From: Candidatus Westeberhardia cardiocondylae
Lineage (GTDB): Bacteria > Pseudomonadota > Gammaproteobacteria > Enterobacterales > Enterobacteriaceae
Assembly: GCA_024648785.1 (NCBI GenBank)
Contig: JABYQB010000002.1
Span: 1 to 64,000, forward strand
Reading direction: 5' to 3'
DNA: 64,000 nucleotides
Below, in pieces: positions 1 to 64,000 of the stretch (positions are counted from its first letter, which is position 1; each line of letters opens with the position of its first letter). The notes under the pieces were generated by a model. That model was given only the letters and a program-made list of their open reading frames with translations. It was not told the DNA's origin and ran no database searches. The position numbers and the translations under genes are program-made.

Positions 1-293
1 TTTTTTTTGTTTATTTTATTTTATATTAAATTTATAATTTATTAATTCAGTAATTATTAGTGTATATTTTATTAATATTTTTATATTTTATAGTGAAATA
101 TGTTTTTGTTTTGAAAATAAATTTTATTTTTAATTTAATAGATATTATTATGTAATAATTATGATATATTTAATTATTTATTAAATAATTTAAAATAAAA
201 TTTATTTGAATTATTTATTTTTATTTCATAATATATAATTATTATGTATTTATTATTAATAGTATATAATTACTATCAAGTTATGGTGTAAAT

Positions 294-500
294 ATGAAAA
301 AAAATATTCATCCAAAATATAATAATATTATGGCAATATGTTCATGTGGAAATGTAATGTATATTTTTTCTACTTTAAGTACAAATATTCATGTAGATAT
401 ATGTAATTCTTGTCATCCATTTTATACTGGTAAACAACGAATAATTGATGGAAGTGGGCGTGTGAATAAATTCAAGAAACATTTTTCTTTAATAAAGTAG
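294..500 (+). CDS. rpmE: 50S ribosomal protein L31
   Basis: ORF MKKNIHPKYNNIMAICSCGNVM...CNSCHPFYTGKQR; full-length L31 with CxC/CxxC cysteines. Confidence 0.97.
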   Translation: MKKNIHPKYNNIMAICSCGNVMYIFSTLSTNIHVDICNSCHPFYTGKQRIIDGSGRVNKFKKHFSLIK

Positions 501-705
501 TATTTTTAAATCATTAATTTAAAATTATTTATATATTTTCATTTTTAGTTAAATATTTTTATTTTTTTTAACATAATAAATTTATATTTATTTTATAATT
601 TTAAATATATTTATTATTAAAATTTTATTTTTAATATTAAATATTAAGTTGGTTATTTTAAATCTTTTAATTGTTATTAGTGAATATTGTATGTTTCAAT
701 AGTTT

Positions 706-2508
706 ATGAAAAATATACGTAATTTTTCTATTATTGCACATGTTGATCATGGAAAATCTACTTTATCCGATCGTTTTATTCAATTTTGCGGTGGTTTAAA
801 TAGTAGGGATATGGTTAGTCAAGTATTAGATTCTATGGAATTAGAAAGGGAAAGAGGTATTACAATTAAATCTCAGAGTGTTACTTTAAGATATAGGTCA
901 GTAATAGATAATAAATTTTATGTATTTAATCTTATTGATACACCAGGTCATTCTGATTTTTCTAATGAAGTTTTTAGATCTTTATCAGCTTGTGAAGGGG
1001 CAATATTGTTAATTGATGTTAAAAAGGGTATAGAAGCTCAAACAATATATTATTATAATATTGCAAGTAGTATGAATTTGAAAATAATACCAGTTTTAAA
1101 TAAAGTTGATCTTTGTTATTTAGATATTGATAATGTCTCAAAGAGTATTGAAAATAAATTTAGAATTAATAGTAGTGATATAATTCATTGTTCTGCTAAA
1201 ACAGGTTTTGGTATAACAAATTTGTTGGAAAAATTAGTTAATGATATACCACCACCCAGTGGTAATTGTAATCTTTCTTTACAAGCTTTGATTATAGATT
1301 CATGGTTTAATAATTATTTAGGTGTTACATTATTAATTTGTATTAAAAATGGTATTTTACGTAAAAATGATAAAATAAAGTTTATTAAAAGTAATCATGT
1401 TTGTTTTGTAGAAAAATTAGGTATTTTTACACCTAAACGTTTGTATGTAGATGTATTGAAATGTGGAGAGATAGGTTGGATTACTTGTTTTATCAAGAAT
1501 ATTGATATAGTAAAAGTTGGAGATACTATAGTATTTGCTAATGATTTTACAAATAATTTGTTACCAGGGTTTAAAAAAGTTACTTCTAAAGTATATGCTG
1601 GATTTTTTCCAAAGTATTCTAGTGAATATGAATTATTGAGTAATGCTATTAAAAAATTAAGTTTAAATGATTTTTCATTATATTTTAAAAGGGAATGTTC
1701 TTTAATTTTAGGTTTTGGTTTTAGGTGTGGTTTTCTTGGTTTATTACATATGGAGATTGTTCAGGAGAGATTAAAGAGAGAATATAATTTTGATCTAATT
1801 GTTACTTTTCCTACTGTGTCTTATGAAATTTTAATGAATGATTATTCTATAATATATTTGGATAACCCGTACAAAATTTCTTCAATGAAGAATGTTATTG
1901 AATTTAGAGAGCCTATTGTTGAATGTCATATTTTATTTCCCTATAAATATATAGGTAGTATTATTAAATTATGTGTTAGTAAGAGAGGTATTCAAATTGA
2001 TATAGTTTATAAGGATGACCAAGTTGAACTAATTTATGATATTCCTTTATCTGAAGTTATAGTAAATTTTTTTAATAAATTGCAAATTATTTCACATGGA
2101 TATGTTTCTTTTAATTATATTTTTAAGTGTTTTAAAGTTACTAATATTGTTAGTGTAGAAATATTAATTTCTGGAAAAAAAATTGATGTGTTGGGATTTG
2201 TTACTCATATTGATAGTGTTTTTTATAAGAGTTTTAAATATATTAATTATTTGAAATTGTTTATTCCACGTCAACAATTTGATGTAATTATTCAGGCGGT
2301 TGTTGGAAATCGTGTTATTGTTTCTTCTAGGATTAATAGATTTAGAAAGAATGTTTTAGAAAAATGTTCCGGTGGGGATGTAAGTAGGAAAAAGAAATTA
2401 TTATTTAAGCAAAAAATTGGGAAAAATAGAATGAGAAAATTTGGATCTTTGTCTATTTCTAGAGAAATATTTTTTAAAATGATAAATGCAAGAAAATTAA
2501 TAGAATAA
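706..2508 (+). CDS. lepA: Elongation factor 4 (LepA)
   Basis: 600 aa; AHVDHGKSTL, DTPGHSDF, NKVDL GTPase motifs; followed by lepB as in E. coli. Confidence 0.97.
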   Translation: MKNIRNFSIIAHVDHGKSTLSDRFIQFCGGLNSRDMVSQVLDSMELERERGITIKSQSVTLRYRSVIDNKFYVFNLIDTPGHSDFSNEVFRSLSACEGAILLIDVKKGIEAQTIYYYNIASSMNLKIIPVLNKVDLCYLDIDNVSKSIENKFRINSSDIIHCSAKTGFGITNLLEKLVNDIPPPSGNCNLSLQALIIDSWFNNYLGVTLLICIKNGILRKNDKIKFIKSNHVCFVEKLGIFTPKRLYVDVLKCGEIGWITCFIKNIDIVKVGDTIVFANDFTNNLLPGFKKVTSKVYAGFFPKYSSEYELLSNAIKKLSLNDFSLYFKRECSLILGFGFRCGFLGLLHMEIVQERLKREYNFDLIVTFPTVSYEILMNDYSIIYLDNPYKISSMKNVIEFREPIVECHILFPYKYIGSIIKLCVSKRGIQIDIVYKDDQVELIYDIPLSEVIVNFFNKLQIISHGYVSFNYIFKCFKVTNIVSVEILISGKKIDVLGFVTHIDSVFYKSFKYINYLKLFIPRQQFDVIIQAVVGNRVIVSSRINRFRKNVLEKCSGGDVSRKKKLLFKQKIGKNRMRKFGSLSISREIFFKMINARKLIE

Positions 2509-2660
2509 TAAATTGTGATTAATTTTATTTTTTTTAAATTTTTTGATTTGTGTTTAATTTTATTATGATAGATGAAATTAATAATTATATATTTGATATG
2601 TAAATAATAATAAAATATAATATTAAAGTTATTTATTGTACATTATTTTAATAGATTATT

Positions 2661-3478
2661 ATGAAATTTAGATATTTAAAATTTAATAAAAAGTTTTTTT
2701 CTATTTTTTACTTTTTTTTAACATTATTTTGTTTTCGTTCTTTTTTTTTGAACCATTTTATATCCCTTCTTGTTCTATGATGCCAAATCTTTTGGTTGGT
2801 GATTTTATTTTAGTAAAAAAATTTTCTTATTCTGTTGAAAATCCTATTACTAGGAGATTCTTATTTAAAGTTTTTCCTCCTAAAAGAGGAGATATAGTAG
2901 TTTTTAAATATCCTTTAAACCCCAAGTTATTTTATGTTAAACGAGTAGTAGGTTTACCTGGAGATAAAATAAGATATGATTTTTATAATAAAAGATTAGT
3001 TATTCAACCTTTTTGTATTTTTCATAAAAAAATTTGTTCTAAAAAATTAGAATATGTTAAATATAACAATGGTTTTTCAAGTGATTTTGTAAAGGTTTTT
3101 TATGAATCTGGTAAAGATGATATTTTAAAAATTTCTGATAATATTAATGATAAATTTATTAAGGTAATTCGTTTAATGCAATTTAAAGAATGTATTGATG
3201 ATATATCGTATAATATTCTTGTTACTCCAGGATATCAGGATTTTTGTCATATGTATTATCATCAACAGGGTAGTTTATTTTCTGAATGGATTGTACCTTC
3301 TGGAAAATATTTCATGATGGGTGATAATAGAGATAATAGCGTTGATAGTAGATATTTTGGGTTTATACCAGAAGAAAGTTTAGTTGGAAAAGTTGTATTT
3401 ATTTGTATGAGTTTGGATAAACAAAAGAAGAATTGGCCAATTAGTATACGTGTACATAGAATTGGAACAGTTTATTAA
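2661..3478 (+). CDS. lepB: Signal peptidase I, frame interrupted at a T9 tract (2741-2749); +1 nt needed
   Basis: Downstream frame EPFYIPSCSMMPNLLVGDFILVKKF...MGDNRDNSVDSRYFGF. The upstream frame from ATG 2661 (MKFRYLKFNKKFFSIFYFFLTLFCFRSFF) joins it as RSFFFEPFYIPS (E. coli RSFIYEPFQIPS) when one T is added. Confidence 0.9.
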
Positions 3479-3578
3479 TTTTTTGATTAAAAATTTGATA
3501 TTATTTTATCATATTATATAATTGTATTAAGAATTGATAAAATGTATTTTTATTATTTCATATTTTATTTTTATTTTT

Positions 3579-4259
3579 ATGAATTTTAAATTTTTGGATA
3601 AATTACAAAAAAAAATTGGTTATTTTTTTGAGGAAAAAAATTTTTTATTTCTTTCTTTAACTCATAGAAGTGCTAGTAACTTGCATAATGAAAGATTAGA
3701 ATTTTTAGGAGATTCTATATTAAATTATGTTATAGCTAACGTATTATATAAACGTTTCCCTAGTATTGATGAAGGTGAAATGAGTAGAATGCGTTCTATA
3801 TTAGTTTGTAGAAATACTCTAGTAGAAATTGCTAAACGTTTTAAGTTAGGTTCATATATATTTCTTGGTATTGGTGAAATTCGAAACGGTGGTACAAGAA
3901 GAGAGTCAATTTTAGCAAATACTATAGAGGCGTTAATTGGGGCAATATTTTTAGATAGTGATATTAAGATTATTGAAAGACTTGTTATTAAATGGTATTC
4001 TGAACATTTGTTGGAAATTATTCCTGGAAAAAATCAAAAGGATCCTAAAACAAGGTTGCAAGAGTATTTACAAGGTAATCATTTACCTTTGCCAGTTTAT
4101 ATATTAATGGATACTAAGGGTGAGAAGCATGATCAAAAGTTTTTTATACAATGTCATGTTACTGGAATAAAAACAATTATTATTGGAAGCGCTTCTAGTA
4201 GAAGGAAGGCTGAGCAAATTGCTGCAGAGAAAATAATTAATATATTAAAAATAAAATGA
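3579..4259 (+). CDS. rnc: Ribonuclease III (start placed at ATG 3579, [10 protein letters not shown])
   Basis: [28 protein letters not shown]; ds[16 protein letters not shown]. Confidence 0.96.
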
Positions 4260-5128
4260 TATTTAATAATAAATTGTATTGCGGGTTTATCATGATATTT
4301 GGTAAGTTTAATGTTGGAAAATCAACATTATTTAATCAAATATTGAAAAAAAAAATTTCAATTGTTTCAAAGAAGAGAAATACTACTTTATTACCAATTT
4401 TAGGAATTTGTACTGATGGTGTATATCAAAGTATTTATATAGATACGCCAAGTTTGTTTTTTAAAAAAAAACAAGTTTTTAATTTTTTTAAAGATAATAA
4501 TTGTTTTGATTTTGTTATTAGTGTTGATATGATTAATATTATTATTTTTGTTGTTGATAGTATAAATTGGACTATTTATGATGAATTTATTAGTAAAAAG
4601 ATTTTTGATTATTATAAAAGTTGTACAGTTATTTTAGTAATAAATAAAATTGATAATATTTTATATAAAAATAAATTATTATCTTATATTTCGTTTATTT
4701 CTACAAAAATAAAGTTTGATGAAATTATTCCTGTTTCTGCTAAAAATAATTTTAATATTGATGTGTTAATAAAAGTTATTAAAAAAAATTTACCAAATTC
4801 GTATCATTTTTTTTCAAAAAATATTACCACTAATGTTTCAAATAAATTTGTTGCTTCTGAAATTATTAGGGAAAAAATTATGTTATGTTTTTGGGATGAG
4901 ATTCCTTATTCTGTATTTGTTAAAATTGAGTCGTTTATTTTTAATAAGTTTACAGGATCTTATAATATTCACGGTATTATTTTTGTAATTTGTGATATGC
5001 ATAAAAAAATTATTATTGGTCATGAAGGTAAAAAAATTAAAAAAATAAGTATTTTGTCTAGGAAAGAGATGGAAATTTTTTATGGTGTTTGTGTGTATTT
5101 GAAATTATGGGTAAAAAAGTTGAAATAA
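4256..5128 (+). CDS. era: GTPase Era, divergent and C-terminally short
   Basis: [19 protein letters not shown] region [12 protein letters not shown]; 4-nt overlap with rnc. Confidence 0.9.
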
Positions 5129-5318
5129 AATTATATAAAAATTTTATAAATTTTGTGTTAATATAAATATTGTTTGTTAAATATTTTAATATTTTAATTA
5201 CTTTTTTATTTATAGTATTTAACAATTAATATTTAAAAATATGGATTTTGTATGTATTTTATATATTTTTACAAATTTTATTTATTTTAAATATATAAAT
5301 TTTATTGTATTGTTTTTT

Positions 5319-7883
5319 TTAAAAGATATTGATTTTATGTTTGTTTTTATTTAATATTTTTATGTTTTTTATTATGTTTTCATTTATTTTGCATAATATA
5401 CTAATTACTTCATATTTTATTTCATGTAACATATTATTGAATAGAATTAAAGATTCACGTTTGTATTCTTGTTTTGGATCCTTTTGAGCATAACTTCTTA
5501 AATGAATATTTTGTCGTAAATGTTCCATAATAGTTAGATGTTCTTGCCAAAATGTATCTATTGTTTGTAATATAATATATTTTTCAAAATTATTCATCGT
5601 AGTTTTTCCAACGTAATGTTCTTTATTTTTTTGTATTTTTATTAATTTTTTCATAATAATATTAAATATTATTTTTTTATTTTTTTTATCTTTTATTTTG
5701 TTAAATTGTGAAGTTATTAATATATTTTGTATGTTAAAATCTTTTTTTAAACATTTTTTTATTTTTTCTATGTGTATATTTTTTTTTGTATATTTTAATG
5801 AGTAATATTTTTTAATTATGTTGATTGTTGTTTGTTTTTGAAATTCTTGTATAATATAGCTTGTATTGTTTAAATTTAATAATTTATTTCGTTGTGTATA
5901 AATAATTTGTCGTTGATCGTTAACGATATCATCATATTCTAATAATTGTTTTCTAATATCGAAATTTCTATTTTCTACTTTTTGTTGAGCATGAGCTATT
6001 GCTTTATTTATCCATGGATGTTCTATAGCTTCTCCATGTTTTATTCCTAGTTTGTGTATTACATTGAAAATTCTATTTGATATGAAAATTCTCATTAGTG
6101 TATCTTCCATAGATATATAAAAACGTGATGATCCAACATCTCCTTGTCTTCCAGCTCTTCCTCTTAGTTGATTATCTATTCTTCTAGATTCATGTCTTTC
6201 TGTTCCTATTATATGTAGACCTCCTACTGATAGGACTAATTTATTTCTTTTTTTCCATTCTTTTTTTATAGAATCAATTTTTTTTTTGTTTTTTTTATTT
6301 TTTAGCGAATTGATTTCTTCGTTCCAATTTCCTCCTAGTACTATATCTGTACCTCTCCCAGCCATATTGGTTGCAATAGTTATTGCTCCAGGTTTTCCTG
6401 CTTGTGCTATAATGCTTGCTTCCATATCGTAGAATTTTGCGTTTAGTATTTTATGTGGAATATTTTTCTTTTTTAGTTTTTTAGATAATAGTTCTGATTT
6501 TTCAATAGATATTGTTCCTACTAATGTAGGTTGATTTCGTTTATGACATTTTTGTATATCTTGTATTATTGCATGTATTTTTTCTTTTTCGGTCATATAT
6601 ATTACATCAGATAAGTCTGTTCTAATCATAGATTTATTTGTTGGTATAATAATGGTATTTAGTTTATAAATAGAATTAAATTCTATAGATTCGGTGCTTG
6701 CAGTACCAGTCATTCCTGATAATTTTTTATATAATCTAAAATAATTTTGAAATGTTATAGATGCCAAAGTTTGGTTTTCATTATGAATAGTTACTTTTTC
6801 TTTTGCTTCTATTGCTTGATGTAAGCCGTCAGACCATCTTCTGTTTATTAAAGGTCTTCCTGTATGTTCATCAATAATAATTATTTTGTTTTTTTTTATT
6901 ATGTAGTCTATATCTTTAAAGAATAGTACATGTGCTCGAATTGAAGATATTATATGATTTATTATAATTAAATTTTTTGGAATATAAAGATCTTGTTCTT
7001 TTTTTATCATTTTGTTTTTTATTAATAGTTTTTCAATTAATATCATTCCTTTTTCTGTAAGGTTTATTTGTTTTGTTTTTTCATTTATTGTAAAATGACC
7101 AGTTTCTTTGAAATTATATGATTTTTTTTGATCTTGTTTTTTAAGATGAGGTATAATAAGATTATTGATTTTGTTATGTATTTCTGTATTGGTTTTTATT
7201 TGTCCTGAGATTATTAATGGTGTTCTTGCTTCGTCTATTAGAATTGAGTCTACTTCATCAATGAGTGCATAATTTAATTTGCGTTGTACTCGATCTTTTG
7301 GGTTAAAGATCATATTATCTTTTAAATAATCGAATCCATATTCGTTATTAGTTCCATATGTAATGTCTGAATAATATGCATTTTTTTTTTCTGAAGTTGA
7401 CATTCCAGATAAGTTTATTCCTACTGTCATACCAAGAAAATTAAATAATTTTTTATTATTTTTTGCATCTCTTTTTGCTAAATAATCGTTTACTGTTACA
7501 ATGTGTACTCCTTTTTTTGTTAGTGCGTTTAAATAAGCTGGTAATGTTGCAGTTAAAGTTTTTCCTTCTCCTGTTTTCATTTCAGTAATAAACCCACTGT
7601 TGAGAGCTATTCCACCTAATAGTTGTACATCGAAATGTCTCATATTAAATATTCTTTTACTAGCTTCACGAACTACTGCAAATGCTTCAGGTAATATGCT
7701 ATATATATCCTGTCCTTGTTTAATTTTTGATTGGAATTCTATAGTTTTTTTTGATAGTTGTTTATCATTTAATTTTTCTATTTTTGTTTCAATGTTGTTT
7801 ATTATATCAACAATTTTTTTCATTTTCTTTAAAGTTCTATCATTATAGTTTCCAAAAAATTTTTTTAATAATTTTATTAACAT
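5319..7883 (-). CDS. secA: Preprotein translocase ATPase SecA (no C-terminal zinc motif)
   Basis: 854 aa; [52 protein letters not shown]. Confidence 0.98.
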
Positions 7884-8060
7884 AAATTATATTATTGATT
7901 AATTTTTGTAAATTTTTGTAAATAATAATTATATTGTTTTGATTGTATTTAATAAATTTAGTTATATAAAATTTAAATAATTTTAAGAATTATTTGTTAT
8001 TATATAAAAGTTATTGGATAATGAAGTATTTTATAAGATATTTATTGTTTAATGTGTATT

Positions 8061-8085
8061 AAATTTAATTTTGTTAGAATTTAAA
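8061..8085. repeat. 25-bp exact direct repeat, copy 1 (AAATTTAATTTTGTTAGAATTTAAA)
   Basis: Identical string at 41071-41095. Confidence 0.9.
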
Positions 8086-8151
8086 TTGTGTATAGTATGA
8101 TAATAACATAAGATTTTTATTAAATTATATATTTAAATTTTTATTAAATTT

Positions 8152-9606
8152 TTATTTATATAAAATTTTATTTATTAGTTTTTTTGTTATTTTTTCTATT
8201 GTTCCAGCTCCTTGTAATAGTAATATATCATTATTTTTTAATATTGATTTTAAAATTATTGGTATTTTGTTTATATTTTTGATGAATGTAGGTTGTATTT
8301 TTTTATTTTTTTTTATTGATTTGCATAAAGCAGTAGTATTAATTCCTGGAATTGGTTTTTCGCCAGCAGAATAAATATTTAAAATAATTAATTTATCTAC
8401 TTTAGATAGTACATTTACAAAACTTTCATATAGATCTTTTGTTCTTGTGTATCGATGAGGTTGAAATATCATTACTAGTCTTTTTTTTACCCACCCAGTT
8501 CTTATTGTGTTAATATTTACGTTTATTTCTGTTGGATGATGCCCATAATCATCAATGAGCATAATTTTTATATTTTTGTTATTGTTTTTTTGTAAATAAT
8601 AATATCCTAGATTATTAAATCTTCTATTAGCATTTTTAAAACTTAACATAGATTGTACAATTTTTTTTTTGTTAATGTTGTTTTCTAATGCTACAGCTAT
8701 AGCTGCTGTGGCATTTAATGCGTTGTGATATCCTGGAATATTTAACTTTATATGTATTTTTTTTTTGTTTCTGTAAATATTAAAAGTGCTTGTATTTTTG
8801 TTTTGTTTATATTGATTTATATAAAAATCAGATTTTGGATTAAATCCATAAGTAATAATTTTGCAATTATTTATGTTATTAATTATTTTTTTTATAGATG
8901 GGTCATCTATGCAAACTATAGCTTTTCCGTAAAATGGAATATTTTTTAAAAATTTAATAAATGTTTCTTGAAGTTTTTGTAATTTTCCACAATATGTATT
9001 CATATGTTCAGGTTCAATATTAGTTATAACTGTAATTATTGGTCGTAAATATAGAAATGAAGCATCACTTTCGTCTGCTTCTACAATGATGTATTGACTT
9101 TTTCCAAGTTTAGAATGTATATTTAAATTATTGTGTATACCCCCGTTTATAAATGTTGGGTCCATACCAGTTTTAGTATAAATATTTATTATCATTGTTG
9201 TAGTTGTAGTTTTTCCATGTGTTCCAGAAATTGCAATTCCATATCGATATCTCATGATTTCTGATAGTATTTCTGCGCGTTTTATAATAGGAATTTTCAT
9301 TGTTTTTGCAAATACAATTTCAGGGTTATTTTTTGGTATTGCATTGGATATTACTATTATATTTGGATTTTTAATATTGTTTTTAGAATGTTTCTTATAT
9401 ATTGTAATACCAAGTTTTTGTAGTTTTTTTGTAATTTTGTTAGTTATAACATCAGAACCACTTATTTTATATCCTTCATAGAATAATATTTTTGCAATTC
9501 CGCCCATACTTATACCACCGATACCTATAAAATGAATTTTTTTTATTTTATGCATTTTTGGTATAAAATTTTTTGTATGTGAAAAATGTTTATGTTTTAT
9601 TTTCAT
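8152..9606 (-). CDS. murC: UDP-N-acetylmuramate--L-alanine ligase
   Basis: 484 aa; HFIGIGGISMGGIA, GTHGKTTTTTM, DDYGHHPTEI. Confidence 0.97.
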   Translation of the reverse strand: MKIKHKHFSHTKNFIPKMHKIKKIHFIGIGGISMGGIAKILFYEGYKISGSDVITNKITKKLQKLGITIYKKHSKNNIKNPNIIVISNAIPKNNPEIVFAKTMKIPIIKRAEILSEIMRYRYGIAISGTHGKTTTTTMIINIYTKTGMDPTFINGGIHNNLNIHSKLGKSQYIIVEADESDASFLYLRPIITVITNIEPEHMNTYCGKLQKLQETFIKFLKNIPFYGKAIVCIDDPSIKKIINNINNCKIITYGFNPKSDFYINQYKQNKNTSTFNIYRNKKKIHIKLNIPGYHNALNATAAIAVALENNINKKKIVQSMLSFKNANRRFNNLGYYYLQKNNNKNIKIMLIDDYGHHPTEINVNINTIRTGWVKKRLVMIFQPHRYTRTKDLYESFVNVLSKVDKLIILNIYSAGEKPIPGINTTALCKSIKKNKKIQPTFIKNINKIPIILKSILKNNDILLLQGAGTIEKITKKLINKILYK

Positions 9607-9638
9607 TATTATTAATATAATTTATTTTAAAATTTTGT

Positions 9639-10727
9639 TTAATAAGATTGTTTTGATATTGATATTATATGTTTTATGATTTTTTCAGTTGAATTTTTAA
9701 TGTGTTTTTTTTTTGCAAGCTGTGCCATTTTTAATAATGTATTTCTATTTATTTTTTTTAATATTGTAATTATTTTTTTTTCTGTAAATTTTGATTGATT
9801 AATTATTTTTGCTGCACCTATATTTTCTAAAAATTTTGCATTTAAATATTGTTGTTTATCTTTATGTAGGAATGGTATAAATAATGCAGGTAGGCCAATA
9901 CTTGTAATTTCGCTTACTGTCATGGCTCCTGATCTACATATTATAAGATCTGCCCATGCATAAGCTGTACTAATATTATGTATAAATGAAGTTATTTTAT
10001 ATTTATTTGCTTTTTCTTTACCACATAACTCTATGTATTTTTTTTTTATATTGTTTACTGTTTCTGTATTAGTTCCAATTTGGTGCCAAAAAATAAAATT
10101 GTTAGATAATTTTTTTGCTATTTTTGGAAAAATTTTATTAAAAAATTTTGTTCCTTGACTACCTCCTATAATTAATATACGAATTGGTCCTGATCTTTTT
10201 TTAAATCTTTTTTTTGGTTGTGGTATCGATAATATTTCTTTTCTTATTGGGTTACCTACTAAATGAGCTAATGGTATGGTATTTGGAAAACCTTGTAATA
10301 TTTTATTTGATATTTTGCTTAAAAATCTATTTGTTAGTCCAGCTATTACGTTTTGTTCATGTATAATTATTGGAATTTTGCATATCCACGCGGCTAATAT
10401 TCCAGGTATTGATATATAACCTCCCATTCCTAAAATTATGTTTGGTTTTACTTTTTGTATAATTTTTTTACTTTTATAATAAGAATAAATAATTTGAAAA
10501 ATTGAAATTATTTTTTTTATTATTGTTTTTTCTTTAAATCCAGTAACATTGATGAAATGTATGTGAATATTATTTTTTGGAACTAATATAGATTCTATGT
10601 GATTTTTTGTTCCTATCCATTGAATATTCCATTTTTTCTTTTTTAAATAATTTGCTATTGTTAATCCTGGAAATACATGACCTCCTGTTCCTCCAGATGT
10701 TATTATTATTGTTTTATTTTTATTCAT
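9639..10727 (-). CDS. murG: Undecaprenyl-PP-MurNAc-pentapeptide-UDPGlcNAc GlcNAc transferase
   Basis: 362 aa; SGGTGGHVFPGLTIA, GMGGYISIPGILAAW, HEQNVIAGLTNR. Confidence 0.97.
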   Translation of the reverse strand: MNKNKTIIITSGGTGGHVFPGLTIANYLKKKKWNIQWIGTKNHIESILVPKNNIHIHFINVTGFKEKTIIKKIISIFQIIYSYYKSKKIIQKVKPNIILGMGGYISIPGILAAWICKIPIIIHEQNVIAGLTNRFLSKISNKILQGFPNTIPLAHLVGNPIRKEILSIPQPKKRFKKRSGPIRILIIGGSQGTKFFNKIFPKIAKKLSNNFIFWHQIGTNTETVNNIKKKYIELCGKEKANKYKITSFIHNISTAYAWADLIICRSGAMTVSEITSIGLPALFIPFLHKDKQQYLNAKFLENIGAAKIINQSKFTEKKIITILKKINRNTLLKMAQLAKKKHIKNSTEKIIKHIISISKQSY

Positions 10728-10757
10728 ATTTTTTTATTTTTTATTTCTGTTGAAAAT
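10727..10757. repeat. 31-bp exact direct repeat, copy 1, abutting the murG start codon
   Basis: TATTTTTTTATTTTTTATTTCTGTTGAAAAT also at 20250-20280. Confidence 0.9.
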
Positions 10758-10945
10758 TTTAATTTTTACTTTTTAAGTTATAAAGTATTAGTTTTTTTGA
10801 AATTTTTGTTTATTTATTAAAAATAATGTTTTATTAAATAATTTTGTTTGCAAATTTCATTTTTATTATTTCCATGTTTAATTGTATTATTTTAAATTTT
10901 TTTCCATATTATTATGGATATAAAATTTATAATGAATTTTAATTT

Positions 10946-12286
10946 TTAAAAATTTTTTATATATTTTTTAAACATTTTACCTCTTTCTTTGAAGTTTTTA
11001 AATTGATCTGTGCTAGAACAGGCTGGAGAAAATAAAACTATATCCTTTTGTTTTACTTTTTTTTTAATGATTGATATAATTTCTTTTAAAGTATTTTTAA
11101 GTATAGAAATTTTTGGGCATAATTTGTACAATTTTATACCGTCTTTACCAAAACAATATATTTTTATATTTTTATTTTGTATGTATTTTTTTAGATAGAT
11201 AAAATTTGTTGATTTTCCATATCCACCAAGTATTAGGTGTAATGTTCCTTTTGTATTTTTGAATGTTTGAATTGCAGCTTTTGTACTTTCTATATTTGTT
11301 GATTTAGAATCATTAATCCATTTTATATTATTATTATTATGTATTAATTCACAACGGTGTGGTAGTCCATGGAAATTTTTTATAATAAAAATGCTATGTT
11401 TTCTTGGAATATTGATTGAATCTGCTAATGCTAATGTTGCTAGTGCGTTTATATAATTATGTGTTCCTGATAATTTCATAGAATTAGTATTTATTATTTT
11501 TTTGTTATTTACAGTTATCCAAATGTTTTTGTTTTTGCATTTGTGTAGATGATAATTTCCGGAATTTATTCCAAAATTTATATATTTACAATTTTGTTTT
11601 ATTTTTGTTGGGTTAGTTAGATTATTTTCTGCATTAGTGATACATATTTTAGAGTTTTTATATATTCTAAGTTTTGCTTTTCTATATTCTTGTATTCCAT
11701 TTGGATAACGATTAATATGATTTTCTGAAATGTTTAAAATAGTTGACACATATGGTTTTAAAGTATATGTTGTTTCTAGTTGAAAACTTGATAATTCTAA
11801 TATATATAATTGATATTTTTTATTTAGTAAATTTACTATTGGTATACCAATATTCCCCCCAATTCCAACTTTTAAACCAGATTTTTTTGCTATTTTAAAT
11901 ATCATTGTAGCTACTGTACTTTTACCATTAGTTCCAGTTATAGCTATAATATTTTTTTTTTTATTTTGTTTGTTAATTTCTCTTGAAAATAGTTCAATAT
12001 CTCCAATGATTTCAATTCCTGATTTTTTTGCTTTAATTATAGCAGGGTGTGATAAAGGTATTCCAGGACTAATAATTATTAATGTTGATTCAAGCAACCA
12101 TTTTTCATTTATGCCATTAAAATGACATACTAAATGTTTAAAGAGTTTTTTTGTTTTTAATGAAGGATGATAGGAATCTGTAATTCTAGGTAATATTTTA
12201 TATTTATTGTATAAATATTTAACACAAGATAACCCTGTAATTCCTAAACCTACAATAATTATTCGTTCATTTTTATAATTTGGCAT
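10946..12286 (-). CDS. murD: UDP-N-acetylmuramoylalanine--D-glutamate ligase (start placed at MPNYKNERIIIVGLG)
   Basis: GLGITGLSCVKYL, GTNGKSTVATM, LSSFQLETT, KLSGTHNYINALA. Confidence 0.96.
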   Translation of the reverse strand: MPNYKNERIIIVGLGITGLSCVKYLYNKYKILPRITDSYHPSLKTKKLFKHLVCHFNGINEKWLLESTLIIISPGIPLSHPAIIKAKKSGIEIIGDIELFSREINKQNKKKNIIAITGTNGKSTVATMIFKIAKKSGLKVGIGGNIGIPIVNLLNKKYQLYILELSSFQLETTYTLKPYVSTILNISENHINRYPNGIQEYRKAKLRIYKNSKICITNAENNLTNPTKIKQNCKYINFGINSGNYHLHKCKNKNIWITVNNKKIINTNSMKLSGTHNYINALATLALADSINIPRKHSIFIIKNFHGLPHRCELIHNNNNIKWINDSKSTNIESTKAAIQTFKNTKGTLHLILGGYGKSTNFIYLKKYIQNKNIKIYCFGKDGIKLYKLCPKISILKNTLKEIISIIKKKVKQKDIVLFSPACSSTDQFKNFKERGKMFKKYIKNF

Positions 12287-12303
12287 ATAAATGTTAAATA
12301 TTT

Positions 12304-13386
12304 TTATAAACTCATTAGACCTATAAAAGTTAGTATAAATGATATGATCCAAAATCTAACGACTATATGATTTTCTTGAAAACCTTTTAGTTCATAATGG
12401 TGATGTATAGGTGACATTAGAAATAGTTTTTTGTTTTTAATTTTAAAATGTATTATTTGTATAATTATTGAAATCGTTTCTATTATGAAAATTCCACTAA
12501 TTATTATAAAAAAAAGTTCTTGGTTTAGTAATATTGAAATTGTACCAAGAGTAGCTCCTATTGATAATGATCCTATATCTCCCATAAATATTTTTGCTGG
12601 GTAAGCATTAAACCATAGAAACCCCAATCCAGTTCCAGATATTATTATACAAATTATCATTATTTTTTCTGAATATGGTATATATGGAATATATGTGTAA
12701 TTTTCTAGATTTTTGTCACTGCTTAACCATGCTACAATTGCTAAATTAAAAGATATTAGAATTGTTGGCATTATGGTTAAACCATCTAATCCATCAGTTA
12801 AATTTACAGCGTTGCTAGTTCCAACGATAATAAAGTAATATATTATATATACCCAAATGTTATTTTGTGGTATTGATATACTTTTTTTTAGAAATGGTAA
12901 TATTAATTGAATGTTTTCGTTATTATTTTGTAATAAATGTATATTGTATATTATTGGTAATGAAATTGCCGATTGTAGAAAATATTTCCATTTTTTGTTA
13001 AGACCATTTGTATTTTTTTTTGTAATTTTTATGTAATCATCAATAAATCCTATAATAGCGTATCCAAATAATGATGTTAATATACAAATAGTATGTAAAT
13101 TACATGGATTTGTCCATATTAATATTGAAATAGTGATTGAAATTAATATTATTATACCGCCCATAGTTGGAGTTTCTTTTTTTGTTATGTGCGATTTTGG
13201 TATATTTTTTCGAATTATTTGTTGTATTTTTAATTTTTTTAGTTTTTTAATAAAAATAGTTCCTATGAATAATGTTATAAAAAATGTTGTTAATAAAATT
13301 AATATTGATTGTAATTGTAAAAAATTATTATAATTTATTATATAATTATATTTTTCAAAAACATATTTAATTATATAGTTAAACAT
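12304..13386 (-). CDS. mraY: Phospho-N-acetylmuramoyl-pentapeptide-transferase
   Basis: 360 aa; ETPTMGGIIIL, NAVNLTDGLDGLTIMPT, SPIHHHYELKGF. Confidence 0.97.
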   Translation of the reverse strand: MFNYIIKYVFEKYNYIINYNNFLQLQSILILLTTFFITLFIGTIFIKKLKKLKIQQIIRKNIPKSHITKKETPTMGGIIILISITISILIWTNPCNLHTICILTSLFGYAIIGFIDDYIKITKKNTNGLNKKWKYFLQSAISLPIIYNIHLLQNNNENIQLILPFLKKSISIPQNNIWVYIIYYFIIVGTSNAVNLTDGLDGLTIMPTILISFNLAIVAWLSSDKNLENYTYIPYIPYSEKIMIICIIISGTGLGFLWFNAYPAKIFMGDIGSLSIGATLGTISILLNQELFFIIISGIFIIETISIIIQIIHFKIKNKKLFLMSPIHHHYELKGFQENHIVVRFWIISFILTFIGLMSL

Positions 13387-14764
13387 TAAATTTTTCCTTT
13401 AAAAAATATACTATTTCTTCCATTTTAAATTTTCTTGATCCTTTTATGAGGGTTGTGGTTTTTGTATTTTTTGATAGTAATTTTGTTAAATATAATATTA
13501 ATAAATTTTTATTAATAAAATGTTTACGTTTTTGTTTTTTGATAGATTTTGTTATATGTTTACTAATATTTCCAAAACTTAGTGTTTTGTTTATGTTTGT
13601 TTTATTAATGATTTTTCCAAGTATTTTATGGTATTGTTTTTTATTTTTTCCTAATTCAGATATGTCACTAATTATTAGTATTCTATAATTTGGCATATTG
13701 ATTAGTATTTTTATTCCTTCAATAGTTGAACCTATGTTGGAATTATAACTATCATCTATAAGTAGATTGTTTTTGTTTAAAGTAATTGGAAATAGTCTTC
13801 CTGGTATTCTTTTAATTTTTTGTAATCCAGAACGTATTTCTGATAATTTAATATTTTTGTTTACTGATATTGATAGTGTTGCTGCGGCTATAGCATTACT
13901 AACATTATGAATTCCTAATAATGGTATATAAATTTTGCATTTTCCCTTGGGGGTATATAACGTAAATGATGTTCCATGTGAATAATATTTTATATTTTTA
14001 GAAAAAAAATTTACATTTTTTTTTCTTTTTATTGAAAATTTATAAATTTTTTTGTTTTTTAGTTTTTTTTTCCATAATGATAAATAATTACTGTCATTGT
14101 TTATTATGACGTTTCCTTTTTTTGATAAACCTGAAAATATTTCGCTTTTAGCTTTTGCAACTCCTAATAAACTTTTAAATCCTGTTAGGTGAGATATGAA
14201 AATATTATTTATAAGTACGGTTTTTGGATATATTTTAGTTGTACTCCATAATATTTCTTTGAAATTGTTTGCTCCTATTTCAATAATTGCAAAATTATGT
14301 TTTTTGTTTAAACGTAGTAATGTTAAAATGACACCAATATTGTTATTAAAATTATTTTTTGTAGATAATACGTTTCCTGTTTGTTTTAATATTGATGTTG
14401 ACATTTCTTTTACTGTTGTTTTTCCTGATGATCCTGTGATACCAATTATTGGTATTGATATTTGTTTTCTAATCCATGAAGCTATTTTAATTAATGCATT
14501 AAATGTGTTTGAAACAATTAATTGTGGTGTTTTGTGTAAAAAAAATTGTTGTTTTTCAACCAATATAGCTTCCGCTCCTAATATTATTGCTTCTTTTATA
14601 AAGATGTGTGCATCGTATTTTTTTCCTTTAAGTGCAACAAATAAGCATTTTTTTTTATTTTTTATGTTTCTAGAATCTGTTGATATTTTAAATATTTTTT
14701 TGTTTTTTCCTATTAATTTTGCGTTAATTATTTTAGATATAGTATGGAGATTGCATGGTATCAT
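13379..14764 (-). CDS. murF: UDP-MurNAc-tripeptide--D-Ala-D-Ala ligase
   Basis: 461 aa; GITGSSGKTTVKEM, LIDDSYNSNIGS. Confidence 0.96.
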   Translation of the reverse strand: MIPCNLHTISKIINAKLIGKNKKIFKISTDSRNIKNKKKCLFVALKGKKYDAHIFIKEAIILGAEAILVEKQQFFLHKTPQLIVSNTFNALIKIASWIRKQISIPIIGITGSSGKTTVKEMSTSILKQTGNVLSTKNNFNNNIGVILTLLRLNKKHNFAIIEIGANNFKEILWSTTKIYPKTVLINNIFISHLTGFKSLLGVAKAKSEIFSGLSKKGNVIINNDSNYLSLWKKKLKNKKIYKFSIKRKKNVNFFSKNIKYYSHGTSFTLYTPKGKCKIYIPLLGIHNVSNAIAAATLSISVNKNIKLSEIRSGLQKIKRIPGRLFPITLNKNNLLIDDSYNSNIGSTIEGIKILINMPNYRILIISDISELGKNKKQYHKILGKIINKTNINKTLSFGNISKHITKSIKKQKRKHFINKNLLILYLTKLLSKNTKTTTLIKGSRKFKMEEIVYFLKEKFNV

Positions 14765-16274
14765 TATATTTTAAACCTAGTAATTTTTGAATTGTAATTC
14801 TATCAGAATACATGTAATATTTTTTATTAAAAATTTGATATATTTCGTGTCCTTTTCCTATTATTAGTATTAAATCTTTTTGTGAAGCTTTTTCAATTGC
14901 TGTTTGTATTGCTTTTGTTCTATTATATATTATTTGTATTTTTTTGTTTTTAATTCCTTTTTTTATTTCATCAATAATTTTTTTTTGGTTTTCTTCTCTT
15001 GGATTGTCATTAGTTATAATGATCATATCAGAATATTTTTCACTTATTTTACCCATAATGTGTCTTTTATTTTTATCTCTATTGCCACCACATCCAAAAA
15101 TGCACCAAAGTTTTCCATAACAATGATGTTTTGCTGTAATTAATGCTTGTTGTAGAGCTTTTGGATTATGTGCATAATCTATTATTATTTTTGGTTTTTT
15201 TGTTGTTTGAAATATTTCCATTCTACCAATAATTTGTTTAAGTTTTTTTGATGTTTGTATTAATTTTTTTAATGGATAACCAAGTGTGAGTAATGTAGAG
15301 ATTGTTAATAAAATATTATTTACGTTGTGCTTTCCGATAAGTGGGCTATGAATAATTTCGTTTCCCCAGTTAGATTTGAAATTAATATATGTATTTTTAG
15401 AATTGTAATATATTTTACTAGCATATATCCATTGTCCTTTCCAATATGGAAAAAAATTTGGTATGTAGTTTGATGATACTGCTACAATATTTTTTGGATT
15501 TGTTATTGATTGTAAATTCAATAACCATTTTTTTCCTATTTTATCATTAGCATTAATTATATATTTTTTAACTTTTATTTTAGAAAATAGTTTCCATTTT
15601 GTTAATTCGTAATTTTTCATATTGTTATGGTAATCTATATGTTCGTAACTTAGATTTGTAAAAATTGCTGCGGAGAATTTTAAATGTTCTATTCTGTATT
15701 GTGATAAAGAGTGTGATGATACTTCTAATGAAACAAAATTAATACCTAATTTTTTTAATTTTGATAAAAATTTTTGTATATAAATAGCTGAATCTGTAGT
15801 ATTTTTTGTTTGGTATATATGGTGATTTATTATTCCATTACCTATTGTTCCCATTACTGCACTTTTTTTTCCTAATATAGTTGTCCATTGACTTGTTAGA
15901 TGTGAAATAGTTGTTTTTCCATTGGTACCAGTAATTCCTATTAGGTTAAGAGAGTTTGATGGATTATCATAGAATCTTCCAGCTATTTTTGATATATTTT
16001 TATGTAGTGAGGATAAATAAATTATTGGTGTATTCTTAAATATTTCAATTTCACCATGTTTTTTTGTTTTAGTTGTTTCGGAAATAACTGCTGAAACATT
16101 TTGTTTAATTGCTTGTAATATGTAATTTCTTCCATCTTTTTTTTCTCCTGGAATTGCTATGAATAAATCGCCATACATTGCTATTCTACTGTCAGATACT
16201 ATGTTTTTTATGTTTATGTTAGGAGCATTTTTTATCCAAGGATATAATAAGTTATGTAAGTTGTAATTCATCAT
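14733..16274 (-). CDS. murE: UDP-MurNAc-L-Ala-D-Glu--meso-DAP ligase
   Basis: 513 aa; GITGTNGKTTISHL, DYAHNPKAL, CIFGCGGNRDKNKR, DNPREE. Confidence 0.97.
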   Translation of the reverse strand: MMNYNLHNLLYPWIKNAPNINIKNIVSDSRIAMYGDLFIAIPGEKKDGRNYILQAIKQNVSAVISETTKTKKHGEIEIFKNTPIIYLSSLHKNISKIAGRFYDNPSNSLNLIGITGTNGKTTISHLTSQWTTILGKKSAVMGTIGNGIINHHIYQTKNTTDSAIYIQKFLSKLKKLGINFVSLEVSSHSLSQYRIEHLKFSAAIFTNLSYEHIDYHNNMKNYELTKWKLFSKIKVKKYIINANDKIGKKWLLNLQSITNPKNIVAVSSNYIPNFFPYWKGQWIYASKIYYNSKNTYINFKSNWGNEIIHSPLIGKHNVNNILLTISTLLTLGYPLKKLIQTSKKLKQIIGRMEIFQTTKKPKIIIDYAHNPKALQQALITAKHHCYGKLWCIFGCGGNRDKNKRHIMGKISEKYSDMIIITNDNPREENQKKIIDEIKKGIKNKKIQIIYNRTKAIQTAIEKASQKDLILIIGKGHEIYQIFNKKYYMYSDRITIQKLLGLKYNDTMQSPYYI

Positions 16275-16523
16275 GTAAATTTTCGTATGTTGTTTTAATG
16301 TTTGTGTAATATATATTACATTTTCTGTGTTATTTAATATATTTTTTTGTATTTTTATGAAAAATGTTAATAATATCGGAGGAAGTTTGTTTTGAAAAAT
16401 TTTATTTATGTATTTATATTATAAATTTCATATTTTAAGTTTTTTAAAATGTAATTATTAATTTTTTTTAAATTTGTGTTATAATTTTTATCAAATTTTA
16501 TATTTTTATAAAAGATTTTCATA

Positions 16524-17480
16524 TTATAATGAAGTTTTTTCTATTGTAAATAAAGTTGCACTTCTTGATTTTGGGTTTTTTTTTATTTCATTTTTTGATG
16601 GTTTTATAATATTTATTATTTTTATTTGTTTTGTATTTCTATATTTTTTTATTATTTCATTTTCATTTAGGGGAATATTTTTTGGTATTTCCAAATATTT
16701 TGTTGTATATTTTTTTATGAATTTTTTAATTATTTGAGTTTCTAATGAATGAAAACTAATTATTGACATTCTTCCTCCTGTTATTAATATATCAAAAATA
16801 TTATTTAATATTTTTTTTAGTTCTAGTATTTCATCGTTAATGAAAATTCGAATTGCTTGAAAACATTTTGTAGCTGGGTGTTTTTTATATTTTTTATTGT
16901 AATTTTTTGTTTTAAGAATAATGTTTGTTAATTCTTTAGTTTGTGTTATTGGTTTTTTATTTCTTTGTTTTATAATGTTTTTTGTTATTTTTTTAAATTG
17001 TTTTTCTTCTCCGTATTTTTTTAATATTATAGATATTTCTTCTTTTTTTGCTTTATTTATCCATATTTTTGCTGTTTTTCCATATGTTGTATTCATTCTC
17101 ATATCTAATGGACCGTTTTTATTAAATGAAAATCCCCTATTAGGGTTTTGTATTTGTAGTGACGATAATCCTAAATCTAACAATATTCCGTATGTTTTTC
17201 TTAATAGATTTTTTTTGATAAGATAATTTTTAATATTTGAAAATAGTCCATGTAATATAGTAAAACGTGAATCATTAATTTGAAGACCGATTTGTATTGA
17301 TTCAATGTCTCTATCAATTGCTAATAATTTTCCATATTTACTCAATTTAGATAATATTATTTTGGAATGACCACCATGACCAAATGTTCCGTCAATATAA
17401 AATCCATTTTTTTTTATATTTAGTGAATGAATTGTTTCTTTTAATAGTACTGGAATATGTTGTATGGTGTTGTTTGTCAT
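16524..17480 (-). CDS. rsmH: 16S rRNA m4C1402 methyltransferase
   Basis: 318 aa; HIPVLLKETI, YIDGTFGHGGHSKIIL, SIISFHSLETQIIK. Confidence 0.97.
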   Translation of the reverse strand: MTNNTIQHIPVLLKETIHSLNIKKNGFYIDGTFGHGGHSKIILSKLSKYGKLLAIDRDIESIQIGLQINDSRFTILHGLFSNIKNYLIKKNLLRKTYGILLDLGLSSLQIQNPNRGFSFNKNGPLDMRMNTTYGKTAKIWINKAKKEEISIILKKYGEEKQFKKITKNIIKQRNKKPITQTKELTNIILKTKNYNKKYKKHPATKCFQAIRIFINDEILELKKILNNIFDILITGGRMSIISFHSLETQIIKKFIKKYTTKYLEIPKNIPLNENEIIKKYRNTKQIKIINIIKPSKNEIKKNPKSRSATLFTIEKTSL

Positions 17481-17940
17481 TTATATTTTTATATTGAATT
17501 TTTGTTTTTATTTTAGTTTTAATATGTAAAATAAATTATTATTATATAATAATGTATAATGTAAATGAATTAAATATTAAAATTTTTGATTTCATAACAT
17601 AAAATATAACATAATTTTTTTAATTTTATTATGTTTATATAAAATTAAATAATGATTATAAATTTTCATTTTTTATAAAAATTTTTATTAATATTTAATT
17701 ATTTAAATTTTTTATTTAGTTTTATTAAGAAAATAATATTGTTGTTATATTGTGTTTTATTATTTTGAATTTATTTTTATTTATATTTAATTTGATATTA
17801 ATAAAATTTTATATAATGTTTTTATTTTGTTTTTAGTTAATATTATTTATATTGATAAATTTTTAATTTGATTTTTTATTACAAAATTAGTGTTTGTTTT
17901 ATATTTTAAAATGTTAAAATTTTTGTGATTATTAAAATCA

Positions 17941-18240
17941 ATAAAATGTACATTTTATAAAATCTATAGGAAATTTATTATATAATTTTGTTTCAAATAT
18001 AATTCTTGTTGCATTTCTTAAATTTAAAGTTATTCCAATGTTTCGGTTAACATTTCCTTATTTAGAATATTAAAAAATAAAGATATCAATGTGTTTGGAA
18101 ATATTGATGATAATTTTATTTATTGAGTTTATATTTGTTTAAACTCAAATAATGTTTTACTAATTCTGGGACTACTATTAATACACCTCCGAAATTAGAT
18201 GTTTCTATTAATATATCCAATACAATTTATAATATATAGT
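17941..18240 (-). pseudogene. Possible degraded coding region, unidentified
   Basis: Minus-strand fragments IVLDILIETSNFGGVLIVVPELVKHYLSLNKYKLNK* and GNVNRNIGITLNLRNATRIIFETKLYNKFPIDFIKCTFY*; slightly less AT-rich patch inside a 0.9-kb spacer. Confidence 0.3.
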
Positions 18241-18399
18241 ATTATTTCATAATATGTTAATATTTTATAATAGTATGTTAATATTTTAATAAAGTTAATA
18301 ATATTGAAAGTATTTTTTTATAGTATTCATTTTAATATCAATTGATTATTTTATTTTATATAAATTTAATTTCATTGAATTATTTATTTAAAAATTTTG

Positions 18400-20169
18400 T
18401 TATTGTTTCCAATGTATACCTATTTTTGGGTTTAATAATTTTTTAATTAATTCTATATTGTTTGGATTTTGAAAAAAATTAAATATATTTTTTGCTGAAA
18501 TTTTACCAATATTTGGAATATTTTTAAGAGACTGTATGTTAGATTTCATGAGTTCATTTATTGTGTGATATTTTTTTGATAAATTTTCAGATGTAGTTTT
18601 TCCTACATTTGGAATGTTTAATGAGTATAAGAATTTAGAAAAAGTAGTTTTTTTTGATTTTTTTAATGATTGCATTATATTGTTTATTGATTTTATGTTA
18701 AACATTTTTACTTTTATTAAGTGTTTTTGATTTAGTTTAAATAAATCACTTGGAATGTCAATTATATTTTCATCTACTAATTTATTTATGATTTTTTTTC
18801 CTATTCCATGGATGTTCATGGCATTTTTAGATACAAAATGTTTCAATTTTTCTTTTTTTTGTGCTTTACATTTTATACCTGATATACATTTTATTATTGA
18901 TGTTTTATTGTCTATTTGTATTTTATATTGACATGATGGACATTTTTTTGGTATTTCAATTTTTGAAGTGTGTTTTGTTCTTTTTTCTAAAATAACACTA
19001 ACAACTTTTGGAATAATGTCGCTGGATTTTTGTATAATTATTTTGTCTCCTATCATAATTTTGAGTTTTTTTATATTTTTCATATTATATAAATTGATGT
19101 TTTTAATTTTTGTTCCGTTTATTATTACTGGATTTATATGTGCTATTGGCGTGATAATTCCACTTTTGCCAACTTGGAATGTTACTTTTTTGATTGTTGT
19201 TTCTTCTTTTTTTGTTTGAAATTTATAAGCTATAGCCCATCTTGGTGATTTTGATGTGAAATTTAATTTTTTTTGAAGTTTTATTGAGTCTACTTTTATT
19301 ACAATACCGTCAATATTATAATTTAAATATTTTCTTTTTTTTTGCATTTTATAAAAAAAATCTAATACTTTTGTGATTTTATCATATTTTTTGATAAATT
19401 TATTATTTATTGGTATACCAAGATTTTTTAAAATCTGTAATTGTTCCCAATGACTTGTGTTATAATTTTTGCTACTTTTTATCATACTAATTCCGTAAGC
19501 AAAAAAATTTAATGATCTTTGTTTTGTAATATTTGGGTTTAATTGTCGAACTGAACCAGAAGTTGCATTACGAGGATTGGAAAATATATTATTTGTTTTT
19601 ACATTTTTATTAAGTTTATTAAAGTTTGTTTTTTTCATAAATATTTCACCACGTATTTCTATTTCACTGTGTATAAAATTTAACTTATTTAATTTATATG
19701 GAATATCATGTATCATATATATGTTTTTTGTAACATTTTCTCCAATTATTCCGTCTCCTCTTGTAGATGCTTGAATTAATATTCTATTGTTATATAATAG
19801 ACTTATCCCTATACCATCTATTTTTAATTCACAACAATATGTTATTTCATTGTTTTTTTTTATGTGTTTTTTAATCTTTTTATCAAATTTTATTATATCT
19901 TGATCTGTGTAAGCGTTGTCTAGAGATAGCATAGGAGTTTTGTGGTATACTTTTTCGAAATTAAATTCTGATTTTATTTTTCCAATTTTTTGTGTTGGTG
20001 AATCATTTGTGAGTAGATTTGGGTATTTTTGTTCTAATTTTTTTAGTTTTATTATGGTGTTATCATATTTTTCATCAGATACTCTAGATTCATTTTTGTA
20101 GTAATATAAATATTCCCAATATCTTAATTTTTTTTTTAGTTTTAGGATATGTTGTTTTATTTTTTCCAT
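18400..20169 (-). CDS. ligA: NAD+-dependent DNA ligase, lacking the C-terminal BRCT domain
   Basis: 589 aa; CELKIDGIGISLLY active site, CPSC...CISGIKC zinc finger, HhH repeats; stops after NPKIGIHWKQ. Confidence 0.96.
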   Translation of the reverse strand: MEKIKQHILKLKKKLRYWEYLYYYKNESRVSDEKYDNTIIKLKKLEQKYPNLLTNDSPTQKIGKIKSEFNFEKVYHKTPMLSLDNAYTDQDIIKFDKKIKKHIKKNNEITYCCELKIDGIGISLLYNNRILIQASTRGDGIIGENVTKNIYMIHDIPYKLNKLNFIHSEIEIRGEIFMKKTNFNKLNKNVKTNNIFSNPRNATSGSVRQLNPNITKQRSLNFFAYGISMIKSSKNYNTSHWEQLQILKNLGIPINNKFIKKYDKITKVLDFFYKMQKKRKYLNYNIDGIVIKVDSIKLQKKLNFTSKSPRWAIAYKFQTKKEETTIKKVTFQVGKSGIITPIAHINPVIINGTKIKNINLYNMKNIKKLKIMIGDKIIIQKSSDIIPKVVSVILEKRTKHTSKIEIPKKCPSCQYKIQIDNKTSIIKCISGIKCKAQKKEKLKHFVSKNAMNIHGIGKKIINKLVDENIIDIPSDLFKLNQKHLIKVKMFNIKSINNIMQSLKKSKKTTFSKFLYSLNIPNVGKTTSENLSKKYHTINELMKSNIQSLKNIPNIGKISAKNIFNFFQNPNNIELIKKLLNPKIGIHWKQ

Positions 20170-20249
20170 TTATATTTGTATATTTTATTTAGTATAATTG
20201 AAATAATGTAAATTATTATTTATTTTGATATTAAATTTTTTAATATTTT

Positions 20250-20280
20250 TATTTTTTTATTTTTTATTTCTGTTGAAAAT
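20250..20280. repeat. 31-bp exact direct repeat, copy 2, about 80 bp upstream of ligA
   Basis: Identical to 10727-10757. Confidence 0.9.
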
Positions 20281-20559
20281 ATTATTTTATTTTTATTATT
20301 TTGAAATATTTTTTGTTTTATATTTAAAGTAATTTAGAATTTATGTTTTGTAATTTTGTGTGTTTAATTAAATGTATTGTTTAATTGTTTTGTTAATTTT
20401 ATATTAATATTGAATATATTATCCACACACAAAAACAACTTCATTTATTTTAATAAATATTAAAAATTTAATTAAATCAATTATTAATAATATTAAAATA
20501 TGAAATTTTTAATGTTTTTGTTTGTATATTGTTGTACTGAAAAGTTTTTATATATTTTT

Positions 20560-21153
20560 TTAAAAATTTTCAGATAAATATTTAGATATATCTTCTTGAG
20601 TTTGTTTTATTCCTTTATCACCTTTTTTCCATTGTGCTGGACATACTTCACCATGTTTTTCATAATATTGAATAGCATCTATTATTCTAATAATGTCGTC
20701 AATATTTCTACCAAATTGTAAATCATTTATTGTTTCGTGACGTATTATTCCATGTTTATCTATTATAAAACTTGCTCTTAACGCTATTCCTTTTTCTGGA
20801 TGTTCAATTTCGTACATATTTATAATATTTTTTTTAATGTCTGAAATTATAGGATATTTAATTTTTCCTATTCCTCCTTTTTCCAATGGAAGTGAACGCC
20901 ATGTTTGATGTGAATATATAGAATCACAAGATATTCCAATAATTTTGGTTTGTCTTTTTTTCAATTTTTCATATTTTTTATTAAAAATTATTATTTCTGT
21001 TGGACATACAAAGGTAAAATTTAATGGCCAGAAAAAAATTATTGCATTTTTGTTTTTAATAAAGGTTTTTAAATTAAAGTTTTCAATGATTTCTCCATTT
21101 TTCATTATTGCTGGTGCAGTAAAATCTGGTGCTTTTTTTGTAACTAGTGTCAT
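20560..21153 (-). CDS. ahpC: 2-Cys peroxiredoxin (AhpC/TSA family)
   Basis: 197 aa; FFWPLNFTFVCPTE and GEVCPAQWKKG cysteines. Confidence 0.92.
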   Translation of the reverse strand: MTLVTKKAPDFTAPAIMKNGEIIENFNLKTFIKNKNAIIFFWPLNFTFVCPTEIIIFNKKYEKLKKRQTKIIGISCDSIYSHQTWRSLPLEKGGIGKIKYPIISDIKKNIINMYEIEHPEKGIALRASFIIDKHGIIRHETINDLQFGRNIDDIIRIIDAIQYYEKHGEVCPAQWKKGDKGIKQTQEDISKYLSENF

Positions 21154-21872
21154 AGTATTTTTTCCTTTATAATTTTTATTATCATATTTATAGTAATATA
21201 AACATATAGAAATTATTATCTATTAATTTAATTATTATATCAACTATTATCAGTATAATTTTATTATTAAAATTTTAATTTGTCATTTTAATATATATTA
21301 ACTATTTTATATATTATTTTGCAATATTTTATATTATTTAATATAATTAACTATATAATCATAAATTTTGGGTAATTTTCATTAAATATAAAATAGTATT
21401 GTTTATTTTTGTTTATATTTATTTATTATAAGTATGTAAGTTTATTAAATTCATTTATGTAAATATTAATATATTTTGATGTTTTTTATATATTTATTTT
21501 AGTTGAAAGTTTTTGTTTTAAATAATTCCAAAATTTTTAGTTTTTGGTTAATATTTTATTGAATTATATATTTAATTTAATTTTATAAATTTCAGAAATT
21601 TTATTATATATTTATTAAATATAATAAATTTTTATTTAAAATTGTGAAATGTTTATTTTTATATTTTAAAATTAAAATATTTTATTATTTTTAATATTTA
21701 CAGAATTTATAAATATATTAATTATTTAAAATAATTGATGTTGTTTTAAAATTTGTTTCATATTTATAATGTTTAAATTTTTAGTTTTTACAGAATAAAA
21801 ATTTTGTAATATTTTAACATATATAATTTTGTTTGAGTTTTAATGTTTAAATTTTTATAAGAATTGTTTAAT

Positions 21873-23402
21873 ATGATATTAAATATTAAAAATAAATATA
21901 TTGTTTCATTAGATCAAGGAACAAGTATTTCTCGTGCTATTATTTTTGATTATAATTCAAATATTGTTGGAATATCTAGAAAAGAAATTACTCAGATTTA
22001 CCCAAAACCAGGATGGGTGGAGCATGATCCAGTAGAAATTTGGAATACTCAATATTTTGTTTTTTTAGATGTTTTGAGAAAGACAGGAATTTGTATTAGT
22101 CAAATTTCTGGTATTGGTATTACTAATCAAAGGGAAACAATAATAGTATGGGATAAAAAGAGTGGAGAACCTATTTATAATGCTATTGTTTGGCAATGTA
22201 GGCGTACTGCTGATTTTTGTAAAATACTTAAATCCGATGATAAATTAGTAAAATATGTTAGAGAAATTACTGGTTTAGTAATTGATCCATATTTTTCTGG
22301 AACAAAAATAAAATGGGTTCTTGATTTTATTGAAGGGTCAAGAATTCGTGCTTTTAGAGGTGAATTATTATGTGGTACTGTTGATAGTTGGTTGATTTGG
22401 AATATGACAAATGGGAAATTGCATATAACTGATTATACTAACGCGTCTCGTACTATGTTGTTTAATATTCATACGTTACAATGGGATGATAGATTATTAA
22501 ATGTTTTAGGTATTCCTATATCTATGTTACCTATTGTTAAATCATCATCTGAAATATATGGAAATTTTAATGTTCATAATAAAGAATTATCTGTGTGTAT
22601 TCCAATTTCTGGTATTGCTGGTGATCAACAATCAGCTTTGTTTGGACAAAATTGTATTTCACCATGTGTGTCTAATATTAATTATGGTACAGGTTGTTTT
22701 TTATTAATAAATACAGGTGTTGTTATACAATCAAAATATGGTTTATTAACTACTATTTCTTGTGGTGTGAATGGTGAAATTAGTTATTCTTTAGAAGGTA
22801 CAGTATTTATTTGTGGTGCTATTATTCAGTGGCTTCGTGATGAGATGAAATTAATAAATAATGTTAATGATATAGAAAATTTTTCAAGAAAAGTTCATGA
22901 TACTCATGGTGTTTATGTTATTCCTGCGTTTTCAGGATTATCTTCACCGTTTTGGGATCCATATGTTCGTGGTTCTATTTTTGGAATTACTAGGGGTGTT
23001 AATGTATATCATATAATTAGAGCTTCATTGGAGTCTATTGCATTTCAAGTTAAATATATTATTGAAGCTATGAATATAGATTTTGGTAATGATATAAAAT
23101 GTCTTCGTGTATCAGGTGGAGCGATAGTAAGTGATTTTTTAATGCAGTGCCAATCAGATATTTTAAATATTTGTATTGAAAAAATTAAACTTCAAGAAGT
23201 GAGTGCGCTTGGTGTTGCTTATTTATCTGGATTATCCGTTGGATTTTGGAGTAGTATAGATGAAATACGTAATAATTCTTTAGTGGAAAGATATAATTTT
23301 TTCCCAAGTATTAAACGTATTCAGTATGAATATCATTATAATTGCTGGAAAAATGCAATGATTTGTACTAATTTATGGAAAAATATGAATTTAAAAAATT
23401 AA
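21873..23402 (+). CDS. glpK: Glycerol kinase (start placed at [17 protein letters not shown])
   Basis: FGGY family; [58 protein letters not shown]. Confidence 0.98.
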
Positions 23403-23797
23403 TTATAATTTATTATAATAATTTTTTTTAAAATTTTATTATTTTGTTTTCATATATATTTTATTGTGTTATATTTACGAATACTTGTGTAATTATTTTA
23501 AAATTAAGTTATGTATTAGTTTATTTGATTTTTATTAATATATATTAATTGTTATATTTACAATATTTTTAAATAGGTTTTTATTTAAAATATCTTAATA
23601 AATATGATTATTATATTTAATAAAAATTTTATATTTTTTGTTAATATATGTAAGTAATTTTGTATATTATTTATATTTAATTTTTTTAAAAAAATTTTTA
23701 TTTTTAATATGTCAATTTTTGAATTGGTTAATTTTATTAGTTGTAAAATTAATTATATTTTTAGTTTTTGTTAAAATATATAATTTTAGGAATTTTT

Positions 23798-24541
23798 ATG
23801 GAAGATTGGGTTTTTGGTAAAATAGTTAATATTAAATATTGGAATGATTATTTATTTAGTATTATTATTTCTGCTAATGTTGATAGTTTTGTTGCTGGTC
23901 AATTTACTAAATTGGGTACGATAATTGATGGAAAAAAAATTTTACGTTCTTATTCTTATGTAAATTCTCCGCATGATGAATATTTGGAATTTTATCTTAT
24001 TAATGTACAAGGTGGAAAATTTAGTACTTATTTATATAATTCAAGTATTGGTGATAATATTATGATAAGAAAAAAACCATCTGGTTTTTTTGTTTTGAAT
24101 AATATTCCATCTTGTAAAAATTTATGGATGATTTCTACTGGTACTGCTATTGGTCCATATTTATCTATTTTGAAATATGGTGTTGGATTGGAGAGATTTG
24201 AAAATATTGTTTTAATACATGCAGTTCGTTTTTTTCGTGATCTTAGTTATTTGAATGATATGAAAATTTTATCTGAAACATATAAAAAAATAAAAATAAG
24301 AACTGTAGTAAGTAGAGAGAAAATTTCAGGATCTTTGTTTGGCCGTATACCAAATCTTATTTGTAGTGGTTTGTTAGAGTCTGAAATTGGTGTAGATTTA
24401 GATCGTGAAAATAGTCATGTTATGTTGTGTGGTAATCCAAATATGGTTAGTGATACGGTAATGTTACTTGAAGATGATCGAGGGATGAAAAAAAATTCTA
24501 AAAATAGATTGGGTAATATTACTATTGAAAGATATTGGTAA
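23798..24541 (+). CDS. fpr: Ferredoxin/flavodoxin--NADP+ reductase (start at MEDWVFGKI)
   Basis: GQFTKLG, RSYSYVNSP, TGTAIGPYLSIL, HVMLCGNPNMV; C-terminal ERYW. Confidence 0.97.
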   Translation: MEDWVFGKIVNIKYWNDYLFSIIISANVDSFVAGQFTKLGTIIDGKKILRSYSYVNSPHDEYLEFYLINVQGGKFSTYLYNSSIGDNIMIRKKPSGFFVLNNIPSCKNLWMISTGTAIGPYLSILKYGVGLERFENIVLIHAVRFFRDLSYLNDMKILSETYKKIKIRTVVSREKISGSLFGRIPNLICSGLLESEIGVDLDRENSHVMLCGNPNMVSDTVMLLEDDRGMKKNSKNRLGNITIERYW

Positions 24542-24803
24542 ATTATATTTTTATATTTATTGATTATATTGTATAACAAATAAGATATGTATTTTTAGTT
24601 TTTTATTTAATTTTTAATTTATTTTTAAGTTATATAAATTTTATTTTTTGTTTTATATTTTTAGATTATTTTTAGTAAAATATATTAAGTAATATTTAAT
24701 TAAATATTTATAATATTTTACTTTTTTAATCTATTTTAAAATAAAAATTTTACAGTTATAAAATTTTAATTGTGTAAAAATTGTATTTTTTATAAATCTT
24801 GTA

Positions 24804-25139
24804 TTATAAGAGTGTTTTTATTGTACCTTTTGGTAGAATAGAAGCAATAAAATCTTTTTTAATAATTATTTCATTTTTTGTATTTAAAGATATGAAAATA
24901 TAATCATTTTTTTTTATTTTAATAACACGTCCAATTAATCCACCAGTAGTTATAATTTCATCTCCTTTATTTATGTTGTTTATTAATTTTTTGTGTGCCT
25001 TTGCCCTTTTTTGTTGTGGACGAAATATTACAAAGTAAAATATTAAACTAAAAAGTATTAAAATAATAATAAAAGATATGGGACTTTCTTGATATGTAGT
25101 GTTATTTGCATTAGCAATAGAATTTGGTATAATAGACAT
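24804..25139 (-). CDS. yajC: Sec translocon accessory subunit YajC
   Basis: IFYFVIFRPQQKRAKAHKKL, GDEIITTGGLIGRV. Confidence 0.96.
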   Translation of the reverse strand: MSIIPNSIANANNTTYQESPISFIIILILFSLIFYFVIFRPQQKRAKAHKKLINNINKGDEIITTGGLIGRVIKIKKNDYIFISLNTKNEIIIKKDFIASILPKGTIKTLL

Positions 25140-25318
25140 TGGAAATATTCCTTTATAAATTTTAGTTTTAAGTTAATTAATTATATAATTAATATGTTTT
25201 TATGTGTATGTTATCATATTGTTAGTGTTATTGTTTAATTTAGTTATATTATTTAATATACAAAATTTTTATATATTAAAATATTTTAATTTTTTAGTTA
25301 TTTTAATATTGTTATTAA

Positions 25319-26077
25319 TTATTTTTTTAAATTTTTTGCAATATTTAAGAATGTTGATGAATGTATCGATGCATTTCCAATTAAAACACCATTAATGTTT
25401 GGTATTTTTAAAAAATCTATTGCGTTTGTTTCATTTATTGATCCTCCGTATAATATTGAAATAGTTGTAGAAATATTTTTATTTTTTTTATTAAGATAAG
25501 AGCGAATTTTATTGATTATTTTTTCAACTTTTTGTATTAAAGGTGTTTTTCCAGTACCAATTGACCAAATAGGTTCATAAGCAATAATTGTATTTTTTAA
25601 TGATGATATTCCTAATGCATCAATTATGGTATTTATTTGTTTTTCACATATTTTTTGTGTTTTATTATTTTGATGTTCTATTACATTTTCACCTATACAT
25701 AATATAGGAATTAATTTTGATTCTTTTGATAAGGAAAATTTTTTAATAATGTGTTTGTTATTTTCATTATGATTAATTTTTCTTTCTGAATGTCCAATAA
25801 AGACATATTTTACCCCTATATCTTGTAACATTTTGGCGGAAATTTCTCCTGTGAACGGACCTGATGAATGAATATCAACATTTTGTGCTCCTAAATAGAA
25901 GTTTGGGATTTTGGATAAATATTTATTTACTAAATCTAAGTATACAAATGGTGGTGTAATAATAATTTTATATTGTGAGTTAATATTAATTTTATTTTGT
26001 AATTTGGAAAAAAAATTATGAATCATATTTTTATTTCCATATAGTTTCCAATTTCCTATTATAAATGAATATTTCAT
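25319..26077 (-). CDS. tpiA: Triosephosphate isomerase
   Basis: GNWKLYG, GAQNVD, IGHSERK, AYEPIWSIGTGK, ILYGGSIN. Confidence 0.97.
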   Translation of the reverse strand: MKYSFIIGNWKLYGNKNMIHNFFSKLQNKININSQYKIIITPPFVYLDLVNKYLSKIPNFYLGAQNVDIHSSGPFTGEISAKMLQDIGVKYVFIGHSERKINHNENNKHIIKKFSLSKESKLIPILCIGENVIEHQNNKTQKICEKQINTIIDALGISSLKNTIIAYEPIWSIGTGKTPLIQKVEKIINKIRSYLNKKNKNISTTISILYGGSINETNAIDFLKIPNINGVLIGNASIHSSTFLNIAKNLKK

Positions 26078-26435
26078 TTTATTTCTTATAATATTTTTAA
26101 TTAAAAATAGTTAGATTTGTTTTTAGTTTTTATAAATTTGTTTTATGTTTTATAAAAAATTAATTGTATTTTTTATAAAAAATTTAATAACTTTATTTCT
26201 AAAATATATTTTTTCAATGTATTTATTTGATTAATTATATGATATTTTATTATTAAATTATTTATTGTGCAATAAAAATATAGTGAAAATTATTTTTCAT
26301 TAGTATTTATATAATGTTAAAATAGTTTAATAAAATTATATAGATAAATTAAATATTTTTTTAAAATTATTATTTTTTAATTTATTTAATTTGATAATTA
26401 GTTTATTGAATAATACAAATATATTATTTAGTATA

Positions 26436-26882
26436 ATGTTAAAAAAAAATTGTTTTAATAAAGAAAAGTCAATTATTCGAAGGCATACTCGTATGCATGT
26501 TGTACAATTTTTGTATGCTTGGCAAATATCTCATAATAAAATTACAGAAGTTGATATAGAATTTTTAATTTCATTAAATAAACAAAATGTTGATATTGTG
26601 TATTTTCGTAAATTGTATTTTGGTTCAATAATGTATATTGAAATATTAGATAAATTGATTTTTCCTTATACTACACGATCATTGTATGAAGTTGGTTATG
26701 TAGAACGGTCTATTTTGTGTTTGGCTTTATTTGAATTTGTATATCAGAAAAATGTTCCTTATAAGGTAATAATTAATGAAGCTATTGAATTGAGTAAAAT
26801 ATTTGGATCTCAAAAAAGTTATAAATTTACAAATAAAATTTTGGATAAAATTGGTATTAATATTAGGCCAAATAAAAAGTAA
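26436..26882 (+). CDS. nusB: Transcription antitermination protein NusB (start at ATG 26436)
   Basis: RRHTRMHVVQFLYAWQ, VPYKVIINEAIELSKIFG, C-terminal IRPNKK. Confidence 0.96.
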   Translation: MLKKNCFNKEKSIIRRHTRMHVVQFLYAWQISHNKITEVDIEFLISLNKQNVDIVYFRKLYFGSIMYIEILDKLIFPYTTRSLYEVGYVERSILCLALFEFVYQKNVPYKVIINEAIELSKIFGSQKSYKFTNKILDKIGINIRPNKK

Positions 26883-27114
26883 TGTAAAAAATTTATTTTA
26901 TTTTTAATAATTTATGTTGTTAAAAATTTAATATTTAAATTTTGTAAATTATTTATATATATTTATTATATTTTAAAATTATGAATTTATTTATATTTTT
27001 TAAATTAAGATTTCTTGTAAGATATTTTGTAGTATGTTATTTTTGGTATTTGTTTATTTAATTTGATGAAATTTGTTTAATTTATTTTGTATTATTTTAA
27101 TTTTGGTATTAATA

Positions 27115-28590
27115 ATGAAATTAATTATTAAATTTTTTTCAGAAATAACTATTAAAAGTTCTTCTGTTAGAATTAGTTTTATAAAAATTTTGTTTAATAA
27201 TATTTGTAAAGTTTTGAAAAAATATGACAAATTAGTAAGAATTTATTATTTTTGGGATTATATTGAAGTTTTACTAAAAAAACATGATGATAATGAGTAT
27301 AAAAATATTTTATCTGTTTTGATTAACATTCCTGGAATTCAGACTATTTTAAGAATTAAAGAACATACTTGGGAAAATATTTCTGATATATATAAAAAAG
27401 TTTTTAATTTGTATCGTAATTTTTTAATTGGAAAAACTTTTTGTGTTCGTGTTAAGCGTAAGGGTAAACATAATTTTACTTCTCAAGATATTGAAAAATA
27501 TATTGGTTTTTGCTTGAATAGAGATATACCAGGTACTAGTGTTAATTTAACTAAACCTGAATATTTAGTATTATTGCAAATTATTGATAATAAATTAATT
27601 TTAATTTTAGATGAAATAAGAGGTTTAGGTGGGTTTCCTATTGGTACGCAACAGAGTGTTTTATCGTTAATTTCTGGTGGTTTTGACTCTGCTGTTGCAA
27701 GTTATATGTTAATTAAGAGAGGTTGCCGTGTAAATTATTGTTTTTTTAATTTTAGTGGTCATGATAATGAATATTATGTTCGTAAGATTGTTTATCATTT
27801 ATGGAATACTTTTGGTGTTTCGCATTCTGTTTTTTTTATATCGTTAAATTTTGTTTCTGTTATAGATATGATGTTACAAAATATTAGTGATAGTCAAATT
27901 GGTATTGTTTTAAAACGTATGATGATAAGAACAGCATCAATTCTTGCAAAGAAGTATAATATTTTATCATTATTAACTGGTGAAGTATTAGGTCAAGTGT
28001 CTAGTCAAACAATGACTAATTTGAATATAATTAATAGAGTTTCTGATTCTCTTGTTTTGAGGCCATTAATTACTTATAGTAAAGATGATATAATTAATAT
28101 ATCTAGGAAAATTGGTACTGAAAAGTATTCCAAAAAAGTTCCTGAATATTGTGGTTTGTTATATAAAAAACCCACAGTGCATGCAATAGAAAATATTGTT
28201 CTTAAAGAAGAAAACAAGTTTGATTTTTCTATATTATTACATGATGTAATAAGAAAGGCAAAAATATTTGATGTTTGTGTTATTGGAAAAAAATTGAAAT
28301 ACGAAAATAGTAATAATATTGAAGTTACAAGTATTATTGGTAATAATGATGTAATATTAGATATTAGACCATTAGATAGAATGAAAAATAAAATTTTGTT
28401 TAATAATAAAAATTTAGTTGATATTAAAGTTATTCCGTTTCATAATTTAATTAGTCAGTTCAAAAAATTAGATCAAAGTAAAATATATTTGTTGTATTGT
28501 GATTATGGTTTTATTAGTAAAATACATGCTAATTGTTTGTATAAAAAGGGATTTAGAAATATTAAAATTTATCGTCCTTTTCTTGACTAA
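27115..28590 (+). CDS. thiI: tRNA 4-thiouridine synthase ThiI with rhodanese domain (start at MKLIIKFFSEITIKS)
   Basis: SLISGGFDSAVASYMLIKRGCRV PP-loop; PEYCG; rhodanese LLYCDYGF. Confidence 0.97.
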   Translation: MKLIIKFFSEITIKSSSVRISFIKILFNNICKVLKKYDKLVRIYYFWDYIEVLLKKHDDNEYKNILSVLINIPGIQTILRIKEHTWENISDIYKKVFNLYRNFLIGKTFCVRVKRKGKHNFTSQDIEKYIGFCLNRDIPGTSVNLTKPEYLVLLQIIDNKLILILDEIRGLGGFPIGTQQSVLSLISGGFDSAVASYMLIKRGCRVNYCFFNFSGHDNEYYVRKIVYHLWNTFGVSHSVFFISLNFVSVIDMMLQNISDSQIGIVLKRMMIRTASILAKKYNILSLLTGEVLGQVSSQTMTNLNIINRVSDSLVLRPLITYSKDDIINISRKIGTEKYSKKVPEYCGLLYKKPTVHAIENIVLKEENKFDFSILLHDVIRKAKIFDVCVIGKKLKYENSNNIEVTSIIGNNDVILDIRPLDRMKNKILFNNKNLVDIKVIPFHNLISQFKKLDQSKIYLLYCDYGFISKIHANCLYKKGFRNIKIYRPFLD

Positions 28591-28857
28591 GAAATTATTT
28601 TAAATTTATTTAAAATTTTTTTTTATTTTAGTTATATTATTAATTTTGTTAAATAAAGTATTTTATATATTTAATTTTTTATATGTTTGTTTTTATGTTT
28701 TGTTTATTATTATTTTATAATTAAATAATATTGATTTTAAAGATTAGTATTTTTTTTACAATTATTTACATTATTTAAATAATAATTTATTTAAATTATC
28801 ATTGAAAATGTAAATATTTAAAATAAAAATTTTATTTAATGAATTTGTGATATTTTT

Positions 28858-29714
28858 TTATTTTTTAAAATCTATTGATATCATAAAATTAAATAACATT
28901 ATTGATATAATAGATAGTATGAAATTTTTTTTTGCCCATTCTTTTTCTTTTGTTTTTGTTATTTTCTTTAAAGATGTTTTTAACCAAAATATATTTATTA
29001 TAGTTGTTATAATTAGATATATATATCCTGTATATCCAATTATTTTTAATATGGATGTTAATATTATATAAATAAATATACAATTTGATATGTATTTTTT
29101 TGTTTTAATAAATCCAATTTTTTTTACTAATGTTGGTATAATAGTTTTTTCGTAATCTTTGTATCTGAATATTAAAATGGAATATGAATGAGATATTTGC
29201 CAAAAAATAAAAATTAAAAATAATATGCAAGATATTTCATCAATTTTGTTTATAACACTGCAATATCCAACAGTTGGAGGAATTGATCCTGATATACTTC
29301 CTATAATTATTGAATTATGAGATAATCTTTTCATATATAAGCTGTATATTATAGTATAAGTTATAAATCCTATACTTACTAAACATATTATTAATATATT
29401 AGATATTGTGAATAGTAATATGAAACCAACGGTGGCAAGTATAATTGCGTAAATTAAGCTTTTTTTTTTGTTATTAATTTTTTTATTAGAATTCTATTTT
29501 TTGTTCTTTCCATTTTTTTATCTATATCTATATCAATGTAATTGTTAAAAATGCAACTTGATGCAATTATTAGAAACATTGTTATTGATATATTAAATAA
29601 TTTATAATAATCAATATTATTTTTTGATGCAAATAAAAATCCGCTTATTAAAGAGATTAAATTTGCTATAACAATACGAGGTTTAAATAATTTTATATAA
29701 TTAAGTATTATCAT
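28858..29714 (-). CDS. cyoE: Protoheme IX farnesyltransferase, frame interrupted at an A10 tract (plus-strand T10 29460-29469); +1 nt needed
   Basis: Two ORFs (..FNNYIDIDIDKKMERTKNRILIKKLITKKKA* and MKRLSHNSIIIGSISGSIPPTVGYCS..). One extra A reads ..ITKKKSLIYAIILATVGFILLF...YTIIYSLYMKRLSHN, matching E. coli CyoE across the gap. Confidence 0.93.
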
Positions 29715-29715
29715 T

Positions 29716-30057
29716 TTATGGCATGAGATTTTTATGTAAATGGTCAATAATCCATAAAGAACCAGTTGTTAAAATTATAACAATTAGTGTTGTAAAAATT
29801 ATTGATATAATATTAAATATTTTTGTACTTTTTGATGAAATTTTAAAATATATTAGATACATAAATTGTATGATAATTTGTATTATAGATATAAATACAA
29901 TAAATATTGTTAGTATTTTTTTATTAAAAAATTCTTTTAAATTTATTAAAATAAATGTTAATAATGTTAACATTATACATATTAAGAATATTTTTATTAA
30001 ATGTAATTCTTTTGATTTACAAGAAAATATTACATGATTTTTTTTTTTTAAATTCAT
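29716..30057 (-). CDS. cyoD: Cytochrome bo3 oxidase subunit IV
   Basis: 113 aa membrane protein in cyo order; TTGSLWIIDHLHKNLMP. Confidence 0.92.
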   Translation of the reverse strand: MNLKKKNHVIFSCKSKELHLIKIFLICIMLTLLTFILINLKEFFNKKILTIFIVFISIIQIIIQFMYLIYFKISSKSTKIFNIISIIFTTLIVIILTTGSLWIIDHLHKNLMP

Positions 30058-30079
30058 AGATATTATTAATATTTTAAAT

Positions 30080-30685
30080 TTAATTTATTAAATAAACTAT
30101 TGTTATTAAAATAATCCATATTATGTCAAGAAAATGCCAAAATAACCCTAGGCATTGTAATCTAATTTTGTTATGTGATGTTAATCCATAATAATATATT
30201 AAAATTACCATTATTGAAATCCATAATATTCCTGATATAACATGAATATTATGGATTCCTAATAAAACAAAAAATGATGAAAGAAAAGAACTACAGCTTG
30301 GTCCGTATCCTTGTTGTATTAGATTGTAAAATTCTTGTAACTCCATGTATACGAAGAATAAACCAAAAATTATTGTTAATATTAACCAAATATTGGTTTT
30401 TGTAATTTTATTATATGTACTGTAAATAAATGCTTTACTATATGTAACACTACTTGTTAATAAACATAATGTTTCTATAAAAACATATGTAATTTTGAAA
30501 ATATCTTTTACTGTTGGGCCATTGAATGTTTTGTTTACTAATGTCATATATACAATGAATAATACAGCAAACATAATAAAATCGCTCATTAAATAAATCC
30601 AAAAACCTAATATTTTAATGTTTTTAATATTTTGGTTATTAATTTCATATTTAATTTTTTTATTATTTGATATGATGTTGATCAT
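30080..30685 (-). CDS. cyoC: Cytochrome bo3 oxidase subunit III
   Basis: 201 aa; GFWIYLMSDFIMFAVLF, GIHNIHVISGILW, FWHFLDIIWI. Confidence 0.97.
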   Translation of the reverse strand: MINIISNNKKIKYEINNQNIKNIKILGFWIYLMSDFIMFAVLFIVYMTLVNKTFNGPTVKDIFKITYVFIETLCLLTSSVTYSKAFIYSTYNKITKTNIWLILTIIFGLFFVYMELQEFYNLIQQGYGPSCSSFLSSFFVLLGIHNIHVISGILWISIMVILIYYYGLTSHNKIRLQCLGLFWHFLDIIWIILITIVYLIN

Positions 30686-30733
30686 TAAAATTTTACTCAG
30701 TATTTATTGTTATTTCGGTATTATTTTAACAAA

Positions 30734-32683
30734 TTAATTTTTATTTAGTTTGTTTATTAAAATTGTATAATGTTTATTATTTTCTTGTGTAATAATGTAT
30801 TTAATTGACAAAATTATTGTATTTATTATTCCAAATATTGCCATCCACCAAATATGCCAGATTACACAGAAGCTAAATAGTAGAGTGAATATAGATATAA
30901 TAAATGGATAACTTGTATTTTTTACCATATTAATTGATTTATATACATTTTGTTTTTTATTATTTATATTTTTTGTTTTTTTTATTTCCCAAAAAATATC
31001 ATGTTTATTTTTAATGTTTGGTATAGAAACAAAATTATATGTTGGTGGTGGTGATGAAGTTAACCATTCAAGAGTTCTTCCATCCCAAGGATCACCTGTG
31101 ATGTCTATATTATTTTCTCTATTTTTTATACTAATAATTATTTGTATACATTGACATAATATTCCTGCTGTAATTATAATTACTCCTAAATTTGCAATAA
31201 TCAATAAGTTATGAAAATTTGTGTCAATTTGTTGGCTTAAACGTCTTGTCATCCCCATAAACCCAAGTATATATAATGGCATGAATGCTACATAAAATCC
31301 TGTTATCCATAAATAAAATGATATTTTACCCCAAATTTCATTTAATGTAAATCCAAAAGCTTTAGGGAACCAATATGTCATTCCAGAAAAACAACCAAAA
31401 ATTACACCACCTATTATAACATTATGAAAATGTGCAACCAGAAATAGACTATTATGTAAAATAAAGTTAGCCCCCGGTATTGATAATAAAATTCCACTCA
31501 TACCGCCAATTGAAAATGTTGTTATAAAACCTATTGCCCACAACATTGAAGAGTGAAATTTTATTTTTCCTTTATAAAGTGTGAATAACCAATTAAAAAT
31601 TTTTACTCCAGTAGGAATAGCAATAATCATTGTCATTATTCCAAAAAATGAGTTTACATCTGCTCCAGAACCCATTGTAAAAAAATGATGTAACCAGACA
31701 CAAAATGATAGTATTGTAATAGCTATTGTAGCCCAAATAAGTGATGTATAACCAAATAATCTTTTTTTTGAAAAAGTTGCAACAACTTCAGAAAAAATTC
31801 CAAACGCTGGAAGTATTAGAATATATACTTCTGGGTGCCCCCAAGCCCAGAATAAGTTAATATACATCATTGCGTTTCCGCTTTCGTTAGTAAAAAAATT
31901 GGTTTCTAAATATCGATCACATGTAAGTAAAGCAATTGTAACAGTTAAAATTGGAAAAGCAGTAACAATTAATATGTTTGAACATAAAGCAGTCCAAGTG
32001 AAAACTGGCATTTTCATTATTGGCATATTTTTTGTTCTCATGTGTAAAATAGTAGTGATAAAATTAATACCAGTTAAAGTAGTTCCTATACCTGATATTT
32101 GTATACTCCAAATCCAATAATCTACGCCAACACCAGGGCTATATTTTAATTCTGATAATGGTGGGTATGCTGTCCAACCAGTTTGAGCAAATTCACCTAT
32201 ACATAATGATAAATTTATTAATATTACACCTACTATGAATAACCAGAAACTTAGAGCATTTAGGAATGGGAAAGCCATATCTCTTGCACCAATTTGTAGT
32301 GGTACAATTAAATTTAATAATCCAATTAGAAAGGGTGTTGCCATAAATATTATCATAATTACGCCATGTGCTGTAATAATTTGATTGTAATGGTGTGGTG
32401 TTAAAAATCCTATTTCTCCATTTGATGCAAAAACTTGATGACTTCTCATCATAAGAGCATCAGAAAAACCACGTATGAACATTATTAATGATGTAATTAT
32501 ATACATAATTCCAATTTTTTTATGATCAACTGAAGTAATCCATTCCTCCCAAATGAATTTCCATTTTTTAAAATAGGTAATAATTGAAATTATAATTATA
32601 GAAATAGCAATTATTGAATATAATGTGTACATAATAATTGGTTCATTATATGGAATTGAATTAATTGATAGTTTTCCAAACAT
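30734..32683 (-). CDS. cyoB: Cytochrome bo3 oxidase subunit I
   Basis: 649 aa; [51 protein letters not shown]. Confidence 0.98.
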
Positions 32684-32757
32684 TTTTTTTCCTAATTTTT
32701 AATTATTTTTGTTCATTTAATGAAATTAAAAAGTGATAAATTTTTAAAAGTTAATTT

Positions 32758-33612
32758 TTAAATATTACATTGTTTATTATATTTGTTTAATATTTCATGA
32801 AATAAATTTAATTTAACATGAGAAAAATATTTTGGAATGTCATTTATTGTTGGTTGTTCCAATTTTTTGTAATTTTCTGTATTTAATATATTTGGAGAAT
32901 TTTTTATATTTTTAATCCAATTTTCAAATTCGATTTTGTTTTTTGTTACTGTTACATAAAATTTCATTCCAGAAAATCCTTCACCACTAAAATTTGATGA
33001 TATACCATGATATTTACCTGGTTTATTTGATATTAAATATAAAGTTGAATTCATTCCGTTCATAGCATAAATTTGACTTCCTAATTGTGGAATAAAAAAA
33101 GAATTCATAACAGAATTAGAAGTAATTTGAAATTTTATTGGAATATTTTTTGGAAAATAAATTTCATTAATAGTAGCAATATTATATTTTGGGTAAATAA
33201 ATAACCACTTCCAATCTAAAGAAACAACTTGAATTATAATTGGTTTTTTTTCTGATTCTATTGGTTTATTAGGATCTAATTTATGTGTTGATATCCATGT
33301 TAAAATTGATAAAAATAAAATTACAAAAATTGGTATAATCCATATTGTAAGTTCAATTTTATTAGATTTATTCCAATTTGGTTGATAATTGCTAATTTTA
33401 TTAGATTCCCGATATTTAATACAGAAGATAAATTTCATAAAAATAACTGGTATAATAATCATTAACATTACTAATATAGTAATTAGTATTAGAGATTTTT
33501 CTTCTTCTCCAATATTTCCTTTTGGGTTCATCAGTACAATGTTATTTGAGCAACCGCTTAATAATATTGATATTATAGATAGGATAAAAATTTTTATTTT
33601 TTTTATTTTCAT
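32758..33612 (-). CDS. cyoA: Cytochrome bo3 oxidase subunit II (lipoprotein)
   Basis: LLSGC lipobox, DWKWLFIYP, NSFFIPQLGSQIYAMNGM. Confidence 0.97.
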   Translation of the reverse strand: MKIKKIKIFILSIISILLSGCSNNIVLMNPKGNIGEEEKSLILITILVMLMIIIPVIFMKFIFCIKYRESNKISNYQPNWNKSNKIELTIWIIPIFVILFLSILTWISTHKLDPNKPIESEKKPIIIQVVSLDWKWLFIYPKYNIATINEIYFPKNIPIKFQITSNSVMNSFFIPQLGSQIYAMNGMNSTLYLISNKPGKYHGISSNFSGEGFSGMKFYVTVTKNKIEFENWIKNIKNSPNILNTENYKKLEQPTINDIPKYFSHVKLNLFHEILNKYNKQCNI

Positions 33613-34129
33613 ATTAATATCTTTAAATATTTCAAATACCTCTGTTTTTAATTGTACGTAAAAAATATTGTTGTGTAAATATTTATCGTATTTTATTAAA
33701 TATATTTAGTGATTATCTAAGTATTCAAAATTTATTTTTGTAAGTATTTATTGAAATTTATTTTATTATTTTATATTTTACAAATATACTAATGTTATTA
33801 GGTTTAATCTATTTTATTTTTTTCAATTTTATTAAAATTTGTTTTGTATATAAAAATTTTTATTTCAATAAATTTTTTATATTTATAATTATTTTATTTG
33901 TTTTATATTTTTATGTAAATATTTATTGTGTTATTAAATTTGATATATTAATTTTATATTTAAAGTTTTTATTCATTAATTTTTAATATTTGTATTATTT
34001 ATAGTTTTTCACTATATTTAGATAGTTATTATTATTTTTATTTGAAATTAATATAATTTTTATTTTAATATATATAATATTTCATTTTTAATTTATTAAT
34101 GTTTTTGTTATTTTAGAGGTAATTATTAA

Positions 34130-34744
34130 ATGATTAATTATGAATATAAAAAATTGTTTTCAAATTTTATTCCTGTTATTACAGAAAATACAGTACATGG
34201 TAGGTATTCATATGACATTTTTTCTCGTCTTTTGAGGGAAAGAATTATATTTGTTACAGGATATATTGAAGATTGTATGGCTAATTTGATTATTGCTCAA
34301 TTAATGTATTTGGAATCAGAAGATGCAAATAAAGATATTTCTTTATATATTAATTCTCCTGGAGGAATCATTACTTCTGGTATGTCTATTTATGATACAA
34401 TGCAATTTATTGAACCAAATGTATGTACTTTTTGTGTGGGTCAAGCTTCTTCTATGGCTGCATTTCTTTTATCTTCTGGAGCTAAAGGAAAGCGTTTTTG
34501 TTTGCCAAATGCAAGAATAATGATTCATCAACCTATTGGTAGTTTTAGAGGACAAGCTACAGATATTGCAATTCATGCTAAGGAAATTTTGAAAATTAAA
34601 AAACGAATTAATGAATTAATGTCTAAAAATACTGGTCAATCTGTAAAGAAAATAGAAATTGATACTGATCGTGATTGCTTTTTGTCTTGTGAAGAAGCAA
34701 TAGAATATGGAATAATAGATGTTGTTTTGTCAAAACGTATTTAA
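34130..34744 (+). CDS. clpP: ClpP protease
   Basis: [41 protein letters not shown]. Confidence 0.98.
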
Positions 34745-34858
34745 AAATTAAGTTGTTTATTTTTTTTAAAATGAAAATATTTTATTGAATTTAAAATTAT
34801 TAAAATTTTTATAATATTTTATGAATGTTTTATTTTTTCATATTTTAAAGAGGTTTAT

Positions 34859-36115
34859 ATGATAGATAAATATCATATTGATACTAAAGAATTATTTTGT
34901 TGTTCATTTTGTTTAAAGAATAAAAATGAAGTTTGTATGTTAATATCTATTTCTTCTATGTATATATGTAATGAATGTGTGGATGTATGTAATAATGTTA
35001 TTTATGAAGAAAATATGAAAACTAATTTTAATATTTTTAAAGAAAATGTTTCTATGACTCCTTGTAAAATTTATGATTATTTAGATAATTATGTTGTTTC
35101 TCAAAATAGGGCAAAAAAAGTATTGTCAGTAGCGCTATATAATCATTATAAAAGATTGAAAAATGTATTTTCTAAAAAAAAATTTTTTGATTTTGGAAAA
35201 AGTAATATTTTGTTAATTGGTCCTACTGGTTGTGGTAAAACTTTAATAGTTAAGGTACTGTCTCGTTGTTTAAATATTCCATGTGTAATAGCTGATGCTA
35301 CATCTTTAACGGAGGCTGGGTATGTAGGAGAAGATGTTGAAAGTATTATTCAAAAAGTTTTACAAATATGTAATTATGATATAAAAAAATCTGAAAATAG
35401 TATTATATATATTGACGAAATTGATAAAATTTCTCGTAAATCATATAATCCTTCTATTACTCGTGATGTTTCAGGAGAGGGTGTTCAACAAGCATTATTG
35501 AAAATAATAGAAGGAACTATAGCTTCTGTACCTCCGAAAGGTGGACGTAAACATCCTCAACAAGAGTTTTTACATGTAAATACTTCAAAAATTTTATTTA
35601 TTTGTGGAGGTACATTTTTGGGTTTAGATAAAATCATTGAAAAAAGAATAAATTCTAATGTTAGTATTGGTTTTTCTGCGTCATTAAAAAAAAATAATTT
35701 AAATAATGATATTTATGAAAATATATTTGAACAAGTTAATACAGAAGATTTAATAAAATTTGGTTTTATTCCAGAATTTATTGGTCGTTTTTCAATAATT
35801 GTATCTTTACATGGTTTAAATGAAGAAATTTTAAAGAAAATATTAATTACTCCTAAAAATTCTTTAATTGACGAATATAAAGAATTGTTTAATTTTGAAA
35901 ATGTGGAATTAGAATTTTCTGATTGTGCTTTATCTGCAATTGCAAAAAAAGCTTTAGTTCGCAATATTGGTGCTAGAGGATTAAGAAGTGTTTTAGAAGA
36001 TATATTGATGGACACTATGTATGAATTGCCATCCAAACATGGAGTAAGGAAAGTTATTGTTAATGAAAAAGTTGTGTTTGGAGAAATTAAACCTTTTTTA
36101 GTTTATAATGATTAA
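34859..36115 (+). CDS. clpX: ClpX ATPase
   Basis: CxxC zinc finger CCSFC...CNECVDVC; GPTGCGKT; YIDEIDKI. Confidence 0.98.
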   Translation: MIDKYHIDTKELFCCSFCLKNKNEVCMLISISSMYICNECVDVCNNVIYEENMKTNFNIFKENVSMTPCKIYDYLDNYVVSQNRAKKVLSVALYNHYKRLKNVFSKKKFFDFGKSNILLIGPTGCGKTLIVKVLSRCLNIPCVIADATSLTEAGYVGEDVESIIQKVLQICNYDIKKSENSIIYIDEIDKISRKSYNPSITRDVSGEGVQQALLKIIEGTIASVPPKGGRKHPQQEFLHVNTSKILFICGGTFLGLDKIIEKRINSNVSIGFSASLKKNNLNNDIYENIFEQVNTEDLIKFGFIPEFIGRFSIIVSLHGLNEEILKKILITPKNSLIDEYKELFNFENVELEFSDCALSAIAKKALVRNIGARGLRSVLEDILMDTMYELPSKHGVRKVIVNEKVVFGEIKPFLVYND

Positions 36116-36385
36116 TTTAATTTATTAAATTTATAAATTAATATTTTGTTTATATTTTATAAATATTATAATATTTATTATTGATAATATTTAAATTTTT
36201 ATAAAAATTAAATATTTTGTTTTGTGATCATGTGTATATGTTGATTATGGATATCGTTTCAAAAATTTGTTTATATTTTAAATATTGTTAAATATTTCAT
36301 TTAATGAAGTACTTTATAAGTATATTTAACAAAAATTAATATTTATTAATTTTTGTTTAATTTTATTAAAGAGAGAACAAGTAGT

Positions 36386-38722
36386 ATGCATGGTATATCT
36401 TCTGAAAAAATAGAGATTCCTGTTTTACCTTTACGTGATGTTGTAGTATACCCTAATATGATTATTCCATTATTTGTTGGCAGAGAGAAATCTATTCGTT
36501 GTTTAGAAATATCTATGAATAATGATAAGAAAATTATGTTAGTAGCTCAAAAAGAAGCATCAAATGATAATCCTGGTGTAGATGATTTGTTTTCGGTTGG
36601 AACCGTATCATGTATACTTCAAATGCTTAAATTACCTGACGGAACAGTAAAAGTATTAGTTGAGGGATTAGCACGTGCTAAAATTATTACATTGTCAGAT
36701 ATTGGTGATCATTTTGTTGCTACAATAAGTTATTTTGATAATTTTGTTTTAGATGAACGTGAACAATGTGTGTTAATGCGTACAGCTGTAGATCAATTTG
36801 AGGGATATATTAAACTAAATAAAAAAATACCTGTTGAAGTTTTAAGTTCATTAAATTCTATAGAAGAAGCTACTAGATTAGCTGATACTATTGCTGCACA
36901 TATGCCACTTAAATTATCTGATAAACAATCAGTATTAGAAATGAATGATGTTAGTAAGAGATTAGAATATTTGATGTCTATTATGGAGAATGAAATTGAT
37001 TTATTACATATAGAACAACGTATTAGAAATCGTGTTAAAAAACAAATGGAAAAGAGTCAAAGAGAATATTATTTAAATGAACAAATGAAGGCTATTCAGA
37101 AAGAATTGAATGAAATAGATAATGTTTCAAATGAACATGAATTATTAAAAAGAAAAATAAAAAACACAAAGTTGTCTTTAGAAGCTCGTGAAAAGATTGA
37201 GTCAGAATTTAAGAAATTAAAGTTAATGTCCCCTATATCTGCAGAGGCAACTGTTGTTAGGAGTTATATTGATTGGATGTTGTTAGTGCCTTGGTGTATA
37301 AGAAGTAAAGTGAAAAAAAATTTAATTAAAGCACAGGAAGTTCTTGATAGAGATCATTATGGTTTAGATAAAGTAAAAGATCGTATTTTAGAATATTTAT
37401 CAGTTCAAACTAGAACGCGTAAAATTAAGGGTCCTATTTTGTGTTTAGTTGGCCCCCCAGGTGTAGGTAAAACTTCTTTGGGTAAATCTATTGCTAAAGC
37501 TACTGGAAGAAAATATATAAGAATGGCATTAGGTGGGGTAAGAGATGAAGCTGAAATACGTGGTCATCGTAGAACTTATATTGGGTCTATGCCAGGAAAG
37601 ATTATTCAAAAAATATCTAGTATTGGTGTGAATAATCCATTGTTTTTGTTAGATGAGATAGATAAGATGTCTCATGATATGAGGGGAGATCCTGCATCAG
37701 CATTATTAGAAGTATTAGATCCTGAGCAAAATGTTTCTTTTAATGATCATTATTTAGAAGTGGATTATGATTTATCTTCTGTTATGTTTGTTGCTACATC
37801 TAATTCAATGAATATACCTTTACCATTACTTGATAGGATGGAGGTTATTTATTTATCAAGTTATACTGAGGAAGAAAAATTAAACATTTCTAGGAAGTAT
37901 TTATTATTTAAACAGATGCGTCGTAATGCTTTAAAAAAAAAAGAATTAATAGTAAAAGATGATGTATTTTTGGAAATTATACGTTATTACACAAGAGAAT
38001 CTGGTGTAAGAAATTTAGAGAGAGAAATTTCAAGATTGTGTAGAAAGTCTGTAAAGATGTTATTAATGGATAAATCTAATAAAGTTATTACTATTGATAT
38101 TAAAAATTTAAAAAATTTTTTGGGTGTAAAACGTTTTACTTATGGCATGATAGATAAGGAAAATAGAATTGGTCAAGTTACTGGGTTAGCATGGACAGAG
38201 GTAGGAGGGGATTTGTTAACTATTGAAGCTGCGTGTGTACCAGGAAAAGGAAAATTAAATTATACTGGGTCTCTTGGTGAAGTAATGCAAGAATCTATTC
38301 AGGCTGCATTGACTGTAGTACGTTCTTGTTCTGATAAGCTTGGAATTAATTCAAATTTTTATGAAAATAAAGATATTCATGTTCATGTTCCAGAAGGAGC
38401 TACTCCTAAAGACGGTCCAAGTGCTGGTGTTGCAGTGTGTACTGCGTTAGTTTCTTGTTTGACTGGTAATCCAGTTAAATCTAATGTTGCTATGACAGGT
38501 GAAATTACCTTACATGGTCAAATATTACAAATTGGAGGTTTGAAAGAAAAGTTGTTAGCAGCTCATCGTGGTGGAATTACATTGGTATTGATTCCATATG
38601 ATAATAAACGAGATTTGGAAGATGTGTCTTCTGTTGTTATTAATAATTTGGATATTTGTTTTGTGAAACATATTGATGAAGTATTAGAATTAGCATTACA
38701 AAATTCTACATGTTGTGTATAA
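36386..38722 (+). CDS. lon: Lon protease (start placed at ATG 36386)
   Basis: IPVLPLRDVVVYPNMIIPLFVGREKSI, GPPGVGKTSLGKSIA, EGATPKDGPSAG catalytic Ser. Confidence 0.98.
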   Translation: MHGISSEKIEIPVLPLRDVVVYPNMIIPLFVGREKSIRCLEISMNNDKKIMLVAQKEASNDNPGVDDLFSVGTVSCILQMLKLPDGTVKVLVEGLARAKIITLSDIGDHFVATISYFDNFVLDEREQCVLMRTAVDQFEGYIKLNKKIPVEVLSSLNSIEEATRLADTIAAHMPLKLSDKQSVLEMNDVSKRLEYLMSIMENEIDLLHIEQRIRNRVKKQMEKSQREYYLNEQMKAIQKELNEIDNVSNEHELLKRKIKNTKLSLEAREKIESEFKKLKLMSPISAEATVVRSYIDWMLLVPWCIRSKVKKNLIKAQEVLDRDHYGLDKVKDRILEYLSVQTRTRKIKGPILCLVGPPGVGKTSLGKSIAKATGRKYIRMALGGVRDEAEIRGHRRTYIGSMPGKIIQKISSIGVNNPLFLLDEIDKMSHDMRGDPASALLEVLDPEQNVSFNDHYLEVDYDLSSVMFVATSNSMNIPLPLLDRMEVIYLSSYTEEEKLNISRKYLLFKQMRRNALKKKELIVKDDVFLEIIRYYTRESGVRNLEREISRLCRKSVKMLLMDKSNKVITIDIKNLKNFLGVKRFTYGMIDKENRIGQVTGLAWTEVGGDLLTIEAACVPGKGKLNYTGSLGEVMQESIQAALTVVRSCSDKLGINSNFYENKDIHVHVPEGATPKDGPSAGVAVCTALVSCLTGNPVKSNVAMTGEITLHGQILQIGGLKEKLLAAHRGGITLVLIPYDNKRDLEDVSSVVINNLDICFVKHIDEVLELALQNSTCCV

Positions 38723-39684
38723 AATATTAAAATATTAAATTTAATCTAAAATATAATTATGTTTTATGTAAATTTTTTATTTTATAAATTTTATGATATT
38801 TTATAATGTATAATATTTTTTTACATTATATTTTATAATATTTTCATACTTTTGTTGTAATATTTTTTTGTTTGTTATTAATTAATTTTAATATTTTAGT
38901 CATTTATATATTTTAAAATTTTGTTTATTATTTTGAAATTTTATTATTTTTTATTTTATATAATTAAAATTAATTAATAATTTGATTTGTTTATTTTTTT
39001 AAATATTTTTACTTTTATGTAATTTATTAAATGCAAATATTATTTTTATATTTTTCTAATTTTTTTTATATTATTGTATATTTTGTTGTTTAATTTTATA
39101 TCTATAATAATGTTATTAAATTTTTAATTTTTAAATTAAAATGAGATATTTTAGATTTTCTAGTTTTTTAATTATTTTTTTCATTTTTATTTTTGTTTTA
39201 ACTGAAATAAGTAAGTATTTATTTTATTAATTTAATAGTATTAAACTATTGTATAGTTAATGAGAATAAAAGAAATTATGCAAAAAATATTATTTAATTT
39301 AAATTATTAATATATTATTTGAAATACTTGAAAAGTTTTTATTATTTATTTTGATTAATGAGATAAGTATATAAATTTATTTATAAAGTTTTTATTTATA
39401 TGTTTATAAATACATTTTATATATTGAAAAAGTTTTAAAATTAAAATACTAATATATTAGTATGTTTTGTATTATATTAGTATGAAAAATTTTAATAATT
39501 TATGTTATTAAATATTTGAATAATTTCTTTTATGTTGATATTGTTTTTGTAAGTTTATATTTAAATATATGTTACTTTTGTAATTCTCTTTTTTTTAAAT
39601 TTTATGTGGTATGTTAATATTGTTTTTATATTTATGTATTTTATTACAATTTAATATATATTAAATTAAATATATTTTAAAAAT

Positions 39685-40620
39685 ATGGTAAGTTATTTGA
39701 AAATTATTTTTTTGATCGGTCCTACTTCTTCTGGAAAAACTGATCTTTCTGTGTTATTAGGTCGTAGATTGCCAATAGAAATTATAAGTGTGGATTCCGC
39801 AATGGTTTATCGTGGAATGGATATTGGTACTGCAAAACCATCTTATAAAGATTTGTTAGATATTCCACATAGATTAATTAATATTTGTGATCCAATTGAT
39901 AGTTATTCTGTATTTGAGTTTTACAAAGATTCTGTTAAAGCAATACATGATATTATTAAACGCGGTCGAATTCCTATGTTAGTTGGAGGTAGTATGTTTT
40001 ATTTTAAATCTTTATTTAGTGGTGGATTTTCTGTTTTACCATCTAATAATAAAGAAATAAGATTATATATTAGTAATAAGGCAAATAAGATTGGATGGAA
40101 AAAAATGTATCAAAAATTAAAAAAAATTGATTTTACTTCAGCATGTCGTATTCACCCTAATGATATACAGAGAATATCTAGAGCTTTGGAAGTTTTTTTT
40201 GTTTCTGGTAAAACAATTACAGAATTAAGTAAAAATTTTTTAAAAAATTCTATTTTTGATAAATATAAGACATATAAATTTATTGTTTTTCCTTATAATA
40301 AAAGTTTATTACATAAACGTATTGAAAGAAGATTTTATGATATGTTATCCTTGGGATTTGAAAATGAGGTGCGTTTGTTATTTTCTAGAGGTGATCTTAC
40401 TGAAAATATGCCTTCAATGAAATGTATTGGTTATCGTCAAATGTTGTTGTATATTACTGGAAGTATTAATTATAACGATATGATAAATAGAGCTATTTTT
40501 GCAACTAAGAATCTTGCAAAACGTCAAATTACTTGGATAAAAAAATGGAATAATTTTTATTGTTTAGATTCTGAAAATATTTTTGAATCACTTGATAAGG
40601 TGTTAAGAATTGTTCTTTGA
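39685..40620 (+). CDS. miaA: tRNA dimethylallyltransferase
   Basis: FLIGPTSSGKTDLS, DSAMVYRGMDIGTAKPS, KCIGYRQM; TGA stop. Confidence 0.97.
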   Translation: MVSYLKIIFLIGPTSSGKTDLSVLLGRRLPIEIISVDSAMVYRGMDIGTAKPSYKDLLDIPHRLINICDPIDSYSVFEFYKDSVKAIHDIIKRGRIPMLVGGSMFYFKSLFSGGFSVLPSNNKEIRLYISNKANKIGWKKMYQKLKKIDFTSACRIHPNDIQRISRALEVFFVSGKTITELSKNFLKNSIFDKYKTYKFIVFPYNKSLLHKRIERRFYDMLSLGFENEVRLLFSRGDLTENMPSMKCIGYRQMLLYITGSINYNDMINRAIFATKNLAKRQITWIKKWNNFYCLDSENIFESLDKVLRIVL

Positions 40621-40754
40621 GTAATATTTATTTTATTAAATAATATGGATATTGTGTTGTTATATATTAGATTTTAATGTGTATAATATTTAATATAATA
40701 TAAATTTTATATATGAATTATAAGATAAATAAAATATGTAAGGAAACATTAATT

Positions 40755-41063
40755 GTGAAAGGAAAATCTTTACAAGATCCATTTTTAAATACATTGCGAC
40801 GTGAACGTGTACCTGTTTCGATTTATTTAATAAATGGTATAAAGTTAGAGGGTAAAATTGAATCTTTTGATGTATTTGTTATTCTTTTAAAGAATACAGT
40901 TAGTCAAATAATTTATAAACATGCTATTTCTACTGTTGTACCCGCTCGTTCCATATTATATTATAATGATAATGTGAATAGTGGTAATTTTAACAATTAT
41001 AAAAAAAATACAATATTTTCACAATCACGAGTTAGTGTGTTAAATAAGTTATCTAAAATATAA
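40755..41063 (+). CDS. hfq: RNA chaperone Hfq (GTG start at 40755 likely; ATG 40713 possible)
   Basis: [62 protein letters not shown]. Confidence 0.95.
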
Positions 41064-41070
41064 TTTTATC

Positions 41071-41095
41071 AAATTTAATTTTGTTAGAATTTAAA
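41071..41095. repeat. 25-bp exact direct repeat, copy 2, just downstream of hfq
   Basis: AAATTTAATTTTGTTAGAATTTAAA identical to 8061-8085. Confidence 0.9.
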
Positions 41096-41461
41096 ATGTT
41101 AATGTTATATTTTTTAAGAAAAATGCATTATTTTAATGTATTTATGGAAATTATTTATGTATATTGATATTTAATAGATATTACATAATTAGTATTTATT
41201 AAAAATTTTAATGTATATTGTTTATTCTTATATTAAAATAATTATAATTTATTTAAGTTTATTTTTTAATAACATTAATTTAATATTAAATATTTTATTT
41301 ATTTGTATGTTATTTATAAAATTTTTCAATTTTGTTATTTTTTAATAAAAAATTTTTTATAAATATATATTTTATATATTATAAGTATATTTAGTTTTTG
41401 GTGTTTAATTAATAGAATAATAAAAAATTTTAAATTATTAAATAAAAGCGTTGTATCTTAT

Positions 41462-42547
41462 ATGTTAAAGATAATAAAATTTTTTTCATTTTTTAATATA
41501 AAAAGTAATATTTATAGTTTTTTAAATTTTAATAAGTATATTAATAAATTATATGTGAATGGTCCTCCTGATTTAGAGGATGTTTTACGTAATTTTTTTA
41601 AAAAATTTAAAATTTTTAATTATAAAAATAAAATTTTTAATACTAATAAAATATATTTTAATAAGAATAATATTTATATTATTTTTTTTGTGGTATTTTT
41701 TATTATTTTATTTTTTATATGTAGTGGTTTTTATATAATACGAGAGGCTGAACGTGGTGTAGTATTAAGATTTGGTAAATTTCATCATATAGTTTTGCCA
41801 GGATTGAATTGGAAATTTAGTTTTATTGATTCTGTTCATACTGTTAATGTAGAATCTGTGCAGGAATTAGTATCTTCAGGAGTTATGTTAACATCTGATG
41901 AAAATGTTATTCGTGTTGAAATGAATGTTCAGTATCGTATTACTGATCCAAAATCTTATTTGTTTAGTGTTACTAATGCTGATGACAGTCTTAGACAAGC
42001 TACTGATAGTGCTTTGCGTGGTGTTATTGGTAAATATACAATGGATCGTATTCTTACTGAAGGCAGAACATTGGTTCGTAATGATACTCAACGTATTTTG
42101 GAAGATATTATTTATCCATATAATATGGGAATTACTTTGTTGGATGTTAATTTTCAGACTGCTAGACCACCAGAAGAAGTTAAGGAATCTTTTGATGACG
42201 CAATAGCTGCAAGAGAGAATGAACAACAATATATTCGAGAAGCTGAAGCTTATGTTAATGAAGTTCAACCTCGTGCTAATGGTAAAGCACAACGTATTTT
42301 AGAAGAAGGTCGTGCATATAAGACTAAATCTATTTTAAATGCAAAAGGTGAAGTTCAACGTTTTTTAAAAATATTACCGGAATATAAAATTTCTCCAGAG
42401 ATAACAAAAGAGCGTTTGTATATAGATGTTATGGAGAGAGTATTAAGTGGTTCAAAAAAAATATTGGTTTCTAAAAATAATACAATTTTTTTAGATTATG
42501 GATTATTTAATAAAAATTTATTAAATTTTGTAAAAAATTCTGGTTAA
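41462..42547 (+). CDS. hflK: FtsH regulator HflK
   Basis: GPPDLEDVLR, REAERGVVLRFGKFHHIVLPGLNWK; adjacent hflC. Confidence 0.96.
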   Translation: MLKIIKFFSFFNIKSNIYSFLNFNKYINKLYVNGPPDLEDVLRNFFKKFKIFNYKNKIFNTNKIYFNKNNIYIIFFVVFFIILFFICSGFYIIREAERGVVLRFGKFHHIVLPGLNWKFSFIDSVHTVNVESVQELVSSGVMLTSDENVIRVEMNVQYRITDPKSYLFSVTNADDSLRQATDSALRGVIGKYTMDRILTEGRTLVRNDTQRILEDIIYPYNMGITLLDVNFQTARPPEEVKESFDDAIAARENEQQYIREAEAYVNEVQPRANGKAQRILEEGRAYKTKSILNAKGEVQRFLKILPEYKISPEITKERLYIDVMERVLSGSKKILVSKNNTIFLDYGLFNKNLLNFVKNSG

Positions 42548-42685
42548 GAAAAAATAATATTTTTAATATTAATTTATTATTTTAATGTGAAATAATAATT
42601 TATTAACTAATGTTATTTTTTATTTTTAATTATATTCAACTAATGTTATTTATTGTAAAAAAAATAATATGAGGTTATTAATATT

Positions 42686-43687
42686 GTGACACGACATATT
42701 GTAATTATATCTGTAATTTTTTCTGTATTAATATCTTTTTATACATCATGTTTTATTATTCAAGAAGGTCAATGTGGTATTGTTTTGAGATTTGGTAAAG
42801 TGTTACGTGATATAGATAATAATCCAATAGTTTATAATCCTGGTTTACATATAAAAATTCCTATTTTAGAAAAAGTTAAAAATCTTGATATTCGTATTCA
42901 AACTATGGAAAATCAAGAGGATAGATTTGTAACTATGGAAAAAAAAGATTTAATTATTGATTCATATATCAAATGGAGAATTAGTGATTTTAGTAGGTAT
43001 TATTTAGCTACAGGTGGTGGTGATATATCTCAGGCTGAAACTTTGATTAGAAGAAAATTTTCTGATCGTCTTCGTTCTGAATTAGGAAAATTAGACGTTA
43101 AAGGAATTGTTACTGATTCTAGAAATCAATTAATGAGTGATGTTAGAAAATTGTTAAATTATGGTACAGTTGGTAATGATAATGAAAAAGTATTATCTAA
43201 TAATTGTATGTTTTTTAGTAATTTTAAAAATAATGAATTTTATTTGGTTGATAGTTTTAAAGATAATTTAGAAATTAATCAAAATAGTATGGCTGCTTTA
43301 GGTATTGAGATAGTTGATGTTCGTATAAAACAAATTAATTTACCTGTAGAAGTTTCTGACGCTATTTATCAACGTATGCGTGCTGAAAGAGAGGCAGTTG
43401 CTAGAAGACATCGTTCTCAGGGGCAGGAGGAAGCAGAAAAATTGAGAGCTGTTGCTGATTATGAAGTTACTCGTACTTTATCTGAAGCTGAACATCAGTC
43501 ATTAATTATTAGAGGTGAAGCTGATGCTGAAACTGTAAGGATATATGCAAATTCTTTTAACGAAGATCCTGATTTTTATATTTTTCTTAGAATGTTGCAT
43601 GCTTATGAGAATAGTTTTAAAGATGATTATAATGTAATTGTTTTAAATCCTGAAAGTAATTTTTTGCGTTTTATGAAATTACAATAA
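42686..43687 (+). CDS. hflC: FtsH regulator HflC (GTG start)
   Basis: RFGKVLRDIDNNP, KKDLIIDSYIKWRISDFSRYYLATGGGD, MRAEREAVARRHRSQGQEEAE; GAGG Shine-Dalgarno upstream. Confidence 0.97.
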   Translation: MTRHIVIISVIFSVLISFYTSCFIIQEGQCGIVLRFGKVLRDIDNNPIVYNPGLHIKIPILEKVKNLDIRIQTMENQEDRFVTMEKKDLIIDSYIKWRISDFSRYYLATGGGDISQAETLIRRKFSDRLRSELGKLDVKGIVTDSRNQLMSDVRKLLNYGTVGNDNEKVLSNNCMFFSNFKNNEFYLVDSFKDNLEINQNSMAALGIEIVDVRIKQINLPVEVSDAIYQRMRAEREAVARRHRSQGQEEAEKLRAVADYEVTRTLSEAEHQSLIIRGEADAETVRIYANSFNEDPDFYIFLRMLHAYENSFKDDYNVIVLNPESNFLRFMKLQ

Positions 43688-43891
43688 TTAAATTGTTTTA
43701 TTTGTATATGTTGAAAACAAAATCTTATTTAATTTAATTAAAATAATATTTTATTATTTTATTTTAAGATGTTAGTTTTTAATTTTATTAAATTTAATTT
43801 TTTTAAAATTTTATATGAAAGGGTTGATTTTTTTATTTTTTTTGTATTAGTAGTTAATTTTTTTAATTTTTAAATTTTTGTTTATTTGTAA

Positions 43892-44626
43892 ATGTGTGAA
43901 ATAGTTTATGGTATACATGTTATAGAGTCTATTTTATATAAAAATCCTGATAGATTTTTAGAAGTGTATATTATTAATAATTATAATACACGTTTGAAAA
44001 AATTAGTATATTTTTTACAGAAATATGACATTTTAATTAAGTTTGTAAATAAAAAATTTTTATATAATATTGTTAAATATTATGGTGTACATCAGGGTAT
44101 TGTGGCAAAAATTAAAAAAAATGTATTTAAAAATGATATTTTCTCATTTGTTTCAAGCAGATCTAGATCTTTGTTATTAGTTTTAGATGGTATTACTGAC
44201 TCTAGAAATTTGGGAGCTTGTTTTAGAAATGCCGAAGCAGCTGGTGTAGATGCTATAATTGTTCCAAAGCATCGTTCCGCAAAATTAAATGCTATTGCTA
44301 AAAAATCTTCTAGTGGTTCATCTGAGTTAGTTCCATTTTTTAGAGTAAATAATTTGTCTAGAGTATTAAATTTTTTGAAAAGTTGTAATTTTTGGATTAT
44401 TGGAACTAGTTCTAATTCTAATCATTCTTTATATAATGCAAAAGTTGATAGTGATTCTTTAGTTTTGATTTTAGGTTCTGAGGATAAAGGTATGCGTTTT
44501 TTGACAAGTAAATATTGTAATGAAATTGTCAGTGTTCCAATGTTTGGATTAATTTCTTCTTTGAATGTTTCTGTGGTATCTGGAATATGTTTATTTGAAT
44601 TTATAAGAAAACGTAAATATAAATGA
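43892..44626 (+). CDS. rlmB: 23S rRNA Gm2251 2'-O-methyltransferase
   Basis: YGIHVIESIL, LVLDGITDSRNLGACFRNAEAAGVDAIIVP, SLNVSVVSGICLFE (SpoU). Confidence 0.95.
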   Translation: MCEIVYGIHVIESILYKNPDRFLEVYIINNYNTRLKKLVYFLQKYDILIKFVNKKFLYNIVKYYGVHQGIVAKIKKNVFKNDIFSFVSSRSRSLLLVLDGITDSRNLGACFRNAEAAGVDAIIVPKHRSAKLNAIAKKSSSGSSELVPFFRVNNLSRVLNFLKSCNFWIIGTSSNSNHSLYNAKVDSDSLVLILGSEDKGMRFLTSKYCNEIVSVPMFGLISSLNVSVVSGICLFEFIRKRKYK

Positions 44627-44947
44627 ATATTAAAAATTTTTAATTTTTATATTTTAATATTTAATTATAACATGTTAATAAATTATTTATTTTTATTTTT
44701 TATTTTTCATTTATAGTTTTATAATATATCATTGTATTTGTATATTTTTATATATATTATTAGTGTTAAATTTTTGTAAAAATAAAATTTAAGTTTAAAA
44801 ATGTATTTAATATTTATTAGATTTAATTTTTTGTTTATATATTTTTTAAATATTTTAATTGTATTCTTATTTAAGATAATTTTTAATATGATACATTTTT
44901 ATTATATTGTTTGTGAATAAATTAATTTTTAAAAATTTGGAGATATT

Positions 44948-45283
44948 ATGAGGAATTATGAAGTTGTTTTTATGGTACATCCTGATAAATTTAATCATAT
45001 TGATAATATACTTAATAATTTTTTATTTATTATTGTTGATAAATATGGTGGTTTAGTATATCGTTTGGAATATTGGGGTTGTTTAAACCTAACATATCCT
45101 ATTAAAAAATTGTATAAAGCTTATTATTTTTTATTAAATGTTGAAGTTGTTAAAAATGCAATTGATGAAATAAAAAAGATTTTTAAAATTGATGTTTTTG
45201 TTATTAGAAGCATGATTATTCGTGTTAAGTTAGCTATTACTGATGTTTCGCCTATGATGAAAATAAGAGAGGATTATACATAA
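44948..45283 (+). CDS. rpsF: 30S ribosomal protein S6
   Basis: MRNYEVVFMVHPD...VIRSMIIRVK. Confidence 0.97.
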   Translation: MRNYEVVFMVHPDKFNHIDNILNNFLFIIVDKYGGLVYRLEYWGCLNLTYPIKKLYKAYYFLLNVEVVKNAIDEIKKIFKIDVFVIRSMIIRVKLAITDVSPMMKIREDYT

Positions 45284-45480
45284 TCATTTTAAATAAATAA
45301 TATAAAAATATTTAATTTTTTTTATTTTTTATTAATAGTAGATATATCTTATTTTTTGAAAATTATAATTTGTTGTTTTAAACATGTAATGTTTTGTATT
45401 ATTGTTACAAACATGAATTTGTTCTTATTGAATGTAATTATCAATATTTTTGAATTTATATGTTTTAGGAGAATATTTAT

Positions 45481-45744
45481 ATGATATATTATACTCGTCG
45501 TAGAAAGTTTTGTCGTTTTAGAGTAAAAAATATTATTGAAATTGATTATAAGGATATTTCTGTATTAAAAAATTATATTACTGAAAGTGGTAAAATTGTA
45601 CCTAGAAGAGTTACTGGAACTAGTATGAAATATCAACGTCAATTATCTAGTGCTATTAAAAAAGCTAGATATATTTCTTTATTACCTTATACAGATAATA
45701 ATTATTTTTTATCAGAAAATTTTCTTAAAGAGGATAATGTATGA
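45481..45744 (+). CDS. rpsR: 30S ribosomal protein S18
   Basis: [36 protein letters not shown]. Confidence 0.98.
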
Positions 45745-46202
45745 AAGTTATTCTTATTAAGAAGGTGTTAGGGTTAGGTGATTTAGGAAATATAATAAAT
45801 GTTAAGCCAGGTTATGCTAGAAATTTTTTGTTTCCTAATGGAATAGCAATTTTAGCAAGTAAAAAAAATATAGAAAATATTAAAAGTTTTAAAAAAAATG
45901 TTAATATTGTTTTTGAAACAAATTATGTTGAGGCTAAAAATAAAGCTGATAGAATTAATAAACTAGAAAAAATTGTTATTGAGTCTAGAGTATCAGATCA
46001 TGTAACTGGTAAATTATTTGGGTCTGTAAATGCTAAAAATATTTGTATAGCTATGTCAAAATTTGGAATAAATATTTTACAAAAGGAAATATTTATGCCT
46101 AGTGGTGTTTTTAAGTTTATTGGTAAATATTATATAAATATTAAATTGCATAAAAAAGTATCTGTAAATTTTTGTATTATTGTTATTGAAAAGAAAGATT
46201 AG
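45741..46202 (+). CDS. rplI: 50S ribosomal protein L9
   Basis: [40 protein letters not shown] overlap with rpsR. Confidence 0.97.
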
Positions 46203-46318
46203 TTTTTGTATTATTTATTTCATGTTGTATTTATATAATTAAATATTTTATTTCGTTAAAATTTTTAAATATTTTATAATATTTTTCATTGAATTAATAT
46301 TTTCTTTTAAATGAAATA

Positions 46319-46855
46319 TTATTTGTGTAATATTAATGAATTAATAATTTCTTCTTTGGCTATTTTAGAATTTTTCCATGAATTAATTTTAACCCATTTT
46401 TTTTTTTCTAAATCTTTGTAATGTTTAAAAAAATAAGATATTTGTGTTTTTATGAATTTAGGGAACAGATTTATATCTGTTATTTTATTGTATTGTGTAG
46501 ATAATGTTTCATGTGGTACAGCTAATATTTTAACATCTTTTCCAGATTCATCTGTCATATCCAACATTCCTATAGGTTTACATCTTATTATTGTTCCTGG
46601 GTACAGAGGGTATGGTGTATGTACTAATACATCTAGAGGGTCTCCGTCGTGAGATAATGTATTATTTATATACCCGTAATTACATGGATATAGTAGTGTT
46701 GTTGGTATGAAACGATCTACAAATATATGTCCTGTTTCTTTGTTTATTTCATATTTTACTGGGTAAGTATTTGCAGGAATTTCAATTATTGCATATATGT
46801 CTTCAGGAGTATTTTCACCGGTTGGTACGTTGGAAAAATATTCATTTTTTTTCAT
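46319..46855 (-). CDS. ppa: Inorganic pyrophosphatase
   Basis: EIPANTYPVKYEINKETG, DRFIPTTLLYPCNYGYI, DGDPLDVLV. Confidence 0.97.
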   Translation of the reverse strand: MKKNEYFSNVPTGENTPEDIYAIIEIPANTYPVKYEINKETGHIFVDRFIPTTLLYPCNYGYINNTLSHDGDPLDVLVHTPYPLYPGTIIRCKPIGMLDMTDESGKDVKILAVPHETLSTQYNKITDINLFPKFIKTQISYFFKHYKDLEKKKWVKINSWKNSKIAKEEIINSLILHK

Positions 46856-47389
46856 ATTATTTATATTTTTATTAAGTTTGTTTAAAATTACATTATTTTA
46901 TTATATATTTTATTAAATTGGAGTTTTTCATTATTTATTAATTTTATTTTATTAAATTTAAAATATATTATTGTATAATAATAATGAAATTTTATTTTGT
47001 AAATAAGTTTTGTATTATTTAATATATAAAAATTTTATATTTTTACATTAAAAATTTCATGGATAATTTTTAATTAAATATTTTAATATGAATTTAAATA
47101 TAATTTTTAAAATATTAATTTTAATTTAAATAAATTATGTTTTTGTTTTTAAATATTAAGTTTGAATTATTTTTAATATTTAAATATTTTATTAATATTA
47201 AATATAAATTATATTTTTCATGTTAATTTTATTTTTTTACAAACAAAACCTAAAATTTACATAAAAATATATATAATATTTTTTATATTTTTTGTTTAAA
47301 AAAAATTATTTAAACAAAAATATAATAAGTTAAATTATGATATATAATTCAATATTTTGAATTACTAAAATAGTTAAAAGGATTATTTT

Positions 47390-47701
47390 ATGTATGCAAT
47401 ATTTCAGTATGGCGCAAAACAATATAAAGTGAGTAATAAACAAATTATTCGTTTTGAAAAAATAGATTTAGAAATTAATAAGATTTTAGTGTTTGATAAA
47501 ATTTTGATGGTTGTTGATAAACATAAAGTTAAAGTTGGTTATCCATTTATTAAAGATGTTAAAATTTTTGCAAATGTTTTAAAACATGGTCGTTTTGATA
47601 AAATTTTAATAATAAAATATAATAGACGTAAACATCATAAGAAAAGTTTAGGTCATCGTCAATGGTATACTGATGTTAAAATAAATAATATTGTTGTATA
47701 A
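47390..47701 (+). CDS. rplU: 50S ribosomal protein L21
   Basis: MYAIFQYGAKQYKVS...YNRRKHHKKSLGHRQ. Confidence 0.97.
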   Translation: MYAIFQYGAKQYKVSNKQIIRFEKIDLEINKILVFDKILMVVDKHKVKVGYPFIKDVKIFANVLKHGRFDKILIIKYNRRKHHKKSLGHRQWYTDVKINNIVV

Positions 47702-47748
47702 ATTGATATTTATTGTAATTTATATTTTAAAAATTATATAGGAAAGTT

Positions 47749-48000
47749 ATGGCACATAAAAAAGCTGGTGGTTCTACTAGAAATGGTAGAGATTCTTGTG
47801 GTAAACGCCTAGGTGTTAAGCATTTTGGTGGTGAATTAATTAAATCTGGTGTTATTATTGTAAGACAGCGTGGAACAAAGTTTCATGCAGGAATAAATGT
47901 TGGTTGTGGTCGTGATCATACTTTATTTGCATTGAGGTGTGGTAGAGTAAAATTTGAAGTTAAAGGTTATAAAAAAAGAAAGTTTGTTTCAGTTTTTTAG
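47749..48000 (+). CDS. rpmA: 50S ribosomal protein L27
   Basis: [24 protein letters not shown]. Confidence 0.98.
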
Positions 48001-48051
48001 TTTTAGTTGTATTTTAAAATAATTTATATTTTTAATATATTTATATGTTAA

Positions 48052-49113
<1,062 letters not shown>

Positions 49114-49741
49114 TATTTATTTAGTTTAATTATATTTTGTATAGGTTAAATTAATATTTTTAGTTTTTTAGAATTTAAATATGTTTTGTTTTTTATTTTT
49201 ATTTTTTATTTATTTGTATTTTTGTTTTAATTTTTATTTTTTTAAAAATTTATTTATGTTTTAAAAAAATTAATAATTTATTTTATTTTTAACATTTATA
49301 TTATTAATTTAAAATATTTTATTAAACAAATTATTTATTTTAAATATTTTAATATTTTTATTTAAATTAATTGTAATATTAATGTATAAAATTTTATTTA
49401 TTATAAAATTTAATATTATATAAATTTTATTAAAATTGATTGTAAAAATACTTTATTTTTTTGAAAAACAAATTTATTATTTTTTATTATTTTGTTAATA
49501 TGTAAAATTTTTATTAGATAAATTATTCTATTATTGTAATTTGTTTTATATATTAAAATATAAAAATTATATATTTTACTAAATTTAATTTAGAATATAA
49601 CATATATTATTATATTGTAAATAAATTTTATAAACTTTGATAATTTATTTATGTACATAATAGTGAATTGTTAATTAAAAAATATATTGTGCATTTTTGT
49701 TTTTTTTCATTTTTGAAAGATTTGAAATATTAGAGGTATAT

Positions 49742-50218
49742 ATGAAAAAAATTCCAATGACTTTATGTGGCTTTAAACAGCTTCGTCAAGAACTTGAATA
49801 TCTTAAAAATATACGTCGATCTCAAATTATTGAATCTCTTTCTGAAGCAAGGAAACATGGTGATTTAAAAGAAAATGCTGAATATCATTCAGCTAGGGAA
49901 CAACAAGCTTTTTGTGAGTGTAGAATTCAAGAAATAGAAATTAAACTTTCACATTCTGAGATTATTGATGTAACTAAACTTACACCTAGTAATAGAGTAA
50001 TTTTTGGAGTAACTGTTAGTATAAATAATTTAGATACAAAAAGAATATATAAATATAAGATTGTTGGTGATGATGAAGCAGATTTTAAAAAAAATTTAAT
50101 TTCTATTAATTCTCCACTTGCTAGAGGTCTAGTTGGTAGAGAAGAGGGTGATGTTGTTGTTATTAGAACACCTCGAGGGAATGTGGAATATAAAATTGTT
50201 AAAGTTGAATATGTATGA
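49742..50218 (+). CDS. greA: Transcription elongation factor GreA (start at [10 protein letters not shown])
   Basis: [39 protein letters not shown]. Confidence 0.97.
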
Positions 50219-50527
50219 TAATTATTAATATTTATTTTTTTATTAAAAAATTATTTATATAATTTTTATAGATTTTAATATTGATTATTTTGATGATATT
50301 ACTTATTAGTATAATATTTTAATGTCTATGTAATATAATAGATATTGTTAAAATATATAATTTTATAATAATATTTTATTTTATGTGTAAAATTTATTAA
50401 AATATTTTAATATTATTTATTTATATTTATTTTAATTTTCTAATTTAGTTAATGAAATTTTTTAAAAAAGCTAATATTATATTAATAAATTATTTAATGA
50501 TAAATAAAAATTACTAATAATTTTTGT

Positions 50528-51148
50528 ATGATTAAAAATCGTTCTTTAAGTTCTTTATCTTGGTTGCGAAGACACCGTAATGACATATATGTTCGTAAGT
50601 CAAAGTATCATGGATTTCGTTCTCGTTCCTGGTTTAAAATTTCTGAAATACAAAAAAAAGATAAAATATTTTATTCTGGTATGGTTGTAATAGAATTGGG
50701 TTCTTCACCTGGAGGTTGGTCGCAGTTTATATTGAATGAAATTGGAATTACAGGATATCTTGTTTCTTGTGATATAATTGAAATGAAAGTATTAGAAGGC
50801 ATGGATTTTGTACACGGTAATATTTATAATTTGAAAACGGTAAATAATATTTTGGGAAAAGTTAAAAATAGAAAAGTTCAAGTTGTTTTGTCTGATATAT
50901 CTCCAAATTTGAGTGGAATTTCAATAATTGACATTTCTAAATTTACATATCTTATAAAATTTTTATTATGTACATTTTATGATGTTATTTCTTCGAGAGG
51001 AAAATTTTTAATTAAAGTTTTTCAAGGTGAGGATTTTGAAGATTCATTAAAGGAAATAAGTTATTTGTTTAAAGAAGTAAAAATTCGTAAACCAAAATCT
51101 TCCAGATTTAATTCTCGGGAAGTGTATATTGTAGCTACCAAGAAATAA
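50528..51148 (+). CDS. rlmE: 23S rRNA Um2552 2'-O-methyltransferase
   Basis: SRSWFKISEIQKKDKIF, VIELGSSPGGWSQFIL, VLSDISPNLSG. Confidence 0.97.
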   Translation: MIKNRSLSSLSWLRRHRNDIYVRKSKYHGFRSRSWFKISEIQKKDKIFYSGMVVIELGSSPGGWSQFILNEIGITGYLVSCDIIEMKVLEGMDFVHGNIYNLKTVNNILGKVKNRKVQVVLSDISPNLSGISIIDISKFTYLIKFLLCTFYDVISSRGKFLIKVFQGEDFEDSLKEISYLFKEVKIRKPKSSRFNSREVYIVATKK

Positions 51149-51207
51149 AATAGGATGTGTTGTTTTTATTTTAAAATATTAAAATATGAGGTTAATTTTT
51201 AATTAAT

Positions 51208-53055
<1,848 letters not shown>

Positions 53056-53445
53056 TTAATGTTTTTTTAAAAAATTATTTACTTTTTTTATTTAATTTTT
53101 TTAATTTTGTTTGTTGTTTTTAGTTTATTTTATTACAAAATTTTTTACAATTTTATTGTATTAAGGATATGAGTATTCTAAATTTTATTTCATATTTATT
53201 TTATGATTATAATAAAATATATTAATTTATATATATATATTCTTATTAAGAAATGTATGATGTTTTGTGTTAATTTTTGATGATTTATCATTTATTGTAA
53301 ATATTTTTGTTTTATTTAATAAAAAATTATTTATATTTGTATAAAATAATTATTGCATTTGACTTATTATAAGTTATACTCATTATGTGTTTTATTTTTT
53401 TTAATAATTTTTTATTTTTATTTTTTAATATGGTGTAATACTATT

Positions 53446-53774
53446 ATGTATGAAATAATTTTAACAATTTTTTTGTTTGATATAATTTGTTTAGTAACAT
53501 TTATTATGTTACAACAAGGAAGAAGTATTGGATCAGGATATTCATTTAATACAAATAATTCTGATATTTTTTTATCATCTAGTTATGTTAGTAGTTTTAT
53601 GAATAAGGTTATTATTTTTTGTTCATTAGTTTTTTTTTGTTTAGTCTTTTATTAGTTAATTTTAATTATTATCAATATACAGATGAATGTAAATTGGGTT
53701 ATTTAGATAAAGATAAAGTTGAATGTGATAAAAATATTATTTTAGATAATTCTTTTGAAGATATACCGAATTAA
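53446..53774 (+). CDS. secG: SecG, frame interrupted at a T9 tract (53630-53638); +1 nt needed
   Basis: MYEIILTIFLFDIICLVTFIMLQQGRSIGSGYSF...; one extra T changes ..VFFCLVFY* into ..VFFLFSLLLVNFNYYQYTDECKLGYLDKDKVECDKNIILDNSFEDIPN*, keeping the E. coli C-terminal DIPN. Confidence 0.85.
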
Positions 53775-53801
53775 ATTTTAGTTGTTAATTTTTTAATTTA
53801 T

Positions 53802-53889
53802 GCCGAGGTGGTGGAATTGGTATACACGCTACTTTGAGGTGGTAGTTTCCCTTGTTCGGGTTTTGCAGGTTCAAATCCTGTCCTCGGTA
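53802..53889 (+). tRNA. leuU: tRNA-Leu (GAG), leuU-like
   Basis: Acceptor GCCGAGG/CCTCGGT, anticodon loop TTGAGGT, long variable arm CCC..GGG, TTCAAAT; in the secG-tRNA-Leu-tRNA-Met context of E. coli. Confidence 0.95.
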
Positions 53890-53903
53890 TTATATAATAT
53901 TTT

Positions 53904-53977
<74 letters not shown>

Positions 53978-54378
53978 CCTATTTTAAAATTTTAATATTA
54001 ATTCATATTTAAATTATAATTTTATTTAATTATTTTAATTATTATTTTTTTATATCTTTATAAGATATTTTATAAAAATTTTTAAAAAAATTTTTTGTTT
54101 TTATTAATTATCGTGTATCTATAAGTATTTAATTATAAATTTTATAATTTTATAGTTATTAAATTATTAGATTTTATATTTGTTACTATATTGTTAAAGT
54201 TTATTTTTATTATATTAGTGTTTTATTTTTTTAAAAAATCATTAATCATAAAATATAAAGTATAATTAATTTATTTAATAAATAATAAAATAATAAAAAT
54301 TTTAATTATTTATTTAATATTTAATGGTTTTAAAAAGTTATTTAAGATTTTTCATTATATATTTTAAGGATTATTAAG

Positions 54379-55869
54379 ATGAATAAAGAAGTTCTTTCTG
54401 TTATTGAATCTGTTTCTAATGAAAAATCTATTCCTAAAGAAAAGATTTTCGAAGCTTTAGAAACAGCTTTAACTATAGCAACTAAAAAACAATATGAATG
54501 TGATATTGATGTTAGAGTTGATATAAATAGAAAATCTGGAAATTTTACAACTTTTCGTCGTTGGTTGATTGTACAAAAAGTAATTTATCCAACACGAGAG
54601 ATTACTTTAGAGGCAGTACAAATAGAAAATCCAAAAGCAAGTGTTGGTGAATATGTTGAGGATGAAATGACATCTATTTCTTTTGATAGAATTTCCACAC
54701 AGACTGCTAAACAAGTTATTGTTCAAAAAGTTCGTTCTGCTGAAAGATTAATTATCATAAATCAATTTCGTAAATATGAAAATAAAATTGTACACGGAGT
54801 AGTAAAAAAAGTGAATAAAGATAATATTATTGTAGATTTAGGTAATCATGCAGATGCTATACTTTATCGTGATGATATATTACCAAAAGAAAATTTTAGA
54901 TTAGGTGACCGTATACGTGGAATTTTGTATGCAATTCGTCCAGAAGAAAAGGGTGTTCAGTTATTTATGAGTAGATCAAAAATAGAAATGTTATTGGAAT
55001 TGTTTCGTATTGAAGTTCCTGAGATAAATGAAGGAATTATAGAAATAAAATCTGTTGCTAGAGATCCAGGATTACGATCAAAGATTGCCGTTAAAACTAA
55101 AGATAAACGTATAGATCCTGTTGGAGCATGTGTTGGAATGCGTGGTTCTAGAGTGCAAGCTGTTTCTGATGAATTAAATGGTGAAAGAATAGATATTATT
55201 TTGTGGGATGATAATCCTGCTAAATTTGTAATTAATGCTATGTCACCTTCTGAAGTAAATTCTATTGTTTTAGATGAAGATAAACATACTATGGATATTG
55301 CAGTAGAAGTTAATAATCTTGCTAAAGCTATTGGTAAAAATGGACAAAATGTTCGTTTAGCTTCTCAAATTAGCGGGTGGGATTTAAATGTTATGACAAC
55401 GGAAGATTTGAATAAAAAACGTCAAGAAGAAATAATGTTGTCTTTAAATATTTTTACAACTAAACTAAATATTAGTGATAATATTGCTTTAATTTTAATA
55501 AATGCTGGTTTTTATTCTCTTGAAGAATTAGCTTATGTTCCTATTAATGAATTATTAGAAATAAAAGAAATTGAAAAAGAGACAATTTTGATGATTAGAG
55601 AAAAATCTAAAAATATTTTAACTACTTTTGCATTAAGTAATGAAGAGGATAATTTTGTAAAAAATGTTCCTTCTGAAGATTTGTTAATGTTACCAAAACT
55701 AGATCGTGATATGGCGTTTAAATTAGCTAAATTTGGTATTTGTACTTTAAAAGATCTTGCTGATCAAGGTGTTGATGATTTAATTGAGATTGATGGTTTA
55801 AATAGTAAAAAAGCAGGAGAACTAATTTTGGCTGCCAGAGATATTTGTTGGTTTAAAAATGATATATAG
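54379..55869 (+). CDS. nusA: Transcription factor NusA
   Basis: [16 protein letters not shown]..., [18 protein letters not shown]-terminal HhH repeats. Confidence 0.98.
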
Positions 55870-55899
55870 AATATTACATAATTATTATAAAGGAATATT

Positions 55900-58464
55900 A
55901 TGACAGATATAACAGTAAAGTTACTTTCTTTGGAAATTAATACTTCAGTTGATAGGTTGTTAAAACAATTTTCTGAAGCTGGTATAAATAAAACAGAGTT
56001 AGATTATGTAACTCAGAAAGAAAAAGAAATATTATTATTATATTTGAAAAATAATAAAGGTGATAATTTAAATGAATTGATTTTACAAAGAAAAAAACAT
56101 AGTTTATTAAATGTTTTTGGTGTGGGTGGTAAAAATAAATCTATTCAAGTTGAAATACGAAAAAAAAGGATTTTTTTAAAAAAATCAAGTTTTGTTCAAG
56201 AAAATCATATACGTAATAATGAAATATTAAATAAAAATAATGATATTAATCATATTGTAAATATTAAAAAAAATATTGATAATATTAAAAATTTAAAAAA
56301 TGTTAAAAATGTTTTTCCTCGTTCTTTAAAAGAAAAAAAAAATAATTTTGTTAGAGTTGATAAGGAAAAATTTTTTCAAAAGACTAAAAGGGGTCTTATT
56401 AAAGATAAAGATAAATGGAATAAAGCTTCTTTTTTAAAGAAAGCAAGTGTTATTGATCAAGATATAAATTTTAAAGATAATTGTTTTCATAATAGTAAAA
56501 AATATATGCATGATTTTGAAAACAATAGTAATAAATCGTATTGTCAAAGTAATAAGAATTCTGTAAAAGATAAAGATTTTTCTTATTATTTAGATTATAA
56601 AGTTTTTCGGAAAAATGATAATGATAGTATTTCAAACACTGTTAGTACTCAATATGAAAATAAAAAAAATAATATTTTTTCACGTAAAGCAAATATAAAT
56701 ACAAAAAAAAATAAAAAAAGACGTATAATTGTTGATGATTTTACCATATCGGAATTATCTAATAAAATTTCTGTGAAATCTTCAGAAGTTATGAAGATTG
56801 TTAGTAAATTAAATATTGGTATTGTAAACGTTAATCAAAAAATTCCAAAAAAAATTGTAAAATTTATTGTAGAAAAATTTGGTTATCAAGTTGTTCTTCA
56901 TAAGAAAGATTTTTTAGAAGATTCCATAGTATCTTACAGAAAGTTGCATAATGATAGTTTTATTTCTTTACCAAGAGCTCCTGTAGTTACTATAATGGGG
57001 CATGTTGATCATGGAAAAACTTCATTATTAGATTATATTCGTTCGGAAAAAACAATTTTAAAAGAAATTGGAGGAATTACTCAAAGAATTGGAGCATATC
57101 ATGTAAAAACTAATAATGGAATTATTACTTTTATTGATACACCAGGTCATGAAGCATTTAGTTTAATGAGAATGAGAGGTGCGAATATTACAGATATTGT
57201 AGTATTAGTTATAGCTATAGATGATGGTTTAATGCCACAAACTATTGAGTCAATTCAGTATGCTAAGAAAGCACAGGTTCCAATAATAGTAGCTATCAAT
57301 AAAATTGATAAATTAACAACAAATTTAGATAATATTAAAAAAGAATTGTTTACTTATGGTATTCAATCGGAAGATTGGGGGGGTGAAAATCAATTTGTAT
57401 GTATTTCTGCTAAATTTGGAACAGGTATTGATGATTTATTGTGTGCCATTTTAGCTCAAGCTGAAATTATGGAATTAAAATCTGTTTATGATTGTATGGC
57501 TTCTGGTATAGTTATTGATTCATATTTAAATAGAGGGTATGGACCAATTACTACTATATTGGTTAAAGAAGGTACAATTAAAAAAGGTGATATTGTATTA
57601 TGTGGTTTGGAATATGGAAGAATAAGAGCTATTCGTGATGAATTTGGTAGAAATATTATTTCTGCAGGCCCTTCAACTCCTGTTGAAATTATTGGTTTAT
57701 CAAATGTTACTATTGTTGGTGATAAAGCCATTGTTGTTGATAACGAAAGAAAAGCTAAAGCAGTAGCTATTAATCGTAAGGAAAAATTTAAAGAGTTGAA
57801 ATTATATAATCAAGAAAAAAAATCGGTATCGGGAAATATTTTTACTAAAATTAAAAATAATAAAGTAATTATATATAACATTGTATTAAAAACTGATACT
57901 CAAGGTTCTCTTGAAGCAATTAGTAATTCTTTATTAATTTTATCTAATGAGTTAATTAAAATTAAAATAATTGGGTGTGGTGTTGGTGATGTTACAGATA
58001 GTGATGTTATGTTAGCATTATCAGCTAACTCTGTATTAATTGGGTTTAATGTTCGTCTTGTTACATTAATTCGTGAATCTTTTTATGAAGAACGTATAGA
58101 TATTCGTATGTATTCGATTATTTATAATTTAATAGATGATATTAAAAATGAAATATCCAAAATTTTGTCATTAAAATGTGATAAACAAATTATTGGTTTA
58201 GCTAGGGTTCAAAATGTTTTTAGTTCTGTTATATTTGATATTGTTTGTGGTTGTATTGTAATTAAAGGTGTTTTGAAAAAGAATAATAATATGTGTATAT
58301 TTCGTAATAAAAATATTATATATGAAGGTAAATTGGAATCTTTACGTCGTTTTAAAAATGATGTTGATGAAGTTAATTGTGGCATGGAGTGTGGTATTGG
58401 TATTAAAAATTTTTCTGATATTCATTTGGGTGATATTATAAAGGTATTTGATAATAAAATTTAA
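55900..58464 (+). CDS. infB: Translation initiation factor IF-2
   Basis: VTIMGHVDHGKTSLLDYI, DTPGHEAF, NKIDK. Confidence 0.98.
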   Translation: MTDITVKLLSLEINTSVDRLLKQFSEAGINKTELDYVTQKEKEILLLYLKNNKGDNLNELILQRKKHSLLNVFGVGGKNKSIQVEIRKKRIFLKKSSFVQENHIRNNEILNKNNDINHIVNIKKNIDNIKNLKNVKNVFPRSLKEKKNNFVRVDKEKFFQKTKRGLIKDKDKWNKASFLKKASVIDQDINFKDNCFHNSKKYMHDFENNSNKSYCQSNKNSVKDKDFSYYLDYKVFRKNDNDSISNTVSTQYENKKNNIFSRKANINTKKNKKRRIIVDDFTISELSNKISVKSSEVMKIVSKLNIGIVNVNQKIPKKIVKFIVEKFGYQVVLHKKDFLEDSIVSYRKLHNDSFISLPRAPVVTIMGHVDHGKTSLLDYIRSEKTILKEIGGITQRIGAYHVKTNNGIITFIDTPGHEAFSLMRMRGANITDIVVLVIAIDDGLMPQTIESIQYAKKAQVPIIVAINKIDKLTTNLDNIKKELFTYGIQSEDWGGENQFVCISAKFGTGIDDLLCAILAQAEIMELKSVYDCMASGIVIDSYLNRGYGPITTILVKEGTIKKGDIVLCGLEYGRIRAIRDEFGRNIISAGPSTPVEIIGLSNVTIVGDKAIVVDNERKAKAVAINRKEKFKELKLYNQEKKSVSGNIFTKIKNNKVIIYNIVLKTDTQGSLEAISNSLLILSNELIKIKIIGCGVGDVTDSDVMLALSANSVLIGFNVRLVTLIRESFYEERIDIRMYSIIYNLIDDIKNEISKILSLKCDKQIIGLARVQNVFSSVIFDIVCGCIVIKGVLKKNNNMCIFRNKNIIYEGKLESLRRFKNDVDEVNCGMECGIGIKNFSDIHLGDIIKVFDNKI

Positions 58465-58546
58465 AAATAATATGATTATTACTATATTTTATTTATTAAA
58501 TAGTTTAATAAAATATTTTTGATGAAATTTTGAGGTTGTAGATTTT

Positions 58547-58906
58547 ATGTTTAAAGAATACAATCGTACACATAAAGTTGCTAGAGAAATACATAGAAAT
58601 GTTTCTTGTATTTTACAACGTGTAGTTCAAGATCCTAGAATTGGAATAGTTACTATTACTGAAGTTAATATGTCACGAGATTTATGTTATGCAAAGATTT
58701 TCGTAACTTTTCTTAATTATAAGAAACAAAAAGAAATAAAAATTGCGATTAAATTATTACAAAATATGTCTGGTTTGATTCGTTTTTTAATATTAAAATA
58801 TATTAACCTTAGATTTGTTCCAAAATTAATTTTTATGTATGATTATTCTTTATTAAATGGTATTAAGATATTTAAATTAGTTGATAAGTCCTGTAAAAAT
58901 AAGTAA
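58547..58906 (+). CDS. rbfA: Ribosome-binding factor A
   Basis: RTHKVAREIHRNVSCILQ...DPRIGIVTITEVNMSRDLCYAKIFVTF. Confidence 0.95.
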   Translation: MFKEYNRTHKVAREIHRNVSCILQRVVQDPRIGIVTITEVNMSRDLCYAKIFVTFLNYKKQKEIKIAIKLLQNMSGLIRFLILKYINLRFVPKLIFMYDYSLLNGIKIFKLVDKSCKNK

Positions 58907-59157
58907 TATTTTTTTTTATGTGTTTAATATACATTAATAATTCAATAATATTTTTTATAATTTTTTAATTTTATTTTTTATTTATTAGTTTGTGTTTTAG
59001 TCTATTAATTAGAAATTAAAATATTTATTATGTAATTTTATTCTATTATTAATTAGAAAAGTAAATTTTGTAACTATTTTAAACTTAAATTTTGTATTTT
59101 ATAACAAAATCATTTTTTTAATTTATGATTTATTTAATTTTGGGTGATAATTATATT

Positions 59158-59427
59158 ATGAATGAATGTAAGTTATTAAAAAAAAATATTATTTTAAAAT
59201 TTGGTGATTCTATAAAAAATAGTGGTTCTTCTGAAGTTCAAATTGCTATTTTGACTTATAGAATTAATTATTTAAATATTCATTTTTCACATCATAAAAA
59301 AGATTACCATAGTCGTTTTGGTTTGTTCCGCATGATTTCTAAAAGAAGAAAATTGCTTGATTATTTAAAAAATCAAGATTTTAATAAGTATATTAATTTA
59401 ATAAAAGAATTAGGTTTACGTCGTTAA
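59158..59427 (+). CDS. rpsO: 30S ribosomal protein S15 (start near ATG 59158)
   Basis: GDSIKNSGSSEVQIAILTYRINYLNIHFSHHKKDYHSRFGLFRMISKRRKLLDYLK. Confidence 0.96.
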   Translation: MNECKLLKKNIILKFGDSIKNSGSSEVQIAILTYRINYLNIHFSHHKKDYHSRFGLFRMISKRRKLLDYLKNQDFNKYINLIKELGLRR

Positions 59428-59630
59428 AATATAAATAATTTTTAATATTGATTAAATATTGTATTTCAAAAAAATAAATTATTATAAAATATAAATATAT
59501 TAGTTGAAAGTATTTTAATGATACTGTTATAATTCACTATATTATATTTTTAATAAAATTTATTTTATAAAATTTCATTTTGAAAATATATTTTTTATTT
59601 TAATTTATTGTATTAAAAAAGGAAAATATT

Positions 59631-61727
59631 TTGTTAAGTTCTGTTGCTAAAAAATTTAAATATGGAAAACATAATATTATTATAGAAACAGGAATGATTG
59701 CTAAACAAGCATCATCTTCTGTTTTGGTTAATATGGATGATACAGTAGTTCTTGTAACTGTGGTCGGGGACAAAAAAATAAAGCCTGGTCAATTATTTTT
59801 TCCGTTAATTGTTAATTATCAAGAAAGGACTTATGCTGCTGGAAGATTTCCTGGTGGGTTTTTTCGTAGGGAGGGTAGACCAAGCGAGAATGAGATATTA
59901 ATTTCTAGATTAATTGATCGACCAATTCGTCCTTTATTTCCTAAAAATTTTTTTTATGAAGTTCAGATTGTTGCAACTGTAATGTCTATTAATCCTCAAG
60001 TAAATCCAGATATTGTTGCAATTATTGGTTCTTCTGCCGCACTTAGTTTGTCTGATATTCCATTTTATGGACCTATTGGAGCATCTCGTGTTGGTTATAT
60101 TAATAATAAATACGTTTTAAATCCTACTGTTAATGATTTAAAAGAAAGTGAATTAGATTTGATTATTTCAGGAACTTGTGATTCTGTATTGATGGTTGAA
60201 TCTGAATCAAAATTATTAAATGAAGATCAAATTTTCGGAGCAATTGTTTACGGACAGGAAAAACAAAAAATAATAATTGAACAAATTAATGAATTAGTGT
60301 CAAAAGTTGGTAAAACAAAATGGATATGGAATACATATGAAAATTATGATGACATAAAAACAAAGATTTTCAAACTAGCTAAATTTAAATTAGAAAAAGC
60401 TTATAAAATTTCTAATAAAGATAAAAGATATACTACTATTGAATCCATTAAAATGTATGTTAAAGACATTTTATGTCGTGAAGGAAATAATTGTGATGAA
60501 AATATTTTTCATAATTTTTTTAATGATTTAGAGAAGAGTATTTTTAGAAAACGTATTTTAAATGGAGAACCTCGATTAGATGGTAGAAAAAGTAATATGA
60601 TTCGTAATGTTGATATGAATGTAGGTATTTTTCCAAGAACTCATGGATCTTCAATATTCACTAAAGGTGAAACTCAAGTTTTAGTTATTGTTACTCTTGG
60701 TACTGAAAGAGATGCACAAAATATTGATTCATTAATAGGTGACAGAATAGATCGTTTTTTGTTTCATTATAATTTTCCATCTTATTGTGTTGGTGAAATA
60801 GGTATGGTTGGTCCACCAAAACGTCGTGAAATTGGTCATGGGAAATTGATAAAGAAATCTATTCTACCTGTTATGCCAAGTTTGGAAGATTTTCCATATA
60901 CTGTTCGTGTTGTTTCAGAAATTACTGAATCAAATGGTTCTTCATCTATGGCATCTGTATGTGGGGCATCTCTTGCATTAATGGATGCTGGAGTACCTAT
61001 AAAAACGTCAGTTGCTGGTGTTGCAATGGGATTAGTTAAAGATGGAAATCGTTTTGAAATATTGTCAGATATTTTAGGAAATGAAGATCATTTTGGAGAT
61101 ATGGATTTTAAAATTTCTGGATCAAAAATTGGTATTACTGCATTGCAAATGGATATTAAAATACTTGATATAAATTACGATATTGTTCGTATGTCTTTAT
61201 TAAAGGCAAGAGTCGCTTTATTGTCTATAATTGATGATATGGAAAAAGTTATTAAATATCCAAAAAGAGATATTTCTAAATTTGCTCCTCGTATTTATCT
61301 TATGAAGATTAATCCTGATAAAATAAGAGATGTTATTGGTAAAGGTGGTTCTATTGTTCGTTCTTTGACTGAAGAAACAGGTACTGTAATTGAAATTAAG
61401 GAAGATGGTATTATAAAAATAGCTGCAATAGATGTTGAAAAAGCTAAATATGTTATTCGTCGCATTGAAGATATTGTTACTACAAAAATTGAAGTAGATC
61501 GAATTTATAATGGAAAAGTAACTAGAATAGTACATTTTGGTGCATTTGTTTCTATTATTGGTGGTAAGGAAGGTTTAGTACATATTTCACAAATTTCTGA
61601 TCAACATGTAAAAAAAGTAGATGATTACTTAAAATTAGGACAAAAAGTATCTGTGAAGGTTTTAGAAATAGATAATCAAGGACGTGTGCGTTTAAGTATT
61701 AAAAAAGCTAATAATATTAAATTTTAG
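59631..61727 (+). CDS. pnp: Polynucleotide phosphorylase (TTG start)
   Basis: [50 protein letters not shown]-type region, KH (IRDVIGKGG) and S1 domains. Confidence 0.98.
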
Positions 61728-61885
61728 ATAAATAATAAGGAATTAATATTTTTTATTGTTTTATTTTTATATTTTATATTTTATTTTTTGAGTTAAAAAT
61801 TATATTTAAGGTAATTAAATAAGAATTAGAAATAATTATTTTATTGAAATATAATTTTAAATTTTATTTTTATATTAAAAAAAAT

Positions 61886-62104
61886 TTATTTATCTCTAAA
61901 TATAATTCGACCTTTTTTTAAGTCATACGGAGTTAATTCTACAATTACTTTATCACCTGTTAAGATTCTAATATAATTTTTTCTAATTTTACCAGATATA
62001 TGTGCAATTATTGTGTGACCGTTTTCTAATATTACACGAAACATAGTATTAGGTAATGTATTTATAACTGTTCCTGTCATTTCAATATTATTTTTTTTGG
62101 ACAT
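61886..62104 (-). CDS. infA: Translation initiation factor IF-1
   Basis: [62 protein letters not shown]. Confidence 0.98.
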
Positions 62105-62172
62105 ATTTTACCTATTTATGATAAAAATTATAATGTTTGTAATATAATGTATTGTAATAAAATTTTTTATTA

Positions 62173-63132
62173 TTAAAGTTTGTTTAAATATTTTTCAGCA
62201 TCTAATGCTGCCATGCATCCAGTGCTTGCTGCAGTAATTGCTTGTCTATAATTGTTATCTATAACATCACCAGCTGCAAATATTCCAGGTATAGAAGTAG
62301 ATGTCATATTATTTTTTTCAAATTTTACATTTATATACCCATTTTTTAAGTTTAATTGATTTTCAAACAATGTAGTATTTGGTTTGTATCCAATAGCTAT
62401 AAATAATCCTGATATTTGTATATATTGTGTAATATTTGTGTTATTTTTTTGTATATATATTCCAGTAATTTCTTCTGTATTTCCTTGTATTTTTTTAATA
62501 ACACAATTTTTGTGTAATATAATATTTTTATATTTAGAATTTGATATTTTGTCAATAAGAATTTTTTCTGCTTTAAATATATTACGTCGATGTATCAAAT
62601 GTATTTCAAGTGCAATTTTTGATAAATATAATGCTTCTTCTATAGCAGTATTACCACCACCAACAATAGCTACTATTTTATTTTTATAAAAAAATCCATC
62701 ACAAATAGCACAAGTAGATATTCCTTTATTTTTATATTTTTTTTCGTTTTGTAATCCAAGAGTTTTTGGTGAAGAACCAGTTGCAATTATTAATGAATCA
62801 CAAGTATATTCAAAATTGTTACCTTTTAAGTAAAAAGGTTTTTTTGTAAAATTTATTTTAATTATATGATCATGAATAATTTTTACATGAAATTTTTTTG
62901 CATGATTATTCATTCTATTCATTAATGTATAACCTGTTAATTTATTTGAATCTCCTGGCCAATTTTCGATATTTTCTGTATTCATTAATTGCCCACCTTT
63001 TTCTGATCCAGTAATTAATATTGGTTTTAAGTTAGCTCTAGCTGAATATATAGATGCTGTATAACCTGCAGGTCCTGATCCTAGTATAATTAGTTTATTG
63101 TGTTTTATATCATTAAAACTTTTTAATTTCAT
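62173..63132 (-). CDS. trxB: Thioredoxin reductase
   Basis: [26 protein letters not shown] redox Cxx[17 protein letters not shown]. Confidence 0.98.
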
Positions 63133-63553
63133 TATTAGGTCCTTATTATGTATTTTGTTTTAAATATATAATGTTTAAAATTATATAAATTATAAATATT
63201 ATTTATTTATTTAAATTTTATAAAAGTAATATAAATTATTTAAATAACTTTAATGTTTGTTTCTCATTTGTTATGATTGTATTTTATTAATTTTCTTATT
63301 TTTATTTTATTATATATTTTATATTTTATATATTCTGTTATAAAATATTTTTGTTGTATTGTAATTATATACAAAAATATTTATATATTTAATATAATTT
63401 TTTATTTTCTGTTTGTTTTATATTTAAAAATATTTTATTCTAAGTTAATTATTGATATTGTTGTTTATTGTATTAAAAATTTATTTTGTTTAGTTTGTTT
63501 TATAAAATTTATTATATTTTTATATATTACATTTATTTTATTAAAAATTAATT

Positions 63554-64000
63554 ATGCTTGATTATAATTTGCTTCGTTATGAACTTAATAAAGTTGCTAA
63601 AAAATTGTCCAGAAGAAAATTTTTCTTAGATGTAGTGAACTTTCGTAAACAAGAGAAAAAAAGAAAAATGTTACAAATTAAAGTAGAAAATTTACAATTT
63701 AAACGTAATATTCAATCTAAATTATTTGGTAAAAATAAAAATTGTGGTAAAAATGTTGAAAAATTACATGAAGAAATTAAGAATATAAACGAATGTTTAA
63801 AAATTGCTAAATATAAATTAAATTTATTAAAAAAAAAAATATATAATGATATGTTATCATTTCCAAATATTCCTGATAATTTTATACCTGATGGGTATAA
63901 TATTGAAAATAATGTGGAAATTTTTCGATGGGGTATTCCAAAAAAATTTAATTTTTCTATCAAAGATCATATGGAACTTGGAAAAATATTAGATGGTTTG
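63554..64000 (+). CDS. serS: Seryl-tRNA synthetase (5' part, runs off the window)
   Basis: Hand translation MLDYNLLRYELNKVAKKLSRRKFFLDVVNFRKQEKKRKMLQIKVENLQFKRN...SFPNIPDNFIPDG...VEIFRWGIPKKFNFSIKDHMELGKILDGL; in frame through an A11 tract. Confidence 0.95.
   Translation, partial: MLDYNLLRYELNKVAKKLSRRKFFLDVVNFRKQEKKRKMLQIKVENLQFKRNIQSKLFGKNKNCGKNVEKLHEEIKNINECLKIAKYKLNLLKKKIYNDMLSFPNIPDNFIPDGYNIENNVEIFRWGIPKKFNFSIKDHMELGKILDGL

Follow-up and report, generated by a model that had tools for sequence, protein, structure and literature searches.

The secG locus

The window analysed here is a stretch of 64,000 nt with a GC content of 19-26%, and its contig measures 101.7 kb within an assembly of 447 kb and six contigs. 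The source is a strongly reduced, AT-rich enterobacterial genome, very probably that of an insect endosymbiont; Candidatus Westeberhardia of Cardiocondyla ants possesses genomes of 0.45-0.53 Mb with 22-26% GC, known from HiSeq 4000 data (PMC9381600). A plasmid DNA similarity search with the window sequence returned matches essentially in the tRNA region only.

As listed in Table 1, secG is interrupted within the codons for its second transmembrane segment (TM2), in a neighbourhood ordered ftsH-secG-tRNA-Leu(GAG)-tRNA-Met-nusA-infB. The gene starts with an ATG (MYE...), enters a run of nine T residues (T9) followed by G, and terminates at a TAG (nt 53653-53655) after 69 codons. In the -1 frame it is open up to a TAA and reads LFSLLLVNFNYYQYTDECKLGYLDKDKVECDKNIILDNSFEDIPN*. 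Addition of one T to the tract gives a 109-aa product with the C-terminal sequence EDIPN, and no second lesion was observed in the tail, which ends exactly in DIPN. When the 135-nt continuation was shuffled 5000 times, only 20 shuffles lacked stop codons, and the other two frames of the continuation contained 3 and 12 stops. The sequence-only reading had called the gene secG, interrupted at T9, with coordinates and sequences that proved right; it had put the open stretch past the zero-frame stop at about 40 codons, and the frame is indeed open, with 45 codons from tract to stop. The likeness to E. coli SecG that it described is good only at TM2 and over the four C-terminal residues.

Table 1. 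Features of the secG locus and of the other interrupted genes on the contig
Feature	Position	Strand	Basis or comparison
secG zero-frame ORF, 69 aa, end FFCLVFY*	53446..53655	+	sequence; Pfam SecG and TIGR00810 scores
T9 in secG TM2 codons, GTT TTT TTT TGT	53630..53638	+	versus in-frame T10 (G002) and T11 (G001)
secG -1-frame continuation, remaining TM2 (LFSLLLVN) and tail up to EDIPN*	53637..53774	+	sequence, alignment
tRNA-Leu(GAG) and tRNA-Met(CAT), 3' of secG	53801..53979	+	order as in G001 and G002
cyoE (heme o synthase), two frames, broken at A10 (sense strand) 29460-29469	28867..29717	-	congener comparison, profile match
rodA (mrdB), two T10 breaks	G000:C2:74379-74388 and 74550-74559; gene G000:C2:73983-75054 (L164:10983-12054)		rest of contig

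The 69-aa product passes the curated SecG cut-offs of Pfam and NCBIfam, with 33.5 bits for PF03840 (cut-off 29.2) and 38.7 bits for TIGR00810 (cut-off 30.85), and the joined 109-aa product reaches 34.7 bits in Pfam, a gain of only 1-2 bits. Like other members of these two families, the window gene scores above cut-off, encodes two hydrophobic segments and lies in a neighbourhood of the same type, although its zero-frame TM2 is shortened and its tail is in another frame. The hydrophobic stretch of TM2 comprises 15 residues in the zero frame; the long form and the congener G001 each have 17 residues there, which in G001 are followed by NF....

Comparison with congeners and other reduced genomes

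For comparison, two genomes of the same genus, G001 and G002, were used, both of which are distant from the window species. In G001, secG is intact, with 107 aa ending in EDIPY, and the homologous codons form a T11 tract in frame (ATT TTT TTT TTT C); in G002, it is intact as well, with 110 aa ending in KDIPN and an in-frame T10 (GTT TTT TTT TTC). The window tract is thus one base shorter than that of G002 and two shorter than that of G001, and with one T added the window gene reads in frame through the same place. Since both congeners are intact at the same codons with T11 and T10, T9 is most simply regarded as a long, mutable ancestral tract that was in frame and has contracted by one base. 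The locus shows what defines a homopolymer frameshift, namely a one-base indel in a poly(A/T) tract of about nine bases or more, with flanks in frame with intact orthologues.

When the continuation beyond TM2 was aligned with the tail of G002, the score was 46, versus a shuffle mean of 20.5 (sd 4.3) with 0 of 2000 shuffles as high. With this match above all 2000 shuffles, the continuation is genuine secG sequence. Alignments of the same segment with the G001 tail and with free-living enterobacterial SecG were not significant (319 and 285 of 2000 shuffles as high, respectively). The earlier proposal that one more T regenerates a homologous TM2 and a tail down to DIPN was thus borne out by translation and by the alignment with G002.

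The constraint on the two parts of the continuation appears to differ. The window gene has lost the G-x-x-W tail motif, which reads GTEW in G001, GSQW in G002 and GSEW in free-living relatives. Several reduced relatives possess a SecG that ends just after TM2, with lengths of 77 (L036), 78 (L138), 75 (L152) and 78 aa (L161); the C-terminal tail has been repeatedly lost in these four, with TM2 retained. The second half of TM2 (e.g. LFFLINLVLCN), which the short product lacks, was present in every intact reduced SecG inspected. The target of selection would be this half of TM2 behind the tract and not the DIPN tail, which is weakly constrained. Because the W motif is lost and the joined product scores little above the short one, the long form may by now be under relaxed constraint. 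The open tail had also been taken as a sign of continuing selection for the long product. That conclusion is not supported, because an open tail fits selection and a young contraction equally well; in addition, the W motif is lost, tail-less relatives exist and the short form passes the family cut-offs.

Among some 40 reduced genomes in which secG was examined, one further interruption was observed at this TM2 tract, in the 400-kb genome G342, which belongs to another genus. There, T9 stands against the in-frame T8 of its sister G012 (L036), and the other frame reads uninterrupted through FFLINLILCNFHSHYF* (L148, minus strand, 0-based offset about 1674). In the between-species comparison, no secG break of the same kind was found to be kept, the frame being intact in both congeners and the G342 break running in the opposite sense to that of the window. 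Given this opposite sense, the TM2 tract resembles a hot spot for mutation rather than a device that the genera share.

About 80 kb of each of the two congeners was also compared with the window, and breaks were counted over the contig (C2). Within the window, cyoE was the sole further break found; it is otherwise intact in two frames, and about 200 residues beyond the break match heme o synthase. All four tracts of the contig (secG T9, cyoE A10 and the two T10 of rodA) are one base short of the in-frame length. In G002, rodA carries a separate break within this region (L172, about 6785), and rodA of G001 is intact; no frame breaks were found in the G001 stretches compared.

Origin and expression of the contracted tract

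The reading preferred here, with a probability of somewhat less than 60%, is that secG carries a leaky and probably recent poly(A/T) lesion that is partly rescued by transcriptional slippage, and not an evolved programmed frameshift. We infer slippage at the tract, the amount of full-length product and the recency of the mutation. Coding poly(A/T) tracts of 9-11 bases are common and mutable in this AT-rich genome, and in the assembly the TM2 tract has lost one T. When T runs are this long, an RNA polymerase of the E. coli type inserts additional U, and part of the secG mRNA, containing U10, would give the full two-TM SecG of 109 aa, the remaining mRNA giving the 69-aa SecG with its shortened TM2; the outcome would be a mixture of both forms. 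On the DNA side, this reading draws on the in-frame T11 and T10 of the congeners, on the homology of the tail to that of G002 and on the three further tract breaks of the contig. The contraction could be carried as a leaky lesion because a lower dose of full-length SecG, or a partly working short form, would be tolerable, SecG being an accessory subunit of the translocon. Such tolerance is expected because E. coli can dispense with SecG (PMC8082313) and because SecG went undetected in a number of the family's small genomes.

Published observations on both sides bear on this slippage reading. The favoured slippage product is the addition of a single base: the RNA polymerase of E. coli slips where 7 or more T follow one another, favours poly(T) over poly(A) and makes insertions more often than deletions (PMC6260861). 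Of 157 transcription insertions in Buchnera, 151 were located within homopolymers (PMC5574713), and corrected transcripts account for 12-50% in frameshifted genes of an aphid and an ant endosymbiont (reviewed in PMC5009743); Blochmannia vafer has eight such tract-frameshifted genes (PMC3017870). Against rescue, Traverse and Ochman found no frame restored by transcription error in Buchnera (PMC5574713). The contig rodA also counts against slippage rescue, as a single mRNA of this gene would have to undergo two slips.

Recent loss without meaningful rescue is a possible but doubtful alternative, in which early gene erosion would be under way and either the 69-aa form would be sufficient or SecG dispensable. 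The short product, which exceeds both family cut-offs and keeps 15 hydrophobic residues of TM2, fits this alternative, as do the tail-less SecG proteins of 75-78 aa in several reduced relatives, the small family genomes in which SecG was undetected, the oppositely directed interruption of this tract in the secG of G342, and the double break in the contig rodA. Erosion is, however, at odds with the retention of the second half of TM2 in every intact reduced SecG inspected, and with a tail that ends exactly in DIPN and bears no second lesion.

An error of assembly or consensus, or a mixed population, such that the DNA would truly be T10 in all or some cells, is unlikely. The uniform shortfall of one base at the four breaks is in the direction of homopolymer under-calling, and G002 has T10 at this place. 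The conserved coding cores of the window, however, contain 37 tracts of 9-11 A/T, T11 and A11 included, nearly all of which are in frame, and the spectrum of tract lengths resembles that of the congeners, with long tracts no rarer. Systematic under-calling is therefore unlikely; a single error is possible, and caution is called for because all four breaks run in one direction. The rodA break that G002 carries on its own likewise speaks against an error. Illumina sequencing rarely miscounts nine bases. If the genus is Westeberhardia, the present data were probably obtained by Illumina HiSeq (PMC9381600).

Ribosomal -1 frameshifting at U_UUU_UUU (53631-53637), which would give the identical 109-aa protein from unslipped mRNA and for which the heptamer is in the correct phase (GTT TTT TTT, with T at 53631), is improbable. 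In E. coli, U_UUU_UUU shifts far less well than A_AAA_AAG (PMC5009743), nine consecutive T necessarily include such a heptamer, and a downstream stimulatory structure, which programmed -1 frameshifting has in addition to an in-phase heptamer, was sought but not found (MFE -9.0 kcal/mol, z -0.16). A more far-reaching idea is that the TM2 poly-T is a recurrent leaky frame switch of reduced symbionts, broken independently in at least two genera, with slippage at T8-T11 determining how much short SecG is made relative to the full form, a dose control that would be tolerated and perhaps maintained; this is highly improbable.

Relation to known slippage systems

Frameshifts in poly(A/T) tracts that are rescued by transcriptional slippage have reportedly been described in Buchnera and Blochmannia by Tamas et al. 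in 2008 and Wernegreen et al. in 2010. As in secG, these are one-base indels in coding tracts of 9-11 A/T in AT-rich obligate endosymbionts, with both flanks otherwise in frame, orthologues intact and several such genes per genome. The secG tract differs in being poly-T on the sense strand, and its rescue is predicted from the DNA sequence. The gene is not mentioned among the Blochmannia vafer cases (PMC3017870). On the best reading, the kind is already known from other insect symbionts and the secG case is new.

The case adds a translocon gene and another symbiont lineage to the frame breaks in A/T tracts that automatic annotation would call pseudogenes. All four contractions of the contig would be correctable by the same one-base insertion in RNA, and the contig therefore offers a compact setting for measuring how much of a reduced proteome relies on slippage of the polymerase, about which studies of Buchnera have come to differing answers.

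Slippage in functional genes is listed for T9 or A9-A10 tracts in Shigella mxiE (T9), Thermus dnaX and Citrobacter tssM (PMC6260861), which resemble secG in the type and length of the tract and in the kind of frame correction. Slippage has been measured in those genes, some of which show it conserved, whereas in secG it is predicted from the sequence and the congener frames are intact.
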